NCBI GenBank assembly: GCA_024223715.1
Contig: JAAEOA010000204.1
Coordinates: forward strand, 1 to 64,000
DNA length: 64,000 nt
From: a bacterium
Lineage (GTDB): Bacteria > Krumholzibacteriota > Krumholzibacteriia > LZORAL124-64-63
Direction of reading: 5' to 3'
In this document: positions 1 through 64,000 of the stretch, piece by piece
Numbering within the stretch: the first letter of the stretch is position 1
How the letters are laid out: each line of letters starts with the position of its first letter
Notes under the pieces: model-generated
What the model saw: the letters and a program-made list of their open reading frames with translations, nothing else
Database searches by the model: none
Told to the model about the DNA's origin: nothing
Made by a program: the position numbers and the translations under genes

Positions 1-161
1 CGACCAGCTGAGTCCTTTCCCTGCCATCCTACTGAGTGATGGCCAGCTAGCAGAGCTCCGTTTTGAATCTGATTGACATGTCGGCCCTGCAAATCATAAA
101 CATCTATTTTCACATCTCCCGGCAAAAAATTTTCATGAAGCCGGGCTGAAGCGTGAACCAC
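1..161 (-). pseudogene. FlgD-like C-terminal domain fragment, cut by window edge
   Basis: On the minus strand an open stretch encodes the typical end of a FlgD-like Ig / type IX-style C-terminal domain: it reads KIDVYDLQGRHV and later WQGKDSAG, matching the family pattern of 'v.iYDl.Gr.V' followed by 'W.G.d..G'. The frame is closed by a TGA at 165-167. Only a GTG at 159-161 could open it, and the NPFNP strand that normally begins this domain is missing in frame. The gene runs off the left edge, so its end is not visible. Either this is a decayed remnant of a large secreted protein or the GTG starts an unusually short product. The domain assignment is firm; the pseudogene status is inference. 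Confidence 0.5.
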
Positions 162-281
162 ATTTCAATCAATATTATACCACAAAACACTGACAAGTGC
201 GGTTGCATTGGGCATTTAAATAAGGACTAAACACACAAAAAAAATTTCGCTCAAGGAAAATCGCTCCCCGGGGATAGATTT

Positions 282-305
282 TTCCAAAAATTCTTCCAAA
301 AATTC
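282..305. repeat. 12-bp tandem direct repeat, two copies
   Basis: TTCCAAAAATTC occurs twice, exactly head to tail, at 282-293 and 294-305. It is short, A/T-rich and intergenic. No function is assigned. Confidence 0.7.
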
Positions 306-391
306 CTGCAGTGCATCAATTATTTCATACAATCCATTCCTGAACATGAAATCACTACGAACAAATCACCCAATCAGAAACATGGCTGCCC

Positions 392-428
392 CAATAAACA
401 AAGCACCCGCAGCTTCCACCGCGGGCAC
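392..428 (-). terminator. Probable intrinsic terminator of the lipoprotein gene
   Basis: On the minus strand an 8-bp stem with two G-U pairs (403-410 with 421-428, 10-nt loop) is followed by a U-rich run CTTTGTTTATT. It lies 30 bp after the stop of the lipoprotein gene. Confidence 0.6.
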
Positions 429-457
429 TTCGTATTCCTAATTCCTCTCAAACTCCC

Positions 458-1642
458 TTAATAAACTTGATCCTCAGCTTCATCATCACAAATCTGGGTC
501 CAGCGCCCAGCATAGAATCCACCAGGATAATCAGCCACCGAATGAGCATCCCCACCCAGAATTCCTTCAACATGGCCCGAAGTGGAAATCCACCGGCCTT
601 CGAAGGAAGACATATCACGATCATCATCAGAAGCTTCCCAGGTTCCGGTAATCAGACCCCGGAAGTTTCCACGACGGTCAATGTATTTGGCGTGTAAAAC
701 ACGATTGCCATCGACATCAATTCCGTAACCGCCGCGCATGAATCCGGAAATGCGGCCAGTAAGATCCATGTACATTCCTGCAATGCGACCAATCTGAGTT
801 CCAGGTTCGGAAGCGTCCAATGGAGGTGTGCCATCGTCATTTCCAACCTGACGGAAACGGCCGGACAGGAAACCTTTGGGGCAGTAAGCCACGTCGCTCA
901 AATTGAATCCGTTCAATTGCATCAAATTACCATTGTTGTCAATTTCGGTTACTTCATTCAAACCAACCAGAGCTTCCATTTCATAAACGCCCTGGAAGGG
1001 ACCAGTGTTTATGTGCAGACGGTTGGGCTCTTCATTTTCAGTACCATAGTCCTGAGGACGTTCAATAATTTGCAGCAGCAATCCATCAAAATGACAGGCC
1101 GTGTGAGAAGTAAAAGCCACCGTACGACGATTCAAGCGAGGGAAAACCAGGTGATCGGAAGGACGTTCGAATCGAATGACCCGTTTGACCAATACAATGC
1201 CCCGGTCCGTATGAATTTCACCAGTCCAGTCCAGAACATCGCATGGAGGTTCGGGCACATTCAAAGAATCGGCAGGACCTCGCACCATGCCCCAGCGCAA
1301 GCGCAAGAAGGTGAAACGGGGACGAGCAGGATCGTTCGGGTCACCTGGTAGGTCCCCTTGGCCAATCAGATCCACAATATCGCTGTCCGATTCATATTCG
1401 TCGTCATGCTCTTCACCATCTTCGGCGTACATCATCTCTTGCAGAGTTTCATCGTTAAAAGCTTCGTATTCATCAGAAATGGTCAGGCCACCATAACTTT
1501 TGGTGAAATCCATATCATCGTAATTGTCTACTCCCTGAATGGATGTCTCGGTGGGATTTGAACTGTCTTCGCTACACCCGATCAGGGCAATCAGCAGCAC
1601 CGTCAGAATGCTCATGAGGGTGATTCGATTCTTGTTTAACAT
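458..1642 (-). CDS. Secreted lipoprotein of unknown function
   Basis: 394 residues. The first 23 form a lipoprotein signal: positive start, hydrophobic run, then LIGC, with Cys23 as the probable lipidation site. A short, acidic Ser/Asp/Glu-rich linker follows. The mature part has Gly/aromatic-rich segments repeated about four times late in the protein, such as GRISGFMRGGYG, GNFRGLITGTW and GHVEGILGGDA. These suggest a repeating beta-structure with one strand pair per repeat. I recognise no enzyme motif. The start is an ATG behind AAGGAG. It stands alone between two minus-strand terminators, so it is probably a single-gene unit. Export and lipidation are well supported; the role is unknown. 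Confidence 0.85.
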   Translation of the reverse strand: MLNKNRITLMSILTVLLIALIGCSEDSSNPTETSIQGVDNYDDMDFTKSYGGLTISDEYEAFNDETLQEMMYAEDGEEHDDEYESDSDIVDLIGQGDLPGDPNDPARPRFTFLRLRWGMVRGPADSLNVPEPPCDVLDWTGEIHTDRGIVLVKRVIRFERPSDHLVFPRLNRRTVAFTSHTACHFDGLLLQIIERPQDYGTENEEPNRLHINTGPFQGVYEMEALVGLNEVTEIDNNGNLMQLNGFNLSDVAYCPKGFLSGRFRQVGNDDGTPPLDASEPGTQIGRIAGMYMDLTGRISGFMRGGYGIDVDGNRVLHAKYIDRRGNFRGLITGTWEASDDDRDMSSFEGRWISTSGHVEGILGGDAHSVADYPGGFYAGRWTQICDDEAEDQVY

Positions 1643-1791
1643 ATTGTTTCTCCTTGATAAATTGGCAGTGAACCCTGGTTTGCATCTTCGACTAGGTATT
1701 GCATTGAAAATGCCAAACTCTCAAATCGTTTATATTTCATTTAAAATCAGTATGTTAGCAAAATCAGACCAACCATCTCCCGCAAAATATC

Positions 1792-1832
1792 AAAAAAAAC
1801 CGTACCTGCAGGGACACTTCCTGCAAGTACGG
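1792..1832 (-). terminator. Strong intrinsic terminator after the TerB-like gene
   Basis: CCGTAC and TGCAGG on one arm (1800-1812) pair with CCTGCA and GTACGG on the other (1820-1832), with one mismatch and a 7-nt loop. On the minus strand the stem is followed directly by eight T (1792-1799). This separates the TerB-like gene from the lipoprotein gene. Confidence 0.9.
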
Positions 1833-1873
1833 GTACATGCGGTGACATCTAAATCAGCTGGCCTTTTGTCGTT

Positions 1874-2335
1874 TCAGGACAACCCCATCCTTTTGCGCAC
1901 ACTAACTTTCAAAGCCATCAATTCTTCATGCCGAACCCCAAGCAGGGTTCCCAACTTGTGCATCAGGGCATCTTCATGGGCTTCCAGAATGCCGTCGTTA
2001 TAAACAATTTCCCACAACAGATCCAGCACGGCCAATTTCCTGGGTCGTTCGTACTGTTCGTTTACCAGGCGGGCAAAGCTGTAAAGATCGGCTCCCTTCT
2101 CCCGTTCGGCTTCGGCCATGGAAAGCAATTCCAGAGTTTCCTGCTGATCAAGCTTAAAACGCTGTCCCACCATTTTTTCAATAGTTTTGCACTCTTCCTC
2201 ACTGAAATCATCATCAGCGTAGGCGGCTTCCAGCAGAAGAACGCAAGTGGCCACACGCAACCGATATTCGTCACTGTGCTTGCTATCCTGATTTTTTCCG
2301 TCACCCTTAAAAAGCTGACCAAGTGAACTGAACAT
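1874..2335 (-). CDS. TerB-like (tellurite-resistance family) protein
   Basis: 153 residues, cytoplasmic, no signal peptide. From about residue 25 the protein is all-helical, with the TerB signature of two acidic turns. The first is AAYADDDFSEEE (about residues 38-49); the second, NDGILEAHE, lies near residue 113. In the family such acidic loops bind metal ions. TerB domains occur as single proteins and fused to chaperone or membrane proteins, and the name does not imply tellurite resistance here. The ATG start is preceded by GGAG at 6 nt. It follows alr by 24 bp and probably shares its transcript. Confidence 0.8.
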   Translation of the reverse strand: MFSSLGQLFKGDGKNQDSKHSDEYRLRVATCVLLLEAAYADDDFSEEECKTIEKMVGQRFKLDQQETLELLSMAEAEREKGADLYSFARLVNEQYERPRKLAVLDLLWEIVYNDGILEAHEDALMHKLGTLLGVRHEELMALKVSVRKRMGLS

Positions 2336-2359
2336 TGCGACTCCATTTCCAGGTATGAA

Positions 2360-3538
2360 TTAAACGGCAACCCAGTTCCAGGTACTGCCGGGCAAACAAA
2401 CAACTTCATAAGCGATGGTGCCCAAATCGGCGGCCATCATTTCTGCGGTAATAACTTCATCTCCCTGACGGCCAAGCAGAACCGCTTGCTCGCCAGCTTC
2501 GACCTCGGGAACATGAGTCACATCAACCATGCACAAATTCATGCAAATGCGCCCCACCAGCGGAGCACGATATCCCTTCACCAGCACATGACTCCTGCCG
2601 CCAAGGCTGCGGGGCAAACCATCGGAATACCCAACCGGTAGAATGGCAATTCGGCTGTCGGCCATAGCCTTCCAGGAACGTCCATAACCCACAGTTTCAC
2701 CAGCTGCCACTTCACGCACCTGGCTGATTTTACACTTCCAGGTCAACGCCGGTTGAAGATCAATTTTCGGCTGACCGCTTTGCCGGAACGAAACCAGCGT
2801 TTCTTTACTGGGCCAAATACCATAAGCGGAAATACCCACCCGGGCCAATGTTCCATGCACTTCAGGAAAAAGCAATGTGGCTGCACTGCAGGTCATGTGT
2901 ATGTTTGGAAATTCCAAACCCTCGGCCATGAGCAATTTCCTGAACTTTTCAAAGCGCTGCATTTGAGCCAAGGCAAAATCTTGATTGGTGGAGTCTTCAA
3001 TATCGGCAAAATGACTGGACAGCCCCACCACTTCGAGACATGAATGTGATTTCAGAGAATCGGCCAGTTGCGACACCTCCTCTTCCACAAACCCCTGCCG
3101 GTTAACACCCGTTTCCACTTTAATATGCACGGAAATGGATTCTTTGATTTCACCACAAGCGGCCACCGCATTTTCCAGGGCCGCCACTGATGCCAGAGTA
3201 ATTTCCACACCCGCTTCTGCAGCTTTCACCATTTCGGTTTGGGTAGTCGGCCCCAGAATAACCACCGGGGCTTCAATATCTCCCTGTCGCAACAAGTCAG
3301 CCTCGTTCCAGGAATGGACTCCCAGAACCTGAGCCCCGCCTTGCAAAAAAGCCCTGGCAGCAATAAGAAGACCGTGACCATAGGCATTTGCCTTGACCAC
3401 GGCCATCAGGCGTGTGGATGGCGCCAAAAGGCGGCGCAATTCTTTCATGTTCCCGGTCAGGGCCGAGCTGTTCACTTCAACAGTCAGCCATCCGGACGAT
3501 GTCTCATCATCCGCCGTGGGCTTGGGCGACCTTTCCAT
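2360..3538 (-). CDS. alr: Alanine racemase
   Basis: PLP-dependent conversion of L- to D-alanine for peptidoglycan. 392 residues from the chosen ATG. The PLP lysine lies in VVKANAYGHG near the N-terminus of the TIM barrel. The C-terminal beta-domain carries the ETVGYGRSW segment with the catalytic tyrosine, followed by PVGYSDGLPR and GRICMNLCMVD, all typical of Alr. The open frame extends 48 codons upstream, but those codons lie inside fur and do not resemble Alr. The start used overlaps the end of fur by 32 bp. That overlap suggests co-transcription and possibly translational coupling with the regulator. Confidence 0.93.
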   Translation of the reverse strand: MERSPKPTADDETSSGWLTVEVNSSALTGNMKELRRLLAPSTRLMAVVKANAYGHGLLIAARAFLQGGAQVLGVHSWNEADLLRQGDIEAPVVILGPTTQTEMVKAAEAGVEITLASVAALENAVAACGEIKESISVHIKVETGVNRQGFVEEEVSQLADSLKSHSCLEVVGLSSHFADIEDSTNQDFALAQMQRFEKFRKLLMAEGLEFPNIHMTCSAATLLFPEVHGTLARVGISAYGIWPSKETLVSFRQSGQPKIDLQPALTWKCKISQVREVAAGETVGYGRSWKAMADSRIAILPVGYSDGLPRSLGGRSHVLVKGYRAPLVGRICMNLCMVDVTHVPEVEAGEQAVLLGRQGDEVITAEMMAADLGTIAYEVVCLPGSTWNWVAV

Positions 3539-4025
3539 TTTTCTTTCGTAGATCACAAGCTTCCTTGTCTTTGCAGGCACCGTAAAGTTCAAGGCGGTGA
3601 CGGTAAATTTTAAAATTATTTTCTTCAGCCAGTTGCTCCTGGAGGGCTTCCAGACCAGGGTTGAAGAATTCAGAAATAGCACCGCATTCCAGACAGATCA
3701 TGTGGTCGTGATGTTCCACATCAGAATGACCTTCATAACGGGCCAAACCATCGCCAAAACGACGCTCTTCCACAAGATTACTTTCCACCAGCAAATGCAG
3801 AGTGCGGTACACCGTTGCATAACCAATGCGTGGATTTACATTCTTGACCTCTTTGAGCAGCTCTTCAACAGAAATATGGCCTTTCATTTTAAAAAAGACA
3901 TTCACAATGGTATTGCGCTGCCGGGTCGTTTTGAGACCTTTTTCCTGGATGAACTTGGCAAAGCCCGCTTCTTTTTCCTGAACCAGATCCGGGTTCACTT
4001 CTGCGGTGGTATTTTCATAGGTCAT
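3507..4025 (-). CDS. fur: Fur-family metal-dependent transcriptional regulator
   Basis: 172 residues. An N-terminal winged helix (about 20-90: LKTTRQRNTIVNVF, then GYATVYRTLHLLVE) is followed by the dimer and metal domain. That domain has HHDHMICLECG (about 105-115) and a second cysteine pair CKDKEAC (151-157), which is C-x5-C rather than the more common C-x2-C. The best family match is Fur itself, but PerR or Zur cannot be excluded by eye. A Fur-box-like palindrome lies 112 bp upstream of the start, suggesting autoregulation. The gene overlaps alr. Confidence 0.88.
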   Translation of the reverse strand: MTYENTTAEVNPDLVQEKEAGFAKFIQEKGLKTTRQRNTIVNVFFKMKGHISVEELLKEVKNVNPRIGYATVYRTLHLLVESNLVEERRFGDGLARYEGHSDVEHHDHMICLECGAISEFFNPGLEALQEQLAEENNFKIYRHRLELYGACKDKEACDLRKKNGKVAQAHGG

Positions 4026-4136
4026 ATTTTACCTCTTTTTCAGTGGCTCACGCCGGGGTAACCATGACTGACACTACCCAGGATGTGGACGACACCTAAG
4101 CAGCAACCATGGATATCTTTCGAAGTTCCCCGTTTC

Positions 4137-4155
4137 GAAAATGATTGTTAATTTC
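4137..4155 (-). promoter_or_regulatory. Fur-box-like operator upstream of fur
   Basis: Read on the minus strand, the 19 bp match the classical Fur consensus GATAATGATAATCATTATC at 14 of 19 positions, counted by hand, and the site is an imperfect inverted repeat. It lies upstream of fur in an otherwise empty 204-bp gap. The regulatory role is inference. Confidence 0.5.
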
Positions 4156-4229
4156 GTCTACAAACTAAGAACAGACAAACACACTGTCAAGAGGTGGGAC
4201 TTTACATAAAGCAATAAATGGTCAGGGTT

Positions 4230-5030
4230 TCAACGAATTTGAACAGCGAAATTCTCCCCTTCGGGCAAATACCAGAAGGAGTCGCCGTTGTGCAAAAGCA
4301 GCACATCTTTGCCCCGCATCATGAAGCTTTCGGTATCCACAGTAGCGCTCCAACGCCGTCGGGCCCCTGTCAAACGATACATTCGACCCGAGCCACTGTC
4401 AGAAATCCACATATATTTTCCGTCAAAAGCAACGCCAAAGGGTGAGAACCCGGGAGTAACCACCGAACGGGTAATCTGTCCCACTTCGTTGTCGAAACGA
4501 TCAACACGACCGGTATCACGGTCTGTAATCCAGACAAAACGTCCATCGAAACACATTCCGCAGGGATGATTCCCCGGGGCATCGAAAGCTTCTTCCACCA
4601 TTAGAGTATCCGGTTCAATCCGATAAAGAATGGAACTGCCGTCATCGGCGTCACCACAACTGAAGAGAAATTCCCCATCCCAGGCCAGCCCCCGGTCCAG
4701 TACGCCGGTAAAGTCTTCCATTCGCAGAACCACGCCCGCAGTGTCCTGAAAAACCATGCGCACTTCTCTGTTGCCCGATTCGCTGAGAGTATCGGGAATA
4801 TCATTCAGGACAACCAGTGTATCGGGTCCCATCCAGGTGATGCCGCTGATGGACCCCAGAGCAGGCAATTGCAAAGTATCGAGCCGGCTGAACGAGAGGG
4901 CCACATTGGGGCCGTATCCAGACTCGTCACGAGTGGCTGCAGTGGCTATTCCGGCAAAAGCCACAAAAAGAGCCAAGGTTCCGGCCAGCAGGACCAATGA
5001 CCTGAAAGAACTTCTGGAAAAACCCGTCAT
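4230..5030 (-). CDS. Secreted beta-propeller-like protein
   Basis: 266 residues from the ATG preceded by AAGGGA at 7 nt; an in-frame TTG two codons earlier is less likely. A Sec signal peptide covers about residues 1-30, with an AxA cleavage site at GIATAA. The mature part has repeated blade-like units: 'GLAWDGEFLFSCG', 'GMCFDGRFVWITDRDTGRV', 'GVAFDGKYMWISDSGSGRM'. This resembles glutamine-cyclotransferase / SMP-30-like / NHL propellers that follow a 'what the user sees' (WDG...W) pattern. No catalytic residues can be assigned. The preceding kinase gene ends 26 bp upstream, so co-transcription is possible. Confidence 0.75.
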   Translation of the reverse strand: MTGFSRSSFRSLVLLAGTLALFVAFAGIATAATRDESGYGPNVALSFSRLDTLQLPALGSISGITWMGPDTLVVLNDIPDTLSESGNREVRMVFQDTAGVVLRMEDFTGVLDRGLAWDGEFLFSCGDADDGSSILYRIEPDTLMVEEAFDAPGNHPCGMCFDGRFVWITDRDTGRVDRFDNEVGQITRSVVTPGFSPFGVAFDGKYMWISDSGSGRMYRLTGARRRWSATVDTESFMMRGKDVLLLHNGDSFWYLPEGENFAVQIR

Positions 5031-5056
5031 CTGCAATTCCCTTTCAAAGGCCCCGT

Positions 5057-6202
5057 TCAGGAGCGCTTATGGTAGTTGTTGTGAATCTCTTTTGCACGGT
5101 TCAGCAAGTCAGATACTTTTCCCACGGAAATGGGCTTGCGTTCCACTAAATCAATGTGTGAATGGCGGGCCTTGTCCAGAATTTCTTCCTGCCCCCAGCC
5201 TGAAATGAGAATCAGGACCATCTCAGGGTAAGCTACGCGTATCTTATCAGCAAGATCCAGACCGCTCATTCCGGGCAGTGTCTGGTCAATTATGGCCACT
5301 TCGAAGGTTTTATGAGCCAGAATTTCTTCCGCTGCCGTACCGTCACCAGCCACTGTGGCCCGGCAACCAAATTCAACCAGAACATCGGCCAGCATCTCCC
5401 GAACCGAAGAATCATCATCAACCACCAGAACCGAGGCGGAAAAAACACCAACATCAAGTCTGGTTTCCACTGTTGAATTTTTCACTTTTTCAGGCTGATT
5501 TGACCGGGGCAGGGTTAAGGCAAAACACGCCCCCTGTTCCTGAGTGGAAACCCAATTGATTTGCCCACCACAGGAGTTCAGAATCTGCCGGCAATAGGGC
5601 AGCCCCACTCCTTTTTTCGAATCCCCGCTGGTGCTGAAACCAGGTTCAAATATTTGGGAAGAATTTTCAGCAGAAATACCAGGACCAGAATCGTGATAAA
5701 AAAGGGTGCAAAAATCTTCGTCGCTTTCCAGCCGGAATCGGACTTTCCCGCCCTGAGGTAATACAGCCAGACTGTTGTGCAAAAGATTGTTTAGGACTTC
5801 CCGCAAAACGTCAGTTGGAACGGTACAATAAACACCTTCCAGTACTGAATTATCAGCCAGCCACACTCCGGTTTTTTGTTCATCTTCGGTGGAAAAATCC
5901 TGCTGCCAGTCCTGCCCCGCTTCCGGCTGAATCAAACTCAGAGACTGAACAATTGCTTCTCGAATATCGCTCACTCCGGTGAACGATTCGTTGGAAACCC
6001 GCAACAAAAGTGATTCCAGTGACTCTGTGGCCAGCTCAATGTCTTTCAGGTGACGAAGAAGAACAGAGTCCTTCACCCCTCTTTGCAAGAGTCCGGTTCG
6101 ACCCAAAATCACGGCAAGCATCTGGCGGGCATCATGCACCACGCCAGACAGTTCCCCGATTATTTTCTTTTTTGTTTCAGCCAAGGGAAGTCCCGGGAGC
6201 AA
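5057..6202 (-). CDS. Hybrid histidine kinase with C-terminal receiver
   Basis: 381 residues, soluble, no transmembrane segment. The phospho-His box is near the N-terminus (GVVHDARQMLAVILGRTGLL), so it has almost no input domain. The ATPase domain has an N-box (EVLNNLLHNSLAVLPQGG), DSGPGIS and GVGLPYCRQIL. A receiver follows from about residue 255 (VLVVDDDSS, phospho-acceptor in IIDQTLPGM, ISGWG, then a degenerate VERKPIS). The start is TTG at 6202 or the in-frame TTG at 6184; neither has a strong ribosome site. Its neighbour upstream is a kinase-like protein without ATPase motifs, which may supply the input. Confidence 0.85.
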   Translation of the reverse strand: MLPGLPLAETKKKIIGELSGVVHDARQMLAVILGRTGLLQRGVKDSVLLRHLKDIELATESLESLLLRVSNESFTGVSDIREAIVQSLSLIQPEAGQDWQQDFSTEDEQKTGVWLADNSVLEGVYCTVPTDVLREVLNNLLHNSLAVLPQGGKVRFRLESDEDFCTLFYHDSGPGISAENSSQIFEPGFSTSGDSKKGVGLPYCRQILNSCGGQINWVSTQEQGACFALTLPRSNQPEKVKNSTVETRLDVGVFSASVLVVDDDSSVREMLADVLVEFGCRATVAGDGTAAEEILAHKTFEVAIIDQTLPGMSGLDLADKIRVAYPEMVLILISGWGQEEILDKARHSHIDLVERKPISVGKVSDLLNRAKEIHNNYHKRS

Positions 6203-6272
6203 AGATCCAAAATACCATAACCAAACAACTCACCGAGGAGTCATTTCGTTTCCAATGATTGGATAATACACC

Positions 6273-7406
6273 TCAGGCGGTAGGAAGCAACCTAACAACT
6301 GATTCTTTGTTCTGAACAGGCCTTGCCTGCAAGACCAATGAGATTCTAATACCGGACTGGCCTTCGGAGTCTTGAAAGATTTCCAATTCCACGCCCAGGT
6401 ATTCTTTCAAACCACCCGATACAACAAACCCGGTCAGCTTTTGCAACTCACATCCTGAGCCCTGAGCTTGATTGTTTAATGATTCCAGGCCAAACCTTGA
6501 TATGCGTGGTACGGTCACATTTGACGGAAGTGAAACCGGCAACAAATCCACATGCAGCCAGCCAGTACCCTTTTCAGGCTCTCCTTCAAAATGAACCCGC
6601 GACTCAACCCCCCGGTCAGCAAAAGTATAGTCAAGTGCACGGGAACATTGGACCACCAGGTCATCCAGAGCCGTCAGATCAGTCATCACCTGAGTTTCTG
6701 CAGGAAAGTCCGCTTCCTTCAATTCAAATTTTTCCTGCAGGAAGGACTCAAGCTTTTCGCAAGACAACAAACCCAACTCTGCTTTGGACTGCCCTCCTGA
6801 GCTGGCCAGCATTTCCTGACTCCACTCTATGGTGTGTTGCAAACGACGAACATTCTTGAGGGCAAGAGCCACCATTTTCAACTGCGGATCATCTTCAGCC
6901 GTTTTTATTCCCATTCCCCCGAGATCCCCCTCCAGAACCTCGAGGGCCGTTTTTACGGCGGTTAACGGAGTCCGCATTTCATGGCCCAGAAAAGTCAGGA
7001 AATCTCCCTGATCTTCATTTTCCTCTGAATGATTATTTCTTCGGTAGGATTTCTCCAGAGCCACTTGCATGGCTTGCCGCAGGGTCCGGGAGTCCGGATT
7101 GTTTTGATTCAGCCCCTGCCAGGCGTCCCGATCCAGGAGGAGGGGACCTGAAACGCCCAGCAGGATTATGGGTGCCTGTTGTTCAGGATTCATCAGCAAA
7201 TTTGCAGGCCGACGAATTTTTCCAAGGGCCGAAGCCGTATTCGAATCAAGTAGGGCCAAATCGCATTGATGACTGGCAGGCCAATCAGGGTCCGCACTCT
7301 GTATATCGAAAGTTCCCAGAGTCATTCCCCACCGGCGCAGGCGACTGTGAATTTCTCTGTAACTTGAAAGGCGAATATCCAGAAGAACGTGAGTCACACA
7401 AACCAT
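6273..7406 (-). CDS. Histidine-kinase-like protein with a degenerate ATPase region
   Basis: 377 residues. The first ~120 resemble a receiver fold (HVLLDIRLSSY, CDLALLDSN, APIILLGVSG), but the acidic pocket is poor. A good phospho-His box follows: FLTFLGHEMRTPLTAVKTAL (about residues 136-155). After it I find no N-box, no DxGxG and no GxGLG motif. The C-terminal third instead reads like a short, worn ATPase remnant ending in IRISLVLQA. By sequence it could be a phosphotransfer or scaffold protein rather than an autokinase. It lies 70 bp upstream of the hybrid kinase on the same strand. Confidence 0.7.
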   Translation of the reverse strand: MVCVTHVLLDIRLSSYREIHSRLRRWGMTLGTFDIQSADPDWPASHQCDLALLDSNTASALGKIRRPANLLMNPEQQAPIILLGVSGPLLLDRDAWQGLNQNNPDSRTLRQAMQVALEKSYRRNNHSEENEDQGDFLTFLGHEMRTPLTAVKTALEVLEGDLGGMGIKTAEDDPQLKMVALALKNVRRLQHTIEWSQEMLASSGGQSKAELGLLSCEKLESFLQEKFELKEADFPAETQVMTDLTALDDLVVQCSRALDYTFADRGVESRVHFEGEPEKGTGWLHVDLLPVSLPSNVTVPRISRFGLESLNNQAQGSGCELQKLTGFVVSGGLKEYLGVELEIFQDSEGQSGIRISLVLQARPVQNKESVVRLLPTA

Positions 7407-7664
7407 CCCTGATTTCCAACCGACACCATGCCGATCTTATTTACAGGCTGATTCGCAAAGGCTATGCCCAACGCCTAAGCTAAAGATAACACAGTATTTA
7501 TGAAGAATTCAAGGACCCCAACAACCCACGAAGGGGGAACAGAAGGAACCATGAGGAACCGTGGGAAAGGTCAAAGAATCAAAGGATACAAAACTTGAAT
7601 CAGGCCAAAAACATGAAACCACAAAGCCCTGAATGCAAAACGCAATAGGATATAAAAAAGTCTG

Positions 7665-8561
7665 TTATTGAGGAAGATCTCTGCCGGTTGTTTCGCGTCC
7701 AGGCCGATAGTCGTCATTATCCAGCCGGAAGGAAATGGTGAAATACCAGGCTGCGGGCCGGTCAAGACTGCCTTGCAACTCTCGTGAAACTTTTAAGCCA
7801 AGAGAAGCATCGTCGGTCCAGGGCATCCAGGCTTGAATTCCCAGAGTTTGAGAAATGCGGCTCGAGAAGTTGTGAAAATCATAGGCCAGTGCCAGACGGG
7901 AATTTCGTCCCCGATACCAATTCAGAACACTTCCCACATGAAAACCACTAGGATAAGCCTCATCTTCATTGAGCTGATCAGAAGACGAAGCCAAGGTCGC
8001 CAAATAACCCAGAGTCACTCCCAGTTCGCGCAGGGGATCCAGCTCGAATACTTTTCGAAGTTCAAGGCGCAAAGGCATACCCGTTGAACTGAAGGGATAC
8101 AATCGTTCCGCCCCGGTTGGCAGACCCAAGCCCACTGAGTAATACAATCGGTCCAGGACAGGCATAGGGGCAAGTCCAGTGGAGCCAATTTCCGGCTGGC
8201 CAAAACTGGTAATAAGCCGACCATTTGGCCACCCGATCTCGCCTTCAGGATTTCGCACCCAGGGCCATCGGGAAAACAAAGGCACATCGCCGGTATCAAA
8301 TGAAGCAAATGGCATGCGAATATAATAGACGCCCTTATCCCCGGCAGGCAGCACAACCGAAACCAGCAAACGATTAACCGACCAGCCGAACTTACCATCT
8401 TCAAATCGGTTAAAATCGACAACCATGGCCATGCGTGAAGTGGAGTCAGCTGGAGCAAAAAAAGGAAGGTCATCGCGATAAACAGTCTGGGCGTTTAACG
8501 AATTGGGACCCACAAAAAACAGGATAATCAGTGCCTGAAAAAATAAGAACCGTGTTTTCAA
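7665..8561 (-). CDS. Exported, probably outer-membrane, protein of unknown function
   Basis: 298 residues from a TTG at 8559-8561. That TTG overlaps the stop of the preceding gene as TTGA, and it gives a clean Sec signal peptide (MKTRFLFFQALIILFF..., cleavage after SLNA). Longer in-frame starts lie inside the upstream gene and would bury this signal. The mature protein is rich in alternating aromatic/polar strands (GWSVNRLLVSVVLP, GVTLGYLATLAS, RLALAYDFHNFSS, AWYFTISFRLD). That pattern fits a small beta-barrel, but no family is recognised. It is translationally coupled to the zinc-ribbon protein. Confidence 0.7.
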   Translation of the reverse strand: MKTRFLFFQALIILFFVGPNSLNAQTVYRDDLPFFAPADSTSRMAMVVDFNRFEDGKFGWSVNRLLVSVVLPAGDKGVYYIRMPFASFDTGDVPLFSRWPWVRNPEGEIGWPNGRLITSFGQPEIGSTGLAPMPVLDRLYYSVGLGLPTGAERLYPFSSTGMPLRLELRKVFELDPLRELGVTLGYLATLASSSDQLNEDEAYPSGFHVGSVLNWYRGRNSRLALAYDFHNFSSRISQTLGIQAWMPWTDDASLGLKVSRELQGSLDRPAAWYFTISFRLDNDDYRPGRETTGRDLPQ

Positions 8562-9364
8562 CGAGGTGCCTGTTCGATGAGCCGAACAATACCTGCTTCT
8601 TCGAAATAACATTTTATTATTTTCCTGCCACCGGGAAGATCTTCTTTGACCACAACCACACCACAATCGCCCCAAGCCAGATGGTGAATGCACTGCCCCA
8701 CTTCATAAGTTTCCCAGGGTCGATAAGGTGCCGCTTCGCTCACATCGGTTTCAGCCAGCATTGCGGCGTACTCCATAATGGGTTCAGCATCATCAACCGG
8801 CTCTACTTCTTCGGGTTTATTTTCAAACTCTTCAGCAGATTCAATTCCAGACGAATTTTCCCGGGAGGAAAATTCATCCAATCCGGAAGTGGAATCTGTG
8901 GAGTCAACATCAGAAGGTACGGCAGGTTCCACATTTGTTTTGGGGGTGGGTAATCCAAGCAGCTGCTCGTCGTCGTCAGAAATATCTTCTGTAATATTGC
9001 CCTCAACATCTGCAGAAACTATCCCGCCGTCAGACTTTTTCTCCAAGGCAGCCATCATAGCAGCTGGGCTGTCCCACTGCATTTCATCATCTTCAGACAA
9101 ATTCTCATTGTCCGAATTTGAAACAGAGGGTGTCGAATCTTCTGGAGTTGGCAGTTCTGATGATTCGCTGGCAGAGGTGCCCGATGAATCTTCTGGACTG
9201 CCATCCAAGGCGTCTTTCAGCTTGGGAAGAAATCCCTGACAATTGGGGCATTGAAACCAGACCACTCCGTCATCGTCATCTCCATCGCCTGAAGAGACAA
9301 TTTCCATGTCCAGCCAGTCTTTGCAAACGGAACAAAACTGTCTGGACTTTACGTGGTTGGACAT
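8558..9364 (-). CDS. Zinc-ribbon protein with acidic linker and C-terminal SH3-like segment
   Basis: 268 residues from the ATG 7 nt after GGAG; a GTG one codon earlier is also possible. An N-terminal zinc ribbon (FCSVCKDW...FQCPNCQGF) is followed by a very acidic Ser/Asp/Glu-rich low-complexity stretch (about 55-215). The end is a compact domain: VGQCIHHLAWGDCGVVVV, then KIIKCYFEEAGIVRLIE. The last part follows the 'G..V.H..wG.G.V...F...G...L' pattern seen in small Tudor/SH3-like nucleic-acid- or polymerase-binding domains such as the UvrD tail. A role in transcription or DNA transactions is inference. Confidence 0.7.
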   Translation of the reverse strand: MSNHVKSRQFCSVCKDWLDMEIVSSGDGDDDDGVVWFQCPNCQGFLPKLKDALDGSPEDSSGTSASESSELPTPEDSTPSVSNSDNENLSEDDEMQWDSPAAMMAALEKKSDGGIVSADVEGNITEDISDDDEQLLGLPTPKTNVEPAVPSDVDSTDSTSGLDEFSSRENSSGIESAEEFENKPEEVEPVDDAEPIMEYAAMLAETDVSEAAPYRPWETYEVGQCIHHLAWGDCGVVVVKEDLPGGRKIIKCYFEEAGIVRLIEQAPR

Positions 9365-9404
9365 CACGATACTCCGAGTAGCGTTACAGACTTAATTAAA
9401 GAAG

Positions 9405-9584
9405 TCAGGGGATTATACTGCAACAGGCTTCTGATTCATCTTTGGTCAGGTAACGCATACCACACACCAAGCATTTACAGGGACCATCAATGCGGCCCTC
9501 GTTTTCTGCTCGACGCAACAGACGACGGTACTTAACAAAACTTTCATCTCGAACAAGCATACTATCTTCTTTGACGCTGATCAT
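9405..9584 (-). CDS. Small Cys-rich protein (59 residues)
   Basis: The open frame begins with an ATG 5 nt after a perfect AAGGAGG ribosome site and ends in TGA. The protein starts MISVKEDSMLVRDESFVKY, is basic in the middle (RRLLRRAE), and has five cysteines near the C-terminus: CKCLVCG, then ACC after 11 residues. That spacing suggests a small metal-binding knuckle. I do not recognise the family. It lies upstream of, and on the same strand as, the zinc-ribbon gene, 40 bp away. The excellent ribosome site is the main evidence that it is real. Confidence 0.75.
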   Translation of the reverse strand: MISVKEDSMLVRDESFVKYRRLLRRAENEGRIDGPCKCLVCGMRYLTKDESEACCSIIP

Positions 9585-9761
9585 TGGGTCCTCCTTGGCT
9601 CCGTCTCCTGCGTCTTAACATGGTTCCGGCTACAGTGCAAATCCGTGCAGTTTCCTTTGTGCCAGAAAGTGTTAACCGAGGGCATACTATTACATTTGGA
9701 AGGTGGAGTCAACCCATCCGGGATAAATAAATATAAAAAAAATGTGGGAGAAAAAGAGCGT

Positions 9762-10613
9762 CTATGATTCGGCGGCCTGAGACTCTTCGTCAGACGAAGA
9801 ATCAATTTTGGCAATGGGGTTGGTTGTCTGGTCGACAAGAAAAAGATCGCCCAGATCAACAAGGCCCATGGCATTGATGTCTTCAAGAGCGGCACGCAGA
9901 ACTGCGGCCGTGGCTTCAGCATCGTCACCGGCACGATGAGGGTTGTCGTGGGCAACATCAAAATGACGAGCCAGTTCAGGAAGACTGCGACTGGAAAGGT
10001 TGGGCCACAACTGCCTCGATAATTGCAGAGTGCAAAGACCGGTCACTGCTGGACGAACCACTCCCCTGCGGGCAAATTCCCAACTCAGGAAAGGCAGATC
10101 GAAACGAATATCATGGGCCACAAAAACATTTCCATCGAGCAAAGTGGCTACTGTTTCAGCAACATCTGAAAATGTTGGTGCACCTTCAAGATCCTGACTG
10201 CTAATTCCAGTCAGCCGAGCCACCCAGGGCGGAATGGAGCGATCGCTCCAGACCAGGGTTTCAAAACGGTCCAGAATTTCTCCGCCCCGCATGACCACCA
10301 GGCCAATCTCAATAATTTCATCCACACCAATTACACTGCCGGTGGTTTCCAGGTCAACAATGGCAAAAGTCACGTCGTCAAGATTCTGGGTCAGAATGCT
10401 TGAGCCGTGTACCGTCCAGCAATGATCGTGGGTTTCCACAAAACGAGAGTCGGCTCCCAGCAACGCCCTGACAACCACCTGAGTTTCAGGCATCTCATGA
10501 CGGCGGGCACCAAAAAGTTTCCGGGCTATGGCCGGAGTTGGTAAAGGCTTTTCCTGACCGAGCAGGAAATCATAAGCCTCGGACCGAAATTGTTTTAAAT
10601 CGCTTGAGATCAT
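9762..10613 (-). CDS. DnaQ-like DEDDh 3'-5' exonuclease
   Basis: 283 residues. The N-terminal ~85 look like a winged helix (FLLGQEKPLPTPAIARKLFG). The exonuclease domain begins at FAIVDLETTG (Asp and Glu of motif I). It continues with AHDIRFDLPFL (Asp, motif II) and HRAGDDAEATAAVL (His and Asp, motif III), so all catalytic residues are present. It resembles Pol III epsilon-like proofreaders and free-standing exonucleases. The helical N-terminal extension argues against the classic replicase subunit, and no GIY-YIG or helicase domain is fused. The ATG has no strong ribosome site. Confidence 0.88.
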   Translation of the reverse strand: MISSDLKQFRSEAYDFLLGQEKPLPTPAIARKLFGARRHEMPETQVVVRALLGADSRFVETHDHCWTVHGSSILTQNLDDVTFAIVDLETTGSVIGVDEIIEIGLVVMRGGEILDRFETLVWSDRSIPPWVARLTGISSQDLEGAPTFSDVAETVATLLDGNVFVAHDIRFDLPFLSWEFARRGVVRPAVTGLCTLQLSRQLWPNLSSRSLPELARHFDVAHDNPHRAGDDAEATAAVLRAALEDINAMGLVDLGDLFLVDQTTNPIAKIDSSSDEESQAAES

Positions 10614-10645
10614 GTATCAAGTATACCATTAAAAGGGCTGTCGGG

Positions 10646-11476
10646 TCAATTACCCGCAGTTAACTGGGTTATAGCGTTGTGGCCAAAACCCACCAATTCC
10701 ATCACTTCAACCCTGATTCGGGCCGGTGGAACCGGGATTTTTCGATTGGGAGGATCCAACGATGATACAGCCTTAACCCGCTCCGAGGCATAAGCCAACC
10801 CCAGGAAAGGGATCTCTTCATTTACAGCTGCAGCAATTTCCCGGGAGGAAATTTGGAGCATTTTTCCCGCCGGCATTATTGCGCTTTGGGTATCGGCACT
10901 GGCCATGACCCACTGCCTGCACGAGAACTGCCGTCCCTGAACCACACGAGTAGTCTTCTGCTGGCTGCTGATTTCATCAGGTACAAAATCAGACTGGAAG
11001 GAAGTGGAAATCATTGGATCCTGGCGCAACTCTTCCGCAGTGACATCTCGAACCTGTGCATCTTGCCAAAGACGAACCGAAACCACTGCCGACAACAATG
11101 GCCCCTGTCTATCCAATATTTTCGCAGACAAACGAACCTGAGCACCCTGACCGGCTGCTGGCAACAAACTGCCATCGGATTGCTCATCCAGTGGCAATAA
11201 TTCCAGTAAATACGTGCCATCGTTATTGTCGGTTGGGGTGGCCAGGCAGGCAATGCGGGTAATGCCCTCTTCACGCCGGCCGCCAGCCATAACCTGATGC
11301 CGGTAATCAACGTAATCGCCCTGCTTAATACTGAGTGGGATTTCCGTTTGACTCCAAAGAGTAAACAGATCCAGAGCTGTTGCAGGAACCGCCAAGAAAA
11401 TTATTAAAGCAAGAGTCCAGAGAGAACAAACGGCCGACAAATGCCGGCCGTTCGTTTTCAGAAATAAGTTTCGCAA
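10646..11476 (-). CDS. Secreted protein of unknown function downstream of the cytochrome
   Basis: 276 residues from a TTG 8 nt after AAGGA, 11 bp beyond the stop of the cytochrome gene. This start gives a signal peptide (MRNLFLKTNGRHLSAVCSLW, then LALIIFLAVPATA). The longer open frame would start inside the cytochrome gene. The mature part has a beta-rich region (YVDYRHQVMAGGRREEGITR) and no enzyme motif that I recognise. Tight spacing suggests an operon with the metallophosphatase-cytochrome, so a periplasmic partner role is possible but unproven. Confidence 0.7.
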   Translation of the reverse strand: MRNLFLKTNGRHLSAVCSLWTLALIIFLAVPATALDLFTLWSQTEIPLSIKQGDYVDYRHQVMAGGRREEGITRIACLATPTDNNDGTYLLELLPLDEQSDGSLLPAAGQGAQVRLSAKILDRQGPLLSAVVSVRLWQDAQVRDVTAEELRQDPMISTSFQSDFVPDEISSQQKTTRVVQGRQFSCRQWVMASADTQSAIMPAGKMLQISSREIAAAVNEEIPFLGLAYASERVKAVSSLDPPNRKIPVPPARIRVEVMELVGFGHNAITQLTAGN

Positions 11477-11487
11477 AACCGTATTCC

Positions 11488-12858
11488 TTAATGTTTGATT
11501 TTTTCCCAGTAAGTGGCGTAATCGAACTCGGGACTGTTTTCCTGATCGTGACAGGTGACGCAGGAATCTTTTGCCTGAGCAATCCATTTACCATCCCGGT
11601 CGTGTTCGGTTCCATAACCATGACAAGCTTCACACTGCACATTTGACAACTTGTTGAATGGGGATTTTTCAGCAAAGCCATTCAAATAACGATAGCCGGT
11701 TGTATGGCAGAGAATGCACTCCGGTTCGTTGCTCATTCCTTTGGCCCTGATACTGGTAAAAGCCGTATTATGCGACGATTCAGCATAGGCAGCCCAAGTG
11801 TCTTCATGACAGGTTTTGCAGGAACGTGCTCCCAGGTAAGTCTCTTTTTCGGACCCAAGGTCCCGGGGAAAATCTGCCCGTTTGGCTAATTTGAATTCTT
11901 CAAAACTGGCTTTGTATTCTTCAACTCGCTTGGCCATTTCCGGTTCGTCGTCCAGGGCCTCATCCAGGCTGGTCACTTCAACTTCAAATGCTTCGACCCG
12001 ACCGTTTTCATCGTTGACGAAAATATCTGAACGGCCAGCAAAGCGACCTTCATGAGGTGCTGCAAGAATAATGGTATCGTCAACAAGACGGCCTTTTTTC
12101 AAAGTCCGGTGTACGTGCCCCATGAGAACAAGATCGAATCCCTTTACTTCACGGACCAATGTATCGGTTTGGCCTTCGCCCAAGTGACCGATCAAAACAA
12201 CGGTGTCGCATTCTTCACGCAACCGGGGCATCAGTTCACGCATGGTCGCCACCGGGTCTTTTATATCAAGACCACTGTCGGTTTCGGTCATGGTGATGAT
12301 TTTGTGACGGGGAGCCAAAATGCTGACCAACCCGAACTTGATGCCATTTTTTTCCACGATCAGATATTCCGGGAGAATCAACTCTCCGGTATTGCGATCC
12401 ACAACATTGGCATTGGTGAAAGGCAGGTCGTATTTTTCAATCATTTCCCTGAGAAAGTCCAAACCGTAATTCAGGTCAGCTTCACCGAGACCAATGCCAT
12501 CGTAACCAAAATCACCAGTCACTTCACACAGGAAATGGGTCTGATGCTGATCATTCTTGTTGCGCCGACCAAAGAGGTCACCGCCGTCGAGCATGAGGAC
12601 AGGCACATTTTCGTTCCAAACCGAGTCAAAGTAGGTCGCCCTCCGGGCAACCCCGCCACGCTGTTTGGATTTTCAGCCACAGGGGTCTATTTTGCCCTTC
12701 ACATCACTCAAATAGAGCAATGAGACATTCTTCCAACTGCCTTTGTCGGCAGCCAGAGCACTTTTGTTGGAGATAACCCCAAGGCCACCAGTAGCCAACA
12801 ACACAAAAACAAGTGTTGTCAGGCTCAGTAACTTGGCCCGTCCCATAAACTTGGTCAT
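11488..12858 (-). CDS. Metallophosphatase-tetraheme cytochrome c with in-frame UGA (candidate selenoprotein)
   Basis: 456 residues if the TGA at 12673-12675 (codon 62) is read through. The ATG at 12858 follows AAAGG and opens a Sec signal peptide (MTKFMGRAKLL... to ALAA). Then comes the first strand of a UshA/5'-nucleotidase-type phosphoesterase (LLYLSDVKGKIDPCG), the TGA, and without a frame change KSKQRGGVARRATY and MLDGGDLFG. As I know the family, homologues read PCGC before GG-ARRA, so the TGA stands where a Cys is expected. The phosphoesterase part has GHLGEG and GHVHRT, but the usual DxHG is DVKG. The C-terminal ~130 residues carry four heme sites: CKTCH, CILCH, CEACH, CVTCH. It is probably periplasmic. 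Alternatives are a pseudogene or a sequencing error. Confidence 0.75.
12634..12652 (-). promoter_or_regulatory. SECIS-like hairpin after the in-frame UGA
   Basis: Twenty nt after the UGA the mRNA can form an 8-bp stem, GGTTGCCC with GGGCGACC (one G-U pair), closed by a GGA loop. Bacterial SECIS elements are stem-loops within about 40 nt after the UGA with a G at the start of the apical loop, and this one fits that description. No SelB-binding test is possible by eye. Confidence 0.5.
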
Positions 12859-13021
12859 TTTCGAAACCTTTCCCGTTTCAATAAATAAATTTCGTGGACT
12901 CCTTGTAATACCATCGGCTGCAAGAAGTTCCCGCTGAGTATTATATATGATCTGGAGTTGATGAGCAACTAATTGGCAGAACGCTATCTTGGCGAAATGC
13001 GGAAATAGAAGACCATTTGAC

Positions 13022-13051
13022 AAAAAAGAAGAGGGTGGCAAAACCACCCTC
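13022..13051 (-). terminator. Intrinsic terminator of the HU gene
   Basis: GAGGGTGG (13031-13038) pairs perfectly with CCACCCTC (13044-13051). On the minus strand the stem is followed by TTCTTTTTTG. It lies 35 bp after the HU stop. Confidence 0.92.
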
Positions 13052-13085
13052 ATCAAATGATCAATTCAGAGCAAGAATCCAAATT

Positions 13086-13379
13086 TTACTTTTGGACTCT
13101 TTCTTTCAGGCTCTTACCAGCCACAAACGCAGGATACTTAGCTGCTGCGATGGTGATGGATTCGCCAGTTTGGGGGTTGCGTCCAGTACGTTTTTTACGA
13201 TTGCGACGCTCGAAGGAACCAAAACCAGTAATCTGGACCCGGTCACCTTTGGCTACTGCGCTGGCAATAATTCCTTCGCGTGGTGCGGTGGAAAAAATCG
13301 CATCAACAGCACGCTTGGAAGCGGCTTTACTCATTCCGGTTTTCTTTGCCAATTTTTCGGTGAGTTCTGTTTTATTCAT
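13086..13379 (-). CDS. HU-family DNA-binding protein
   Basis: 97 residues, the normal length for HU/IHF. An N-terminal helical dimer part (MNKTELTEKLAKKTG) is followed by the family signature GFGSFERRNRKKRTGRNPQTG, which forms the DNA-binding beta-arm. The ATG is preceded by GGGGGTGAG; the longer frame is ignored. It has its own terminator and a 91-bp gap behind lptD, so it is probably monocistronic. HU versus IHF cannot be decided by eye, but a single such gene points to HU. Confidence 0.95.
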   Translation of the reverse strand: MNKTELTEKLAKKTGMSKAASKRAVDAIFSTAPREGIIASAVAKGDRVQITGFGSFERRNRKKRTGRNPQTGESITIAAAKYPAFVAGKSLKERVQK

Positions 13380-13470
13380 TCGTCTCACCCCCTTTCGTTT
13401 CTCCATTAGTCCCATGATACGGGGGTTTGTCAACTGTTATATTATTTCAAAATGACCAGGCGGAAAAAAA

Positions 13471-16400
13471 CTAGAAGCCACCACCCAAGCTACTGCCAAG
13501 AGTGCTCATATTGCTGGTCACACCCCGGGTCAATTTCAAATCGGGAATTGATTTCAAATACACCCGGAAGCCAAATTCTGAATTTCCCGTATTGATGGTT
13601 CGATTGAACTCAAGAGCCCAGCAATGAAGGTCTTTTTTCAGGGTATACCGCTGGCTGAGTGGAGCCCCGGTCACCAGGTCAAAACTGCCTGAATAATTAA
13701 AATCCCATGTACGAGTGAGATTGGCACTGACTCCAAGGTTTGCACTCGAACGTTTGGAATGATCGAGGTTATTGTATGTGTAAGAAAATGATGCATTCAT
13801 TCGGAAAGGTATGTAGCGACCACCCTCAGTCGGGTCATCCGTAGAATCATCCTGCTGACCGCCCTCGCGGTTGTAGAAATCGTAGAAAGAACTTTCTTCA
13901 CCATCAAAAAATTCCTCGGGATTATCTTCGTATCCCTGATCAAGGAACTCCTCGTCGGTATTGAGAGTGTCGGCAGGAGCATTCAGATCCACACCCAATC
14001 GATCAATTTTGCTGTTTCGCTTTTGCACGGACGGCGCAGGAACCACACCCACGTCGGCTCTACCTGAAAAGCTGAGGCCATAGTTGAACCGAGTAGTCAA
14101 CAGAGCCAGATTTTTAGGGTTGATGGTATTGTTCACTTTCAACGCCAGTGCCCGATTCTTCCCGGGTTTAACCGTCAGAGTGCTGTTGATATTTCCCCAT
14201 CTGTCGCCAGGTTCATTTTTTGGACGATAAGAAGTTCGCAAAGACCAGTCGAACAAACCGTCGAGTTTTTCTTCGGTCATGGTTGAGTCCGAATCACCCG
14301 TCAGATATTTTAAATCAAAACGGTTATCCATGCTCAGGGAAATGCTCGTTGAATGTGACTGGCGTCCGTTGGCTAAACCGGGACTCAGAGTATAGCCGGT
14401 ATTGAACCGGAAAGTGTGACGAACGGCTTTCAGACGCCCGACTTCCAAGGGAAAAAGGCCGTACAAGCTGGTTCCCAACCCGGCAGTGAAACTCAAACGG
14501 GTGGTAGTATTCTCCTCCAGGTCATCGAAGTCTTCGTAATACCCGGTGGTATCAGTGTCTGCAATCCAGGAACGCCCCATGCTGGTTTCCCGGTTCCAGT
14601 TCTGACTGGCGTTGGAACTAAAATTGAGGTTAAAAATTGAAATCCTGGGAGGACGGAAAGCAAGCCCCCAGGTACCGCTGGCATTGTATTTTGTCACGTC
14701 GTGCAGCTCATAACCCTGGCGATCTGACTTGATTCGATACCCCTGACTAAAGCTGGTATTACGGGCCATATCCCCCAGGAAATTGCCTTCCTGACCACCA
14801 CGAAGAGGCGAGGCCAGAGAAATTTCACGGAAGTTGAACGACATGGATGGTAGAATCATGGTGTTTAGAAGAACATCGGTATTCGGATCATCGTCCTCTA
14901 CGTTGGTGTATTCCTTACGTGAAGCATTGAGAACGGTACTCCCGAACGAAAAATTCCTGCTGACATAAACCTTTGAGGTCATTTCTCCACTGACGATGTC
15001 ACGATCTCGGCCTCCGGACAGGTCGTTGCTGCTGAGGCTCTGACTGGCCATTTTGACATCAGCCCTGAATTTGTAATCATCAAAAAGAGTGGGTTGGTTG
15101 TGGTTCCAGCGGAACTGCCATTCTTTTTTATCATCACCCGAAAGACTGACCTTGCTGGAATAGTCCACACCACCATTAAAAGCATAACGTTTCACATAAC
15201 GGTTGGATACCCGGTAACCAAAATCTTTTCGTTCGTTGTAGTCAGCCTCAAAAACAAAATCCATATTGTCGTTGGTTGCCCAGTAATAACCAAAATCACG
15301 AATGTAACGACCATTGCGACTGGACCAGCCAAAATCGAATTGAGGAAAAAGAATACCCGACTGTCGGCCGCTTTTCAGAGACTTGAAATAGAATGGCAAA
15401 GCAAAAATAGGAACGTTGCCAATATGCAGGGCGATAGGTTTGGCCACCACTTTGTCGCCCATGCGCATTTTCATTTTATCGGCCCAGAAATGATAGTGAG
15501 GTTCTTCGAGATCACAGCTGGTCATACGGGCACCGCAAATTTTAAGGGTACTGTCCGGGAAACGGCTGATTTCATCACCCACGTAATAATAATTATCGAA
15601 AGTGGTCACACCTCTTTTTACCGCCCCGGTTCGATTTTCAAAATCGTACCCCATCTGGTAGCCGGCAATGTTCTCTGAGTCTTCAATGAGTGGATCGCCT
15701 TCAGCATACAGTTCGCGGTTGACCGTACTGAGTTTTATATGGTCGGCCGAGAGTTTCATCGTGCCGTAGGTCAGAACCCCGTTTTTACGAATATTGATGG
15801 CCTTTTCTTCCATCTCAAAAATCACCGACCCACCTGTATAAACCACATCTTCAGCATTGGATAAAAAATCAAGGCCCGCGGAGGTTGTATCGTAGCCGGC
15901 AGAAGCAAGAGAATCCAGAGCCGCAGTCATTAAAGAGTCGATGGTATCCGCAGCTAAATCGGGGCTGGATTCGGTATTAAAAAGTCCCGTCATGCCCATG
16001 ATACCGGCCAATGAATCGGCATGGGCAATGATCAGCGAATCGGCCACAGCCACCCGGGCACTGTCCACTCCTGCTGAATAAAGGGAGTCGGCAAAAGCAG
16101 TGCTGTCGGCACTGCTGCGGCGCAACATATCAGTCAACCGGTCCGACCGGCCCAGCATTTCCCGCATGGCCGCCAGTTTGGCGAAGCGGTATGTACCGGT
16201 CATGTTTCCATCGACCTTAACCCTGCTGACTCTCTGGTTACGAAAGTCGAGAGTGATGGTATCGCCGTGCACATCGTTGGTGGCTACTTCATCGTTTAAA
16301 TCCATGGGCGTATATATGCTGTGAGCTTGTCCCACAACGACGGTGCGATCAATTTCATCATCCACAAATTTAATATTGATGCTATCGCCTTCGATAACAT

Positions 16401-17424
16401 CCATTCGGGGCAGACCTTTGTACAAGACAGCCAGACTGTCTGGAGTGGAGTCCTCCATGTGAGCTGATCCCGTCAAAATGACCCGGTCCAGGTGTCCGTC
16501 GAGATAGAAAAATTCAATGCGGTCGCCTACCATGGAGTTGGTTTCAGTCATGGACACCCTGGGGTTGCCCATGAGCACCATATGCTCCCGGCCATAAGCG
16601 ATGGCAGAATCGGCTTCAGCCCGGGTTTGTCCCTGGTGAATTTTTACTGAGTCCACCATGACCACTTTATTTTCCGTGCGGTAGAAACGCATGACTCCAG
16701 CTTTGCTGGTCAGAAGGTCACCGCCTTCCTCCCGGCTGGTCATGATCGGGTTTTGATCCACTTCCGCGAGATCACTTTCGCCATCAAAAAAAGCATGATC
16801 ACCGGTTACCAGATTCTGGCTGCCGGGTTCCATAATGCGCACATGGCCAAAAGCTTCGCCGGTGCCGGTAAGGCGATCACGGCTAATGGTATCAGCACGC
16901 ACTGTATAATCAGGGGAAACCAAAAGGGCGTCGCCAATGAGATGAAAGAAGCGGCCACCTGAGCGTGACTCTCCCTTGCGACCGGTGCCAATGACCTCAT
17001 CTTCAGTCAACCGCACATCGCCATAAAAATCGGAGCGTCCCTGGTTGCGGAAATAATAGGCATGGCGACAAGTCAAAACACCTTCATCCCGGGTCAGAAC
17101 CACGTTGCCAATCAATTCATACATTTCACGGTCGCGATAATATCGGGCTGTATCGCAGGCAGCCGTCAGGCTGTCCCGGTCGATGTAAACATTGCCCAGC
17201 AAATAGGAAATGCGTTCATTATTAACCACTCGGTCAATGTATTTATCGGCAACGGTTTTTGTCCGTTTCTGAATGGGTGCCGGACTTTCCTGAGCCATGA
17301 CCCAGGTGTTTTGAACAACCGGCCGCAAGCCAAGAAGAACCATTACCATAAGGGCAGGCAACAACACAAACCGAAACAAACCGGTAAAAATGCTGAAATA
17401 TGGACTGCCTTTTTGTTTCTTCAT
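13471..17424 (-). CDS. lptD: LptD/OstA-family outer-membrane LPS assembly protein
   Basis: 1317 residues, much longer than E. coli LptD (784). An N-terminal membrane anchor or signal (FRFVLLPALMVMVLLGL) is followed by repeated LptA/OstA-like strands (about 60-420: DRDSLTAACDTARYYRDR, GNVVLTRDEGVLTCRHAYYF). An Ala/Asp/Ser-rich insert at about 425-525 comes next, then another OstA-like stretch. The segment LKICGARMTSCDLEEPHYHF marks the LptD C-terminal domain, followed by a beta-barrel of alternating strands up to the end (FGFRVYLKSIPDLKL). In the family it inserts LPS into the outer leaflet with LptE. It begins TAATG, overlapping the ROK kinase stop by 1 nt. Confidence 0.9.
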   Translation of the reverse strand: MKKQKGSPYFSIFTGLFRFVLLPALMVMVLLGLRPVVQNTWVMAQESPAPIQKRTKTVADKYIDRVVNNERISYLLGNVYIDRDSLTAACDTARYYRDREMYELIGNVVLTRDEGVLTCRHAYYFRNQGRSDFYGDVRLTEDEVIGTGRKGESRSGGRFFHLIGDALLVSPDYTVRADTISRDRLTGTGEAFGHVRIMEPGSQNLVTGDHAFFDGESDLAEVDQNPIMTSREEGGDLLTSKAGVMRFYRTENKVVMVDSVKIHQGQTRAEADSAIAYGREHMVLMGNPRVSMTETNSMVGDRIEFFYLDGHLDRVILTGSAHMEDSTPDSLAVLYKGLPRMDVIEGDSINIKFVDDEIDRTVVVGQAHSIYTPMDLNDEVATNDVHGDTITLDFRNQRVSRVKVDGNMTGTYRFAKLAAMREMLGRSDRLTDMLRRSSADSTAFADSLYSAGVDSARVAVADSLIIAHADSLAGIMGMTGLFNTESSPDLAADTIDSLMTAALDSLASAGYDTTSAGLDFLSNAEDVVYTGGSVIFEMEEKAINIRKNGVLTYGTMKLSADHIKLSTVNRELYAEGDPLIEDSENIAGYQMGYDFENRTGAVKRGVTTFDNYYYVGDEISRFPDSTLKICGARMTSCDLEEPHYHFWADKMKMRMGDKVVAKPIALHIGNVPIFALPFYFKSLKSGRQSGILFPQFDFGWSSRNGRYIRDFGYYWATNDNMDFVFEADYNERKDFGYRVSNRYVKRYAFNGGVDYSSKVSLSGDDKKEWQFRWNHNQPTLFDDYKFRADVKMASQSLSSNDLSGGRDRDIVSGEMTSKVYVSRNFSFGSTVLNASRKEYTNVEDDDPNTDVLLNTMILPSMSFNFREISLASPLRGGQEGNFLGDMARNTSFSQGYRIKSDRQGYELHDVTKYNASGTWGLAFRPPRISIFNLNFSSNASQNWNRETSMGRSWIADTDTTGYYEDFDDLEENTTTRLSFTAGLGTSLYGLFPLEVGRLKAVRHTFRFNTGYTLSPGLANGRQSHSTSISLSMDNRFDLKYLTGDSDSTMTEEKLDGLFDWSLRTSYRPKNEPGDRWGNINSTLTVKPGKNRALALKVNNTINPKNLALLTTRFNYGLSFSGRADVGVVPAPSVQKRNSKIDRLGVDLNAPADTLNTDEEFLDQGYEDNPEEFFDGEESSFYDFYNREGGQQDDSTDDPTEGGRYIPFRMNASFSYTYNNLDHSKRSSANLGVSANLTRTWDFNYSGSFDLVTGAPLSQRYTLKKDLHCWALEFNRTINTGNSEFGFRVYLKSIPDLKLTRGVTSNMSTLGSSLGGGF

Positions 17425-18410
17425 TAACCGCCGATCACGCTCTCCCGAGCCAAACTCGCTGCGCCTCTGGCTGCAGAAAGTGGGCCCAACTCAGCTTGCA
17501 CAATAGGTACATGACGAGCCTCTTCAGCCAAAACCAATTGAGGAACTATTCCGCGACAGGAATCCAGGATAAGATCTCCGGCCTGAGCCACGCCTCCACC
17601 GATGATAATTTTTTCCGGATCCAATAAATTAACCAGATTACCAATGGCACAACCCAAACGATGCCCCACCTCGGTAAATAAAGCCCGGGAAGCAGCATCT
17701 CCATCTTCAGCTAATTGGCTCAAATGGTGAGGTGAAAGGCTATCGCCTTTTTCTGCCACCAGAAGCGCCAAAGCAGTATCTTGATTTTCGACCCGGGCCA
17801 AAAGACGAGCCTGCTTAAGAATGGCCACACTGCCAGCCCATGCTTCCAGGCATCCCACCCCCCCACAAGTGCAAGTGGGGCCCGAAGGGTCCAGCACCAT
17901 GTGGCCAATTTCAGCGGCCCCATGGTGGGCCCCGGTCAAGAGCTCTCCATTAAGCAGAATTCCACCTCCCACACCGGTTCCCAAAGCAATCATCACCAGA
18001 TTTTCACAATCGCGTCCTGCGCCAAGACGATACTCACCGTAAAGGGCGCCGTTGACGTCATTGGTTACAACAGTGGGTTTGTCGGAAAATTCATTGGCCA
18101 GAATTCTTTTTAGATTGTTCCCTTCCCAGCCAAGAAGGTTGGGCGAGCGCCCCAGATTGCCGGAATTTGGGTTTACAATTCCCGCACAGGCCAAACCTAC
18201 CGCCTGCAAATTTGCGAATGGTCCTTTACCGACTTGAACCGTGGGAGCCATCTTTTCAGCCACTTCTATGGCCAAGCGCGCGATGGTTTTTTTGCTGCTC
18301 GTCGGGTCGGTGATCACTTCACCATGATGCAGCAGACTTCCATCGGAATCGGTGAGGGCATACTTCAGACCAGTTCCACCGGCATCGGCACCCAAATAGT
18401 ATTCAACCAC
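17424..18410 (-). CDS. ROK-family sugar kinase (glucokinase-like)
   Basis: 328 residues. The ATP loop is LGADAGGTGLKYAL (about 4-17). The sugar-binding region has GALYGEYRLGAGRDCENLVM and GTGVGGGILLNGEL. The ROK zinc motif CTCGGVGCLEAWAG is complete and preceded by the conserved His of EIGHMVLD. Activity on glucose is the usual family role; N-acetylmannosamine or another hexose cannot be excluded. There is no helix-turn-helix, so it is a kinase rather than a ROK repressor. The start is GTG, 7 nt after AAGGAG. It is coupled to lptD (TAATG) and follows folC by 13 bp. Confidence 0.9.
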   Translation of the reverse strand: MVEYYLGADAGGTGLKYALTDSDGSLLHHGEVITDPTSSKKTIARLAIEVAEKMAPTVQVGKGPFANLQAVGLACAGIVNPNSGNLGRSPNLLGWEGNNLKRILANEFSDKPTVVTNDVNGALYGEYRLGAGRDCENLVMIALGTGVGGGILLNGELLTGAHHGAAEIGHMVLDPSGPTCTCGGVGCLEAWAGSVAILKQARLLARVENQDTALALLVAEKGDSLSPHHLSQLAEDGDAASRALFTEVGHRLGCAIGNLVNLLDPEKIIIGGGVAQAGDLILDSCRGIVPQLVLAEEARHVPIVQAELGPLSAARGAASLARESVIGG

Positions 18411-18423
18411 CAGAAACTCCTTT

Positions 18424-19884
18424 TCAGGTTTTTTGACAAAAATGAGCCAACGACTTTTCCGCCAATCCTTCCAATCGGGTCATTTCCAAATTATGAAAAC
18501 CCAATTTGTGCATTGTTTCAGCAACCATAAAGCAACTGCCGGTAACCAGCACCCGGTCATCGGTTTTCAGGTTCTTTGCCAGCCAAAGCAAAGCAGAGGC
18601 CAGATCTGGAGCGACTAACCCCAAAAGGCCCGGTTCCCACTCCTCGGACATAGCACCGGTGCCAATACCCCAGGCTTCGAGCAGGGTGGCCAGCTCCGCA
18701 GCGGTTCGGCTTCGGGGAATAGAAACCGGTGCGGCCAGAATAAGATCGAACCCAGCAAAGCCATCGGCAGGCATTTTTTCCAGTTCCTTGTTATGCATGG
18801 CCCCAAAGAACACGATGCGCCGACCCGAACATTTATCGGTTTTGAAATGAGCTAAAGCCCCGTTCAAAGCCTGTTCGTTATGGGCGGTATCAAAAACAAA
18901 ATCTGGATTCCGCAGGAAACTCTGGTACCGACCCGGTAGAAAAAGATTCCCCAAAGATTGGGAAATATCTGCAGGCAGAAGGCGTTGGTCCTTTATTTTC
19001 TGCAATTCGGTTAACGCCAACAGAGCCAGAGCCACATTACGTCTCATGCTTGATGCACCAAGATCCGGGAGATTCGGATAAAAATTTTCCCGCAGAGCCA
19101 AATCCCAGGGTTTGGCCGTTCCCGTATCTGATGAGGCCGGCCAATTGGCCAGCTCATCCAGGAAATAGACCGGATTGCCCTGAGTTACGGCCGTTTGGAA
19201 AACCTGAAAGCGCAAATCCGGATCCACTCCGCAAAAGAGTGGTGTTTTGTTTTTCAACAGACCCAGTTTTTCTGCTGCAATTTCTTCCCGCGTATTTCCC
19301 AGAATTGCCTCATGGTCCAGGCCCACAGTTGTCAGAAGAATAGCTTCGGCTGGTAAAGCATTAGTGGCATCCAGCCGGCCACCGAGACCGGTTTCGCAAC
19401 AAAAGAAATCGGCTTTTTCTTCGTAAGCCACCTGCACTGCCAGGGCGGTCAGAGTTTCAAACCAGCTGGCTTCGTGTTTTTCGGTCAGGGGTTTGATGGC
19501 CTGCACACGACGGGCAAAATCGGCAGGGTCAATGGGTGCATCGTTAATGCAAATTCGTTCGTGCACATTCAACAAATGCGGACTCGTGAAAGTGACCACT
19601 TTATACCCTGCATCCATTAGCAGCTGGGCCAAAATTCGGGTGGTGCTGCCTTTGCCATTGGTGCCGGCCGTTACCAGAGTTCGCAGCTTTTTTTCAGGAT
19701 TGCCCAGGCCTGACAGCAAAGCTTCAATACGAAGCAAGCCAGGTCTAATGCCAAATCGGTTCAAGCTGAAAAGCCAGCCAGTGGGTTCGTCGTAAGCGAC
19801 AAAAGGAGGGGCCAGATCCACGCCCACCCCGGGTTCGCCGGGGTGGGATTGTGAATTTTCAGGGCGGGGATTTCCCAGCGACAT
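18424..19884 (-). CDS. folC: Folylpolyglutamate synthase / dihydrofolate synthase
   Basis: 486 residues, Mur-ligase family. The ATP loop is TAGTNGKGSTTRILA and the family segment FTSPHLLNVHERICIN follows. The Mg/omega region is CCETGLGGRLDATNAL, and TTVGLDHEAILGNT is also typical. The C-terminal domain has PGRYQSFLRNPDFVFDTAHN and the catalytic GAMHNKELEKM-type stretch. It adds glutamate to (dihydro)folates. An N-terminal extension of about 35 residues before the standard start is unusual and Pro/Gly-rich. The spacing of 7 bp to accD fits the accD-folC gene order seen in many bacteria. Confidence 0.93.
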   Translation of the reverse strand: MSLGNPRPENSQSHPGEPGVGVDLAPPFVAYDEPTGWLFSLNRFGIRPGLLRIEALLSGLGNPEKKLRTLVTAGTNGKGSTTRILAQLLMDAGYKVVTFTSPHLLNVHERICINDAPIDPADFARRVQAIKPLTEKHEASWFETLTALAVQVAYEEKADFFCCETGLGGRLDATNALPAEAILLTTVGLDHEAILGNTREEIAAEKLGLLKNKTPLFCGVDPDLRFQVFQTAVTQGNPVYFLDELANWPASSDTGTAKPWDLALRENFYPNLPDLGASSMRRNVALALLALTELQKIKDQRLLPADISQSLGNLFLPGRYQSFLRNPDFVFDTAHNEQALNGALAHFKTDKCSGRRIVFFGAMHNKELEKMPADGFAGFDLILAAPVSIPRSRTAAELATLLEAWGIGTGAMSEEWEPGLLGLVAPDLASALLWLAKNLKTDDRVLVTGSCFMVAETMHKLGFHNLEMTRLEGLAEKSLAHFCQKT

Positions 19885-19891
19885 TTTTTAA

Positions 19892-20773
19892 TCAACCCCG
19901 GGGAGGACGCCGAACAGAAACATCCCGGCCGTCAACAAACCAGTGCAAAGTGCGTTCGAGGTTCTTTTTCAGATCCTTGCGCTCGCTAATAAAATCGACC
20001 ATGCCGTGGTCTTTCAAAAATTCAGAAGACTGAAAACCTTCCGGCAGATCGCCGCCAATGGTTTGCTTAATAACCCTGGGACCGGCAAAACCGATCAGGG
20101 CACCTGGCTCGGCAATGTTGATATCACCAAGGGTGGCATAACTGGCGGTCACTCCACCGGTTGTAGGGTGAGTCAGCAAACTGATGAAAGGAATGCCTTC
20201 GTTGCGCAACCGAGCCAGCACAGCGCTGGTCTTGGCCATTTGCATTAATGAGAGCAAACTTTCCTGCATGCGTGCACCACCACTGCGGCTCAAAATTAAA
20301 GCCGATTCGCGGTGTTTCAAACTGTCCAGCAAAGCCCGGGCAATTTTTTCACCTACGACCGAGCCCATGCTGCCGCCCATGTATGAAAAATCCATGATGG
20401 CAACCGAAACCGGAATCAGACCAATTTGCGCCCGTCCGGTGACCACCGCATCTTCTTTTCCGGTTTTTTTGTGCGACGCTTTAATGCGATCTTTGTAACG
20501 CTTGGAATCTTTGAATTCCAGAGCATCGACACTGGTCAACCCGGTATGAGTTTCCTGCCAGGATCCCTCATCAAAAAGCAAGTTGATGAACTGCTCGGTG
20601 GTGAAAGGTAAATGATGATTGCAACTGCCACACACCCACAGGTTTCGATCCAATTCTTTATGGTACAGAACCTCGGAACAATTGGGGCACTTGCGCCACA
20701 AATTATCGGGTATGTCTTTTTTCTGACTGGCCAGGGATCTGATCCCTTTTGCCGCTTCTGTCAACCAGGACAA
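19892..20773 (-). CDS. accD: Acetyl-CoA carboxylase carboxyltransferase subunit beta
   Basis: 293 residues. The N-terminal zinc ribbon has Cys29, Cys32, Cys48 and Cys51 (WRKCPNCSEVLY...WVCGSCNHHL). The crotonase-like carboxyltransferase core has SGGARMQESLLSLMQMAKTS, HPTTGGVTASYATLGDI and GFAGPRVIKQTIG. It forms malonyl-CoA with AccA, which is not in the window. The start is TTG, 6 nt after AAGGAG, giving MSWLTEAAKGIR. The 150 bp in front is the largest gap in the operon and could hold an internal promoter. Confidence 0.96.
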   Translation of the reverse strand: MSWLTEAAKGIRSLASQKKDIPDNLWRKCPNCSEVLYHKELDRNLWVCGSCNHHLPFTTEQFINLLFDEGSWQETHTGLTSVDALEFKDSKRYKDRIKASHKKTGKEDAVVTGRAQIGLIPVSVAIMDFSYMGGSMGSVVGEKIARALLDSLKHRESALILSRSGGARMQESLLSLMQMAKTSAVLARLRNEGIPFISLLTHPTTGGVTASYATLGDINIAEPGALIGFAGPRVIKQTIGGDLPEGFQSSEFLKDHGMVDFISERKDLKKNLERTLHWFVDGRDVSVRRPPRG

Positions 20774-20923
20774 GGTAGTCTCCTTAAAAAATTCCCAAAA
20801 TCAGTTTTGACGGGTCTAAGTTAGCCTTTCAGGTCCCATCCAGACAACCCTTTTGTTGAATGAGGCCCAAAGGCGTTGCTTTTTCCATAGTCACCCAAAG
20901 GCACCGATTGGCCGGAAAAGGCC

Positions 20924-21403
20924 CTATTTAGCCAGAATATCGGCACAGGAGGCTGTCATAATGACGGCATCTTCCCCATTGTCCTGATAATAACCTGGCC
21001 TGAGACCCGTTTCGGCGAAGCCGTGCCGCACATAGAAACCACGGGCTCCATGATTGCTTTGACGAACCTCCAGAGTGATTTCCTCCTGTCCGCCCTGCAC
21101 CGCCATGGCGGTCGAAGCCAACAATAGTGCTGTTCCCACTCCTTGTCGCAAGCACTCCGGATCGGTGGCAATATTCAGAATGTGAACCTGGTCCACCACA
21201 CGCCAAGCCATCAGGTATCCCACCAGCTTGCCATCTTTTTCAGCCACTAACGGAATTCGCATTTTGTCGCAATGCAATTCCCCATAAATAGCTTCAGGGC
21301 TCCAGGGATCATCGAAGGCGGCCACTTCCAAAAGAAAAACCGCAGCCAAATCGTCGGGACAAGCCGGGCGAATTTGCACTTCGTGGTTTTTTGCATTGCT
21401 CAC
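20924..21403 (-). CDS. rimI: Ribosomal-protein-alanine N-acetyltransferase (RimI-like)
   Basis: 159 residues, GNAT fold. Typical segments are FLLEVAAFDDPWSPEAIYGEL, GYLMAWRVVDQVHILNIATD and the acetyl-CoA loop RQGVGTALLLAS. The C-terminal part EVRQSNHGARGFYVRHGF and GLRPGYYQDNGEDAVIM is characteristic of RimI. The start is GTG overlapping the stop of tsaB as GTGA. Its place next to tsaB and tsaE matches the common tsaE-tsaB-rimI arrangement. Confidence 0.92.
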   Translation of the reverse strand: MSNAKNHEVQIRPACPDDLAAVFLLEVAAFDDPWSPEAIYGELHCDKMRIPLVAEKDGKLVGYLMAWRVVDQVHILNIATDPECLRQGVGTALLLASTAMAVQGGQEEITLEVRQSNHGARGFYVRHGFAETGLRPGYYQDNGEDAVIMTASCADILAK

Positions 21404-22191
21404 GATTGTGACCGGCGACTCTGGTGTTCGCTCACTTCATCGCTGGGCCGTCGAGGAGTCAAATCAAGATTCTTGTTCAACTCCGCATCGCTCCGGCGCA
21501 AATATTGGGGAACCAGCTGAAAAGGATGAACCTCAGGCAACTGGTCTTGGGCCAAAGACATGGCACATGCCAGAGTTCGGGCGGTGGCTGGATGAGCAGC
21601 GGTCCAGTGGCGCAATTTTGGTAACCCGGCACTGACCAGCTCCGGTCGCAGGGAGTCGCCTTCACCTAATAATATTGCCGTGCCATCACCTCCATAAACC
21701 GGGGCATCGCAATCGGGAAGGATGTTCAGGATTTTTTCCCACCAGTCGTTGCCACTGAAAGCCTGGGGAGCGGCCAACTCCTGGAGCCAATAACCCTTTC
21801 GCTTGTAAATTCCACAAAATACTTCCCGACGCCGTGCATCGAGACAAGGAACTGCGTAGTCGGCATCCGGATGATCTTCCAGGAGTGCCGCAGCCATGGC
21901 TTCCATGGTGCTGACAGCAATCAAAGGACAACCCAGACCGTAGGCCAGTCCTTTGGCTGTGGCCACGCCAATTCGCAAACCAGTAAAACTGCCTGGCCCC
22001 ATGGTGATGCCAATGCCATCCAGATCCTGTTGTGTGCGATTGTTGTCCGCCAGTATTTCCTGCACGACTTGCAAAAGGGCATCGGCATAACTGCCCATCA
22101 CATTTAAGGGGCGATATTGCAGAAGTTTGCCATCTTCGGCCAGGGCAAATCGGCCCCAGGGGGTGGCTGTATCAAAGGCCAGGGTAAGCAA
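21400..22191 (-). CDS. tsaB: tRNA threonylcarbamoyladenosine biosynthesis protein TsaB
   Basis: 263 residues from the TTG at 22191, 7 nt after CGGAG. The open frame continues far upstream inside tsaE, but those residues are not TsaB-like. The N-terminus LTLAFDTATPWG and the stretch DGIGITMGPGSFTGLRIGVATAKGLAYGL are diagnostic of TsaB, an inactive ASKHA paralogue. It pairs with TsaD in t6A tRNA modification; tsaD is not visible here. The C-terminal part is longer than usual for TsaB (about 220-240 residues). It overlaps rimI by GTGA. Confidence 0.94.
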   Translation of the reverse strand: MLTLAFDTATPWGRFALAEDGKLLQYRPLNVMGSYADALLQVVQEILADNNRTQQDLDGIGITMGPGSFTGLRIGVATAKGLAYGLGCPLIAVSTMEAMAAALLEDHPDADYAVPCLDARRREVFCGIYKRKGYWLQELAAPQAFSGNDWWEKILNILPDCDAPVYGGDGTAILLGEGDSLRPELVSAGLPKLRHWTAAHPATARTLACAMSLAQDQLPEVHPFQLVPQYLRRSDAELNKNLDLTPRRPSDEVSEHQSRRSQS

Positions 22192-22195
22192 TGAT

Positions 22196-22762
22196 CTACT
22201 CCGGTTTTTGGGGATGTGTTTCCACGATCCCGTCGCTTGTGGAAAAGTTCTGAAAAAGGTCCCGCCATGGCTCTGGAATTTCCGGCACCCCGCGCAAATG
22301 CCAGGTCCTTGTGTCTGCAGTTTCTCCAGGCAGAGAAAGCAATTCCACCCTTGGTTCATGAGGGCCCAATTCCGGCAATATTGGCTCGGGCCATTCAATC
22401 AGAGCAATGGCCCGCCGACTGAAAACTTCATCCAGAATGTGGGGAACGCCAATGTCGTCCAACTCGTGTTCAGGCTCCACCCGATAGAAATCCAGGTGGT
22501 GCACCAAAAAGGGAGAACCACTGTACGTATTGACCAAAGTAAAGGTGGGAGAAACAACTTCCTCGTCCAGATTCAAACCCGAACACAATCCCTGACTGAA
22601 GCAGGTTTTGCCTGCACCCAAAGGACCATACAAAAGAATGATTTCTCCACCAGAAAGAAGATCGGCAACTGCCCGCCCCAAAGCCAAAGTCTGGTCTGGT
22701 CCCTGCACGGTCAATTTCACCGGAAAGTCTTCTGCTGGTGGTAAATTTTGATCGTGCAACAT
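22196..22762 (-). CDS. tsaE: tRNA threonylcarbamoyladenosine biosynthesis ATPase TsaE
   Basis: 188 residues. Walker A is LLYGPLGAGKTCFSQGL, switch-like VSPTFTLVNTY follows, then the family's HHLDFYRV and IEWPE. TsaE binds and resets the TsaB-TsaD complex in t6A synthesis. A Pro-rich C-terminal tail of about 40 residues is extra. The stop is 5 bp from the tsaB start, and the ATG is 4 bp after porX. Confidence 0.95.
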   Translation of the reverse strand: MLHDQNLPPAEDFPVKLTVQGPDQTLALGRAVADLLSGGEIILLYGPLGAGKTCFSQGLCSGLNLDEEVVSPTFTLVNTYSGSPFLVHHLDFYRVEPEHELDDIGVPHILDEVFSRRAIALIEWPEPILPELGPHEPRVELLSLPGETADTRTWHLRGVPEIPEPWRDLFQNFSTSDGIVETHPQKPE

Positions 22763-22766
22763 TAAT

Positions 22767-24332
22767 TTACCTCGGCCGCAAAACCAGGAAAGGACAAATC
22801 ATTTCTTCCAGGCTAATGCCCCCGTGCTGGAAACTATCCCGATACAACCTCTCGTATTCATGAAAGTTGGTAGGATACACAAGGTAGAAATTCTCAGTGG
22901 TGATGGCATAATTTTCAATAGTGGACTCTGCTGGCAGACGATAATCCTTGGGATTTTTCATGAGCAGAATGCGGTCATCTTCAGCTCCCAGATTGTCTCC
23001 AAATTTATACCGAACATTGCTGCTGGTATCGCGGTTTCCACGAATTTTCATACTGCGGGAACACATCATGGAACCATGATCGGTTGTCAAAATTACGGTG
23101 CAATCACGGCGGGCCAAACTCTTCATAATGCTGTACAAATTGGAATGCTCAAACCAAGTGCGCATGAGAGTTCGGAAAGCAGCTTCATCCGGAGCCAGTT
23201 CCTTGAGAATGCGGTTCTGACTGCGACCATGAGCCATAATGTCAAGGAAGTTATAAACCGCAGCCACAAGACGGGTATCGCCCATGCTGCCCAAATTTCG
23301 GTGCAACGGATCAATGTCCCGCTCATCGGCAATTTTAAAATACTGACAACTTCCTGAAGCGGCACTGCCCACTCGTTTGAGCAACTCATTGAGTAATTCG
23401 GCCTCAAAAGCGTTGCGGCTGCCTTCGTGGTTCCCCTGCCGCCAGAATTTGGGATAACCTTCAGCAATATCCTGCGGATACAGACCGGCAAAAAGGGCAT
23501 TGCGGGCATAAGGTGTTGCCGTTGGCAGCATCGACCAATAACTTTTGCGGTCCAAATGAAAGAAGGGCTCCAGCAATGGCTCAATCATGCGCACCTGATC
23601 CATACGCATGCAATCAATGGTGATCCAGAAAACCTGCCGGCTGCGTTGAATTTCCGGCTCGATCATTTTTTCGAAAACCCGGGGACTGAACATGGGGACA
23701 TTTTCATCCAGCGCTTCTGGGTCTGTGTGAATCCAGTCGCGATAGTTTTCTCTTACATATTTCCCAAAAGCCAGATTGGCGGCCGACAGTTGCTCCGATT
23801 GGGTTTCCAGCAAACCGTGGTCGCTGTACTGATACAAATCCATGCCCCAATTGACCAGATCGGCGTAGATGTTTTCCCAGGCCTTCGGGTTTTTTGCCTG
23901 GGCAATTCGGTCCGTCACAGCCATAAAATTGCTCATGTAATCGCGCGTAATTTCTTCGCCGGCCAGTTTGCGTGCTTCCACCTGGCGCTTCAGAGCAGAC
24001 AAGACCTGAATGGGGCTCACGGGCTTAACAAGGTAATCATCGATGCGTTTGCCAATGGCCCGGGTCATCAGGTCTTCAGCTTCACTTTTTGTAATCATAA
24101 TGACAGGAATGTTATGATCGATTTTTCGAATGCCCTCGAGGGTTTCAAGTCCGCCCATGCCGGGCATCATTTCGTCTAGCAGAACTGCATCAAAATCTTT
24201 TTCTTCGAGCACTGCCAGAGCATCTCGCCCATTGGTCACTCCTTCAACATTGTATCCTTTTTCACCCAGATACATGGAGTGAGACCGCAGCTCTTCAATA
24301 TTGTCATCAACCCAGAGAATTTTATAAGCCAT
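22767..24332 (-). CDS. porX: PorX-type response regulator with PglZ (alkaline-phosphatase-like) domain
   Basis: 521 residues. A receiver with acidic pocket Asp9/Asp10, phospho-acceptor Asp53 (AVLLDEMMPG) and KP (DDYLVKPVSP) is followed by a helical linker. From about residue 225 comes a PglZ domain: VFWITIDCMRMDQ (metal Asp), SMLPTATPYARNALFAG (catalytic Thr) and LTTDHGSMM (metal Asp-His). In Bacteroidota PorX controls the type IX secretion system and its PglZ domain degrades nucleotides; a similar role here is inference. ATG 7 nt after AAGGAG. It follows the sensor kinase by 30 bp, and tsaE follows closely. Confidence 0.93.
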   Translation of the reverse strand: MAYKILWVDDNIEELRSHSMYLGEKGYNVEGVTNGRDALAVLEEKDFDAVLLDEMMPGMGGLETLEGIRKIDHNIPVIMITKSEAEDLMTRAIGKRIDDYLVKPVSPIQVLSALKRQVEARKLAGEEITRDYMSNFMAVTDRIAQAKNPKAWENIYADLVNWGMDLYQYSDHGLLETQSEQLSAANLAFGKYVRENYRDWIHTDPEALDENVPMFSPRVFEKMIEPEIQRSRQVFWITIDCMRMDQVRMIEPLLEPFFHLDRKSYWSMLPTATPYARNALFAGLYPQDIAEGYPKFWRQGNHEGSRNAFEAELLNELLKRVGSAASGSCQYFKIADERDIDPLHRNLGSMGDTRLVAAVYNFLDIMAHGRSQNRILKELAPDEAAFRTLMRTWFEHSNLYSIMKSLARRDCTVILTTDHGSMMCSRSMKIRGNRDTSSNVRYKFGDNLGAEDDRILLMKNPKDYRLPAESTIENYAITTENFYLVYPTNFHEYERLYRDSFQHGGISLEEMICPFLVLRPR

Positions 24333-24362
24333 GCTGCACTCCTTATTAGAAATTTTTTGCCG

Positions 24363-25625
24363 TTAAGATGTTTCAAAACCAGCTGATTCCGCCGCCGGTA
24401 ATAAGACCTGAAACGTTGTTCCATGGCTGCTGGTACTCTCGACGGTTATGCGACCCTGATGATAATCCGTTACAATTCTTTTGACCAGCGCCAGCCCCAT
24501 TCCCCATCCACGTTTCTTGGTGGTGAATCCCGGTTCGAAGATTTTGTTCCCCACACGTGACGGAATGCCCCGGCCTGTGTCCGAAACCTGAATGCGAACA
24601 CCACCGGAATCGTCGTCGTCAATGCGAACGGTGATGGTCCCTTTGCCGTCAATCAGAGCATCAATACCGTTTTTTATCAGATTCTCAAGGACCCAACCCA
24701 ACAAATCCCGGTTGTACAGCACAGCCACCGTGGCCCGACCTTCACGGCGAAGCTGCACTCTCCCGCCCAAATGTGGCAGGCGCTTTTGAAAGTACTCCAC
24801 CGATTCGTCCACCAGCAGGTTCAGGTCTTCGTCATGCAATTGGGGCATGGAGCCAATTTGACTGAACCGGGCAGAAATCATGCTCAGGCGATCCACATCG
24901 CGGTTCAGCTCAATCATGACTTCCTGATTTTTGCCCACCTTGTCTTCAAGCAAAGCCAACCATCCCATAATGGACGTCAGCGGGGTGCCCAGCTGATGGG
25001 CTGTTTCTTTTGCCATTCCTGCAAAAAGTGCCTGCTGTTGGGCATTTTTTCTATTCTGCAAGGCCCAGACAATGAGCAGAAAAAACAAAGCCATCACCAT
25101 GAGCTCAAGGTAAGGCATTATTCGCAGGCGTTGACTCAGGGCTGACCGGCCATAATGAAGAGTACCCAGGCGCTTGCCACCCTCATCTACAATGGCAAAG
25201 GGCTCCTGTTGCATATCGTAAGCTTCAGCCAGAGATAATATTTCCAGTATTATGGGGTTCTTGGAATTATTGAGTTCCTTGTTGCTCAGAACCTGATAGT
25301 CGGGCAGCGGAATTCCAATGACCGAAGCATTCCACATAACGGGACGTCCAGAATTATCGGTCATAATGAAAGGCACTTCGTTTTCATTGATGATCTCAAT
25401 AATGGGCATGATTTCTTCAATATTCTGGGCAGAAAACAGCCGGCTGGCCACTCCCGATAAAAGCTGAGTGGTCAGAAAGCTTTGACGTTCCACACTCTTG
25501 GAAACCTTAATCGTAAAGATGGTTGTTGCCACCACAATGCTCAGGCTACCCAGAAGCAGGTAGACGTTAAAGACATACCGCTTGCGCAGCCAGGGAATTC
25601 CGGTTTGCCAGATCCTGTTGAACAT
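24363..25625 (-). CDS. Membrane sensor histidine kinase, likely partner of PorX
   Basis: 420 residues. Transmembrane helix at about 22-42 (YLLLGSLSIVVATTIF), a ~130-residue extracytoplasmic sensor, a second helix at about 172-190 (LMVMALFFLLIVWAL). The phospho-His box is AGMAKETAHQLGTPLTSIMG. The ATPase has N-box ENLIKNGIDALIDG, DTGRGIP and GWGMGLALVKRI. The H-box form 'KETAHQLGTPLTS' is the type found in Bacteroidota kinases near PorX-like regulators. It begins right after the serS stop and precedes porX by 30 bp, so a cognate pair is likely (inference). Confidence 0.9.
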   Translation of the reverse strand: MFNRIWQTGIPWLRKRYVFNVYLLLGSLSIVVATTIFTIKVSKSVERQSFLTTQLLSGVASRLFSAQNIEEIMPIIEIINENEVPFIMTDNSGRPVMWNASVIGIPLPDYQVLSNKELNNSKNPIILEILSLAEAYDMQQEPFAIVDEGGKRLGTLHYGRSALSQRLRIMPYLELMVMALFFLLIVWALQNRKNAQQQALFAGMAKETAHQLGTPLTSIMGWLALLEDKVGKNQEVMIELNRDVDRLSMISARFSQIGSMPQLHDEDLNLLVDESVEYFQKRLPHLGGRVQLRREGRATVAVLYNRDLLGWVLENLIKNGIDALIDGKGTITVRIDDDDSGGVRIQVSDTGRGIPSRVGNKIFEPGFTTKKRGWGMGLALVKRIVTDYHQGRITVESTSSHGTTFQVLLPAAESAGFETS

Positions 25626-26885
25626 TTACTGAATAAACTCCGCCCCACCCATATAGGGCATCAGAACTTCGGGAATACGAATGCGGCCGTCGGCGGTTTG
25701 GTAATTTTCCATAATGGCTACCAAAACACGGGGCAAAGCCAGACCCGACCCGTTAATGGTGTGGACAAATCCCTTACGGCCCTCCCCTTTGAATCGAATA
25801 CCCGCACGGCGGGCCTGAAAATCGAGGAAGGTACTGCAGGAGGAAACTTCCAGCCAGGTTTTCACACCAGCGGAATAGACTTCCAGGTCGTAGCACTTGG
25901 CCGCGGCAAAGCTTAAGTCTCCAGTGGCCAGAGACAGAACCCGGTAAGGCAGGTTCAGTTTTTGCAACAACTCTTCGGCATTCGCAGTCAGGCTTTCCAA
26001 TTCATCCCATGAGGTTTCCGGATCAACAAATTTTACCATTTCCACTTTATTGAATTGGTGCATGCGCACCAGACCACGGGTATCGCGACCGGCAGCTCCG
26101 GCTTCACGGCGGAAGCACGGGGAAAAAGCTGTGTATTTGAGAGGCAGATCCGACAAATTCAGAGTTTCTTTCATGTGAACATTCGTCATGGTCACTTCGG
26201 CGGTGGGAATAAGAAATAACTCATCATCCCCCGCCTGATACATGTCATCTTCCAATTTAGGCAACTGACCAGTACCTGTCATGGCGGCCCGATTAGCCAA
26301 ATAAGGAATATTAAATTCGGTGTAACCCTGTTCCAGGTGCATATCCAGGAACCAGTTAATAAGCGCTCTTTCCAAGCGGGCTGCGCCACCGGAGAGAACG
26401 GAAAAACCACTGCCACTCATGCGACTGGCCCGGTCCGGGTGGAAAACACCCAGGTCTTCGCCAATTTCCCAATGGGGTTTCACTTCAAAATCATATTCTG
26501 CAGGCTCACCCCAGGTGCGTACTGTCTCGTTGTTTTCTTCGCCACCTTCGGGTGCGCTATCGTGAGGAATGTTGGGAATACGCAGATACAGCGTTTCCAC
26601 ATCTGCTTCCAGTTCTGTGGCCACAGCTTTCAGGCTTTTCACCTTGGCGGACACTTCTTTCATAGCCACAATGGCATCTGAGGCATCTTCCCCTGCTTTT
26701 TTCTTATCACTGATGGCGCGGTTGGCTTTATTAGCCTCGGCCTGGAGAGTTTCCATTTCCTGCAGGGCTTTGCGCCGCTCAGAATCTTTGGAATAATAGG
26801 CGTCAATGTCGACCGATTCGTTTTTCAGGGCCACAGCCCGGGTTACCAACTCCTGGTTTTCACGAAGAAATTTGCGATCCAGCAC
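25626..26885 (-). CDS. serS: Seryl-tRNA synthetase
   Basis: 419 residues, the usual length. The N-terminal ~110 residues form the antiparallel coiled-coil arm (SERRKALQEMETLQAEANKANRA). The class II core has motif 2 (FRREAGAAGRDTRGLVRMHQF) and motif 3 (GSGLALPRVLVAIMENYQ). The start is GTG 7 nt after AAGGGG. It is the first gene of the long minus-strand block that ends with lptD, divergent from pyrF across 174 bp. Confidence 0.96.
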   Translation of the reverse strand: MLDRKFLRENQELVTRAVALKNESVDIDAYYSKDSERRKALQEMETLQAEANKANRAISDKKKAGEDASDAIVAMKEVSAKVKSLKAVATELEADVETLYLRIPNIPHDSAPEGGEENNETVRTWGEPAEYDFEVKPHWEIGEDLGVFHPDRASRMSGSGFSVLSGGAARLERALINWFLDMHLEQGYTEFNIPYLANRAAMTGTGQLPKLEDDMYQAGDDELFLIPTAEVTMTNVHMKETLNLSDLPLKYTAFSPCFRREAGAAGRDTRGLVRMHQFNKVEMVKFVDPETSWDELESLTANAEELLQKLNLPYRVLSLATGDLSFAAAKCYDLEVYSAGVKTWLEVSSCSTFLDFQARRAGIRFKGEGRKGFVHTINGSGLALPRVLVAIMENYQTADGRIRIPEVLMPYMGGAEFIQ

Positions 26886-27059
26886 GACAAAACCCCTTAA
26901 TACGGTAAAATCAAAAATACAAGTGGCACAACAATAGGACGGGAATGCTGATTTTCTTCCGAAAAAAATTGCATTCCTTGGCCCTTACTGTTAGAAGATT
27001 AGTAGCAAACCGCCTGTAACGGCAAGGACAATCAACCCCAAACACTTTCGGGAAATTTC

Positions 27060-27809
27060 ATGAACCGTGAAAAACTGATCCAACATTTGCGCGACCTGCC
27101 CGCTAACCGTCGAGTTATTACCGCTCTGGACGTGCCTGGACAGGATGAAGCCCTCAATTTGGCTGACAAACTGGGTACTGGCGGTGGCTTTGTTAAAGTC
27201 GGCCTGGAATTATTTTCAGCCGCGGGCCCCTCGGTGGTCCGTGAACTCCGCCAAAAAGACCGCAACGTCTTTCTGGACCTGAAATACCATGACATCCCCA
27301 ATACCGTGGCCTCGGCTGCCCGTCAGGCGGCTGCTATGGGCGCCAGCTTCTGCACCATGCACGCTTCGGCCGGGCGCAGTGCCATTACTGCCGCTGCTGA
27401 AGCCTTGGCCACCGCTGAATTGCCTGAAGGCGCGGTTCGACCTGCTCTTTTGGCCGTCACAGTTCTTACCAGCCTGTCCGAAGAAGAAATTAGCGAAGTC
27501 AGACCCAGCGATGACAATCTGGATGACAGTGTTCAGCGTTTGGCTCGTTTAGCTTGGGATTGCGGTTGCGATGGCCTGGTTTGCAGCCCCGCCGACCTGC
27601 CCAAACTACGGGACGCAGTGGGCGATGAACCTCTGGTAATCACCCCTGGAATTCGCATGGCCGGGGCCGCCACAGACGACCAGCACCGGGTTACCACCCC
27701 GCGCATGGCCGTGGATTCTGGTGCAGATTTTCTGGTTGTTGGCCGTCCAATTAGCAAAGCCGACGATCCTGCCGCCGCCCTGAACGCCATTGCTCAGGAT
27801 ATGGAATAA
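27060..27809 (+). CDS. pyrF: Orotidine 5'-phosphate decarboxylase
   Basis: 249 residues, TIM barrel. It makes UMP from OMP. The active-site cluster is FLDLKYHDIPNTV (Lys-Asp-x-x-Lys-type motif region, with Asp and Lys), preceded by ITALDVPG (Asp) and KVGLELFSAAG (Lys). The phosphate loop is near the end: VITPGIRMAG...DFLVVGRPISKA. Start ATG with GGGAAA upstream. It is followed by pyrE at 34 bp, so the two last UMP steps are encoded together. Confidence 0.96.
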   Translation: MNREKLIQHLRDLPANRRVITALDVPGQDEALNLADKLGTGGGFVKVGLELFSAAGPSVVRELRQKDRNVFLDLKYHDIPNTVASAARQAAAMGASFCTMHASAGRSAITAAAEALATAELPEGAVRPALLAVTVLTSLSEEEISEVRPSDDNLDDSVQRLARLAWDCGCDGLVCSPADLPKLRDAVGDEPLVITPGIRMAGAATDDQHRVTTPRMAVDSGADFLVVGRPISKADDPAAALNAIAQDME

Positions 27810-27843
27810 CCAAAAATTGGAACCATCAAAAAAGGAAACCAGC

Positions 27844-28416
27844 ATGACTGAAGATAAAGTACTTAACCTGATGGAAGAACTGGGTGCCCTGCACTCTGGC
27901 CATTTCCTGCTCAGCAGTGGCCTGCACAGCGACCGATACTTCCAGTGCGCCCGTATCCTGCAATTCCCTGAGCTGGCTAAAGAGCTGGGAGCTGCCATGG
28001 GTGCCTTCTTTGAAAAAACACCCTGCGATCTGGTGGTCAGCCCGGCCATGGGTGGCATTCTTATTGGCCATGAAGTGGCCCGCGCCATGGGTCGTCGTTT
28101 TGTATTCACCGAGAGGGTTGACGGCGTCATGTCCATTCGCCGCGGCTTTGCCCTTGAAGAAGGCGAAAAAGTCATCATCGCCGAAGATGTCGTCACCCGG
28201 GGCACCAGTGTTCTGGAAGTTATTAAATGTGTTGAAGACGCCGGTGGAAAAGTTGTTGGTGTAACCAGCATTATTGACCGCACCGGTGGCGACGCAGGCC
28301 TGCCTCTGGAATTGAATTCCCTGGCTAAGGTTGTGGTGCAAACATGGAAACCGGAAGAGTGTCCCCTGTGCCAAGAGGGCCAGGAAGTTGTAAAACCCGG
28401 CAGCCGCGGCAATTGA
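27844..28416 (+). CDS. pyrE: Orotate phosphoribosyltransferase
   Basis: 190 residues from the ATG preceded by AAGGA; a longer frame starting in pyrF is not used. The type I PRTase signature is VIIAEDVVTRGTSVLEVI (PRPP-binding acidic pair). Lead-in HSGHFLLSSGLHSDRYFQC and PAMGGILIGHEVARAMG are typical. It makes OMP from orotate and PRPP. The C-terminus has a CPLCQEG pair, which is unusual but short. Confidence 0.95.
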   Translation: MTEDKVLNLMEELGALHSGHFLLSSGLHSDRYFQCARILQFPELAKELGAAMGAFFEKTPCDLVVSPAMGGILIGHEVARAMGRRFVFTERVDGVMSIRRGFALEEGEKVIIAEDVVTRGTSVLEVIKCVEDAGGKVVGVTSIIDRTGGDAGLPLELNSLAKVVVQTWKPEECPLCQEGQEVVKPGSRGN

Positions 28417-28420
28417 TGGT

Positions 28421-30508
28421 TTGAAACCATCCGCTAAAAACAATCCCTCCGATTTTTCAGACTCTGGAAAACGGAATTCTGTGGGGAAAATTGGGGGCGG
28501 CCTGTTGGTCGCCCTTGTTTTTGTTCTGCTGTGGAGTGTGGTCAAGCCACCTACGCCACACATGGAAACCAGCGATCTTTACACTCACCTTTCTGTGGCC
28601 CGGCACCTCATTCAGGGCGATGGCTTTGTTACCGACATTGCCTACCCTCTTTCTTTTGCTTTTGATTTTGCCCGGGAATTGCCGCAGCCGCTCATTCACC
28701 GGGGCCCTGGGTACCCTTTGTTATTGACCACTGTTGTGGCCCCTTCTCCCGAAGATCCGGCTCAGGTTATTAAAAACGTGCATCGGCTTCAGCTTCTCTT
28801 TTTAGGCAGTATCGCGGTTGTGGGAATGTTGAGTTTCTGGAGTCGGAAAAATGTTCTGGCTACGGGAATTTGGCTGGTGTTTTTGTGGATGAGTCCCCTG
28901 CTTCGCTTTGGCATCGACTGGGCCTTTGTGGAACTGCCCGCGGGACTTCTGCTTTTATTAATCTGGCTGCGAAGACGCAATGTTGTTTGCTCGTCACCCC
29001 GTTGGATTGATGGTTTGCTGGCGGGCCTGCTTGTTGTTTTGCGCCTGGATCTTTTTTGGATTCCCCTCCTGTGGTGGCTTTGGGGACGCATGGAATTGAG
29101 AGTGGTTGCGCGTCGGGAAGAGAAAACCCTACCTTCACTTTTTAATCGGCAAATATTACTGGCTCTGGGTTTGATGGTGCTGCTGAATTTTCCCTGGGCC
29201 GTGCGCAACATTCAACTTACAGGCGATCCCTTTTTCAGTCTTCAGAGTCAGGCCGAACTGGTAAAAGATACGCGCACCTGGCCGGGTTATTCGGTTTACC
29301 AAAATCTGGAACCCCAGCCCATGATTGATGTTCTTTCCAACGACCCGGTTCCCGTGGCCAGAAAATTCGTTCGGGGTTTGAAGTTTTATTTCCGTAACCT
29401 GGGCCGTCTGTTTCCCTGGGCAGGCTCCATTCTGATGGCTCTGGCGCTGACTGTTTATATGCGTGGAGGAATCAACAAAAGCCCCTGTCCCCTGCGGCCC
29501 AACGCCGAATACCCCATGACCATTATTCCCGATGATTCACCTTTGGGGCCTCTGGTTGTGGCGGCCATGACCTTAATTCTTATGATCGTGCAGTATTCTT
29601 TTTTCGATCATAGTTTGCGTCATTTGCTGGTTTTGTTTCCTCTGATTGGCTGGGAGCTGGCGAATATTGCGGGCCTCGGATTTGCCAGCATTTCCAAAAA
29701 ATGGAATTTGAAAGCAGGCATGATGATGATTTCCACACTCCTGGTTTCCTGGGTTTTGATTCATTTTACTTTGCAACCTGTTCCTGGCTGGGAATTTGCT
29801 GCTGAGCAGGCGACAAAGCAGGCCCCATCCCTTGAAAAAAAGACCCTGGCCCTAAAACTTAATGCCGGCCAACCTGCGTTTGTTAAGACTTCGGCCGCTC
29901 CCTGGTTTGCCCACAAAGCCGCTGTCTGGGATCCTGAAAACGAAACCACTCGTCAGAGCATCAGTAGCCATTTCAACCAACCGGAAGCCACCTTCGCGGA
30001 CAGCCTGGTTTCTGCTGCCGAAGAACGCACCCAACATTCTGTGGTTTATGACGGAGCCTATCAGTCGCTGGACTATCCCGGCGGCGATGTGGCTGACAAT
30101 AGGGGCGTTTGCACTGATGTCATCATTCGCAGTTACAGAGCTTTGGGAATTGATTTGCAGAAATTGGTTCACGAAGACATGGTGGCCCATTTTTCAGCCT
30201 ACCCAAATTTGTGGAATATGATCCGGCCGGATTCAAATATTGATCATCGTCGGGTGCCAAATCTGCAGATGTTTTTTCAGCGTGAAGGAGCAGAATTGGA
30301 AGTGACAAACCGTGCTGCCGACTATCTTCCTGGAGATCTGGTCACCTGGATGTTGCCTGGAAATTTGCCACACATTGGAATTGTAGGGCGCAGGATTTCT
30401 GAGGATGGGCAACGGCATTTGGTGATTCACAATGTTGGGCGCGGGCCACGGCAGGAGGATTTTTTGTTTGAGTATGATATTACTGGGCATTATCGGTGGG
30501 TGAACTGA
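28421..30508 (+). CDS. Membrane glycosyltransferase-like protein fused to a DUF1287 domain
   Basis: 695 residues from a TTG 4 bp after pyrE; an in-frame GTG at 28481 with a better ribosome site is an alternative. About residues 24-455 form a polytopic membrane protein of the dolichyl-phosphate-mannosyltransferase/ArnT type: first helix GGGLLVALVFVLLW, then the conserved loop with TSDLYTHLSVARHLIQGDGF (acidic pair), then further hydrophobic helices. From about residue 535 comes an almost complete DUF1287 domain: VVYDGAYQSLDYPGGDV, GVCTDVIIRSYRALGIDLQ, VHEDMVAHF, IDHRRVPNL. DUF1287 is usually a free-standing exported protein with an NlpC/P60-like Cys-His arrangement, so the fusion is unusual. 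Confidence 0.85.
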   Translation: MKPSAKNNPSDFSDSGKRNSVGKIGGGLLVALVFVLLWSVVKPPTPHMETSDLYTHLSVARHLIQGDGFVTDIAYPLSFAFDFARELPQPLIHRGPGYPLLLTTVVAPSPEDPAQVIKNVHRLQLLFLGSIAVVGMLSFWSRKNVLATGIWLVFLWMSPLLRFGIDWAFVELPAGLLLLLIWLRRRNVVCSSPRWIDGLLAGLLVVLRLDLFWIPLLWWLWGRMELRVVARREEKTLPSLFNRQILLALGLMVLLNFPWAVRNIQLTGDPFFSLQSQAELVKDTRTWPGYSVYQNLEPQPMIDVLSNDPVPVARKFVRGLKFYFRNLGRLFPWAGSILMALALTVYMRGGINKSPCPLRPNAEYPMTIIPDDSPLGPLVVAAMTLILMIVQYSFFDHSLRHLLVLFPLIGWELANIAGLGFASISKKWNLKAGMMMISTLLVSWVLIHFTLQPVPGWEFAAEQATKQAPSLEKKTLALKLNAGQPAFVKTSAAPWFAHKAAVWDPENETTRQSISSHFNQPEATFADSLVSAAEERTQHSVVYDGAYQSLDYPGGDVADNRGVCTDVIIRSYRALGIDLQKLVHEDMVAHFSAYPNLWNMIRPDSNIDHRRVPNLQMFFQREGAELEVTNRAADYLPGDLVTWMLPGNLPHIGIVGRRISEDGQRHLVIHNVGRGPRQEDFLFEYDITGHYRWVN

Positions 30509-30540
30509 TTTTCTTCGTCCTAATACTCCATAGTTTCACA

Positions 30541-30575
30541 GAACAACAGCACCTTTGATTCGTTGTTCATTTTGC
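30541..30575 (+). terminator. Weak terminator-like hairpin after the fusion gene
   Basis: GAACAAC (30541-30547) pairs with GTTGTTC (30562-30568) across a 14-nt loop, followed by ATTTTGC. The T run is short, so termination is uncertain. Confidence 0.35.
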
Positions 30576-30606
30576 AAAAACCAGCCAGCCACCGGGAATG
30601 AAAACA

Positions 30607-31134
30607 ATGCGTCTTTTCGTAGCCATTGAGTTACCTGATAAAATTAAATCCTTAGTGGAAGAAATCTGCTTTGGAGTTCCTGGAGCCCGTTGGCTGACAG
30701 CTGAACAACTCCACCTGACCCTGAGATTTATTGGCGAAGTTGATGGTGATACTTTCCTCGACATCAAAGAAATCCTTGCAGAAATTCAATTTCAGGAACT
30801 TCAGTTACAACTCAAAGGTGTCGGGTGTTTTCCACCCAGCAAACAACCCAAAATTTTGTGGGCTGGACTGGCCGCCAATGATGAGTTGATGAAATTTCAG
30901 CGAAAAATTGAAACGGTGCTGGTCAGGGAAGCAGGATTGGATCCTGAAGGAAGAAACTACACACCACACATTACTCTGGCCCGACTGAAGAAAACTCCAG
31001 ATCATAGAGTTGGAAATTATCTGGAAGAATTTGGACTGTTTTCTACACCAGAATTTTCGGTCACCAGCTTTTCCCTGGTCAGCTCCATATTAACTAATAA
31101 AGGAGCAAAACATACTATTGAGGATGAATTTTAA
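30607..31134 (+). CDS. thpR: RNA 2',3'-cyclic phosphodiesterase
   Basis: 175 residues; the ATG at 30607 is 9 nt after GGGA, and an ATG three codons earlier is possible. The 2H-phosphoesterase family is shown by its two motifs: HLTLRFIGEV (first HxTL) and HITLARLKK (second HxTL) about 85 residues later. The N-terminus MRLFVAIELPDKIK is typical. It opens 2',3'-cyclic phosphates on RNA to 2'-phosphates. It converges on recD2, and the two stops overlap within TTAA. Confidence 0.92.
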   Translation: MRLFVAIELPDKIKSLVEEICFGVPGARWLTAEQLHLTLRFIGEVDGDTFLDIKEILAEIQFQELQLQLKGVGCFPPSKQPKILWAGLAANDELMKFQRKIETVLVREAGLDPEGRNYTPHITLARLKKTPDHRVGNYLEEFGLFSTPEFSVTSFSLVSSILTNKGAKHTIEDEF

Positions 31135-33320
31135 TTGATTTTTTTCTGTAGGAACTTCTTCAACATAGTAACCCTCTGCCTGCTTTCAACCCTCCGGACC
31201 GCCGTCTGCACCGCCCGTCGACTTCCCACCAAAACAACCAATCGCCGCCCGCGCGTAACTCCTGTATACAACAAATTCCTCTGCAAAAGCATATAGTGCT
31301 GAGTATGAAGCGGCATCACAACCACAGGAAATTCACTTCCCTGACTCTTGTGAATGCTAACAGCAAATGAGTGCATCAATTCATCAAGATCCCGCAAATC
31401 GTAGTCCACAACCTGGCGGTCAAAACGAACCAGCAACTCTTCCTGTTGGGCATCCACACTTTCAATAACGCCAATGTCGCCATTAAAAACATCCTTGTCG
31501 TAGTTGTTCACCGTTTGCATGACCTTGTCACCCACACGCCAGGTCACCCCTTGCCTCATCACTGAATTACCGGTCGGATTAAGAATGCTTTGAAGGCGAT
31601 GATTCAAATTAATAGTGCCAAGTTCTCCTCTTTTCATAGGAGTCAGGACTTGAATATCTTCAATGGGGTCAACAGACAATTTGCCAGGCAGGCGCCGGGC
31701 TACAAGATCCACAACCAGGTCAGCAATGGCTTGCGGTTCCTGGCGTTCAATAAAATAAAAATCTTCCAGTGTTGAATCCTGCCCACGGTCACCGTCGAGA
31801 GGAATATGGCCATCATTAATGCGATGAGCGTTGGTAATGATGGCGCTGCTCGAGGCCTGACGAAAGACTTCGTGCAATCGGGCCACGGGAAGGCTGCCGG
31901 AATCTATGATGTCACCCAATACCCGCCCTGGCCCTACAGAAGGAAGTTGATCCACATCACCCACAAGCAGCAAACTGGCGTTGGCAGGCATAGCTCGCAC
32001 CAATTGCCAGGCCAGCTGGGCATCGACCATGGAGAATTCATCGATGACAAACAGTTCACCCGTTAAAGGATTATCCCGATTGTGCCGGAAGCTACCGGTG
32101 CCGGGATTGAAGTCCATGAGACGATGAATGGTTGTCGCTTCCAAGCCCGTGCTTTCAGACAACCGGCGAGCAGCCCTGCCAGTGGGCGCACAGGCTACAA
32201 TTTTCAGTTTCCTGGTTTTCTGAATTTTTAAGATAGAATTTAGAAGAGTCGTTTTTCCAACGCCCGGGCCTCCTGTAATGACCAGTACCCGGTTGGCAAG
32301 AGCCAGCTTCACCGCTTCTTTTTGAGTGGCAGCCAACTGCAACCCTGTTTCTTTTTCTACCCAGCTGATTGCCTTATCAGGGTCTTGAATTTGCTTCGAC
32401 AGACCGGCCGAAGCCAGACGAAGCAAATCGTTCGCTAATTCATTTTCAGCTGTGTATTGAATTTTTAAAGCCAGTTGGTCTTCTGAATCCAGTTCCACAA
32501 GTCGACCTGAAGAAAGCCCTGAATCAACCGCGGTGACAACAAATTCCAGCCCCACTTCCAACAGTTGACCCGCACGTTCCAATAATTCATCTCGCGGGTA
32601 AGCTGTGTGTCCTTCACGGGAAATCTCCTGCAAGGTGTGTTCAACCCCGGCGGCCACTCGGGCCGGTGATTCTTTGCCAAAACCAAGGTTTTGGGCGATT
32701 TTGTCGGCACTGACAAACCCCACCCCTCGCAGATCCCTTGCCAGGGTGTAAGGGTCGGCAGCAACTTTTTCCATGCTTTCAGAGCCATATTGTTTAAAAA
32801 TCCTGAACGCCAGGCCCGTGCTCACGCCATGCCCCTGCAAAAAAACCATTATTTCCCGAACAATTTTTTGGTCACCCCAAGCTGCCAGAATCTTTTTATG
32901 CCTTCCCCGGCCAATGCCCTCCACTTCCAACAAACGGTCCGGTTCGTTTTCAATCACCTCAAAAACTTCCGGACCAAAAGCATCAATCAGGCGCTCAGCA
33001 AAAGCAGGACCTATTCCCGGAACCAGGCCTGACCCCAGATACTTTTGCATTCCTTCAAGAGTAGCCGGCTGGCTGATGCGCATTTGATCGGCTTTTAATT
33101 GCCTGCCAAATTTTGGGTCCATAACCCAGGTGCCTGAGGCATCGATCATCATGCCTTCGTTGAGTTCAGTGGCATTGCCTACAACTGTTATTTTTGCGCC
33201 TTTTTCATCGCGAACCCTTAGAACACAAAAACCCGTCTCAGCACTTTGAAAGGTAATCCTCTCAACAGTTCCTGTAACACGGGGACTTTCTTTAAAAAGT
33301 TCTTTGGGCCCTGGGGCCAT
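31131..33320 (-). CDS. recD2: RecD2-type 5'-3' DNA helicase (SF1B)
   Basis: 729 residues from the ATG 6 nt after AGGGAG. The N-terminal region carries an OB-like part and helix-hairpin-helix repeats (GLVPGIGPAFAERLIDAFGPE, LLEVEGIGRGRHKKI). The helicase core has Walker A (VITGGPGVGKTTLLNSI), Walker B (ELFVIDEFSMVD) and the C-terminal UvrD-like motif (SFAVSIHKSQGSEFPVV, YTGVTRGRRLVVLVG). It resembles RecD2 of Deinococcus and Bacillus, which acts without RecBC in repair. No recB or recC is adjacent. Confidence 0.94.
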   Translation of the reverse strand: MAPGPKELFKESPRVTGTVERITFQSAETGFCVLRVRDEKGAKITVVGNATELNEGMMIDASGTWVMDPKFGRQLKADQMRISQPATLEGMQKYLGSGLVPGIGPAFAERLIDAFGPEVFEVIENEPDRLLEVEGIGRGRHKKILAAWGDQKIVREIMVFLQGHGVSTGLAFRIFKQYGSESMEKVAADPYTLARDLRGVGFVSADKIAQNLGFGKESPARVAAGVEHTLQEISREGHTAYPRDELLERAGQLLEVGLEFVVTAVDSGLSSGRLVELDSEDQLALKIQYTAENELANDLLRLASAGLSKQIQDPDKAISWVEKETGLQLAATQKEAVKLALANRVLVITGGPGVGKTTLLNSILKIQKTRKLKIVACAPTGRAARRLSESTGLEATTIHRLMDFNPGTGSFRHNRDNPLTGELFVIDEFSMVDAQLAWQLVRAMPANASLLLVGDVDQLPSVGPGRVLGDIIDSGSLPVARLHEVFRQASSSAIITNAHRINDGHIPLDGDRGQDSTLEDFYFIERQEPQAIADLVVDLVARRLPGKLSVDPIEDIQVLTPMKRGELGTINLNHRLQSILNPTGNSVMRQGVTWRVGDKVMQTVNNYDKDVFNGDIGVIESVDAQQEELLVRFDRQVVDYDLRDLDELMHSFAVSIHKSQGSEFPVVVMPLHTQHYMLLQRNLLYTGVTRGRRLVVLVGSRRAVQTAVRRVESRQRVTMLKKFLQKKIN

Positions 33321-33372
33321 TTTGTTCTCCCTGGTCACTCAAGGTTATTAACCAAACCATCTGATTAAAACA

Positions 33373-34830
33373 TCACTCCCGATTGGCCTCTGGATCCAAA
33401 ATTAAAAAAATTGCGGTATTTTGAACCTCTGACTCATATTGACGAGCATGAATCAACTTAACCCTGCTGGCAATATCCGGGGGCACCGGCTGACGTATTA
33501 AAGGGGCCAGCTCAGGTATGAATCGGTAAATAGCCATGGCATTGGCAATCAGATATTTTGCTCCTCGGTTTCTGGCATCATCGACAATTGCAACAGGGTC
33601 GGTTTCATCGAGAGCAAATTTAACGAAAGAACACCCTGCCCAAAAGCTGGCGTAAGGCTTGTAGGCAGCCACTTTGGTTTCCGGATCTACGTATGCGGAT
33701 AACCAGAGGCCAGCATCACGCAAACCATAATAAGACTCGGTAGTTTTTTTCAAGTGGGGCAAATACTGAACATTGGTTTGAACAAAACCCAAAACTGCTA
33801 CCAGACAAAGACCTGTCACCAATAATTTTGAATTCCATTTCCCAGCCAATTTCTCTGCCAGTCTCCGAAAAAGATCCCGTCCCCCATACCACGAGGCTAA
33901 AATTATTAATGGCAAGTAAGGAAGCCAGTAGCGGTGCGCCATGGCAAAATCAAAAAGTGGATAAATCAGCAAAGGAGCCAGGAAAACAACCCACCGGGGT
34001 TTTTCAATCCAGAGCCCCCAACAGGCCATCAGAATCAGGGGGAAACCCAATAATTCGGGAACAAACCCAAAAAATTTCCCGGAATTTTCAACCAGCATTT
34101 GAAGGTATTGGTTTGCACTTCTTTCACTGAAACTTTGAACAAGAAAGGATCCCTTACCGCTCAGGCTCCATTGCCCGGATGAAATTTTTATAAAAACAAC
34201 ATAGGGTATTACAATCGAAAAATTCCCCAGGGAAAACAACCAGGGAATTTGTCGTTCACGACAAAGATGGACAAGCCAGAGCAGGCCGGCAATCAGGCCC
34301 GCTTCAGGACGAATCAAATAAGAATACCCAAGCAGCAGTCCTCCCGAAAAATCCAACTTCCGCCGGGTCAACAGGCAGGCAGTCAAAAGAAAACAGCTGA
34401 AACTCATGTCGGAAAGATCGCCCCTTGAAGCCAAGAGGTTCATCGGGAGAATGAGCAACAAAAAGGAACCAAAAAATGCCCACCCGGAACCGGTGCGACT
34501 TTTCAAAAAGAAATAAGTCAATAGAGGTAATAAAGAACCAAAAAAGACATTGCTACTTTTTGCCGCCAACAAGACATGAGCGGAATTGCTGCAGTCCATA
34601 AAAGCCAGGGGCAGGGAAAAGAGCAGCGGCCATCCTGGAGGAAAACTACTGAACGGCAGCTGGCCAGTGAGCAGCAACTGCCGGCTCTGCTCCATATAGA
34701 AAACACCGTCAACACTCGGGTAAGGATTGTTGAAAGCCAGCCAGGCACGAACCATTGCTCCAAAGGAAATCAGAACCAAAAGGAGCAAGCCCATGGAACG
34801 ATCATTTGTAAGCCTTTGGCCAGCAATCAC
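33373..34830 (-). CDS. Polytopic membrane glycosyltransferase-like protein (GT39/ArnT type)
   Basis: 485 residues from a GTG at 34830 that overlaps the icmF stop as GTGA; an ATG at 34794 is the alternative. The first helix is [20 protein letters not shown], followed by the acidic loop [20 protein letters not shown]. Such a loop marks lipid-linked-sugar transferases. Eight to ten further hydrophobic helices follow up to about residue 360, with a periplasmic C-terminal part after that. Substrate is unknown. It is not the same as the fusion protein at 28421, because it lacks DUF1287. Confidence 0.75.
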
Positions 34831-37800
34831 ATATTCCGCCGATACTGACCACCCACACCATATAGTGCCGATGAAATTTGTCCCATGGAACAAACCTTTG
34901 CAGCATCCATCATGGCCTCAAAAGTATTGCCATGTTCGACCGCCGTTTGCCGCAGCCGCTCCAAAGCCTCGTTGGCCACTTTATCATTGCGTTCATGGAA
35001 CTCATTGAGAGATTCTATGGAATACTGTTTTTCCGTTTCCGTGGAACGAATGACTTCACCAGGCACAATGGTTGGCGAACCAGCCGGATCGAGATAAGTA
35101 TTCACCCCAATAATGGGCATTTCTCCCGAGTGTTTTAGTGACTCGTAGTGTAACGACTCTTCCTGGATTTTGGTACGCTGATACATGCGTTCCATGGCCC
35201 CAAGCACACCCCCGCGTTCGCTGATGCTGGAAAATTCAGTCAAAACCGCTTCTTCAACCAGGTCAGTTAGTTCTTCAACAACGAACGAGCCCTGTAAAGG
35301 ATTTTCGTTTTTGGCCAACCCCAGTTCCTTGTTGATAATCATCTGAATGGCCATGGCCCTTCTGACGCTTTCTTCGGTAGGGGTGGTAATGGCCTCATCG
35401 TAGGCATTGGTGTGCAGGCTGTTGCAGTTGTCATAAATAGCATAAAGAGCCTGCAATGTGGTGCGAATGTCGTTGAAACCGATTTCCTGAGCGTGCAAAC
35501 TGCGGCCGCTGGTTTGAATGTGATATTTCAGCTTCTGGCTGCGTTCGTTGCCACCGTATTTGTGCTTCATGGCCTTTGACCAGATGCGTCGGGCCACACG
35601 ACCCATTACCGAGTACTCAGGGTCCATGCCGTTACTGAAAAAGAACGACAGGTTGGGAGCAAAAGTATCAATATGCATTCCTCGTGAAAGGTAATATTCC
35701 ACAAAGGTAAACCCATTGGCCAAAGTGAAAGCCAACTGACTGATGGGGTTCGCTCCCGCTTCGGCAATATGATACCCACTGATGGAAACGGAATAAAAAT
35801 TCCGCACGCCCGTATCAATAAAATATTGCTGAATATCGCCCATCATGCGCAAGGCGAATTCCGTTGAGAAAATGCACGTATTCTGAGCTTGGTCTTCTTT
35901 CAGAATGTCGGCCTGAATGGTCCCACGAACCGCGCATAGTGTGTCAGCTTTGATTTTGGCATAAATGTCGGCATCCAGAACCTGGTCGCCACTTACACCC
36001 AGCAACATGAGGCCCAGCCCGTTATTTCCTTCAGGTAAATCACCTTGATAGGTCGGTCTGATGCGGCCTTTGTAAATGGCTTCAATCTTCTTTTCAACTG
36101 CGTCCTGCAGGCCATTTTCAAAGATGTACTTTTCACAGCCCTGGTCCACGGCAGCATTCATGAAGAAAGCCAACATCATAGGCGCGGGCCCGTTAATGGT
36201 CATCGAAACGCTTGTTTTCGGATCGGCCAAATCAAAGCCGGAGTACAGTTTTTTGGCATCATCAACAGTTGCAATGCTCACGCCACTATTGCCAACTTTT
36301 CCGTAAATATCGGGTCTCGGGTCGGGGTTCTCCCCATACAAAGTGACCGAATCGAAAGCCGTAGACAATCTTGCAGCAGGCATTCCCAGCGACACGTAAT
36401 GAAAACGCCGATTGGTCCGTTCAGGCCCACCTTCACCTGCGAACATGCGGGTGGGATCTTCGCCTTCACGCTTGAGCGGGAACACACCAGCGGCGAAAGG
36501 GAAAAATCCGGGTACGTTTTCGGTCAGCATCCAGCGCAGAATGTCTCCCCAGTCTTCATAACGGGGCAGGCATACTTTGGGAATTTTCAGATTGCTTAAA
36601 GAGGTGGTTTTCAAGTCCTGTTCAATTTTGCGTCCCCGCACTTCAAAAACATATTTATCGGCCTTATAACGTTGAACCATGGCCGGCCAGTTTTTGAGTT
36701 GCTGACGACAGTCGTTGTCCAGTCGGCTTTCCAAATCGTTATAGATATTGACCAGGTCGTTCAGGTAATCCGGTTCACCGGCAACAAGCTCAATGGCTGC
36801 AACCACGCTGTCGTTTCCAGATTGTCTTTCCACCACTTCCACAGTTTTTTGACCGACGTTTTGCCGCAGCATTTCGATAGTTCCACTCAACTGGTACATC
36901 TGTCGGGCCAGGCCACATTGCTGATCCACAAAACCGTTGTACTTGTGGTTGTCGTCGACAATTTCCGCCAGATAACGTGTGCGTTCCGGTGGAATAACAA
37001 AAGCCCGCTTGCTCATGCCTTCGGTCAATTCAAAATCTGATTCCAGCTTGGCCGAGGTGCGCTCAACGAGGGTAGACATAATTGCCCGGTACAAACGGTT
37101 CATGCCGGGATCGTTAAACTGCGAAGCGATGGTTCCATAAACCGGAAGGCTTTCGTCATCACCATCAAAAATATTGTGGTTCCGACGGTATTGTTTGCGC
37201 ACATCTCTTTGAGCATCGAGGCTGCCCCGATGGTCAAATTTGTTGATTGCAATAAGATCGGCAAAATCCAGCATATCGATTTTTTCCAGCTGGGTGGCCG
37301 CCCCGTATTCAGCAGTCATGACATAAAGGGAGACATCGGAGTGTTCGGTAATTTCGGTATCACTCTGGCCAATTCCACTGGTTTCAACAATAACCAGGTC
37401 GAACCCGGCGGCCTTGCAAATATCAATGCTCTGTTTCACATATTTTGACAAAGCCAGGTTGGACTGACGCGTGGCTAGGGATCTCATATAAACCCGTGGA
37501 TCATCAATAGCATTCATGCGAATCCGGTCACCCAGCAAAGCCCCTCCGCTGCGTCGCCGGGAAGGATCAACAGAGACAATGGCAATGGTCTTATCGCTGA
37601 AGTCGTCAAGAAAACGCCGTACAAGTTCGTCCACCAAACTGCTTTTTCCTGCACCACCGGTTCCGGTTATGCCCAATACGGGAATGGTTTTTCCCGGGGA
37701 AATTTTTTCACCCATGGCAATGACCGCAGCCATCAGATTTTCATCGGCTTCAGGATAATTTTCAGCAATGGAAATCAGACGCCCAAGTGCGCGAGGGTCC

Positions 37801-38321
37801 CGGCCCTGCAATTGCTGCAAACGTTTCCCCAGCTCACCGTCCGCGCTCAGGTTTCCGGCATCAGGTTCTTCACCTACGGCAAAATCACATTCCTTTAATA
37901 CGACATTTATCATGCCCTGCAAACCCATGCTGCGACCATCGTCGGGAGAGAAAATCCGGGCAATGCCATATTCGTGAAGTTCGTCAATTTCCACTGGTAA
38001 TATAGTGCCGCCGCCGCCGGCAAAAATGTGAATATTTGCCTCAGCTTCTTTCAACAAATCGAACATGTATTTCAGGTACTCCACATGGCCACCCTGATAA
38101 CTGGTAATGGCAATACCCTGGGCATCTTCCTGAATGGCGCAATCGACAATTTCCTTTACCGAGCGGTTGTGGCCCAAATGAATGACTTCCACCCCGCTGG
38201 ACTGCAGAATTCGGCGCATAATATTGATGGCTGCATCGTGACCATCGAACAAACTGGCAGCTGTAACAATGCGCACATGGTTTTCCGGACGGTAAGGATC
38301 GACAACAGCATGGGAATCCAT
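34827..38321 (-). CDS. icmF: IcmF-type fused isobutyryl-CoA mutase
   Basis: 1164 residues from the ATG 8 nt after AAAAGG. An N-terminal B12 domain ([19 protein letters not shown], with GGGGTILP) is followed by a MeaB/ArgK-like G-protein chaperone: P-loop [42 protein letters not shown]. The C-terminal mutase part has [16 protein letters not shown] and [17 protein letters not shown], the set typical of IcmF rather than the separate methylmalonyl-CoA mutase. IcmF interconverts isobutyryl- and n-butyryl-CoA, and some members prefer pivalyl-CoA. Substrate choice here is not proved by sequence. It stands alone, with a glycosyltransferase gene after it. Confidence 0.92.
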
Positions 38322-38482
38322 GAAATTTACCTTTTTTTGCAAAGATGATTGAGTACTTAACTTAACAGCAAAATAACACAGGATTGCCCTGGAGACACAA
38401 CCGAAATTTCCTTATTTTCCAAATGTGTGTTACTATTCCGTTTGGATTTTTGCCCTTTCTCGCAAATAACACCTGAGAAGAT

Positions 38483-40603
38483 ATGCTTCTATTTTTGCCA
38501 ACACCCCGACTGTTGAATGCCTTTGTATATTCAAGATATGCTTTGGTCGTGGTGTGTTTGTATCTGTTTTCAGGGGCACCAAACCAGGTTTGGGCCCATG
38601 ATTCTGAACCGGAAGGGGGCCCTTTTGCATGCCAGCTGGAGGGTGCCAGGGGAATAAATCCTGCCCTATTCCCCAATAAAGCCATGCCACTACCCGACCA
38701 AAGGCAGGAACAATACGATGTCAATCACTACAATCTGACTCTCCAAATTAACTTTGACGAAACCATATTAGACGGTACGGTAAACATTTATTTTACCGTC
38801 GGGGAGCAACCTCTGGAGCAATTTGTTCTCGATTTCCGGGACAATATGAGCACCCATTCGGCAGATTTGCAGGCGCCTTACCAAACTTCATTGCAATACA
38901 CTCACCAGAACGATCGCATTGTGGTCAATTTCCCCGAAGCTTTGCCCCCCGGAAGCCCCGGAAACGTTCGCATTCAATATTCCGGTACACCTGTTGCGGA
39001 AGGACTTTTCGGTTTTCGTTTTCAGGAAGCCCCCAATGGGTCACCTGTTGCTGTGACCGTCAGCGAGCCTTGGAGTGCACGCTCCTGGTGGCCTTGCAAA
39101 GACGAACCCAGGGACAAAGCCACTGTGACCTTCTATCTCATCGTCCCGGATAACTTAACTGCTGTGGCCAACGGCAACCTGCTCGCCGATATTCCCCAAG
39201 TGGACAACTTGCGTTTGTTTGTATGGAACGAACCCTTGCCCATTCCCACTTATCTGGCTAGCCTGGCAGTGGCCGAATATGAAGAAATTAATAATTCTTA
39301 CGTTGGGCCCGGCGGCTCTTTTGAGTTGCAGCATTTTGTCTATCCAGAACTTGTCGAACAAGCGGAAGCGGATTTTGCCATCCTGCCAGAAATGTTCGAT
39401 TTTGCCGGGGAAATTTTGGGGCCTTATCCTTTTATCGGCCAGAAATACGGCATGGCCCTTTGCAATTGGGACGCAGCCATGGAACACCCCACGGCTGTGA
39501 CCTGGGGCGATGTTCTGGTTACAGGTGACGGGCAGTTTGAAACCGTGATCATGCATGAGCTGGCCCACCAGTGGTTCGGAAACATGATTTCTCCCGAGGA
39601 CTGGACCCAGATTTGGCTGAACGAAGGTTTTGCCACATATCTGGAGGCCTTGTGGGCCGAACACAAGGAAGGGCCCGAAGGGTTGCAAAATTTTATGCAA
39701 CATCACAGCTGGGGTGTGGGATACTTGCAGGATCCCCTTGTTCGCGAGGCGAACCACAGCAACCCCTGGTATTATTTCCACGCCACGGTATACCACAAAG
39801 GCGCCTGGGTGCTGCATATGCTTCGCCGTGAATTGGGCGACGATCTGTTTTTTGCAATGTTGCCCACTTATTCCAACAAATCCGAGCTGCTCTGGAAATC
39901 AGTTAACTCGGACGATTTCCAGGATGTTGTGGAAAGTGTGACCCAACGGGATCTGGATTGGTTCTTTAATCAATGGTTATATATGTGCACCCACCCCATT
40001 TACGATGTGACCTGGAATAAATCAGACCAGGATGACCATCATCGGATAATCCTGCGTCTGCAACAGGTTCAGGACCCGGATCCGGAATTTGGAATGGTTC
40101 CTTATCAAACCAAACTGGATCTCCAGTTTTTTAGCGGTTCCAACGATACCACTATTACGGTATGGAACGATCAGCTTACTCAGGATTTTGAATTCCTGCT
40201 GGATTTTGAACCTGGATTTTTGAATTTGGACCCTGATGAATGGCTTTTGCATGAAGCCACAGTTCATGCCCCCAATACTGCTTCAGCCCCATCCGTACCC
40301 GCAATTCGCCTGATCTCAGCCAGCCCCAACCCCTTTAACCCGCGTGTATGGCTCCGCTGGGAAACACCTTTTGCATCTAACGATCAGGTAGAAATTGTGA
40401 ATATTCAGGGCAAGGTTGTGCATCGTGAGAATTTGAACCGCCATGCAGCTGGCAGTCGGGAATACCAGTGGGACGGAAAAGACCACTACGGTCAGGATTG
40501 TCCTTCGGGAGTTTATTTGTACCGGGTGCTGATAAAAAACCGGGAAATCAAATCTTCCTCTGCTTCAACCACCTTGCAAGGGAAAATCACCTTGGTTCGG
40601 TGA
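38483..40603 (+). CDS. Secreted M1-family aminopeptidase with FlgD-like C-terminal domain
   Basis: 706 residues. An N-terminal signal-like helix (YALVVVCLYLFSGAPN) is followed by the M1 core: substrate-binding AMEHPTAVTWGD (the GAMEN-equivalent loop), zinc motif HELAHQWFGN and NEGFATYLEALWAEH with the third ligand Glu. The C-terminal ~95 residues begin ASPNPFNPRVWLRW and continue VEIVNIQGKVV, WDGKDHYGQDCPSGVYLYRV, a full FlgD-like Ig domain of the type used as a sorting signal in FCB bacteria. It probably releases N-terminal amino acids from peptides outside the cell. The start ATG lies near 38483. Confidence 0.93.
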   Translation: MLLFLPTPRLLNAFVYSRYALVVVCLYLFSGAPNQVWAHDSEPEGGPFACQLEGARGINPALFPNKAMPLPDQRQEQYDVNHYNLTLQINFDETILDGTVNIYFTVGEQPLEQFVLDFRDNMSTHSADLQAPYQTSLQYTHQNDRIVVNFPEALPPGSPGNVRIQYSGTPVAEGLFGFRFQEAPNGSPVAVTVSEPWSARSWWPCKDEPRDKATVTFYLIVPDNLTAVANGNLLADIPQVDNLRLFVWNEPLPIPTYLASLAVAEYEEINNSYVGPGGSFELQHFVYPELVEQAEADFAILPEMFDFAGEILGPYPFIGQKYGMALCNWDAAMEHPTAVTWGDVLVTGDGQFETVIMHELAHQWFGNMISPEDWTQIWLNEGFATYLEALWAEHKEGPEGLQNFMQHHSWGVGYLQDPLVREANHSNPWYYFHATVYHKGAWVLHMLRRELGDDLFFAMLPTYSNKSELLWKSVNSDDFQDVVESVTQRDLDWFFNQWLYMCTHPIYDVTWNKSDQDDHHRIILRLQQVQDPDPEFGMVPYQTKLDLQFFSGSNDTTITVWNDQLTQDFEFLLDFEPGFLNLDPDEWLLHEATVHAPNTASAPSVPAIRLISASPNPFNPRVWLRWETPFASNDQVEIVNIQGKVVHRENLNRHAAGSREYQWDGKDHYGQDCPSGVYLYRVLIKNREIKSSSASTTLQGKITLVR

Positions 40604-40675
40604 CCGTTCTCGGGTATCTTTCCAGTTGCAATATTGACTTCATTCCTGAAATCCCTTCATTCCGGGACGAAAACC

Positions 40676-41125
40676 ATGGCCAACTGGAAAAATATAAAAG
40701 CCACATGGAGCATACGTCTTTTTGCTCTGATCAAAATCCCTCTCATTGCCTTGGTACGTCCCACCATTCTGCAGGCCGATTCCGAAGTATGCATCATTCG
40801 CATTCCCTTGTCCTGGATCGTAAAAAACCACCTGCGAACCATGTACTTTGGTGCCCTGTGTGTTGGAGCAGACATGGCCGGCGGTCTCATTGTTATGGAT
40901 CTGATCAGACGGCGCCGCAGCCGGGTCGCTTTCTTATTCAAAGATTTTCACGCTGACTTTTTGAAAAGGGCTGAAGGCGCTACCGTCTTCACCTGCCGCG
41001 ATGGGAAAAAGCTGGTGGCTCTTCTGGAGCGAGCTGAAGCCAGCGGAGAACGTGAAGAAGATACCGTCGAAGTAATTGCCACGGTACCGGACAAACTTCA
41101 GGATGAACCCGTGGCCGTTTTCTAA
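40676..41125 (+). CDS. DUF4442 / hotdog thioesterase-like protein
   Basis: 149 residues from the ATG 9 nt after GGGA. The single hotdog domain is shown by the helix and turn TMYFGALCVGADMAGGLIVMDLI. In this family such a region replaces the classical 'HG' loop of PaaI-type thioesterases. VAFLFKDFHADFLKRAEG follows. Such proteins are proposed acyl-CoA thioesterases, but activity and substrate are unknown for most. It is 72 bp downstream of the M1 peptidase, on the same strand. Confidence 0.78.
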   Translation: MANWKNIKATWSIRLFALIKIPLIALVRPTILQADSEVCIIRIPLSWIVKNHLRTMYFGALCVGADMAGGLIVMDLIRRRRSRVAFLFKDFHADFLKRAEGATVFTCRDGKKLVALLERAEASGEREEDTVEVIATVPDKLQDEPVAVF

Positions 41126-41157
41126 ATGACCATTTCCATGAAGAAACGCTGATTAAT

Positions 41158-42756
41158 TTAGTATTCCAGCTTCAAACCCGCTTTGATCCAATCGATCTTC
41201 TGTTCTTCAGCGTAGTCCCCAAAATACTCTTCGTGGACCCACTGAAGTGATCCTGTCCAGACTGAACTTTGGGTGCGGGTCTGTGGGTCGGCTCCACAGG
41301 TCAGTTCCACTATCAAGCGGTTCGCTTCACCTGGTAAATATTTTTCGTGCTGCCAGTTGGTGTAAGTGGCTTTGACTCCAAACTCCAGATCCCATTGATT
41401 TGGGCGGACCCTGACCAGAGCCAGGCCTCCCTTAGCTCCGCCACCCATAAAATGCCCCAAAATCCATTCATTTTCGGTATACCCTTCCGGGTACCCTCCA
41501 TTGCTGTACCAAAGAGCTTCCGGGTGATAGGATCCAAAATATTCAAAAGTCAGGTCCCAACCGGGACTAAAAAACTCAACTCCGGCCACCGATGCAGGCA
41601 GAGATAATTCCGGCACAACCCCTGCCGGACCGCTGGGCAAAAAGTCAGTACCGGCGTATTGCCAATACAGTCGACCGCTTCGGGCCGGAATAACGGGCCA
41701 GGGTGCGTTTTGCCAGCGAAATTCAAATTGAGCGGAAAAAATTCTGTCGGTCACCGGTCCGCTGTCCGCTTCACGCCAGGTGGTTCCTATAATAGGGAAA
41801 TTGATTTGCAACAAGTCAGGCCACAAGGTGCCCTCTCTGGCTGAGGCCATTGTGGAATGAGTAACGGTGGTGCGGAACCAGGAAGTCACATCCCAGGCAA
41901 CCAGCCATTGAAAGAACCAAGGATTGTCGTTTTTTTTCTGAATGCCCCATTCGTCTTTAAACAAAACCTGTCGCTTGCTCAGAATGCCGGTCCGAAGAAG
42001 GAAGTTTGATGGAGCCAACGGCTTCATGAAACCGCCCCATTGGAAGGGTCGATTGCGCCGGATAACAAGCGATGGAAAACTCGGGCTGTTGTAGTCTAAA
42101 TCCAGAGCACCGGAAACACCGGCCCCTGTTTTTGAAGGCATCCAACCAGCGGTCAGGTTCCAGTCTCCGAGTTTGCAGCCGGCAATAAATTGAGGGAAAT
42201 CAAAAAGCCATCGATCGGTACGGGTCCGGGCCAATCCGACTTGGAAGTTGGACGAGGATGGGTGCCATCCGGGATAAGTCCAAACTTCACCGGGTTGGAA
42301 ATGCTTACCTCCAGCAGCCCATCGTCCCTGCAAACGGGCCGTAGCGGCAAAATACCAGCGTCCGGAATTGACATCAAAGCTGGGTTCAAAAGAAGCATTG
42401 TACCCTGCGGCCCAACCCAAACCCGATTCACCAATAGTAACATCTCCCAATTCCAGATACCCGAGCTGGGTGCGCCCACGGACACGGAAAATGACTGGAT
42501 TTTCTTTGCAGGACAAGGTTTGCCAAGACAGCCCCCGGCGGTCGTTCATATAGCGCTCAGGCCAGATCTCAGCCAATTCCTGCTCACTGATGGGTTGATA
42601 TAGCGGAGGGAATTTCCCGGCCTGAAGGGCCAGACTTCGCACCACATGCCAGGGAACGGTGCGGGCATCCACTTCGGTATTTAGGGCTGTATCTGAAGGG
42701 AGGGCCCAAAGAACCCCCGGAGCCAGAAAAGCTCCGAGGGTGAAAACTATCGTCAA
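41158..42756 (-). CDS. Outer-membrane beta-barrel protein, possibly capsule-assembly Wzi-like
   Basis: 532 residues from a TTG at 42756; a CTG overlapping the previous stop (CTGA) is the only other candidate nearby, and neither has a good ribosome site. The longer open frame runs through the small membrane protein gene and is discarded. The N-terminus has a hydrophobic export run (IVFTLGAFLAPGVLWAL). Then follow VPWHVVRSLALQAGK and many amphipathic strands with aromatic ends (GWAAGYNASFEPSF, WYFAATARLQGRWA, WDLTFEYFGSYHPE). The last residue pattern (GLKLEY) ends in an aromatic, as in outer-membrane barrels. The Wzi assignment is a guess from overall style only. Confidence 0.6.
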   Translation of the reverse strand: MTIVFTLGAFLAPGVLWALPSDTALNTEVDARTVPWHVVRSLALQAGKFPPLYQPISEQELAEIWPERYMNDRRGLSWQTLSCKENPVIFRVRGRTQLGYLELGDVTIGESGLGWAAGYNASFEPSFDVNSGRWYFAATARLQGRWAAGGKHFQPGEVWTYPGWHPSSSNFQVGLARTRTDRWLFDFPQFIAGCKLGDWNLTAGWMPSKTGAGVSGALDLDYNSPSFPSLVIRRNRPFQWGGFMKPLAPSNFLLRTGILSKRQVLFKDEWGIQKKNDNPWFFQWLVAWDVTSWFRTTVTHSTMASAREGTLWPDLLQINFPIIGTTWREADSGPVTDRIFSAQFEFRWQNAPWPVIPARSGRLYWQYAGTDFLPSGPAGVVPELSLPASVAGVEFFSPGWDLTFEYFGSYHPEALWYSNGGYPEGYTENEWILGHFMGGGAKGGLALVRVRPNQWDLEFGVKATYTNWQHEKYLPGEANRLIVELTCGADPQTRTQSSVWTGSLQWVHEEYFGDYAEEQKIDWIKAGLKLEY

Positions 42757-42764
42757 AAATAAAA

Positions 42765-43037
42765 TCAGGCGGAAACCAGATTCAGAGTAATGCCACCCAG
42801 AATAAGTATGGGCAAGACCAGAATGACCAGAGCCAGAGGTGCGAATACCGAAAGCACGATGCCGCCCAGGACCAGCAGTGGAAGCGCGATGACCAGCCCC
42901 AGCAATCCTTTGGTCAGAAAGAACACCAACTTCAAAGGCAACAGAACCAGAGTAAAAACAAATTTCAGGACCAGCAGGCCCACACTCAAAACGACCATCA
43001 TGATGGCCAGACCGATGATTAATTCCAACAGACCCAT
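42765..43037 (-). CDS. Small polytopic membrane protein, 90 residues
   Basis: ATG 6 nt after AGGGAGAG. The protein is almost wholly hydrophobic: four likely helices (LLELIIGLAIMMVVLSVGLL, VFTLVLLPLKLVFFLT, LLGLVIALPLLVLGGIVLSV, ALVILVLPILILGGITL) with only a few Lys. No family is recognised. Its stop is 8 bp from the start of the outer-membrane protein, so they are probably co-transcribed. Two palindromes lie in its upstream region. Confidence 0.75.
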   Translation of the reverse strand: MGLLELIIGLAIMMVVLSVGLLVLKFVFTLVLLPLKLVFFLTKGLLGLVIALPLLVLGGIVLSVFAPLALVILVLPILILGGITLNLVSA

Positions 43038-43073
43038 GGTTCTCTCCCTGGATGTTATGTACGGGGACTTCAG

Positions 43074-43091
43074 GCCGGGAAACTTCCCGGC
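43074..43091. other. Perfect 8-bp-stem hairpin in the leader of the membrane protein gene
   Basis: GCCGGGAA pairs perfectly with TTCCCGGC across AC. It lies 36 bp upstream of the start codon on the minus strand and has no T run, so it is not a terminator. It may be an RNA structure in the leader. Confidence 0.4.
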
Positions 43092-43103
43092 ATTCGCTTG
43101 ATA

Positions 43104-43121
43104 CGAACCTTCGAATGTTCG
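43104..43121. promoter_or_regulatory. 18-bp near-perfect palindrome, operator-like
   Basis: CGAACcTTCGAAtGTTCG is an inverted repeat with only one mismatched pair (16 of 18 positions symmetric). It lies about 70 bp upstream of the membrane protein gene. The GAAC...GTTC arms are 8 bp apart, not 4, so it is not the classical Gram-positive SOS box. Operator function is inference. Confidence 0.4.
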
Positions 43122-43300
43122 GTTGCATCAAATTCCTTCGTCGTCCCTACCCAGGCTTTGTGGGGTTTATTCACCAACTATTGAAAAAAAATGCGCGAGA
43201 TGAGTAAAATCAACAAAACAGGTATTTAGTCCCTAAATTTGACTTCATAAAAGATTTTTTCGTATTTTCCTCTGTTTTTCCCTGTATTACATTTTTTTAC

Positions 43301-43330
43301 TTGTTTCAAAATCACCATATGTGCTATAAT
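43301..43330 (+). promoter_or_regulatory. Sigma-70-like promoter of the orphan RNA
   Basis: A perfect -10 TATAAT at 43325-43330 is preceded, at 18 bp, by TTGTTT (43301-43306) as a partial -35. The predicted start is near 43337, exactly where the closing stem of the RNA begins. Confidence 0.7.
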
Positions 43331-43336
43331 ATAACT

Positions 43337-43490
43337 ATAGCTGCTTCATTGGCGACAGATCCTGAGTAATGTCGAAGCTCGCGCACTTCTCGTATTTTCT
43401 CAGGTAGACCGTGAAGCAGCTATAAAACTCTCCACCGACAGATTACCACTGATTATTTTTTTAGTCAACAGGCTCAGGCCTGTTTTTTTG
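43337..43490 (+). ncRNA. Orphan structured small RNA, about 150 nt
   Basis: From the predicted start, ATAGCTGCTTCA (43337-43348) pairs perfectly with TGAAGCAGCTAT (43412-43423), a 12-bp closing stem. Inside it, CCTGAG (43361-43366) pairs with CTCAGG (43399-43404), with GAAG/CTTC further in. The asymmetric internal loops (12 and 7 nt) separate the stems. A tail of about 43 nt carries a second copy of CGACAGAT (43353-43360 and 43435-43442), then a terminator. There is no coding frame or plus-strand gene downstream. Size and rod shape recall 6S RNA, but the ends of the transcript do not pair, and the SRP RNA signature is absent. No known family is recognised. Confidence 0.65.
43467..43490 (+). 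terminator. Intrinsic terminator of the orphan RNA
   Basis: AACAGGC (43467-43473) pairs with GCCTGTT (43478-43484) across a 4-nt loop, followed by a run of T to 43489. Confidence 0.85.
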
Positions 43491-43614
43491 TTTTTAACGT
43501 CATTTTCCCCAGCTGTACAATTGACCAGCAGGGTTTCCGGGTTGAAAGGGTAATGAATAGTCTTCACATGTATATTACTTAGAATAAAGGCACGATCAAT
43601 AGATACCACACAAT

Positions 43615-43648
43615 AAAAAAACCGGACCACCCGAAGGCAGCCCGGTTT
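43615..43648 (-). terminator. Intrinsic terminator of the M16 operon
   Basis: AAACCGG (43619-43625) pairs with CCGGTTT (43642-43648). On the minus strand the stem is followed by T7 and ATTG. It lies 19 bp after the stop of the non-catalytic M16 gene. Confidence 0.85.
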
Positions 43649-43666
43649 TAAAAGCTCCAGGACAGC

Positions 43667-45799
43667 TTATTTCTTCTTAAAAATACCTGAATCCACTTTG
43701 GGATTCGCTTTAAACTCTTCCACTGTACCGGTTGCGAAAGGTTCATCGTCATAGGTCATGCGAATGGACCTGGCAATACTGAACCCATCCAATTCCTGGT
43801 ACTCGTCCACATAAACTTTCTGAGTCACTGGAGCGCCCGTCATTGGCGACTGGCCAGGTGATTGAATCATGTGAACCAAATTGGTTTCGGCATTCAGGAA
43901 GAAGATTTGATAGCCATCGCCAATGCCGGAAACGTGCACAGGTTTACACATGACGCCATCAACTTTGGAAGGCTCAAGAGCCTGGCATTTCAAATCACCG
44001 AGGTTGCGGTAAATGCCCACTGTATCGGTTTTTAATTCTTCACGAACAGCAGTCAGTTCGGGACCTTCAAGATCGGCCTGTCCCTGCATACCATTCTTCC
44101 AGCCAGTTTTGCCATTGAGGCAAACTTCCTGGTTTCCAAAGGGTGTTTTGACCAGCGAGTAAGATTTGTCCGGATACTGGATAGTTTTTTCCGTGGTGAA
44201 GGTTAGATCCATGCCCTGAATTGTGGCATTAAGAACCATAACTTCATAACGGGTTTTTAAGCCGGTGAATTTTTTCATACCACCGGAGGCCTCAGCACTG
44301 GCTGCCATCCACTTCTGGCCCTGAGCCAAAGTTGCTTCAGTTGCATCGGGAATATCCAACGGGGGCTCGGGAATTTCGATGTCCACGGTGGTCACTGCCC
44401 CGAAGGTAGTGAAATCGCCATCCCAGTCGTCGTAAGTACCCACAGCCAGAATGCTCATTTGTTCCGGGTGCCAAACAGCCTGACAAGCAGCCTGAACATC
44501 GGCTGTTGTCATGTTCTGCACTTTTTCCTGATACTTCTGCAGAAAATCGGCAGGATATCCATAACGTTCGAACATGACCATGCGGTCCATGATTTCACGG
44601 CTGGAATCATAATTGAAGACTTCAGAATTAAGGATGCCGTCTTTGGCACGGGCCAATTCCTCGTCGGTCACTTCTTCATCCAGCATACGTTGAATTTCCG
44701 TCAGGACAGCCTCAGTGGCTTTTTCAGAGGACTCGCTTTTGGTCATGACAAAACCCATGAACAGACCTGGGTAACGGAAACCGGTACCGGAGCTGCTGCC
44801 CACGCTGTAGGCCAGCCCCTGACGGCTACGCACTTCATTGAACAAACGAGTGGAGAAACCACCACCGAGAATTCGGTTGGCCACCAGCACACCAGCATAA
44901 TGTTCGCTGTCGGCGCGAATACCTTTGTGACCCAAGATGACTGTAGTTTGGGTCAGGTCTTCTTTATCCACAACATTCACCGTACGCGGGAAGTTGGGAA
45001 TTTCAGGATCAGCAGGCAAAGGCTTACTGGCTTTTTCCCAACCAGCAAAAGATGCTTCAATTTGAGCGATCATATCTTTGCTGTTAAAATCGCCAATAAC
45101 CACCAGGTACATGCGGTCGGGGTGGAACCAGTCCGCATGGAAAGCCAACATATCGTCACGGGTCACCGCGGCGATGGTGGCGTATTCCGCATGGCGAGCC
45201 AATGGATGGTCAACACCAAATACCACTTTCATGGCTTCCCGACGAGCAATACTCATGGTTTCGTCATTTCGACGGCTAATACCTGCTTTTTCGCCCTCTT
45301 TTGACAGTTTGATTTTGTCTTCAGGGAAAGCAGGATTCATCAGGATGTCTGCCAGCAAGTCCATTCCCAGTTTCGTATCTTCTTTCAAAACTGACAAATA
45401 GGCTCCACCATCGGTGGCTCCAATCCAAGTCTCTACACTCATGCCCCGGGCTTCAACAAGTTCATCAAGAGCATCGCCATCGGTGGTTGCAGTACCACCA
45501 GAACGCATGACTTCACCGGTCATGGAAGCAAGACCAACTTTATCAGCAGGTTCCAAAACCGAACCCACAGCAATGGTGGCACTCAATTGCACCAGAGGGA
45601 ATTTATGGTCTTCGGCAAGATAAACAATCATGCCATTATCCAGAACCACCCGCTCATAGCTGGGCATTTTGATTTCATTCAACTCGGGAATATCAATTTT
45701 TTCCCATTTTTTCTTAGCCAAGGCCGAACCCGATGCCACGACGGTTACCGCCACGAGCACCAGCAGACCAAGGGTTAAAACCCTGTTCATCTTCTTCAT
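43667..45799 (-). CDS. M16-family peptidase homologue without the HxxEH zinc motif
   Basis: 710 residues, Sec signal peptide (MKKMNRVLTLGLLVLVAVTVV, cleavage after ALA). An M16 N-domain starts with ERVVLDNGMIVYLAEDHKFP. Where HxxEH should be, the sequence reads GLASMTGEVMRSGG, so the zinc ligands are missing. The second M16 domain is present (GGGFSTRLFNEVRSRQGLAYSVGS, substrate-binding R/Y type). From about residue 500 there is an extra domain that looks lipocalin-like (TRYEVMVLNATIQGMDLTF). It is the non-catalytic partner of the next gene, as in alpha/beta MPP or PqqF-like pairs. ATG after AAAGGA; 51 bp after the catalytic subunit. Confidence 0.9.
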   Translation of the reverse strand: MKKMNRVLTLGLLVLVAVTVVASGSALAKKKWEKIDIPELNEIKMPSYERVVLDNGMIVYLAEDHKFPLVQLSATIAVGSVLEPADKVGLASMTGEVMRSGGTATTDGDALDELVEARGMSVETWIGATDGGAYLSVLKEDTKLGMDLLADILMNPAFPEDKIKLSKEGEKAGISRRNDETMSIARREAMKVVFGVDHPLARHAEYATIAAVTRDDMLAFHADWFHPDRMYLVVIGDFNSKDMIAQIEASFAGWEKASKPLPADPEIPNFPRTVNVVDKEDLTQTTVILGHKGIRADSEHYAGVLVANRILGGGFSTRLFNEVRSRQGLAYSVGSSSGTGFRYPGLFMGFVMTKSESSEKATEAVLTEIQRMLDEEVTDEELARAKDGILNSEVFNYDSSREIMDRMVMFERYGYPADFLQKYQEKVQNMTTADVQAACQAVWHPEQMSILAVGTYDDWDGDFTTFGAVTTVDIEIPEPPLDIPDATEATLAQGQKWMAASAEASGGMKKFTGLKTRYEVMVLNATIQGMDLTFTTEKTIQYPDKSYSLVKTPFGNQEVCLNGKTGWKNGMQGQADLEGPELTAVREELKTDTVGIYRNLGDLKCQALEPSKVDGVMCKPVHVSGIGDGYQIFFLNAETNLVHMIQSPGQSPMTGAPVTQKVYVDEYQELDGFSIARSIRMTYDDEPFATGTVEEFKANPKVDSGIFKKK

Positions 45800-45850
45800 T
45801 TGTGTATCCTTTCGAAGCCAGCCCCTGTTGGGCAGCTGCTGATGATCCGT

Positions 45851-47599
45851 TTATGATTCGTCTTCGGTTTCGATGATAGCCACAGTGCGGTTGGAGCGAA
45901 CAAAAACTTCGCCAGCCACACGTTTAACATCGTCCAGGGTCACAGCGTCGATTTTTTCGACCTGGTTGAACAGTTGACGCCAGTCACCAACATAAGTCTG
46001 GTGCCAGGCCAATTGTCCGGCCATGCCGCTGTTGCTCCTCAGACCACGGATAAAGTTGGCACGGGTGCGTTGTTTGACCGCAGCCAGTTCATCAGCAGAA
46101 ATGCCTTCTTCAATGATTTTATCGATTTCAGTATAAACAGCTTCTTCCAGGTCGTATCCGGTTTTGCCTTTTACAGGAATGGCAAAAACCAGCAACCCGG
46201 TTTGGTATTTCTGCCCGGGGAAACCTGCAAAAGCCTGAGCGGCCACTGCAATGTTCTGCTCTTTGACCAACGCTTTATTCAAACGACTGGTGCGCCCCTG
46301 GCCCAACACATCGGCTATCACCTGATACACAGGCCAATCCGGGTGGGAGATGTTTTCAATGTGGTAGCCAGCAGCAAACATGGGCTGAGCTGGATCTTCC
46401 AGGACCATGCGTTTTTCAACCTGTTGGTTGGGTTCGAATGTTTCCACAACCGAAGGTTTTCCAGCAGGAATATCACTAAAATATTCTTCAGCGTATTCTT
46501 TAACTTCGTCGAAATTCACATCGCCCACCAGGCAGACAACCATATTGCCGCCGTGGTAATGTTCATCGAAGTATGCTTGGCAGTCGGCCCGGCTGGCATT
46601 CTGAATGTCAGACATATAACCAATGGTCGAGTGGTGATAACCGTTGGCCATGAACATCTGGTTCTGGAAGATTTCGATCAACTTGCCCATGGGGCTGTTG
46701 TCGGTGCGCATGCGACGCTCTTCGGTAACCGGTCCATCTTTTTCGGTATAGTATTCACGCAACACAGGATCGGACATGCGGCTTCCTTCGAGGTAAGCCC
46801 ACAGTTCAAGACGGTTGCTCGGGAAGTTGTACAGATAAACAGTGACATCGCTGCTGGTGTAGGCGTTCAGGCCCTGGCCACCATTCTCTTCGACAATTTG
46901 ACCAAATTCGTTGGTTACAACAAATTCACGGGCAGCGTCTTTGGCATCTTCAAATGCCTGTTCGCGTTGGGCGAAATCGTCTTCGAGGGGCTTAATGTCG
47001 TTCATGTAAAAATTGATCAAATCCAGTTCGTTGCCCTGGAGATCAAAATTATCAATTTTTTCCTCTTCGGTGCCGGCATCGTGAGCCACAATCAGTTGCC
47101 CATCTTTTACAGCAACTTCTGCACCGGGAGTGTGCATGGCGCTGGCCATGCCTTCAAAAGCTTCCTGGCGATCAGCAGGCAAGGCCCGGGTCATGCGGTC
47201 CAGTTGAACCTGAGCCGATTCTATTTTGGGCACAATTACCAGACGAGCGTATTTGAAGTCATCGAAAGCAATGTCTTCGGCTGCCATGGCTTTGCGTTCT
47301 TTTTTCTTGTCGTTGCCACCAATTTCATTGGTGCCCTTGAAAGCCATGTGCTCCAGAATATGGGACAAACCGGTGATGCCACGAGTCTCATTGGCCGATC
47401 CTACGTTGAGGAAAGTGCGGAAGGAAAACACGGGAACGTCGTGGTTTTCCAGAACGATGAAGTGCACACCGTTGTCGAGAGTAAATTCCTGAATCTGATT
47501 TTCAAGATCCAGATAGGTTTGGGCATGAACCCCACCTACGCCGGTGGCCAGAATGGTCACCACAGCCAACAGAATCTGCAGTCGCTTTTTCATCGGCAT
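45851..47599 (-). CDS. M16-family zinc metallopeptidase, catalytic subunit
   Basis: 582 residues from the ATG 5 nt after GGAGG; a TTG four codons earlier overlaps the ribosome site and is rejected. Sec signal peptide ends near HAQ. The inverted zinc motif HILEH is at 80-84 (GLSHILEHMAFKGT) with the downstream Glu region. Between the halves of the N-domain is an insertion of about 125 residues rich in Lys/Asp/Glu (about 90-215). The C-domain has GQGRTSRLNKALVKEQNIAV. It probably degrades peptides in the periplasm or outside, as a heterodimer with the following gene product. Confidence 0.92.
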   Translation of the reverse strand: MPMKKRLQILLAVVTILATGVGGVHAQTYLDLENQIQEFTLDNGVHFIVLENHDVPVFSFRTFLNVGSANETRGITGLSHILEHMAFKGTNEIGGNDKKKERKAMAAEDIAFDDFKYARLVIVPKIESAQVQLDRMTRALPADRQEAFEGMASAMHTPGAEVAVKDGQLIVAHDAGTEEEKIDNFDLQGNELDLINFYMNDIKPLEDDFAQREQAFEDAKDAAREFVVTNEFGQIVEENGGQGLNAYTSSDVTVYLYNFPSNRLELWAYLEGSRMSDPVLREYYTEKDGPVTEERRMRTDNSPMGKLIEIFQNQMFMANGYHHSTIGYMSDIQNASRADCQAYFDEHYHGGNMVVCLVGDVNFDEVKEYAEEYFSDIPAGKPSVVETFEPNQQVEKRMVLEDPAQPMFAAGYHIENISHPDWPVYQVIADVLGQGRTSRLNKALVKEQNIAVAAQAFAGFPGQKYQTGLLVFAIPVKGKTGYDLEEAVYTEIDKIIEEGISADELAAVKQRTRANFIRGLRSNSGMAGQLAWHQTYVGDWRQLFNQVEKIDAVTLDDVKRVAGEVFVRSNRTVAIIETEDES

Positions 47600-47687
47600 T
47601 GAAGCCTCCAAGGTTTGAGCTCAAAAAGGAGCATCATGATGGGTCCCGGGCCGCCCCCTAGGGGCCTCGGAACAGGAATACAAAAGT

Positions 47688-47710
47688 AACGCCGGTGTTT
47701 CGGCGTTTTT
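47688..47710. terminator. Bidirectional terminator-like hairpin
   Basis: AACGCCG (47688-47694) pairs perfectly with CGGCGTT (47701-47707). On the plus strand T5 follows; on the minus strand ACTTTTG follows. It lies between the ABC block and the M16 genes, so it may end the ABC operon. A further 7-bp GC stem (47769-47775 with 47785-47791) lies closer to that operon but has no T run. Confidence 0.5.
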
Positions 47711-47817
47711 CGGTCAAATGGGAGATATTTACTGTTTAGAAACTAACCCCTTATCATCCCATCGTCAACCCGGGGTATACGGAGCCCCGGGGCAGATGGT
47801 TGCAGATTCGGTAGAGG

Positions 47818-48702
47818 TTATTTTTCGATTTCTTTCATGCGGAAAAGCCAAACACCCAAAACTGCAAAAAACAGCATAACCATTACCAGAACTACTGCCG
47901 ATTCCCACTTGGGTACTGGTTCCCGGACAACAACTTGATTGAGAAGGTTGGACAGAAAATCGGAAAGGTTAGCCGGAGCTTCTTTGGGCAATTCAACAAT
48001 ATTACGCAGATGAAAAAGTAAGCTGAGTTCCTGAACCCGGGCCGGTATTCCATTAATCATGCCTTCCCAGCCAAAAGCGAAAAGAATGGCTGGTAGAACA
48101 GGTTTGCGGAAAAAAGTCCCCATTGCAGCAAATACGGAGCTGTAAGCAAAACTTCCCAGGAATATTATCAGAAAAGTGATCAGATAAAGCTTGAGAAATT
48201 CCCAATCGATAATTTTCAGGCCATTGCTGACCATCACGAGGAAACAAAGACATAATGAAAGGGCAAGCAACTGGCTGCTGACAATTTGTGCGGCGATTAA
48301 CCTGCCAAGGTAAATTGCCCTGCGGCGAACCGGCCGGGTCCACAAATAAACAATGGTGCCTTCTTCAACCTGTTCACCGATGGCACTGACGCCAACAGCC
48401 ATGGCCACAATGGGAATCAGGAAAGGTATGATGACTTTATGAGTCAAAAGGCTCAGCTGCAGTTGGGGGGTTATGCCCTGATCGCCAAACCAGATACGAA
48501 TGGCCAGAACAACCAAAACAGGCAATAGGCTGATGGCACCCAGACTGAGCAGGCGTTTTCTGCGGGACATTTCCCGCAATGAGAACCACCCGATCCATAA
48601 GACAGCCTGAAGGCTGGGAAGGGTTCTTGGTTCGGCATGACCATCGGCCATAGGGGGAGCTGCCATTTGAGGTTGGTTCATTTGCGATTCCGCCATTTTC
48701 AA
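47818..48702 (-). CDS. ABC-2-type transporter permease (second pair)
   Basis: 294 residues. About 30 cytoplasmic residues (Gln/Pro-rich) precede six membrane helices: for example LLSLGAISLLPVLVVLAIRIW, FLIPIVAMAVGVSAIGEQVE, YLITFLIIFLGSFAYSSVF, LVMVMLFFAVLGVWLF. The loop GEQVEEGTIVYLWTRPVRR is typical of ABC-2 exporters. It starts 9 bp after its ATPase. Substrate unknown. Confidence 0.85.
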   Translation of the reverse strand: MKMAESQMNQPQMAAPPMADGHAEPRTLPSLQAVLWIGWFSLREMSRRKRLLSLGAISLLPVLVVLAIRIWFGDQGITPQLQLSLLTHKVIIPFLIPIVAMAVGVSAIGEQVEEGTIVYLWTRPVRRRAIYLGRLIAAQIVSSQLLALSLCLCFLVMVSNGLKIIDWEFLKLYLITFLIIFLGSFAYSSVFAAMGTFFRKPVLPAILFAFGWEGMINGIPARVQELSLLFHLRNIVELPKEAPANLSDFLSNLLNQVVVREPVPKWESAVVLVMVMLFFAVLGVWLFRMKEIEK

Positions 48703-48711
48703 ACGCCCTGT

Positions 48712-49659
48712 CTATTCTTCGGTCAAATACTGGAATACAGCTTCGAGGCTGTCGTCCAGAGTGATTATTTCTTCCACATTCAAATTATTGGACAAGATCC
48801 AACCCGGCAGAGCCTGATAAAAATCAAGGGCCCTATCGGTTTTCACAACGACTCGTCCCGCCTCCTGAACCTGAACACTGACCACATGAGGCAACCCCAC
48901 AAGGAAAGCAGCCAACTGGCGGTCATTTTTGGAGACCAAAGCCACGGTTGTTGGGTGTTCGCTTATTTTGTCCCGAATCTCGGTAACACTGCCCTCAGCC
49001 AGAACTCTTCCACGGTCGATAAGAATGATGTCACTGGTCATGGATTCCACTTCGGGCAGAATGTGACTGGAGACCAACACCGTTCGGCCGGCAGCACCCA
49101 GTTCCCTAACCAAATCAATGGTATGTTTCCTGGAAACGGGATCCATGCCATTAAGAGGCTCATCGAGAAAGATTACTTCCGGGTCGTGAGCCAGGGCCTG
49201 AGCCAGTTTCAATTTCTGCCGCATGCCCTTGCTGTAACCACCGAGACGGCGGTTGGCAGCCACAGTTAATTCAAATCGGTCAAGCCAATAGTCGACCTTT
49301 TCATTAACCTGTTTCTTGTCAAAACCCATCAGCCGTAAACTGAGACTGAGGAATTCCCGACCGGTCATCCACTCGGGTAAGGCATCACTTTCAGGACAGA
49401 AACCAACCTGCCGGTACCAACCCACATCGCCACGCAAACGATGGTCGTGAACACGGACCCGACCATGACTTGGTTCAATAAGGCCGGCAAGCATTTTGAA
49501 CAGTGTGCTTTTGCCTGCTCCATTGGAACCAAGAAGGCCAACCACACCGGAGCCAACAGCCAGGCTGCAATTGTTTACGGCAATAACTTCGCCAAACCAT
49601 TTGCCCACATTATGAGCGGAAATACGGACTTCATCTCTTCCCACCTGCACACCGGTCAT
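48712..49659 (-). CDS. ABC transporter ATPase (second pair)
   Basis: 315 residues. Walker A GLLGSNGAGKSTLFKML, Q-loop VGFCPESDALP, signature GYSKGMRQKLKLAQAL, Walker B EVIFLDEPLNGMDP, then SHILPEVE. The C-terminal ~90 residues are the extra domain of the ABC-2/bacitracin-resistance-type subfamily. Its ATG overlaps the upstream permease stop (ATGA). Partner of the permease that follows. Confidence 0.93.
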   Translation of the reverse strand: MTGVQVGRDEVRISAHNVGKWFGEVIAVNNCSLAVGSGVVGLLGSNGAGKSTLFKMLAGLIEPSHGRVRVHDHRLRGDVGWYRQVGFCPESDALPEWMTGREFLSLSLRLMGFDKKQVNEKVDYWLDRFELTVAANRRLGGYSKGMRQKLKLAQALAHDPEVIFLDEPLNGMDPVSRKHTIDLVRELGAAGRTVLVSSHILPEVESMTSDIILIDRGRVLAEGSVTEIRDKISEHPTTVALVSKNDRQLAAFLVGLPHVVSVQVQEAGRVVVKTDRALDFYQALPGWILSNNLNVEEIITLDDSLEAVFQYLTEE

Positions 49660-50510
49660 GAGACAACCTCCACCGGTCGAATTCGCTTGTACAAGACCAC
49701 AATAGCGGCAACAGTTAAAAGAAGAACTACGAACAAGCTGGCCCAGGGACTGACCCCAAGACGCGCATCGGCCGAAAACAGGGAAGCCCCCGCGTTATGG
49801 TAATTACCCAGAAAGTTCACAACTTCCAGGTTGTTTTTACCAAGATTTTTGACAATCAGATGCATCGCTTCGGTGCCGGTAATTAGAATTGTCCACCACA
49901 CCATGACAAAAATTGTTCGCTTACCCAAAGCAGAAAACGCCAAAAGGATTAGGCTGAGACTTGTTCCCGTTAGAAAGCAAAAAACCGTGGCTTTCAGAGG
50001 AATGAGCAGAAGCAAATCTTTGGCCCCGGCCTCGGGTGCTATGAAGAATGAGAACAGGCACAAGGCGAAGGTGGGAAACAACGTCACCAGGAAATAATAG
50101 AACATTATGATCAGGCCTTTTCCGGCCACATAGGATTTTAGCCCGAGAGGTCTGCTGAAATACAATGACAATCCGTTGTCCTGTCGATCAGTGGCAATAA
50201 GGCCCGCCCCGGTAATTGCCAGTAAAGCAAAAACGGGAAAGCGCTGACCTTCCATAAAAGCCAGAAAGCCCTCGGCATCGATACTGGTCCAACCACCGGT
50301 CAGAACATCGAGAATGTCTCCAGCCTGAAGGCTGAAATACAGAATGACCGCCTTGACCAAAGCGGGAACCCACGAACCGATTATTAGAAAAAGAATCCAA
50401 CGACTTTTCAAAGGCTGGGTAATGCCACGGCGGGCAATAACCCACCAGGCAGGCCAGGCTTGCTCGTCCGATGATTCCCAATGTGTGTAACCTCTATCGT
50501 AAACAGGCAT
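49656..50510 (-). CDS. ABC-2-type transporter permease (first pair)
   Basis: 284 residues, six helices (WILFLIIGSWVPALVKAVILYF, FPVFALLAITGAGLIATD, IMFYYFLVTLFPTFALCLFSF, ATVFCFLTGTSLSLILLAF, WTILITGTEAMHLIV, SLFVVLLLTVAAIVVLY). The cytoplasmic loop DRQDNGLSLYFSRPLGLKSY is typical of ABC-2 proteins. A large loop between the last helices (about 217-255) is extracytoplasmic. Start ATG; the stop overlaps the next ATPase start. Confidence 0.85.
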   Translation of the reverse strand: MPVYDRGYTHWESSDEQAWPAWWVIARRGITQPLKSRWILFLIIGSWVPALVKAVILYFSLQAGDILDVLTGGWTSIDAEGFLAFMEGQRFPVFALLAITGAGLIATDRQDNGLSLYFSRPLGLKSYVAGKGLIIMFYYFLVTLFPTFALCLFSFFIAPEAGAKDLLLLIPLKATVFCFLTGTSLSLILLAFSALGKRTIFVMVWWTILITGTEAMHLIVKNLGKNNLEVVNFLGNYHNAGASLFSADARLGVSPWASLFVVLLLTVAAIVVLYKRIRPVEVVS

Positions 50511-50515
50511 GGATT

Positions 50516-51466
50516 TTAAGCCTCCACCATTTTGTAAAATTCATCGGCCAGTGAGACCGGGCGTCGTCGCACCCGTCGTAAGGCATAACCACAATCAGAT
50601 GCCACTGATAAAATCGCGTTCACGCCATCAACGGCAGGGAAAGGTACATCAGAATTCAATGAAGCATCCTGATCATTTTGAATCGTTTCCAGGTTGAGTT
50701 TGACAAACATCAGACGTTTGTCGTGAGTCACTTCGGCCCCCAGTTTTTCCAACCCGGCCAGGAAAGCACTCTCTTCACCAAAACCCTCCACTTCAAAAAC
50801 CTGAAGGGGTTTGCAACCGGTTGCGTTCACTTTTTCCCTGGCAAGTAACTCTCCCTGACGCAGAACCAAGATTTCATCGCAAACAGTTTCCACATCGGCC
50901 AGCAAGTGTGTCGAAAGAATTACACCCATACCTTTGTTGCGGGCCAAGTCTTTGATGAGTTTCAAAATTGAAATGCGTCCCCGAGGGTCCAGACCGCTGG
51001 TGGGTTCATCCAGAAACAGCCAAACGGGATCGTGAACCAAAGCCTGGGCCAGCTTGAGTCGCTGCTTCATGCCCTGGCTGTAGTCATCACACTGACGGTA
51101 ACGTTCATCGGAAAGGCCAACAAAGTTGAGAACTTCGTGGGAGCGTTGCATGGCGTCCCGAGCAGGCATTCCAGACAATTGCCCCAAATAGGCCACCAGC
51201 CCCACGCCACTCATACCCGGGATAATGCCCCCGCGCTCAGGCATCCAGCCCAAACCAGCACGTGCCAGGCGGGCTTTTTTTGCCATGTCCATTCCCAAAA
51301 CTTCCACTTTTCCTTTAGGCAAGGGGACCTGACCCAAAAGACAGCGCAAAAGGGTTGTTTTTCCTGACCCATTGGGCCCCAAAAGCCCCACGGCTCCCCG
51401 TTGCAAATCAAAGTCGACCTTTTTCAGGACAGGATCCTTGAGATAAGCAAACGTAAGGTCGTTCAC
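50516..51466 (-). CDS. ABC transporter ATPase (first pair)
   Basis: 316 residues. Walker A GLLGPNGSGKTTLLRCLLG, signature DYSQGMKQRLKLAQAL, Walker B WLFLDEPTSGLDP, H-loop STHLLADVE. C-terminal domain as in the other pair. The start used is GTG at 51466. The frame is open for 12 more codons to an ATC 6 nt after AAAGGG, so a rare start further upstream is possible. First gene of the four-gene ABC block. Confidence 0.92.
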   Translation of the reverse strand: MNDLTFAYLKDPVLKKVDFDLQRGAVGLLGPNGSGKTTLLRCLLGQVPLPKGKVEVLGMDMAKKARLARAGLGWMPERGGIIPGMSGVGLVAYLGQLSGMPARDAMQRSHEVLNFVGLSDERYRQCDDYSQGMKQRLKLAQALVHDPVWLFLDEPTSGLDPRGRISILKLIKDLARNKGMGVILSTHLLADVETVCDEILVLRQGELLAREKVNATGCKPLQVFEVEGFGEESAFLAGLEKLGAEVTHDKRLMFVKLNLETIQNDQDASLNSDVPFPAVDGVNAILSVASDCGYALRRVRRRPVSLADEFYKMVEA

Positions 51467-51599
51467 CCGTATGTTGGTATTTGTTCGATTCAGTTTGATG
51501 GTAAACCCTTTCCGGATTGAAATTGAATCGTGATAACGGTACTGGCGAGAAATTGTTGCAGATTACCTTCAGATAACCCAGTGCAATATTCGAAAAAAA

Positions 51600-53339
51600 C
51601 TAGTGAGCATAGTCAGCTTCTTCTGGATCACTGTCGTTTTCGGTCAGGAAATAGTTAAAATCGGCCAGTTCTTCGGTATGTAGAATTTCATAAACATGAG
51701 CAGGCGATGTTGCTCCAAAAAGTTGAATTCGAAGGGCCCAGTCAGCTGCCAGAGTACGACCTAGAACAACCTGGACTTCAAGATATCTCTCCATTTGATC
51801 CGGGCTGGCAGCCAGAAGAACCACACATTGAATGGGCAGGCCATCAGGGGTTTTAAAAGGTAGACCTTTGCGGCTGATTCCCATGACCCCCACCAGCTGG
51901 TTCTCCCCTTCGAGTGAGCCACTGGGTATGGAAAGTCCTCGGCCAATGCACGTGGACATAATTTGCTCACGCTCGAGCACATCCTTCAAAAATTCTTTTT
52001 TATTCATTTCCACACCGTGGCTGGAAACCATCAGATCAATGAGTTGGCGCACAGCTTCCTCTTTGGTATCGGCCTGAAAATCGGTAATGATGTTTTCTTC
52101 ATGAATAAAATCAATAAGCCGGGCCCGATCGAGTCCCGCGTTGCCCGACTTCTGCAAACCCAGTCGAGTGGTCAAAGGACCAACAATTTCATTTACTGCC
52201 ACGGCAGTAACACCAACAGCCAAAATAAGTGGACTGACTTCAGCAAAAACCGGGTCCTCAGAAAGCTGCAAAAGCAAGCCGACAGCCACACCTGCCTGAG
52301 GAATGAGACCCAGCCCCAGGTACCGGCGAACCTTTTCCGTGCTGCGGGCCATACCCATTGCCAAAACACCAGACATAACTTTTCCAACGATTCGGGCCAC
52401 CACAAACAGAGCGACCAGATACCACCCCTGAGCCAAAAAACCAAAATCCAACTCAAAACCAGCCAGGGTGAAAAACACAGCCATGACCGCAGGTTCAAAA
52501 TTCTCAAAGACCCGATGTCCAATTTCTTCTTTATCCGGAGCAAGATTAACCATGGTCACACCAAGGAACAAGCAGGACAACAAGTGGCTGATGTTCAAAA
52601 GATCAGCAATACCTATGGTAAGAAAAATGGCAATGATCGATACTGTGGTCAAAGCTTTGGTCTTGATGATTTTGCTGGTAAAAAGGATAAGACTGCCACC
52701 CACGGCAGCGCCCAGCAGAATAGCCGAACACAGCTGAATGAGTGGAGCCATCATTATTGCAGTGGTGGTCAATTCCGGATTAGGAACCAAAATTGTGGAG
52801 ACAGAGGAGTACGCCATTTCAAAAAACGTAATGCAGGCAATGTTATTCAGAGCAACAGCAGCAATAAGAGTTCGCGTATAAACCCCACGGCTTCGAGTTT
52901 CTTTTACCAAAGCCATTACCGTTGCCGGAGCCGTTGCAATGGCCAGGGCGGCAAACAGCGCACCAATGGTCCAATCTTTGCCCCCCAGAAAAACCAGGGC
53001 GGAATAAACCAGCAGCGGAGTCAGCGTCACTTCCAAAAGCAATAGAATTCCCAGACGGCTGAACGAATTCCTCAGTTTTGGGAAATGCAAATGAGTTCCA
53101 ACATCTACCGCAATAAGCCCCAGGGCAAAGTGAACAATGGGGCGCAGCCCAACAGCAGCATCATGCCCAAAGACGTGGAATACCGACGGCCCAAGGAGAA
53201 TGCCCGCCAGAATTTGGCCAGTTACCGAGGGCAGACCGATGCGTTTGGCCAACTGACCACAAATGGCCCCGAATGCCAGCAATACTGCAAGAGTGAACAA
53301 AGGATTGTCTGGTGGTAGTGGCAAACTCATGGAGTGCAT
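51600..53339 (-). CDS. Cation:proton antiporter fused to a His-less EIIA-like domain
   Basis: 579 residues. About 1-385 form a CPA2-type (KefB/NapA-like) Na+/H+ or K+/H+ antiporter: AKRIGLPSVTGQILAGILLG, FALGLIAVDVGTHLHF, ALAIATAPATVMALVKE, then GLGLIPQAGVAVGLLLQLS, with 12-13 helices. From about residue 405 comes a PTS EIIA type-2-like domain: IDFIHEENIITDFQADTKEEAVRQL, then GRGLSIPSG. In EIIA proteins that loop reads IPH and the His carries phosphate; here it is Ser. So it probably senses rather than transfers phosphate. No USP or TrkA domain is present. Confidence 0.9.
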   Translation of the reverse strand: MHSMSLPLPPDNPLFTLAVLLAFGAICGQLAKRIGLPSVTGQILAGILLGPSVFHVFGHDAAVGLRPIVHFALGLIAVDVGTHLHFPKLRNSFSRLGILLLLEVTLTPLLVYSALVFLGGKDWTIGALFAALAIATAPATVMALVKETRSRGVYTRTLIAAVALNNIACITFFEMAYSSVSTILVPNPELTTTAIMMAPLIQLCSAILLGAAVGGSLILFTSKIIKTKALTTVSIIAIFLTIGIADLLNISHLLSCLFLGVTMVNLAPDKEEIGHRVFENFEPAVMAVFFTLAGFELDFGFLAQGWYLVALFVVARIVGKVMSGVLAMGMARSTEKVRRYLGLGLIPQAGVAVGLLLQLSEDPVFAEVSPLILAVGVTAVAVNEIVGPLTTRLGLQKSGNAGLDRARLIDFIHEENIITDFQADTKEEAVRQLIDLMVSSHGVEMNKKEFLKDVLEREQIMSTCIGRGLSIPSGSLEGENQLVGVMGISRKGLPFKTPDGLPIQCVVLLAASPDQMERYLEVQVVLGRTLAADWALRIQLFGATSPAHVYEILHTEELADFNYFLTENDSDPEEADYAH

Positions 53340-53492
53340 TATTATGCAGATTTAAGACCATGCCAACGATTTTTTTCAATTCCCGTAAAAAATTAAACTC
53401 CTCCACATTGACCCCAACAGCAGAAGACTTTACAATGGCGTATGATCAGCTTATTAAGCTTGAGAGGTTTCGCCCCAACCCACTGAGGGATT

Positions 53493-56147
53493 TTGAAGAA
53501 ATATAAAAACATATTTATTGCCAGTCTGGTTTTTTTTCTGGTCACTTGGATTCTAGACTCCTTGGCCACTTCTCTCCTCTGGGATATTAATTTTCTCAAT
53601 TCGCTGACTCACCCCATTGCTCCGCCTGCAACTCAGGAATTACTCAACCGTGGTCTTCGGTTGTTCCTCTTCGCGGTTGCTGGAGGCATTTTTTTCTGGA
53701 AAAACCCAGCATTCCTCTTTCCCAGCAATTCCGGGATCCAGCAACCTGATCCATGGCTCAATATCGACACCATCTATCCCGATTGTATTGTTGTCCACCG
53801 TAACTACCGAATAATATTTGCCAACCAGAATACTCTCAGATTTTTCGGTATTTCCAGCTATGAGAATTTCACCGACACTTCCATTCTGGATTTTATTCAC
53901 CCCAATTACGTTTCGACCATCGAGCGCCGCCAGCAAGAGCTGCTGGCCACTGGCCAGCCATCTGAAATGATGGAAATCCCCTTGTACCTTTTGGACAAGA
54001 GCACCCGATATGTATCCATTTCCAGCACTCTTCTGGAAAATGAGCATGGACCCACTATAATGACCTTTTTCAGGGATGTCACTGAACAGGCCGAAATCCG
54101 TAAGGACCTTATCGATAGCCGGGAAAGGTTGCACCTGGCACTGGAAGCGGCTCAAGATGGTGTTTGGGACTGGGACATCATTCAAAATCGAATGGTTTAT
54201 AGTCCTGCCTGGGCTCAAATGCTTGGTTATGAGCTGCCCGAATTAAAAACCGATGAATCCAATTGGTTGTATTTAATTCATCCTGAAGACCATGCTCATT
54301 CCAATACGCTGTTACAGGCTCACTTGCAGGGTGACCTTCCCCAGTACGAGGCAGAAGTCCGCCTCCGCCATAAGTTGGGCCATTACATTTGGGTTCTGGA
54401 TCGGGGACGAGTCGTCTCCAGGGATGAAAATGGAAAACCTCATCGAATGGCCGGTACCCACCGTAATATTACTGCCCGAAAAGAAGCGGAACAAGCTCTT
54501 GAAATTCGTAACCGTATTGCTGAAATCTTTCTGGTCGACGAAGATCTGGATAAATACCACCTGCTTCTGGAAACAGTTGCCAAAGGGGTGGCCTGCGACA
54601 GCGGCCTTTTTGCCACCCTGGATGGAGACCGCGGACTTCGTGTTTGGTCCATCTATCCTCAAACCCATTCCCGGTCTGAAGTATTTCATTCATCGAAGAT
54701 ACCCCAAGCCGACGTGCCGGATTTTCTGGAACCGGTCATAAAAAAACAATTGAGCCTCCTGCTGCCTCAGCCCCAGCAAATAAACTATTCGGGAATTAAA
54801 ATGCAGGTAGCCCTTGCCTTTCCCATCACCAACCGTCGTGAAGTCATCGGCATTTTTCTATTGGGAAACAAGAGCCTTGGTTTTCATCAATCGGATCGTA
54901 CTTTGGTGGAATCGCTGGCCAGTTATATGGCTCCCCTATTGCAATCGCACCTGACCAGTGAGATGAGAGAACTTCAACTCCGGCAGGCTCAGAAAATGGA
55001 AGCTTTGGGTGCCTTGGCAGGAGGCATCGCCCACGATTTTAACAATATTCTGCAGGCCATTATGGGGTTTACTACTCTGGCCAGGGATGAAGCTTCGGAT
55101 GACAGCCTAATTGCCAAGGACCTGAAAAAAGTCCTGCGGGCCTCCAAACGGGGCCAAAATCTGGTTGAACGCATTCTACTTTTCAGCCGAAGAGAAGAAC
55201 AGGAATACCATGCGGTCAAAATTTTCGATGTGGTAAAAGAAGCTGTGGAGCTGCTTTCTCCCTCCATTCCTGCCACTATTGAGATTCAAGCCTCATTGCA
55301 GGAAAATTGTGGTCAAATCTGGGCTGATCCGTCCCAAATCAATCAAGTCATCATGAATTTAGCCACCAATGCTTTTCACGCCATGGAAGATGAAGGTGGG
55401 ATCATGCGCATCAAGCTGAAATTGGTAGATGAATTTGATACTGATGACTCACCTCCTGCCCCTCCTGAAGGCACCAGCATGATCAGTCTTTCAGTATTTG
55501 ATAACGGTTGCGGTATTGCCCAGGAAGAGCTGGACCGAGTTTTTGATCCTTTTTACACCACAAAAGAAGTAGGTCGTGGTACCGGCCTGGGCCTTTCCGT
55601 TGTGCATGGTATTGTTACCAATCACGGAGGAACCGTTCATCTGGAAAGCAAAGTTGGCGAAGGAACCTTAGCAACCGTTTACCTGCCGATGATGGTCAAC
55701 AAAGAATTATTAGATGAACAACCCCACCATCCTGTCCCTGAAATGATCCAAAACTCCCACGTCCTTTTTGTGGACGACGACGAAGACATAACTGCCATTG
55801 GGCAGGCCATTTTGGAGAAAAAAGGTATGCAGGTAACAGCCCTTTCCAACAGCAGGCAAGCCCTTGAAATCATCAAGAACCAGCCCGAAGAATTCGACTT
55901 GGTGGTTACTGATTTGACCATGCCTCAGATGACTGGTGTACAATTGGCTGAAGAATTGTATACTGTCAGAGATAACTTACCGGTGATTTTAATTACCGGT
56001 CTCGGAGACCGCAACTCCAATAACCTGAAAAGCCATCCCCGAATTAAGGGCTTCATACAGAAACCATTCGACATGGATACCCTGTACCAAACAATTCAAA
56101 AAGTTCTGATTCAAGAATGCGCTGAACCGTTGGATGGAGCCCCTTGA
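53493..56147 (+). CDS. Hybrid histidine kinase: PAS-PAS-GAF-HisKA-ATPase-receiver
   Basis: 884 residues from a TTG close behind GAGGGA. Two N-terminal helices (FIASLVFFLVTWILDSLA and FLFAVAGGIFFWK) make it membrane-bound. Next: a PAS (about 95-195: NYRIIFANQNTLRFFGISS), a second PAS with PAC (ALEAAQDGVWDWDIIQNRM), and a GAF-like domain (about 335-490). The phospho-His box is LAGGIAHDFNNILQAIMGF. The ATPase has NLATNAFHAM, DNGCGIA and RGTGLGLSVVHGIV. The C-terminal receiver has VLFVDDDED and phospho-Asp in VVTDLTMPQ. It heads a plus-strand run with two receivers and overlaps the first by 4 bp. Confidence 0.93.
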   Translation: MKKYKNIFIASLVFFLVTWILDSLATSLLWDINFLNSLTHPIAPPATQELLNRGLRLFLFAVAGGIFFWKNPAFLFPSNSGIQQPDPWLNIDTIYPDCIVVHRNYRIIFANQNTLRFFGISSYENFTDTSILDFIHPNYVSTIERRQQELLATGQPSEMMEIPLYLLDKSTRYVSISSTLLENEHGPTIMTFFRDVTEQAEIRKDLIDSRERLHLALEAAQDGVWDWDIIQNRMVYSPAWAQMLGYELPELKTDESNWLYLIHPEDHAHSNTLLQAHLQGDLPQYEAEVRLRHKLGHYIWVLDRGRVVSRDENGKPHRMAGTHRNITARKEAEQALEIRNRIAEIFLVDEDLDKYHLLLETVAKGVACDSGLFATLDGDRGLRVWSIYPQTHSRSEVFHSSKIPQADVPDFLEPVIKKQLSLLLPQPQQINYSGIKMQVALAFPITNRREVIGIFLLGNKSLGFHQSDRTLVESLASYMAPLLQSHLTSEMRELQLRQAQKMEALGALAGGIAHDFNNILQAIMGFTTLARDEASDDSLIAKDLKKVLRASKRGQNLVERILLFSRREEQEYHAVKIFDVVKEAVELLSPSIPATIEIQASLQENCGQIWADPSQINQVIMNLATNAFHAMEDEGGIMRIKLKLVDEFDTDDSPPAPPEGTSMISLSVFDNGCGIAQEELDRVFDPFYTTKEVGRGTGLGLSVVHGIVTNHGGTVHLESKVGEGTLATVYLPMMVNKELLDEQPHHPVPEMIQNSHVLFVDDDEDITAIGQAILEKKGMQVTALSNSRQALEIIKNQPEEFDLVVTDLTMPQMTGVQLAEELYTVRDNLPVILITGLGDRNSNNLKSHPRIKGFIQKPFDMDTLYQTIQKVLIQECAEPLDGAP

Positions 56148-56581
56148 TGCCTAAAACCAGAATTCTGGTCATTGAAGACGATGATGAAATCAGATCACTA
56201 CTTAAAGTGCTTTTAACCAGAGCAGGCCACAAGGTGGATTTAGCCAGCGATGGTAACGAAGGCATACACAGCTTCCGAACCAATCCGGCTGACCTGATCA
56301 TTACTGACCTTGTTATGCCAGGCAAAGAAGGCCTGGAAACCATTGTTGATTTGAAACGGGAACACCCACAATTAAAAATTATTGCCATTAGTGGAGGCGG
56401 GCTCTACGGTGAACGCAACTACCTGAACGCTGCTCGCCTTTGCGGAGCAACAGTTACTTTCCGAAAACCCTTTCGAAATGATGAGCTACTTGAAGCTGTG
56501 GACAAGCTTCTGAATGAGAACTCCGAAGCAAAACCCCCTGCCAAATCCTCGGCTAATTACGAAGAAAATACCGGAGAATAA
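56144..56581 (+). CDS. Single-domain response regulator, first of a tandem pair
   Basis: 145 residues. Receiver with acidic pair IEDDDE, phospho-Asp in IITDLVMPGKEG, Thr/Ser site AISGGG and KPF. About 25 residues of extra low-complexity tail follow. The SGGG variant after beta-4 is shared with the next protein. No output domain, so it acts by protein contact or phosphotransfer. It starts within the hybrid kinase stop (ATGA overlap). Confidence 0.93.
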   Translation: MMPKTRILVIEDDDEIRSLLKVLLTRAGHKVDLASDGNEGIHSFRTNPADLIITDLVMPGKEGLETIVDLKREHPQLKIIAISGGGLYGERNYLNAARLCGATVTFRKPFRNDELLEAVDKLLNENSEAKPPAKSSANYEENTGE

Positions 56582-56582
56582 T

Positions 56583-56951
56583 ATGGCCAGAATTCTTATT
56601 ATTGAAGATGATCAGGAAGTTCGTGAGTATTTGGAAAGTGTTCTTTCCCGTGCCGGCCACGAATGCCTTTGTGCCAGTGACGGAAAAGAAGGGGTGGACG
56701 TTTTTTCAACCAACCCTGTAGATCTGGTCATCACTGATATCATAATGCCTGAAAAAGATGGCATTGAAACGATTATGGATCTGAGAAGAAAGAACAATAC
56801 CTTGAAGGTAATTGCCATTTCCGGAGGTGGGCGAGCTGAGCCGGAAAACTACCTGCACTCTGCGAAGCTTCTGGGGGCCAACCGAACCATTAAAAAGCCA
56901 TTCACCAATGAAGAAATGCTTCAGGCTATCAGGACTCTATTGCAGGAATAA
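56583..56951 (+). CDS. Single-domain response regulator, second of a tandem pair
   Basis: 122 residues from the ATG 1 bp after the previous stop, preceded by GGAG. Acidic pair IEDDQE, phospho-Asp in VITDIIMPEKDG, AISGGG and KPF. Over its length it is clearly a close paralogue of the previous receiver: shared SDG-EG, TNP-DL-ITD, KEG/KDG-ETI and AISGGG. This indicates a tandem duplication. Confidence 0.93.
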   Translation: MARILIIEDDQEVREYLESVLSRAGHECLCASDGKEGVDVFSTNPVDLVITDIIMPEKDGIETIMDLRRKNNTLKVIAISGGGRAEPENYLHSAKLLGANRTIKKPFTNEEMLQAIRTLLQE

Positions 56952-56989
56952 GTAGCTATTTCTGACCAATAAAGTCATCTCTTCGGGTT

Positions 56990-58150
56990 TCAATTTTGAG
57001 TTGCTACCGGTAGATAAATGGAAAAAGTACTGCCTTCTCCCGGCCGGCTGAATAATTTCACGGCTCCCTTTAAGCTGCGAACAATTCCCAGAACAGCAGA
57101 CAGTCCTAACCCCCGGCCAGCAAATTTTGTGGAGAAAAATGGATCGAAAACTTTTTGTTGCTGATCCTGTGCAATGCCACAGCCTGTATCCATCACCTTC
57201 AAACATAGGTAATTACCAGGCTCGGCATCTGGCCCACATAAGCAATGTTTCAGGAATGACCTATCACAATGGCAGGCAATCATTCCCAACTCCACCCATC
57301 CTTCTTTTTTTTCAAGACAGGCATCTGCCGCATTACCAACCAGGTTCAGAACCAATTGGCGAATTTTTGTCACATCGGCTTTAATGTCGGGAAGGTCTTC
57401 GGGGAAATTACAAACAAGATCCACTTTTTTGCCCATGGTAATATCCAGAATGCCCGTCATTTCCTTGATCACACAGGAAAGATCCAAGTTTTCCTTCAGG
57501 GTATTACCCTTTCCGGCATAAGAATGCATCTGGTCACACAAGTCTGCAGCCTTACGACTGGCCGTGAATATTTCCGATAAGTGAGGCTTCACTTTTGGCA
57601 AAGCTCCAATTTCGAGGTCAAGAATATCCGCATTACCCATAATGACCATCAGGATGTTGTTGAATTCGTGAGCCAGTCCCCCAGCCAGAACGCCCAGACT
57701 TTCCAGCCGCTGGGTAGTTTGAACCTGCAAAGTGAGAGCTTTACTGGCGGCTTCCAATTCTTTCTCACGGGTCACATCCCTAAAAACCAAGAGCCTGCCC
57801 AGATTCAATCCCTGATGGCGCAAAGACCGTTGCCGTCTTTCGAAAACACGACCATCCTTAAACTCCAGTAAATCAAAATGTTCAGCAGCATCATCCCGGG
57901 TTTCAAAAGATTTAATGGTCTGAAGAAACTCATCAGGAAAAAGCATCTGGTTCTGCACCATCCGCGCCAGCTCAAGGGCCCCCTGGACTCCATTGGGCAA
58001 AGGTTCAATCCCCCACATTTCCCTAAATCTTTTATTGTGCTTATGCACCAAACCATTTTTATCGACGATCAAAACCCCATCGCCCAGCGATTCAATAATC
58101 GCTTCCGAAAGACGTTTTAACGAAGACAAATCCGAGTCTAAGTTTCCCAT
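56990..58150 (-). CDS. Soluble PAS-domain histidine kinase
   Basis: 386 residues, no transmembrane segment. A PAS (about 12-125: AIIESLGDGVLIVDKNGLVHKH) is followed by phospho-His box LAGGLAHEFNNILMVIMGN. ATPase: LNLVGNAADACLE, DTGCGIAQDQ and GRGLGLSAVLGIV. The H-box (AHEFNNILMVIMG) is of the same class as the hybrid kinase upstream of it on the other strand. It converges on the tandem receivers, so all four genes could form one phosphorelay (inference). Confidence 0.92.
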   Translation of the reverse strand: MGNLDSDLSSLKRLSEAIIESLGDGVLIVDKNGLVHKHNKRFREMWGIEPLPNGVQGALELARMVQNQMLFPDEFLQTIKSFETRDDAAEHFDLLEFKDGRVFERRQRSLRHQGLNLGRLLVFRDVTREKELEAASKALTLQVQTTQRLESLGVLAGGLAHEFNNILMVIMGNADILDLEIGALPKVKPHLSEIFTASRKAADLCDQMHSYAGKGNTLKENLDLSCVIKEMTGILDITMGKKVDLVCNFPEDLPDIKADVTKIRQLVLNLVGNAADACLEKKEGWVELGMIACHCDRSFLKHCLCGPDAEPGNYLCLKVMDTGCGIAQDQQQKVFDPFFSTKFAGRGLGLSAVLGIVRSLKGAVKLFSRPGEGSTFSIYLPVATQN

Positions 58151-58153
58151 TTC

Positions 58154-60313
58154 CTAAAAATCAACCTTCATTTCTCGCAGCAACCTGTCGGCTTGGCCGT
58201 ATTTCCAGGTCACCCACAATACATAACGAATATCCACTCCAATGGAACGGCTGTAACTATGATCCCAGGCAAAATCATTGATAGTGGCCTCCCAGGCACG
58301 ATCAAAATTCAATCCAACAACCTGACCTGTGGCATTGAGCACCGGACTGCCGGAATTTCCGCCAGTGGTATCGGTGCTATAAAGCATATTGACCGGTACT
58401 CCACCCATTTCTTTACTGAGGAAGGGACCAAAGTCACCTTCCAGGACGAGCTCTTTGAAACGATCAGGTACATTAAAAGGCTTAACGCCTGTGTCTTTTT
58501 CCAGAATTCCTTCAAGAGTGGTCAAGGGTACCATTTCGATGGCGTCGCGAGGGCTGTAACCTTCAATTCGGCCATATGTAAGACGCAGGGTTCCATTGGC
58601 ATCGGGTACAAAATCCTGGCCCTGGTACAATTTTTTCAAATCCTGGAGGGAGGCTTGAAGTTGGTCCAACTGACCTTTGTGGCGTTTGTTTTCTTCGCGC
58701 AATTCCAGATAAGGCGGGTATAACTCGGCCACCAAATCCAGGAACGGATCATTCAGATCCCGAAGTTGTTCCGTATCCATCTCCATGACTTCAAGCAGCG
58801 TTTCATCTTTCATTAACGATGATTTTTTGAAGGCCCTGTCGAGGAATTTATCTGCTTTTTTACTGCCTGAAGACCCAACCATGTCCGAGACACCGGCAAG
58901 AGCAGCAGCTTGGTTAATATTTTCAGCCCGCATGAGCAATTCACCCATAATGAGGGCGTCGGCCTGAGGATCAAACGTCTGGGCCTTGATGACAAGTGAA
59001 TTGAGCGTTTGGTCCAGATTTCGCTCCATATATGCCCATTCACGATCAGTTTCGGACTTGTTCTTCTCTATGGAATTTTCCCAAACCGTTAGAGCGGCGC
59101 TCATGGTTTCACTACTGCGCAACATATACCCCAGCCAAAGATCAAAACCAATGGTTTCGGCCCTCTGATGGTAATAATCATCCAACCCAGGCAATACTTT
59201 TGAATAATTTTTTGTCAACTCGGGATCGTTTGCGATGAATTTTTTTAGATTGGTTTCTTCATTCTCCCTGGTAGTCAGCAAATCGAGGCGGCTAATGCCC
59301 TGCAGTTTTCCCCGGTAATTCTTGTAAGTATTCTGCAAGCCCTTCACTCGGGCAGCGAGAGCCAATTCCCGACTCCGATCGCCTTGGGCAGAGGCCACCA
59401 GATTATCAATCTGCCAACCATACCAATCCACAACGGTGGGCATATATTGTTCACTCAGGTATTTCAGGAATGCGGCAGAACGATGACGGTAGGTGGTACC
59501 TGGATAACCAAAAATGAATACAAAATCATCTTCAGCCACACCGTTACTGCCCACTTCGAGAACCACTTTGGGCGAGTAAGGAATGTTGTCAGGAGAATAA
59601 TCGGCAGGTTTGCCATCGGGTCCCACATACGCCCGCATAAAACTGAAATCACCTGAATGACGAGGCCACATCCAGTTGTCTTCTTCACCGCCAAAATTTC
59701 CAATGGCCAAAGGCGGGGCAAAAACCAGACGCACATCTTTTAAATATGTGTAAGTGAACAAAACATAGGTTTTGCCTAAAAACATTTCACTTACTTCGGC
59801 CCGTTTCCCTGGTTTGACTTCTTCTTCAGCCAAACTCAATTCTTTCATTTTTTTCTCAATGGCCCGGGTGCGGTCTTCAGGGCTCATGTCTGAAATAACC
59901 GCTGACAAAACCTCTGATGAAACGTCTCGGTAACTGTCGGTAATTCGTACTGTGTATCCTACGGCCGGAACTTCGTCAGCCTGAGTCAGGGCGCTGAAAC
60001 CTTGATGAAGGAAATCGTCTTCAGCACTACTGGCATCTCGAATGGCCCGAAAAGCACAGTGATGGTTTGTGAGCATTAAGCCTTGGTCAGAAACGAAAGA
60101 GCCGGTACAACCCCCAATTTTGCAGATACCGTCAACAAGGCTCAGCCCATTTGGGTTGTATATGAGTTCAGGGTCAAGTTCCAATCCAGCCGCTTGAAGA
60201 TCGAGTTTTTCGAGCTCGCTCATGGGGTACATACCCTCTTCTCCTTTAGCTTCGGGAACCAAATTCAAGACCGACAAAAGCAAAAACACACTGACCAACA
60301 CACGAATTATCAT
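58154..60313 (-). CDS. S46-family dipeptidyl-peptidase, DPP11-like
   Basis: 719 residues, Sec signal peptide (about 1-24, ending EAKG). Catalytic triad regions: His in LTNHHCAFRAI (about 81-91), Asp further along, Ser in TTGGNSGSPVLNATG near 655. After it, GLNFDRAWEATINDF carries an Arg in the position that separates DPP11 (Asp/Glu-specific) from DPP7 (Gly, hydrophobic-specific). This predicts acidic P1 preference. It removes dipeptides from oligopeptides in the periplasm. The helical regulatory insert (about 330-560) is present. Start ATG after AAAGGA. The kinase lies 3 bp downstream. Confidence 0.93.
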   Translation of the reverse strand: MIIRVLVSVFLLLSVLNLVPEAKGEEGMYPMSELEKLDLQAAGLELDPELIYNPNGLSLVDGICKIGGCTGSFVSDQGLMLTNHHCAFRAIRDASSAEDDFLHQGFSALTQADEVPAVGYTVRITDSYRDVSSEVLSAVISDMSPEDRTRAIEKKMKELSLAEEEVKPGKRAEVSEMFLGKTYVLFTYTYLKDVRLVFAPPLAIGNFGGEEDNWMWPRHSGDFSFMRAYVGPDGKPADYSPDNIPYSPKVVLEVGSNGVAEDDFVFIFGYPGTTYRHRSAAFLKYLSEQYMPTVVDWYGWQIDNLVASAQGDRSRELALAARVKGLQNTYKNYRGKLQGISRLDLLTTRENEETNLKKFIANDPELTKNYSKVLPGLDDYYHQRAETIGFDLWLGYMLRSSETMSAALTVWENSIEKNKSETDREWAYMERNLDQTLNSLVIKAQTFDPQADALIMGELLMRAENINQAAALAGVSDMVGSSGSKKADKFLDRAFKKSSLMKDETLLEVMEMDTEQLRDLNDPFLDLVAELYPPYLELREENKRHKGQLDQLQASLQDLKKLYQGQDFVPDANGTLRLTYGRIEGYSPRDAIEMVPLTTLEGILEKDTGVKPFNVPDRFKELVLEGDFGPFLSKEMGGVPVNMLYSTDTTGGNSGSPVLNATGQVVGLNFDRAWEATINDFAWDHSYSRSIGVDIRYVLWVTWKYGQADRLLREMKVDF

Positions 60314-60467
60314 GACGTCCTTTCAGAACTTCGTTCAGAGTTTTTAGAATATGCGGAAATGAAATCAACCGCTCACACAAGTGACAAAACTGCCCAAAAG
60401 ATAGCATAAATATCAATCAGAAACAGTGTGTATTGCTTAAAGGGCTGTCAGACGATCCCCCAACCAT

Positions 60468-62450
<1,983 letters not shown>

Positions 62451-62452
62451 AA

Positions 62453-63751
62453 TTAGAGCAAATCCAGAGCAGGCAATATTTTATTGGCCACTTCGCCAAA
62501 GCCCACACGGTAACCGTCGCCCTGACACCACCCTGACATTGCAACCGTATCGCCATCGGCAAGGAATTTTCGTTCTTTCCCTCCCGGCAAAATAACCGGC
62601 TCGGTTCCCCGCCAGGTAATTTCCAGCATGCTGCCAAAACTACCTTTGTCCGGGCCACTTATCGTGCCGCTGGCCAACATGTCACCACTACTCATGTTAC
62701 AGCCGGTAACGGAATGGTGAGCCAGTTGCTGAGCCATGGTCCAATAAAGATGCTTAAAATTACTGGCGCATACTTTCAGGCCTTCGTCATCGCCCTCAGC
62801 TGTAATTTCGACTTCCAGATTGATGTCGAAGGTATGACGGTCATTTTCCCGCAAATAGGCAAGAGGTTCGGGGTCCTGAGCCGGGGCCTCCAGGCGAAAT
62901 GGCTCCAGGGCGTCCATGGTTACCACCCAAGGCGAAATATGGGTGGCAAAGTTTTTGGAATTGAAGGGGCCCAAAGGTTGATATTCCCATTTTTGAATAT
63001 CCCGCGCGGACCAGTCATTGACCAGAACCATTCCAAAAATTTTGTCGGCAGCCTGATTGATTGGAATGGGTTTGCCCTGCTCGGACCCGGAGCCGACAAA
63101 GAATCCCATCTCCAATTCAAAATCCATCAAACGGCTGGGCCCGAAAGTGGAGAACTCTGCATCCGGAGCAATAGTCTGGCCGTGAGGACGAATCACATCT
63201 TCACCGGAAATTCCAATACTGCTGGCACGACCATGGTACCCCACAGGCAACTGAAGCCAGTTAGGCATCAGGGCGTTTTCTTTGCCCCTGAACATTATTC
63301 CCACATTGGTGGCGTGTTCTTTGGACGAATAAAAATCGGTATAGTCACGAACAGCCACCGGCATGTGCATGGTCACTGAATCGGCAGGAAGCAAGGCTCT
63401 TTGGCGAAGGTTTAGGTTATCCCTTAAAGTGGGTTCTTCTTCACGCAACAGACCACTGACCAGCAAACGAACAGCCCGGCGTTGCTCCTTGGGCAGTTCC
63501 ATAAAAGGATTTAAAACCGGGTAGCTGAAAATGCCATCTGGAAGACTGGCACTGTCGAGTAAACCACAATCCTGAAGCACGGCCAAATCCAGAACCTGGT
63601 CACCAATGCGAACACCAAACCGGGGATCTTCCCGGCGCGTGGGCGAAAAAATTCCATAAGGAAGATTCTGGATGGGAAAATGAGTATCTGAATCCACGGG
63701 AATGAAAGATTTCAACGTGGGGTCACAAGTGGGATCAATGCTCGAAGCCAT
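62453..63751 (-). CDS. fah: Fumarylacetoacetase
   Basis: 432 residues. N-terminal SH3-like domain and C-terminal FAH fold: DFYSSKEHATNVGIMFRGKE (active-site Asp and His), NWLQLPVGYHGRASSI, FELEMGFFVGSGSEQG with metal Glu residues, GMVLVNDWSARDIQKWEY, then SGTISGPDKGSFGSMLE. It splits fumarylacetoacetate to fumarate and acetoacetate, the last step of tyrosine breakdown. ATG after AAAGGA. The upstream partial gene ends 23 bp before. Confidence 0.95.
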   Translation of the reverse strand: MASSIDPTCDPTLKSFIPVDSDTHFPIQNLPYGIFSPTRREDPRFGVRIGDQVLDLAVLQDCGLLDSASLPDGIFSYPVLNPFMELPKEQRRAVRLLVSGLLREEEPTLRDNLNLRQRALLPADSVTMHMPVAVRDYTDFYSSKEHATNVGIMFRGKENALMPNWLQLPVGYHGRASSIGISGEDVIRPHGQTIAPDAEFSTFGPSRLMDFELEMGFFVGSGSEQGKPIPINQAADKIFGMVLVNDWSARDIQKWEYQPLGPFNSKNFATHISPWVVTMDALEPFRLEAPAQDPEPLAYLRENDRHTFDINLEVEITAEGDDEGLKVCASNFKHLYWTMAQQLAHHSVTGCNMSSGDMLASGTISGPDKGSFGSMLEITWRGTEPVILPGGKERKFLADGDTVAMSGWCQGDGYRVGFGEVANKILPALDLL

Positions 63752-63774
63752 TCTGGTTTCCTTTCAGGGAGGCG

Positions 63775-64000
63775 CTACAACAGCCCCAGATTCTGCAAGT
63801 CGTGACGGGGTTCATCAAAAGAACAACTGCCAAACCCACAAAGGTATTGGCTGCGTAAATTTCGTACAGTTTCAACTCCCACAGTATGATCACGCCAGCG
63901 AAATTCGCCACCATGAAATTGGAATGCTTCAGCGTCAGTTTCGTTAATCACCTGAGACAGTTGCTCAACATTGAAATTATGGGCATGGGCCAACAAACCG
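63775..64000 (-). CDS. C-terminal part of an unrecognised protein, cut by window edge
   Basis: About 75 residues are visible, ending in TAG. They include LLAHAHNFNVEQLSQVINE, AFQFHGGEFRWRDHTVGVE and GFGSCSFDEPRHDLQNLGLL. I do not recognise the family. It shares the strand and tight spacing of fah and aacS, so it may belong to tyrosine or aromatic catabolism, which is only context. The start lies outside the window. Confidence 0.6.
   Translation of the reverse strand, partial: GLLAHAHNFNVEQLSQVINETDAEAFQFHGGEFRWRDHTVGVETVRNLRSQYLCGFGSCSFDEPRHDLQNLGLL

Follow-up and report, generated by a model that had tools for sequence, protein, structure and literature searches.

A probable selenocysteine codon in an UshA-like metallophosphatase-tetraheme cytochrome gene of a Krumholzibacteriota bacterium

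The locus and its in-frame UGA

A gene on the minus strand of the window (the whole 64,000-nucleotide stretch of DNA analysed here) would be a continuous coding sequence from 12858 to 11488 were it not for one TGA, and so the question that it raises is whether this triplet ends the protein, is an error, or is read as an amino acid. The frame starts with an ATG at 12858 and closes with a TAA at 11490-11488, and its single internal stop is the TGA at 12675-12673, codon 62. With TGA given as U the translation has 456 residues and one U, at position 62. The initial annotation had a signal peptide, a phosphoesterase and four CxxCH motifs lying in one frame split by this TGA, and its coordinates and motifs hold as given, with LLYLSDVKGKIDPCGU, GGVARRATY, LDGGDLFG and the four CxxCH all found in the translated frame. 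The window makes up almost all of a contig of 64,018 bases in a draft genome.

Three parts of the product can be distinguished. Residues 1 to about 37 (12748-12858, minus strand) look by eye like a signal peptide, with a basic start, a hydrophobic stretch and a SALA/A-type cleavage site. A domain of the 5'-nucleotidase/SoxB-type metallophosphatase fold follows at about residues 44-290 (11989-12729, minus strand), as judged from an AlphaFold2 model, Foldseek and positions 16-272 of the NCBIfam model NF041198, and the C-terminal residues 337-456 (11491-11850, minus strand) form a tetraheme cytochrome domain of the Cytochrome_C554 type (PF13435, E=1.7e-12; NF041198 positions 361-519).

Reading of codon 62

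Selenocysteine at codon 62 is strongly supported and by far the best reading, judged from sequence comparison, and the combined statement that this UGA is selenocysteine and that the gene belongs to the UshA-like (NF041198) family is given a probability of about 0.95. A complete decoding machinery is present in the same genome, with selA at 438.5 bits (cut-off 267.9), selB at 331 bits (cut-off 242), selD at 367 bits (cut-off 125) and tRNA-Sec (selC) at 69.5 bits (gathering score 47); the tRNA-Sec, selB and selD searches also match weakly in trait-free controls, and reliance is placed on the scores above cut-off. The selD gene of the organism (L042, G000:C187:36379-37296) itself contains one in-frame TGA, and the host SelD is probably also a selenoprotein.

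The column that holds the TGA of 12673-12675 (PCGU) is occupied by selenocysteine or cysteine and by no other residue in 80 full-length homologues, namely the window gene and 79 further loci from many phyla. U is found in 61 of the 80 and C in 19, a ratio that is not a census since the set was chosen by similarity to mostly selenocysteine-containing sequences. A tree built without the codon-62 column requires five changes between selenocysteine and cysteine, of which well-supported branches force at least three. The proposal of the initial annotation that U for Cys is the simplest reading is thus upheld by the selA, selB, selC and selD genes, all four of which it had named as a check, and by the cysteine homologues that it had expected at this position.

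The frame would also be open if the organism read UGA as Trp or Gly, and this is all that speaks for a reassignment. With a full selenocysteine machinery in the genome, a homologous residue that is Cys and never Trp or Gly, and genes in the window that are not otherwise full of TGA, such a code is scarcely credible.

Doubt of another kind comes from the data, for the source is a metagenome-assembled genome (completeness 90%, contamination 6.65%) and there is only a single stop to explain, as would be so were the gene a pseudogene with a nonsense mutation or the TGA a misread TGC or TGG in the assembly. Among 35 genomes from the same bacterial family 33 have an orthologue, and every one of these 33, from separate assemblies, has exactly one in-frame TGA, aligned on the same codon in those orthologues that were tabulated. 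The protein downstream of the TGA is also strongly conserved and Cys is the sole alternative residue, all of which makes an error or a pseudogene extremely improbable. The recurrence of the TGA in genomes that were assembled separately, within the genus and within the family, effectively refutes such an origin.

The UGA could in principle be a real stop within a working locus, yielding a 61-residue peptide and, from a GTG at 12606, a truncated enzyme of 372 residues (12606-11488). The initial annotation found no alternative start convincing; this judgement stands in that the GTG product would be without the signal peptide and the first strand, and needs amending in that the 372-residue frame is formally possible. 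A form so truncated would be missing strand 1, the GGxARR segment and the signal peptide that c-type haem attachment requires, whereas homologues show conservation both before and after the UGA and those with Cys are read straight through. An arrangement of two products is accordingly given next to no weight, and with selenocysteine as the reading of codon 62 the selenoprotein status of the window gene is well supported.

A SECIS-like hairpin downstream of the UGA

Just downstream of the codon, at 12633-12653 on the minus strand, the RNA is predicted to form a hairpin of 9 bp with a GGA loop, its stem beginning 19 nt and its loop 28 nt from the UGA. Its standing as a SECIS-like element is strongly supported by predicted folding, by covariation and by its decay in most cysteine homologues. 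Across 43 distinct selenocysteine sequences the stem pairs in 86.8% of cells, the covariation score reaches 0.313, compared with 0.157 in shuffled data, with 35 cells changed on both sides, and slid registers of the stem score worse than the actual one. Compensatory changes include GCCC/GGGC to GCUC/GAGC and GUGGCCC/GGGCCAC to GUAGCCC/GGGCUAC, and RNAalifold returns the same inner stem with six pairs. The folding energy of the 27-nt hairpin is unusual (z -2.81), that of the whole 50-nt stretch ordinary (z -0.88). In the cysteine homologues the same register retains 0-2 bp in the first six tested and 0-5 in a wider set.

Conservation of the hairpin is inflated by its overlap with the conserved coding motif LARRA, and arginine codon usage was therefore compared: in the selenocysteine genes CGG or AGG encodes the two motif arginines in 101 of 108 cases, whereas for Arg codons elsewhere in these genes the figure is 541 of 1378. 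The stem is missing in this register from some selenocysteine homologues, mostly distant ones (L023/L094, L105, L124, L126, L140, L146, L154 and L157), and so other forms of SECIS must exist. An Rfam scan of the window at the gathering threshold gave no match, which is not evidence against a SECIS because a fitting model need not exist.

Family membership and known relatives

The window protein is a member of a catalogued selenoprotein family and not the founder of a new one, a point of which the initial annotation was unaware. It passes the NF041198 model ('UshA-like (seleno)protein') marginally, at 276.4 bits with C substituted for U against a cut-off of 275, and the match spans both the metallophosphatase and the cytochrome parts; since the C-terminal part of the model matches the cytochrome region, the fusion itself belongs to the known family. 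Ocean metagenomes yielded 76 instances of a COG0737 UshA-like CxU selenoprotein in a 2008 count (PMC2398784), and a 2026 review includes NF041198 in its list (PMC13188914). With these descriptions the window protein has in common the two-domain architecture, the CxU motif and the position of the selenocysteine (PMC2398784, PMC13188914). Among the papers searched there was no report on the function of the UshA-like (seleno)protein family, nor any match for PCGU or for a metallophosphoesterase-multiheme selenoprotein, and the main text of a paper on marine Deltaproteobacteria selenoproteins does not mention the family.

Within the phylum NF041198 matches in 80 of 80 genomes searched and its cut-off is exceeded in at least 14 of them, a lower bound because the frames were scored in pieces and the window's own gene falls below the cut-off when treated that way. 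Many relatives in this bacterial class are clearly homologous yet score below the cut-off, and in some the Cys of CxU is Ala, Ser or Phe instead. A second model, NF049981 (UshA-like selenoprotein family 2), describes a related N-terminal metallophosphatase segment with selenocysteine, but the window protein reaches only 44.6 bits against its cut-off of 140, the match to this 262-position model being confined to the N-terminal part, and NF049981 is listed as CxxU (PMC13188914) whereas the family of the window protein is CxU. Other genomes of the class also carry TGA-containing UshA-like paralogues (L072, L073, L074 and L075) that show no tetraheme match, three of the four having SGMARW in place of GGxARR.

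The fold of SoxB (TIGR04486) and of the UshA and CD73 5'-nucleotidases is common to the window protein over some 310-360 alignment columns. In contrast to these enzymes it has a tetraheme domain in place of the 5'-nucleotidase C-terminal domain (which Pfam did not find in the window protein), its metal ligands are partly replaced and it carries the selenocysteine. Its C-terminus has the haem-binding arrangement of the cytochrome c554 family (PF13435), although here the domain is fused into a larger protein.

Gene neighbourhood

The genes around the locus offer little on function. Upstream lie FolC, ROK-family, LptD and HU genes, the nearest being that of the HU-type DNA-binding protein (13086-13433, minus strand; identified by translation, and in relatives' loci by tblastn), and downstream lie a gene for a secreted-looking protein of 276 residues without a Pfam match (10646-11476, minus strand) and an exonuclease gene. 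The order LptD-HU-selenoprotein is kept in most relatives with enough flanking sequence, as is the adjacent gene for the 276-residue protein in most such family members. No functional clue was found in the conserved set of LptD, HU, selenoprotein, 276-residue protein and exonuclease; the conservation of order suggests inheritance and not a pathway. Elsewhere in the window (22770-24332, minus strand) a response regulator receiver domain is fused to a PglZ domain.

Fold and metal site

The metallophosphatase fold and the four haem sites are strongly supported. The AlphaFold2 model has a mean pLDDT of 90.3 and a pTM of 0.86, and the solved structures nearest to it in Foldseek are CD73, bacterial 5'-nucleotidases, UshA and SoxB, with E down to 1.8e-22. 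The metal site is another matter, for the di-metal set (D-x-H, GNHE, H, GHxH) is not intact: D52, D91, H225, H248 and H250 are kept, while K54 stands in for His and GE for NH. The motif-I His is taken by us to be H43 of E. coli UshA, and the matching of positions to the metal-ligand numbers of that enzyme likewise comes from its known structure together with motif alignment, not from a superposition. In relatives the motif-I His is mostly Arg, Lys or Gln and GNHE becomes GEx. Of the 80 homologues 56 have Asp52, 57 have Asp91, 55 have His225 and 52 have His248, and there are clades that keep selenocysteine without Asp52 (SAVQG, ETRAVG), without Asp91 or without the histidines.

Against this variation, none of the 80 homologues departs from the Sec/Cys residue, from the GG and leading Arg of GG-x-x-R or from any of the haem CxxCH residues. 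The constraint does not extend to the Cys two positions ahead of the selenocysteine, for which one group has Ala, Ser or Phe (PAGU, PSGU, AFGU). Loci in which selenocysteine is kept and the Cys of PCGU lost are L054, L057, L058, L060-L063, L109, L117-L119, L121, L129 and L130.

A possible function

Several metal ligands having been replaced, the protein has probably lost the phosphatase chemistry of its ancestor or changed it. With the Sec/Cys and the haem residues invariant and the metal ligands variable, we infer that it is the selenocysteine and not the di-metal site that is essential. On the best explanation, SelB and tRNA-Sec decode the UGA of codon 62, the insertion signal being the hairpin that follows it closely, and the product is exported and loaded with four c-type haems. 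The loop that joins motif I to the GG-x-ARR helix would hold the selenocysteine, adjoining the former di-metal phosphoesterase site. There it (or Cys) would act as the reacting group on a small substrate in the periplasm, which may be a sulfur or selenium compound, in a redox step whose electrons arrive or leave through the tetraheme domain. That the protein carries out such a redox step, with Sec/Cys as the reacting group wired by the haems and not as a nucleotidase, is a tentative proposal put at somewhat under even odds. The fuller picture of a redox enzyme on a phosphatase scaffold, with a decayed metal site and a lone catalytic Sec/Cys wired to the fused tetraheme cytochrome, is slightly more doubtful again.

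Retention of Asp52, Asp91, His225 and His248 in most relatives means that metal may still bind. The selenoprotein could on this account still be a metal-dependent phosphoesterase or a SoxB-like sulfate thiohydrolase, in which selenocysteine binds the metal as a ligand or has a tuning role and the tetraheme domain only relays electrons elsewhere, an alternative that concerns function only and is credited with roughly one chance in three. Besides the four retained ligands it draws on the closest folds being 5'-nucleotidases and SoxB, and on a TIGR04486 (SoxB) score of 84.8 bits, but that score falls far short of the 550-bit cut-off, other residues have taken the place of the second motif-I ligand and of the NHE motif, and some selenocysteine clades also go without Asp52, Asp91, His225 or His248.

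Significance for the family

Gene prediction that treats every UGA as a stop would cut such genes short. The range of the catalogued family is here extended to Krumholzibacteriota and neighbouring phyla, in which selenocysteine is used by most of the members sampled. New are the many orthologues with a clear SECIS-like element, the variants that keep selenocysteine without the neighbouring Cys (PAGU, PSGU), and the erosion of the metal site in the metallophosphatase domain next to an invariant Sec/Cys. In members with PAGU or PSGU, the loss of the partner Cys would rule out a simple redox pair of Cys and Sec, and an invariant Sec/Cys near an eroded metal site, together with four haems, gives a testable idea of what the job of the family may be.
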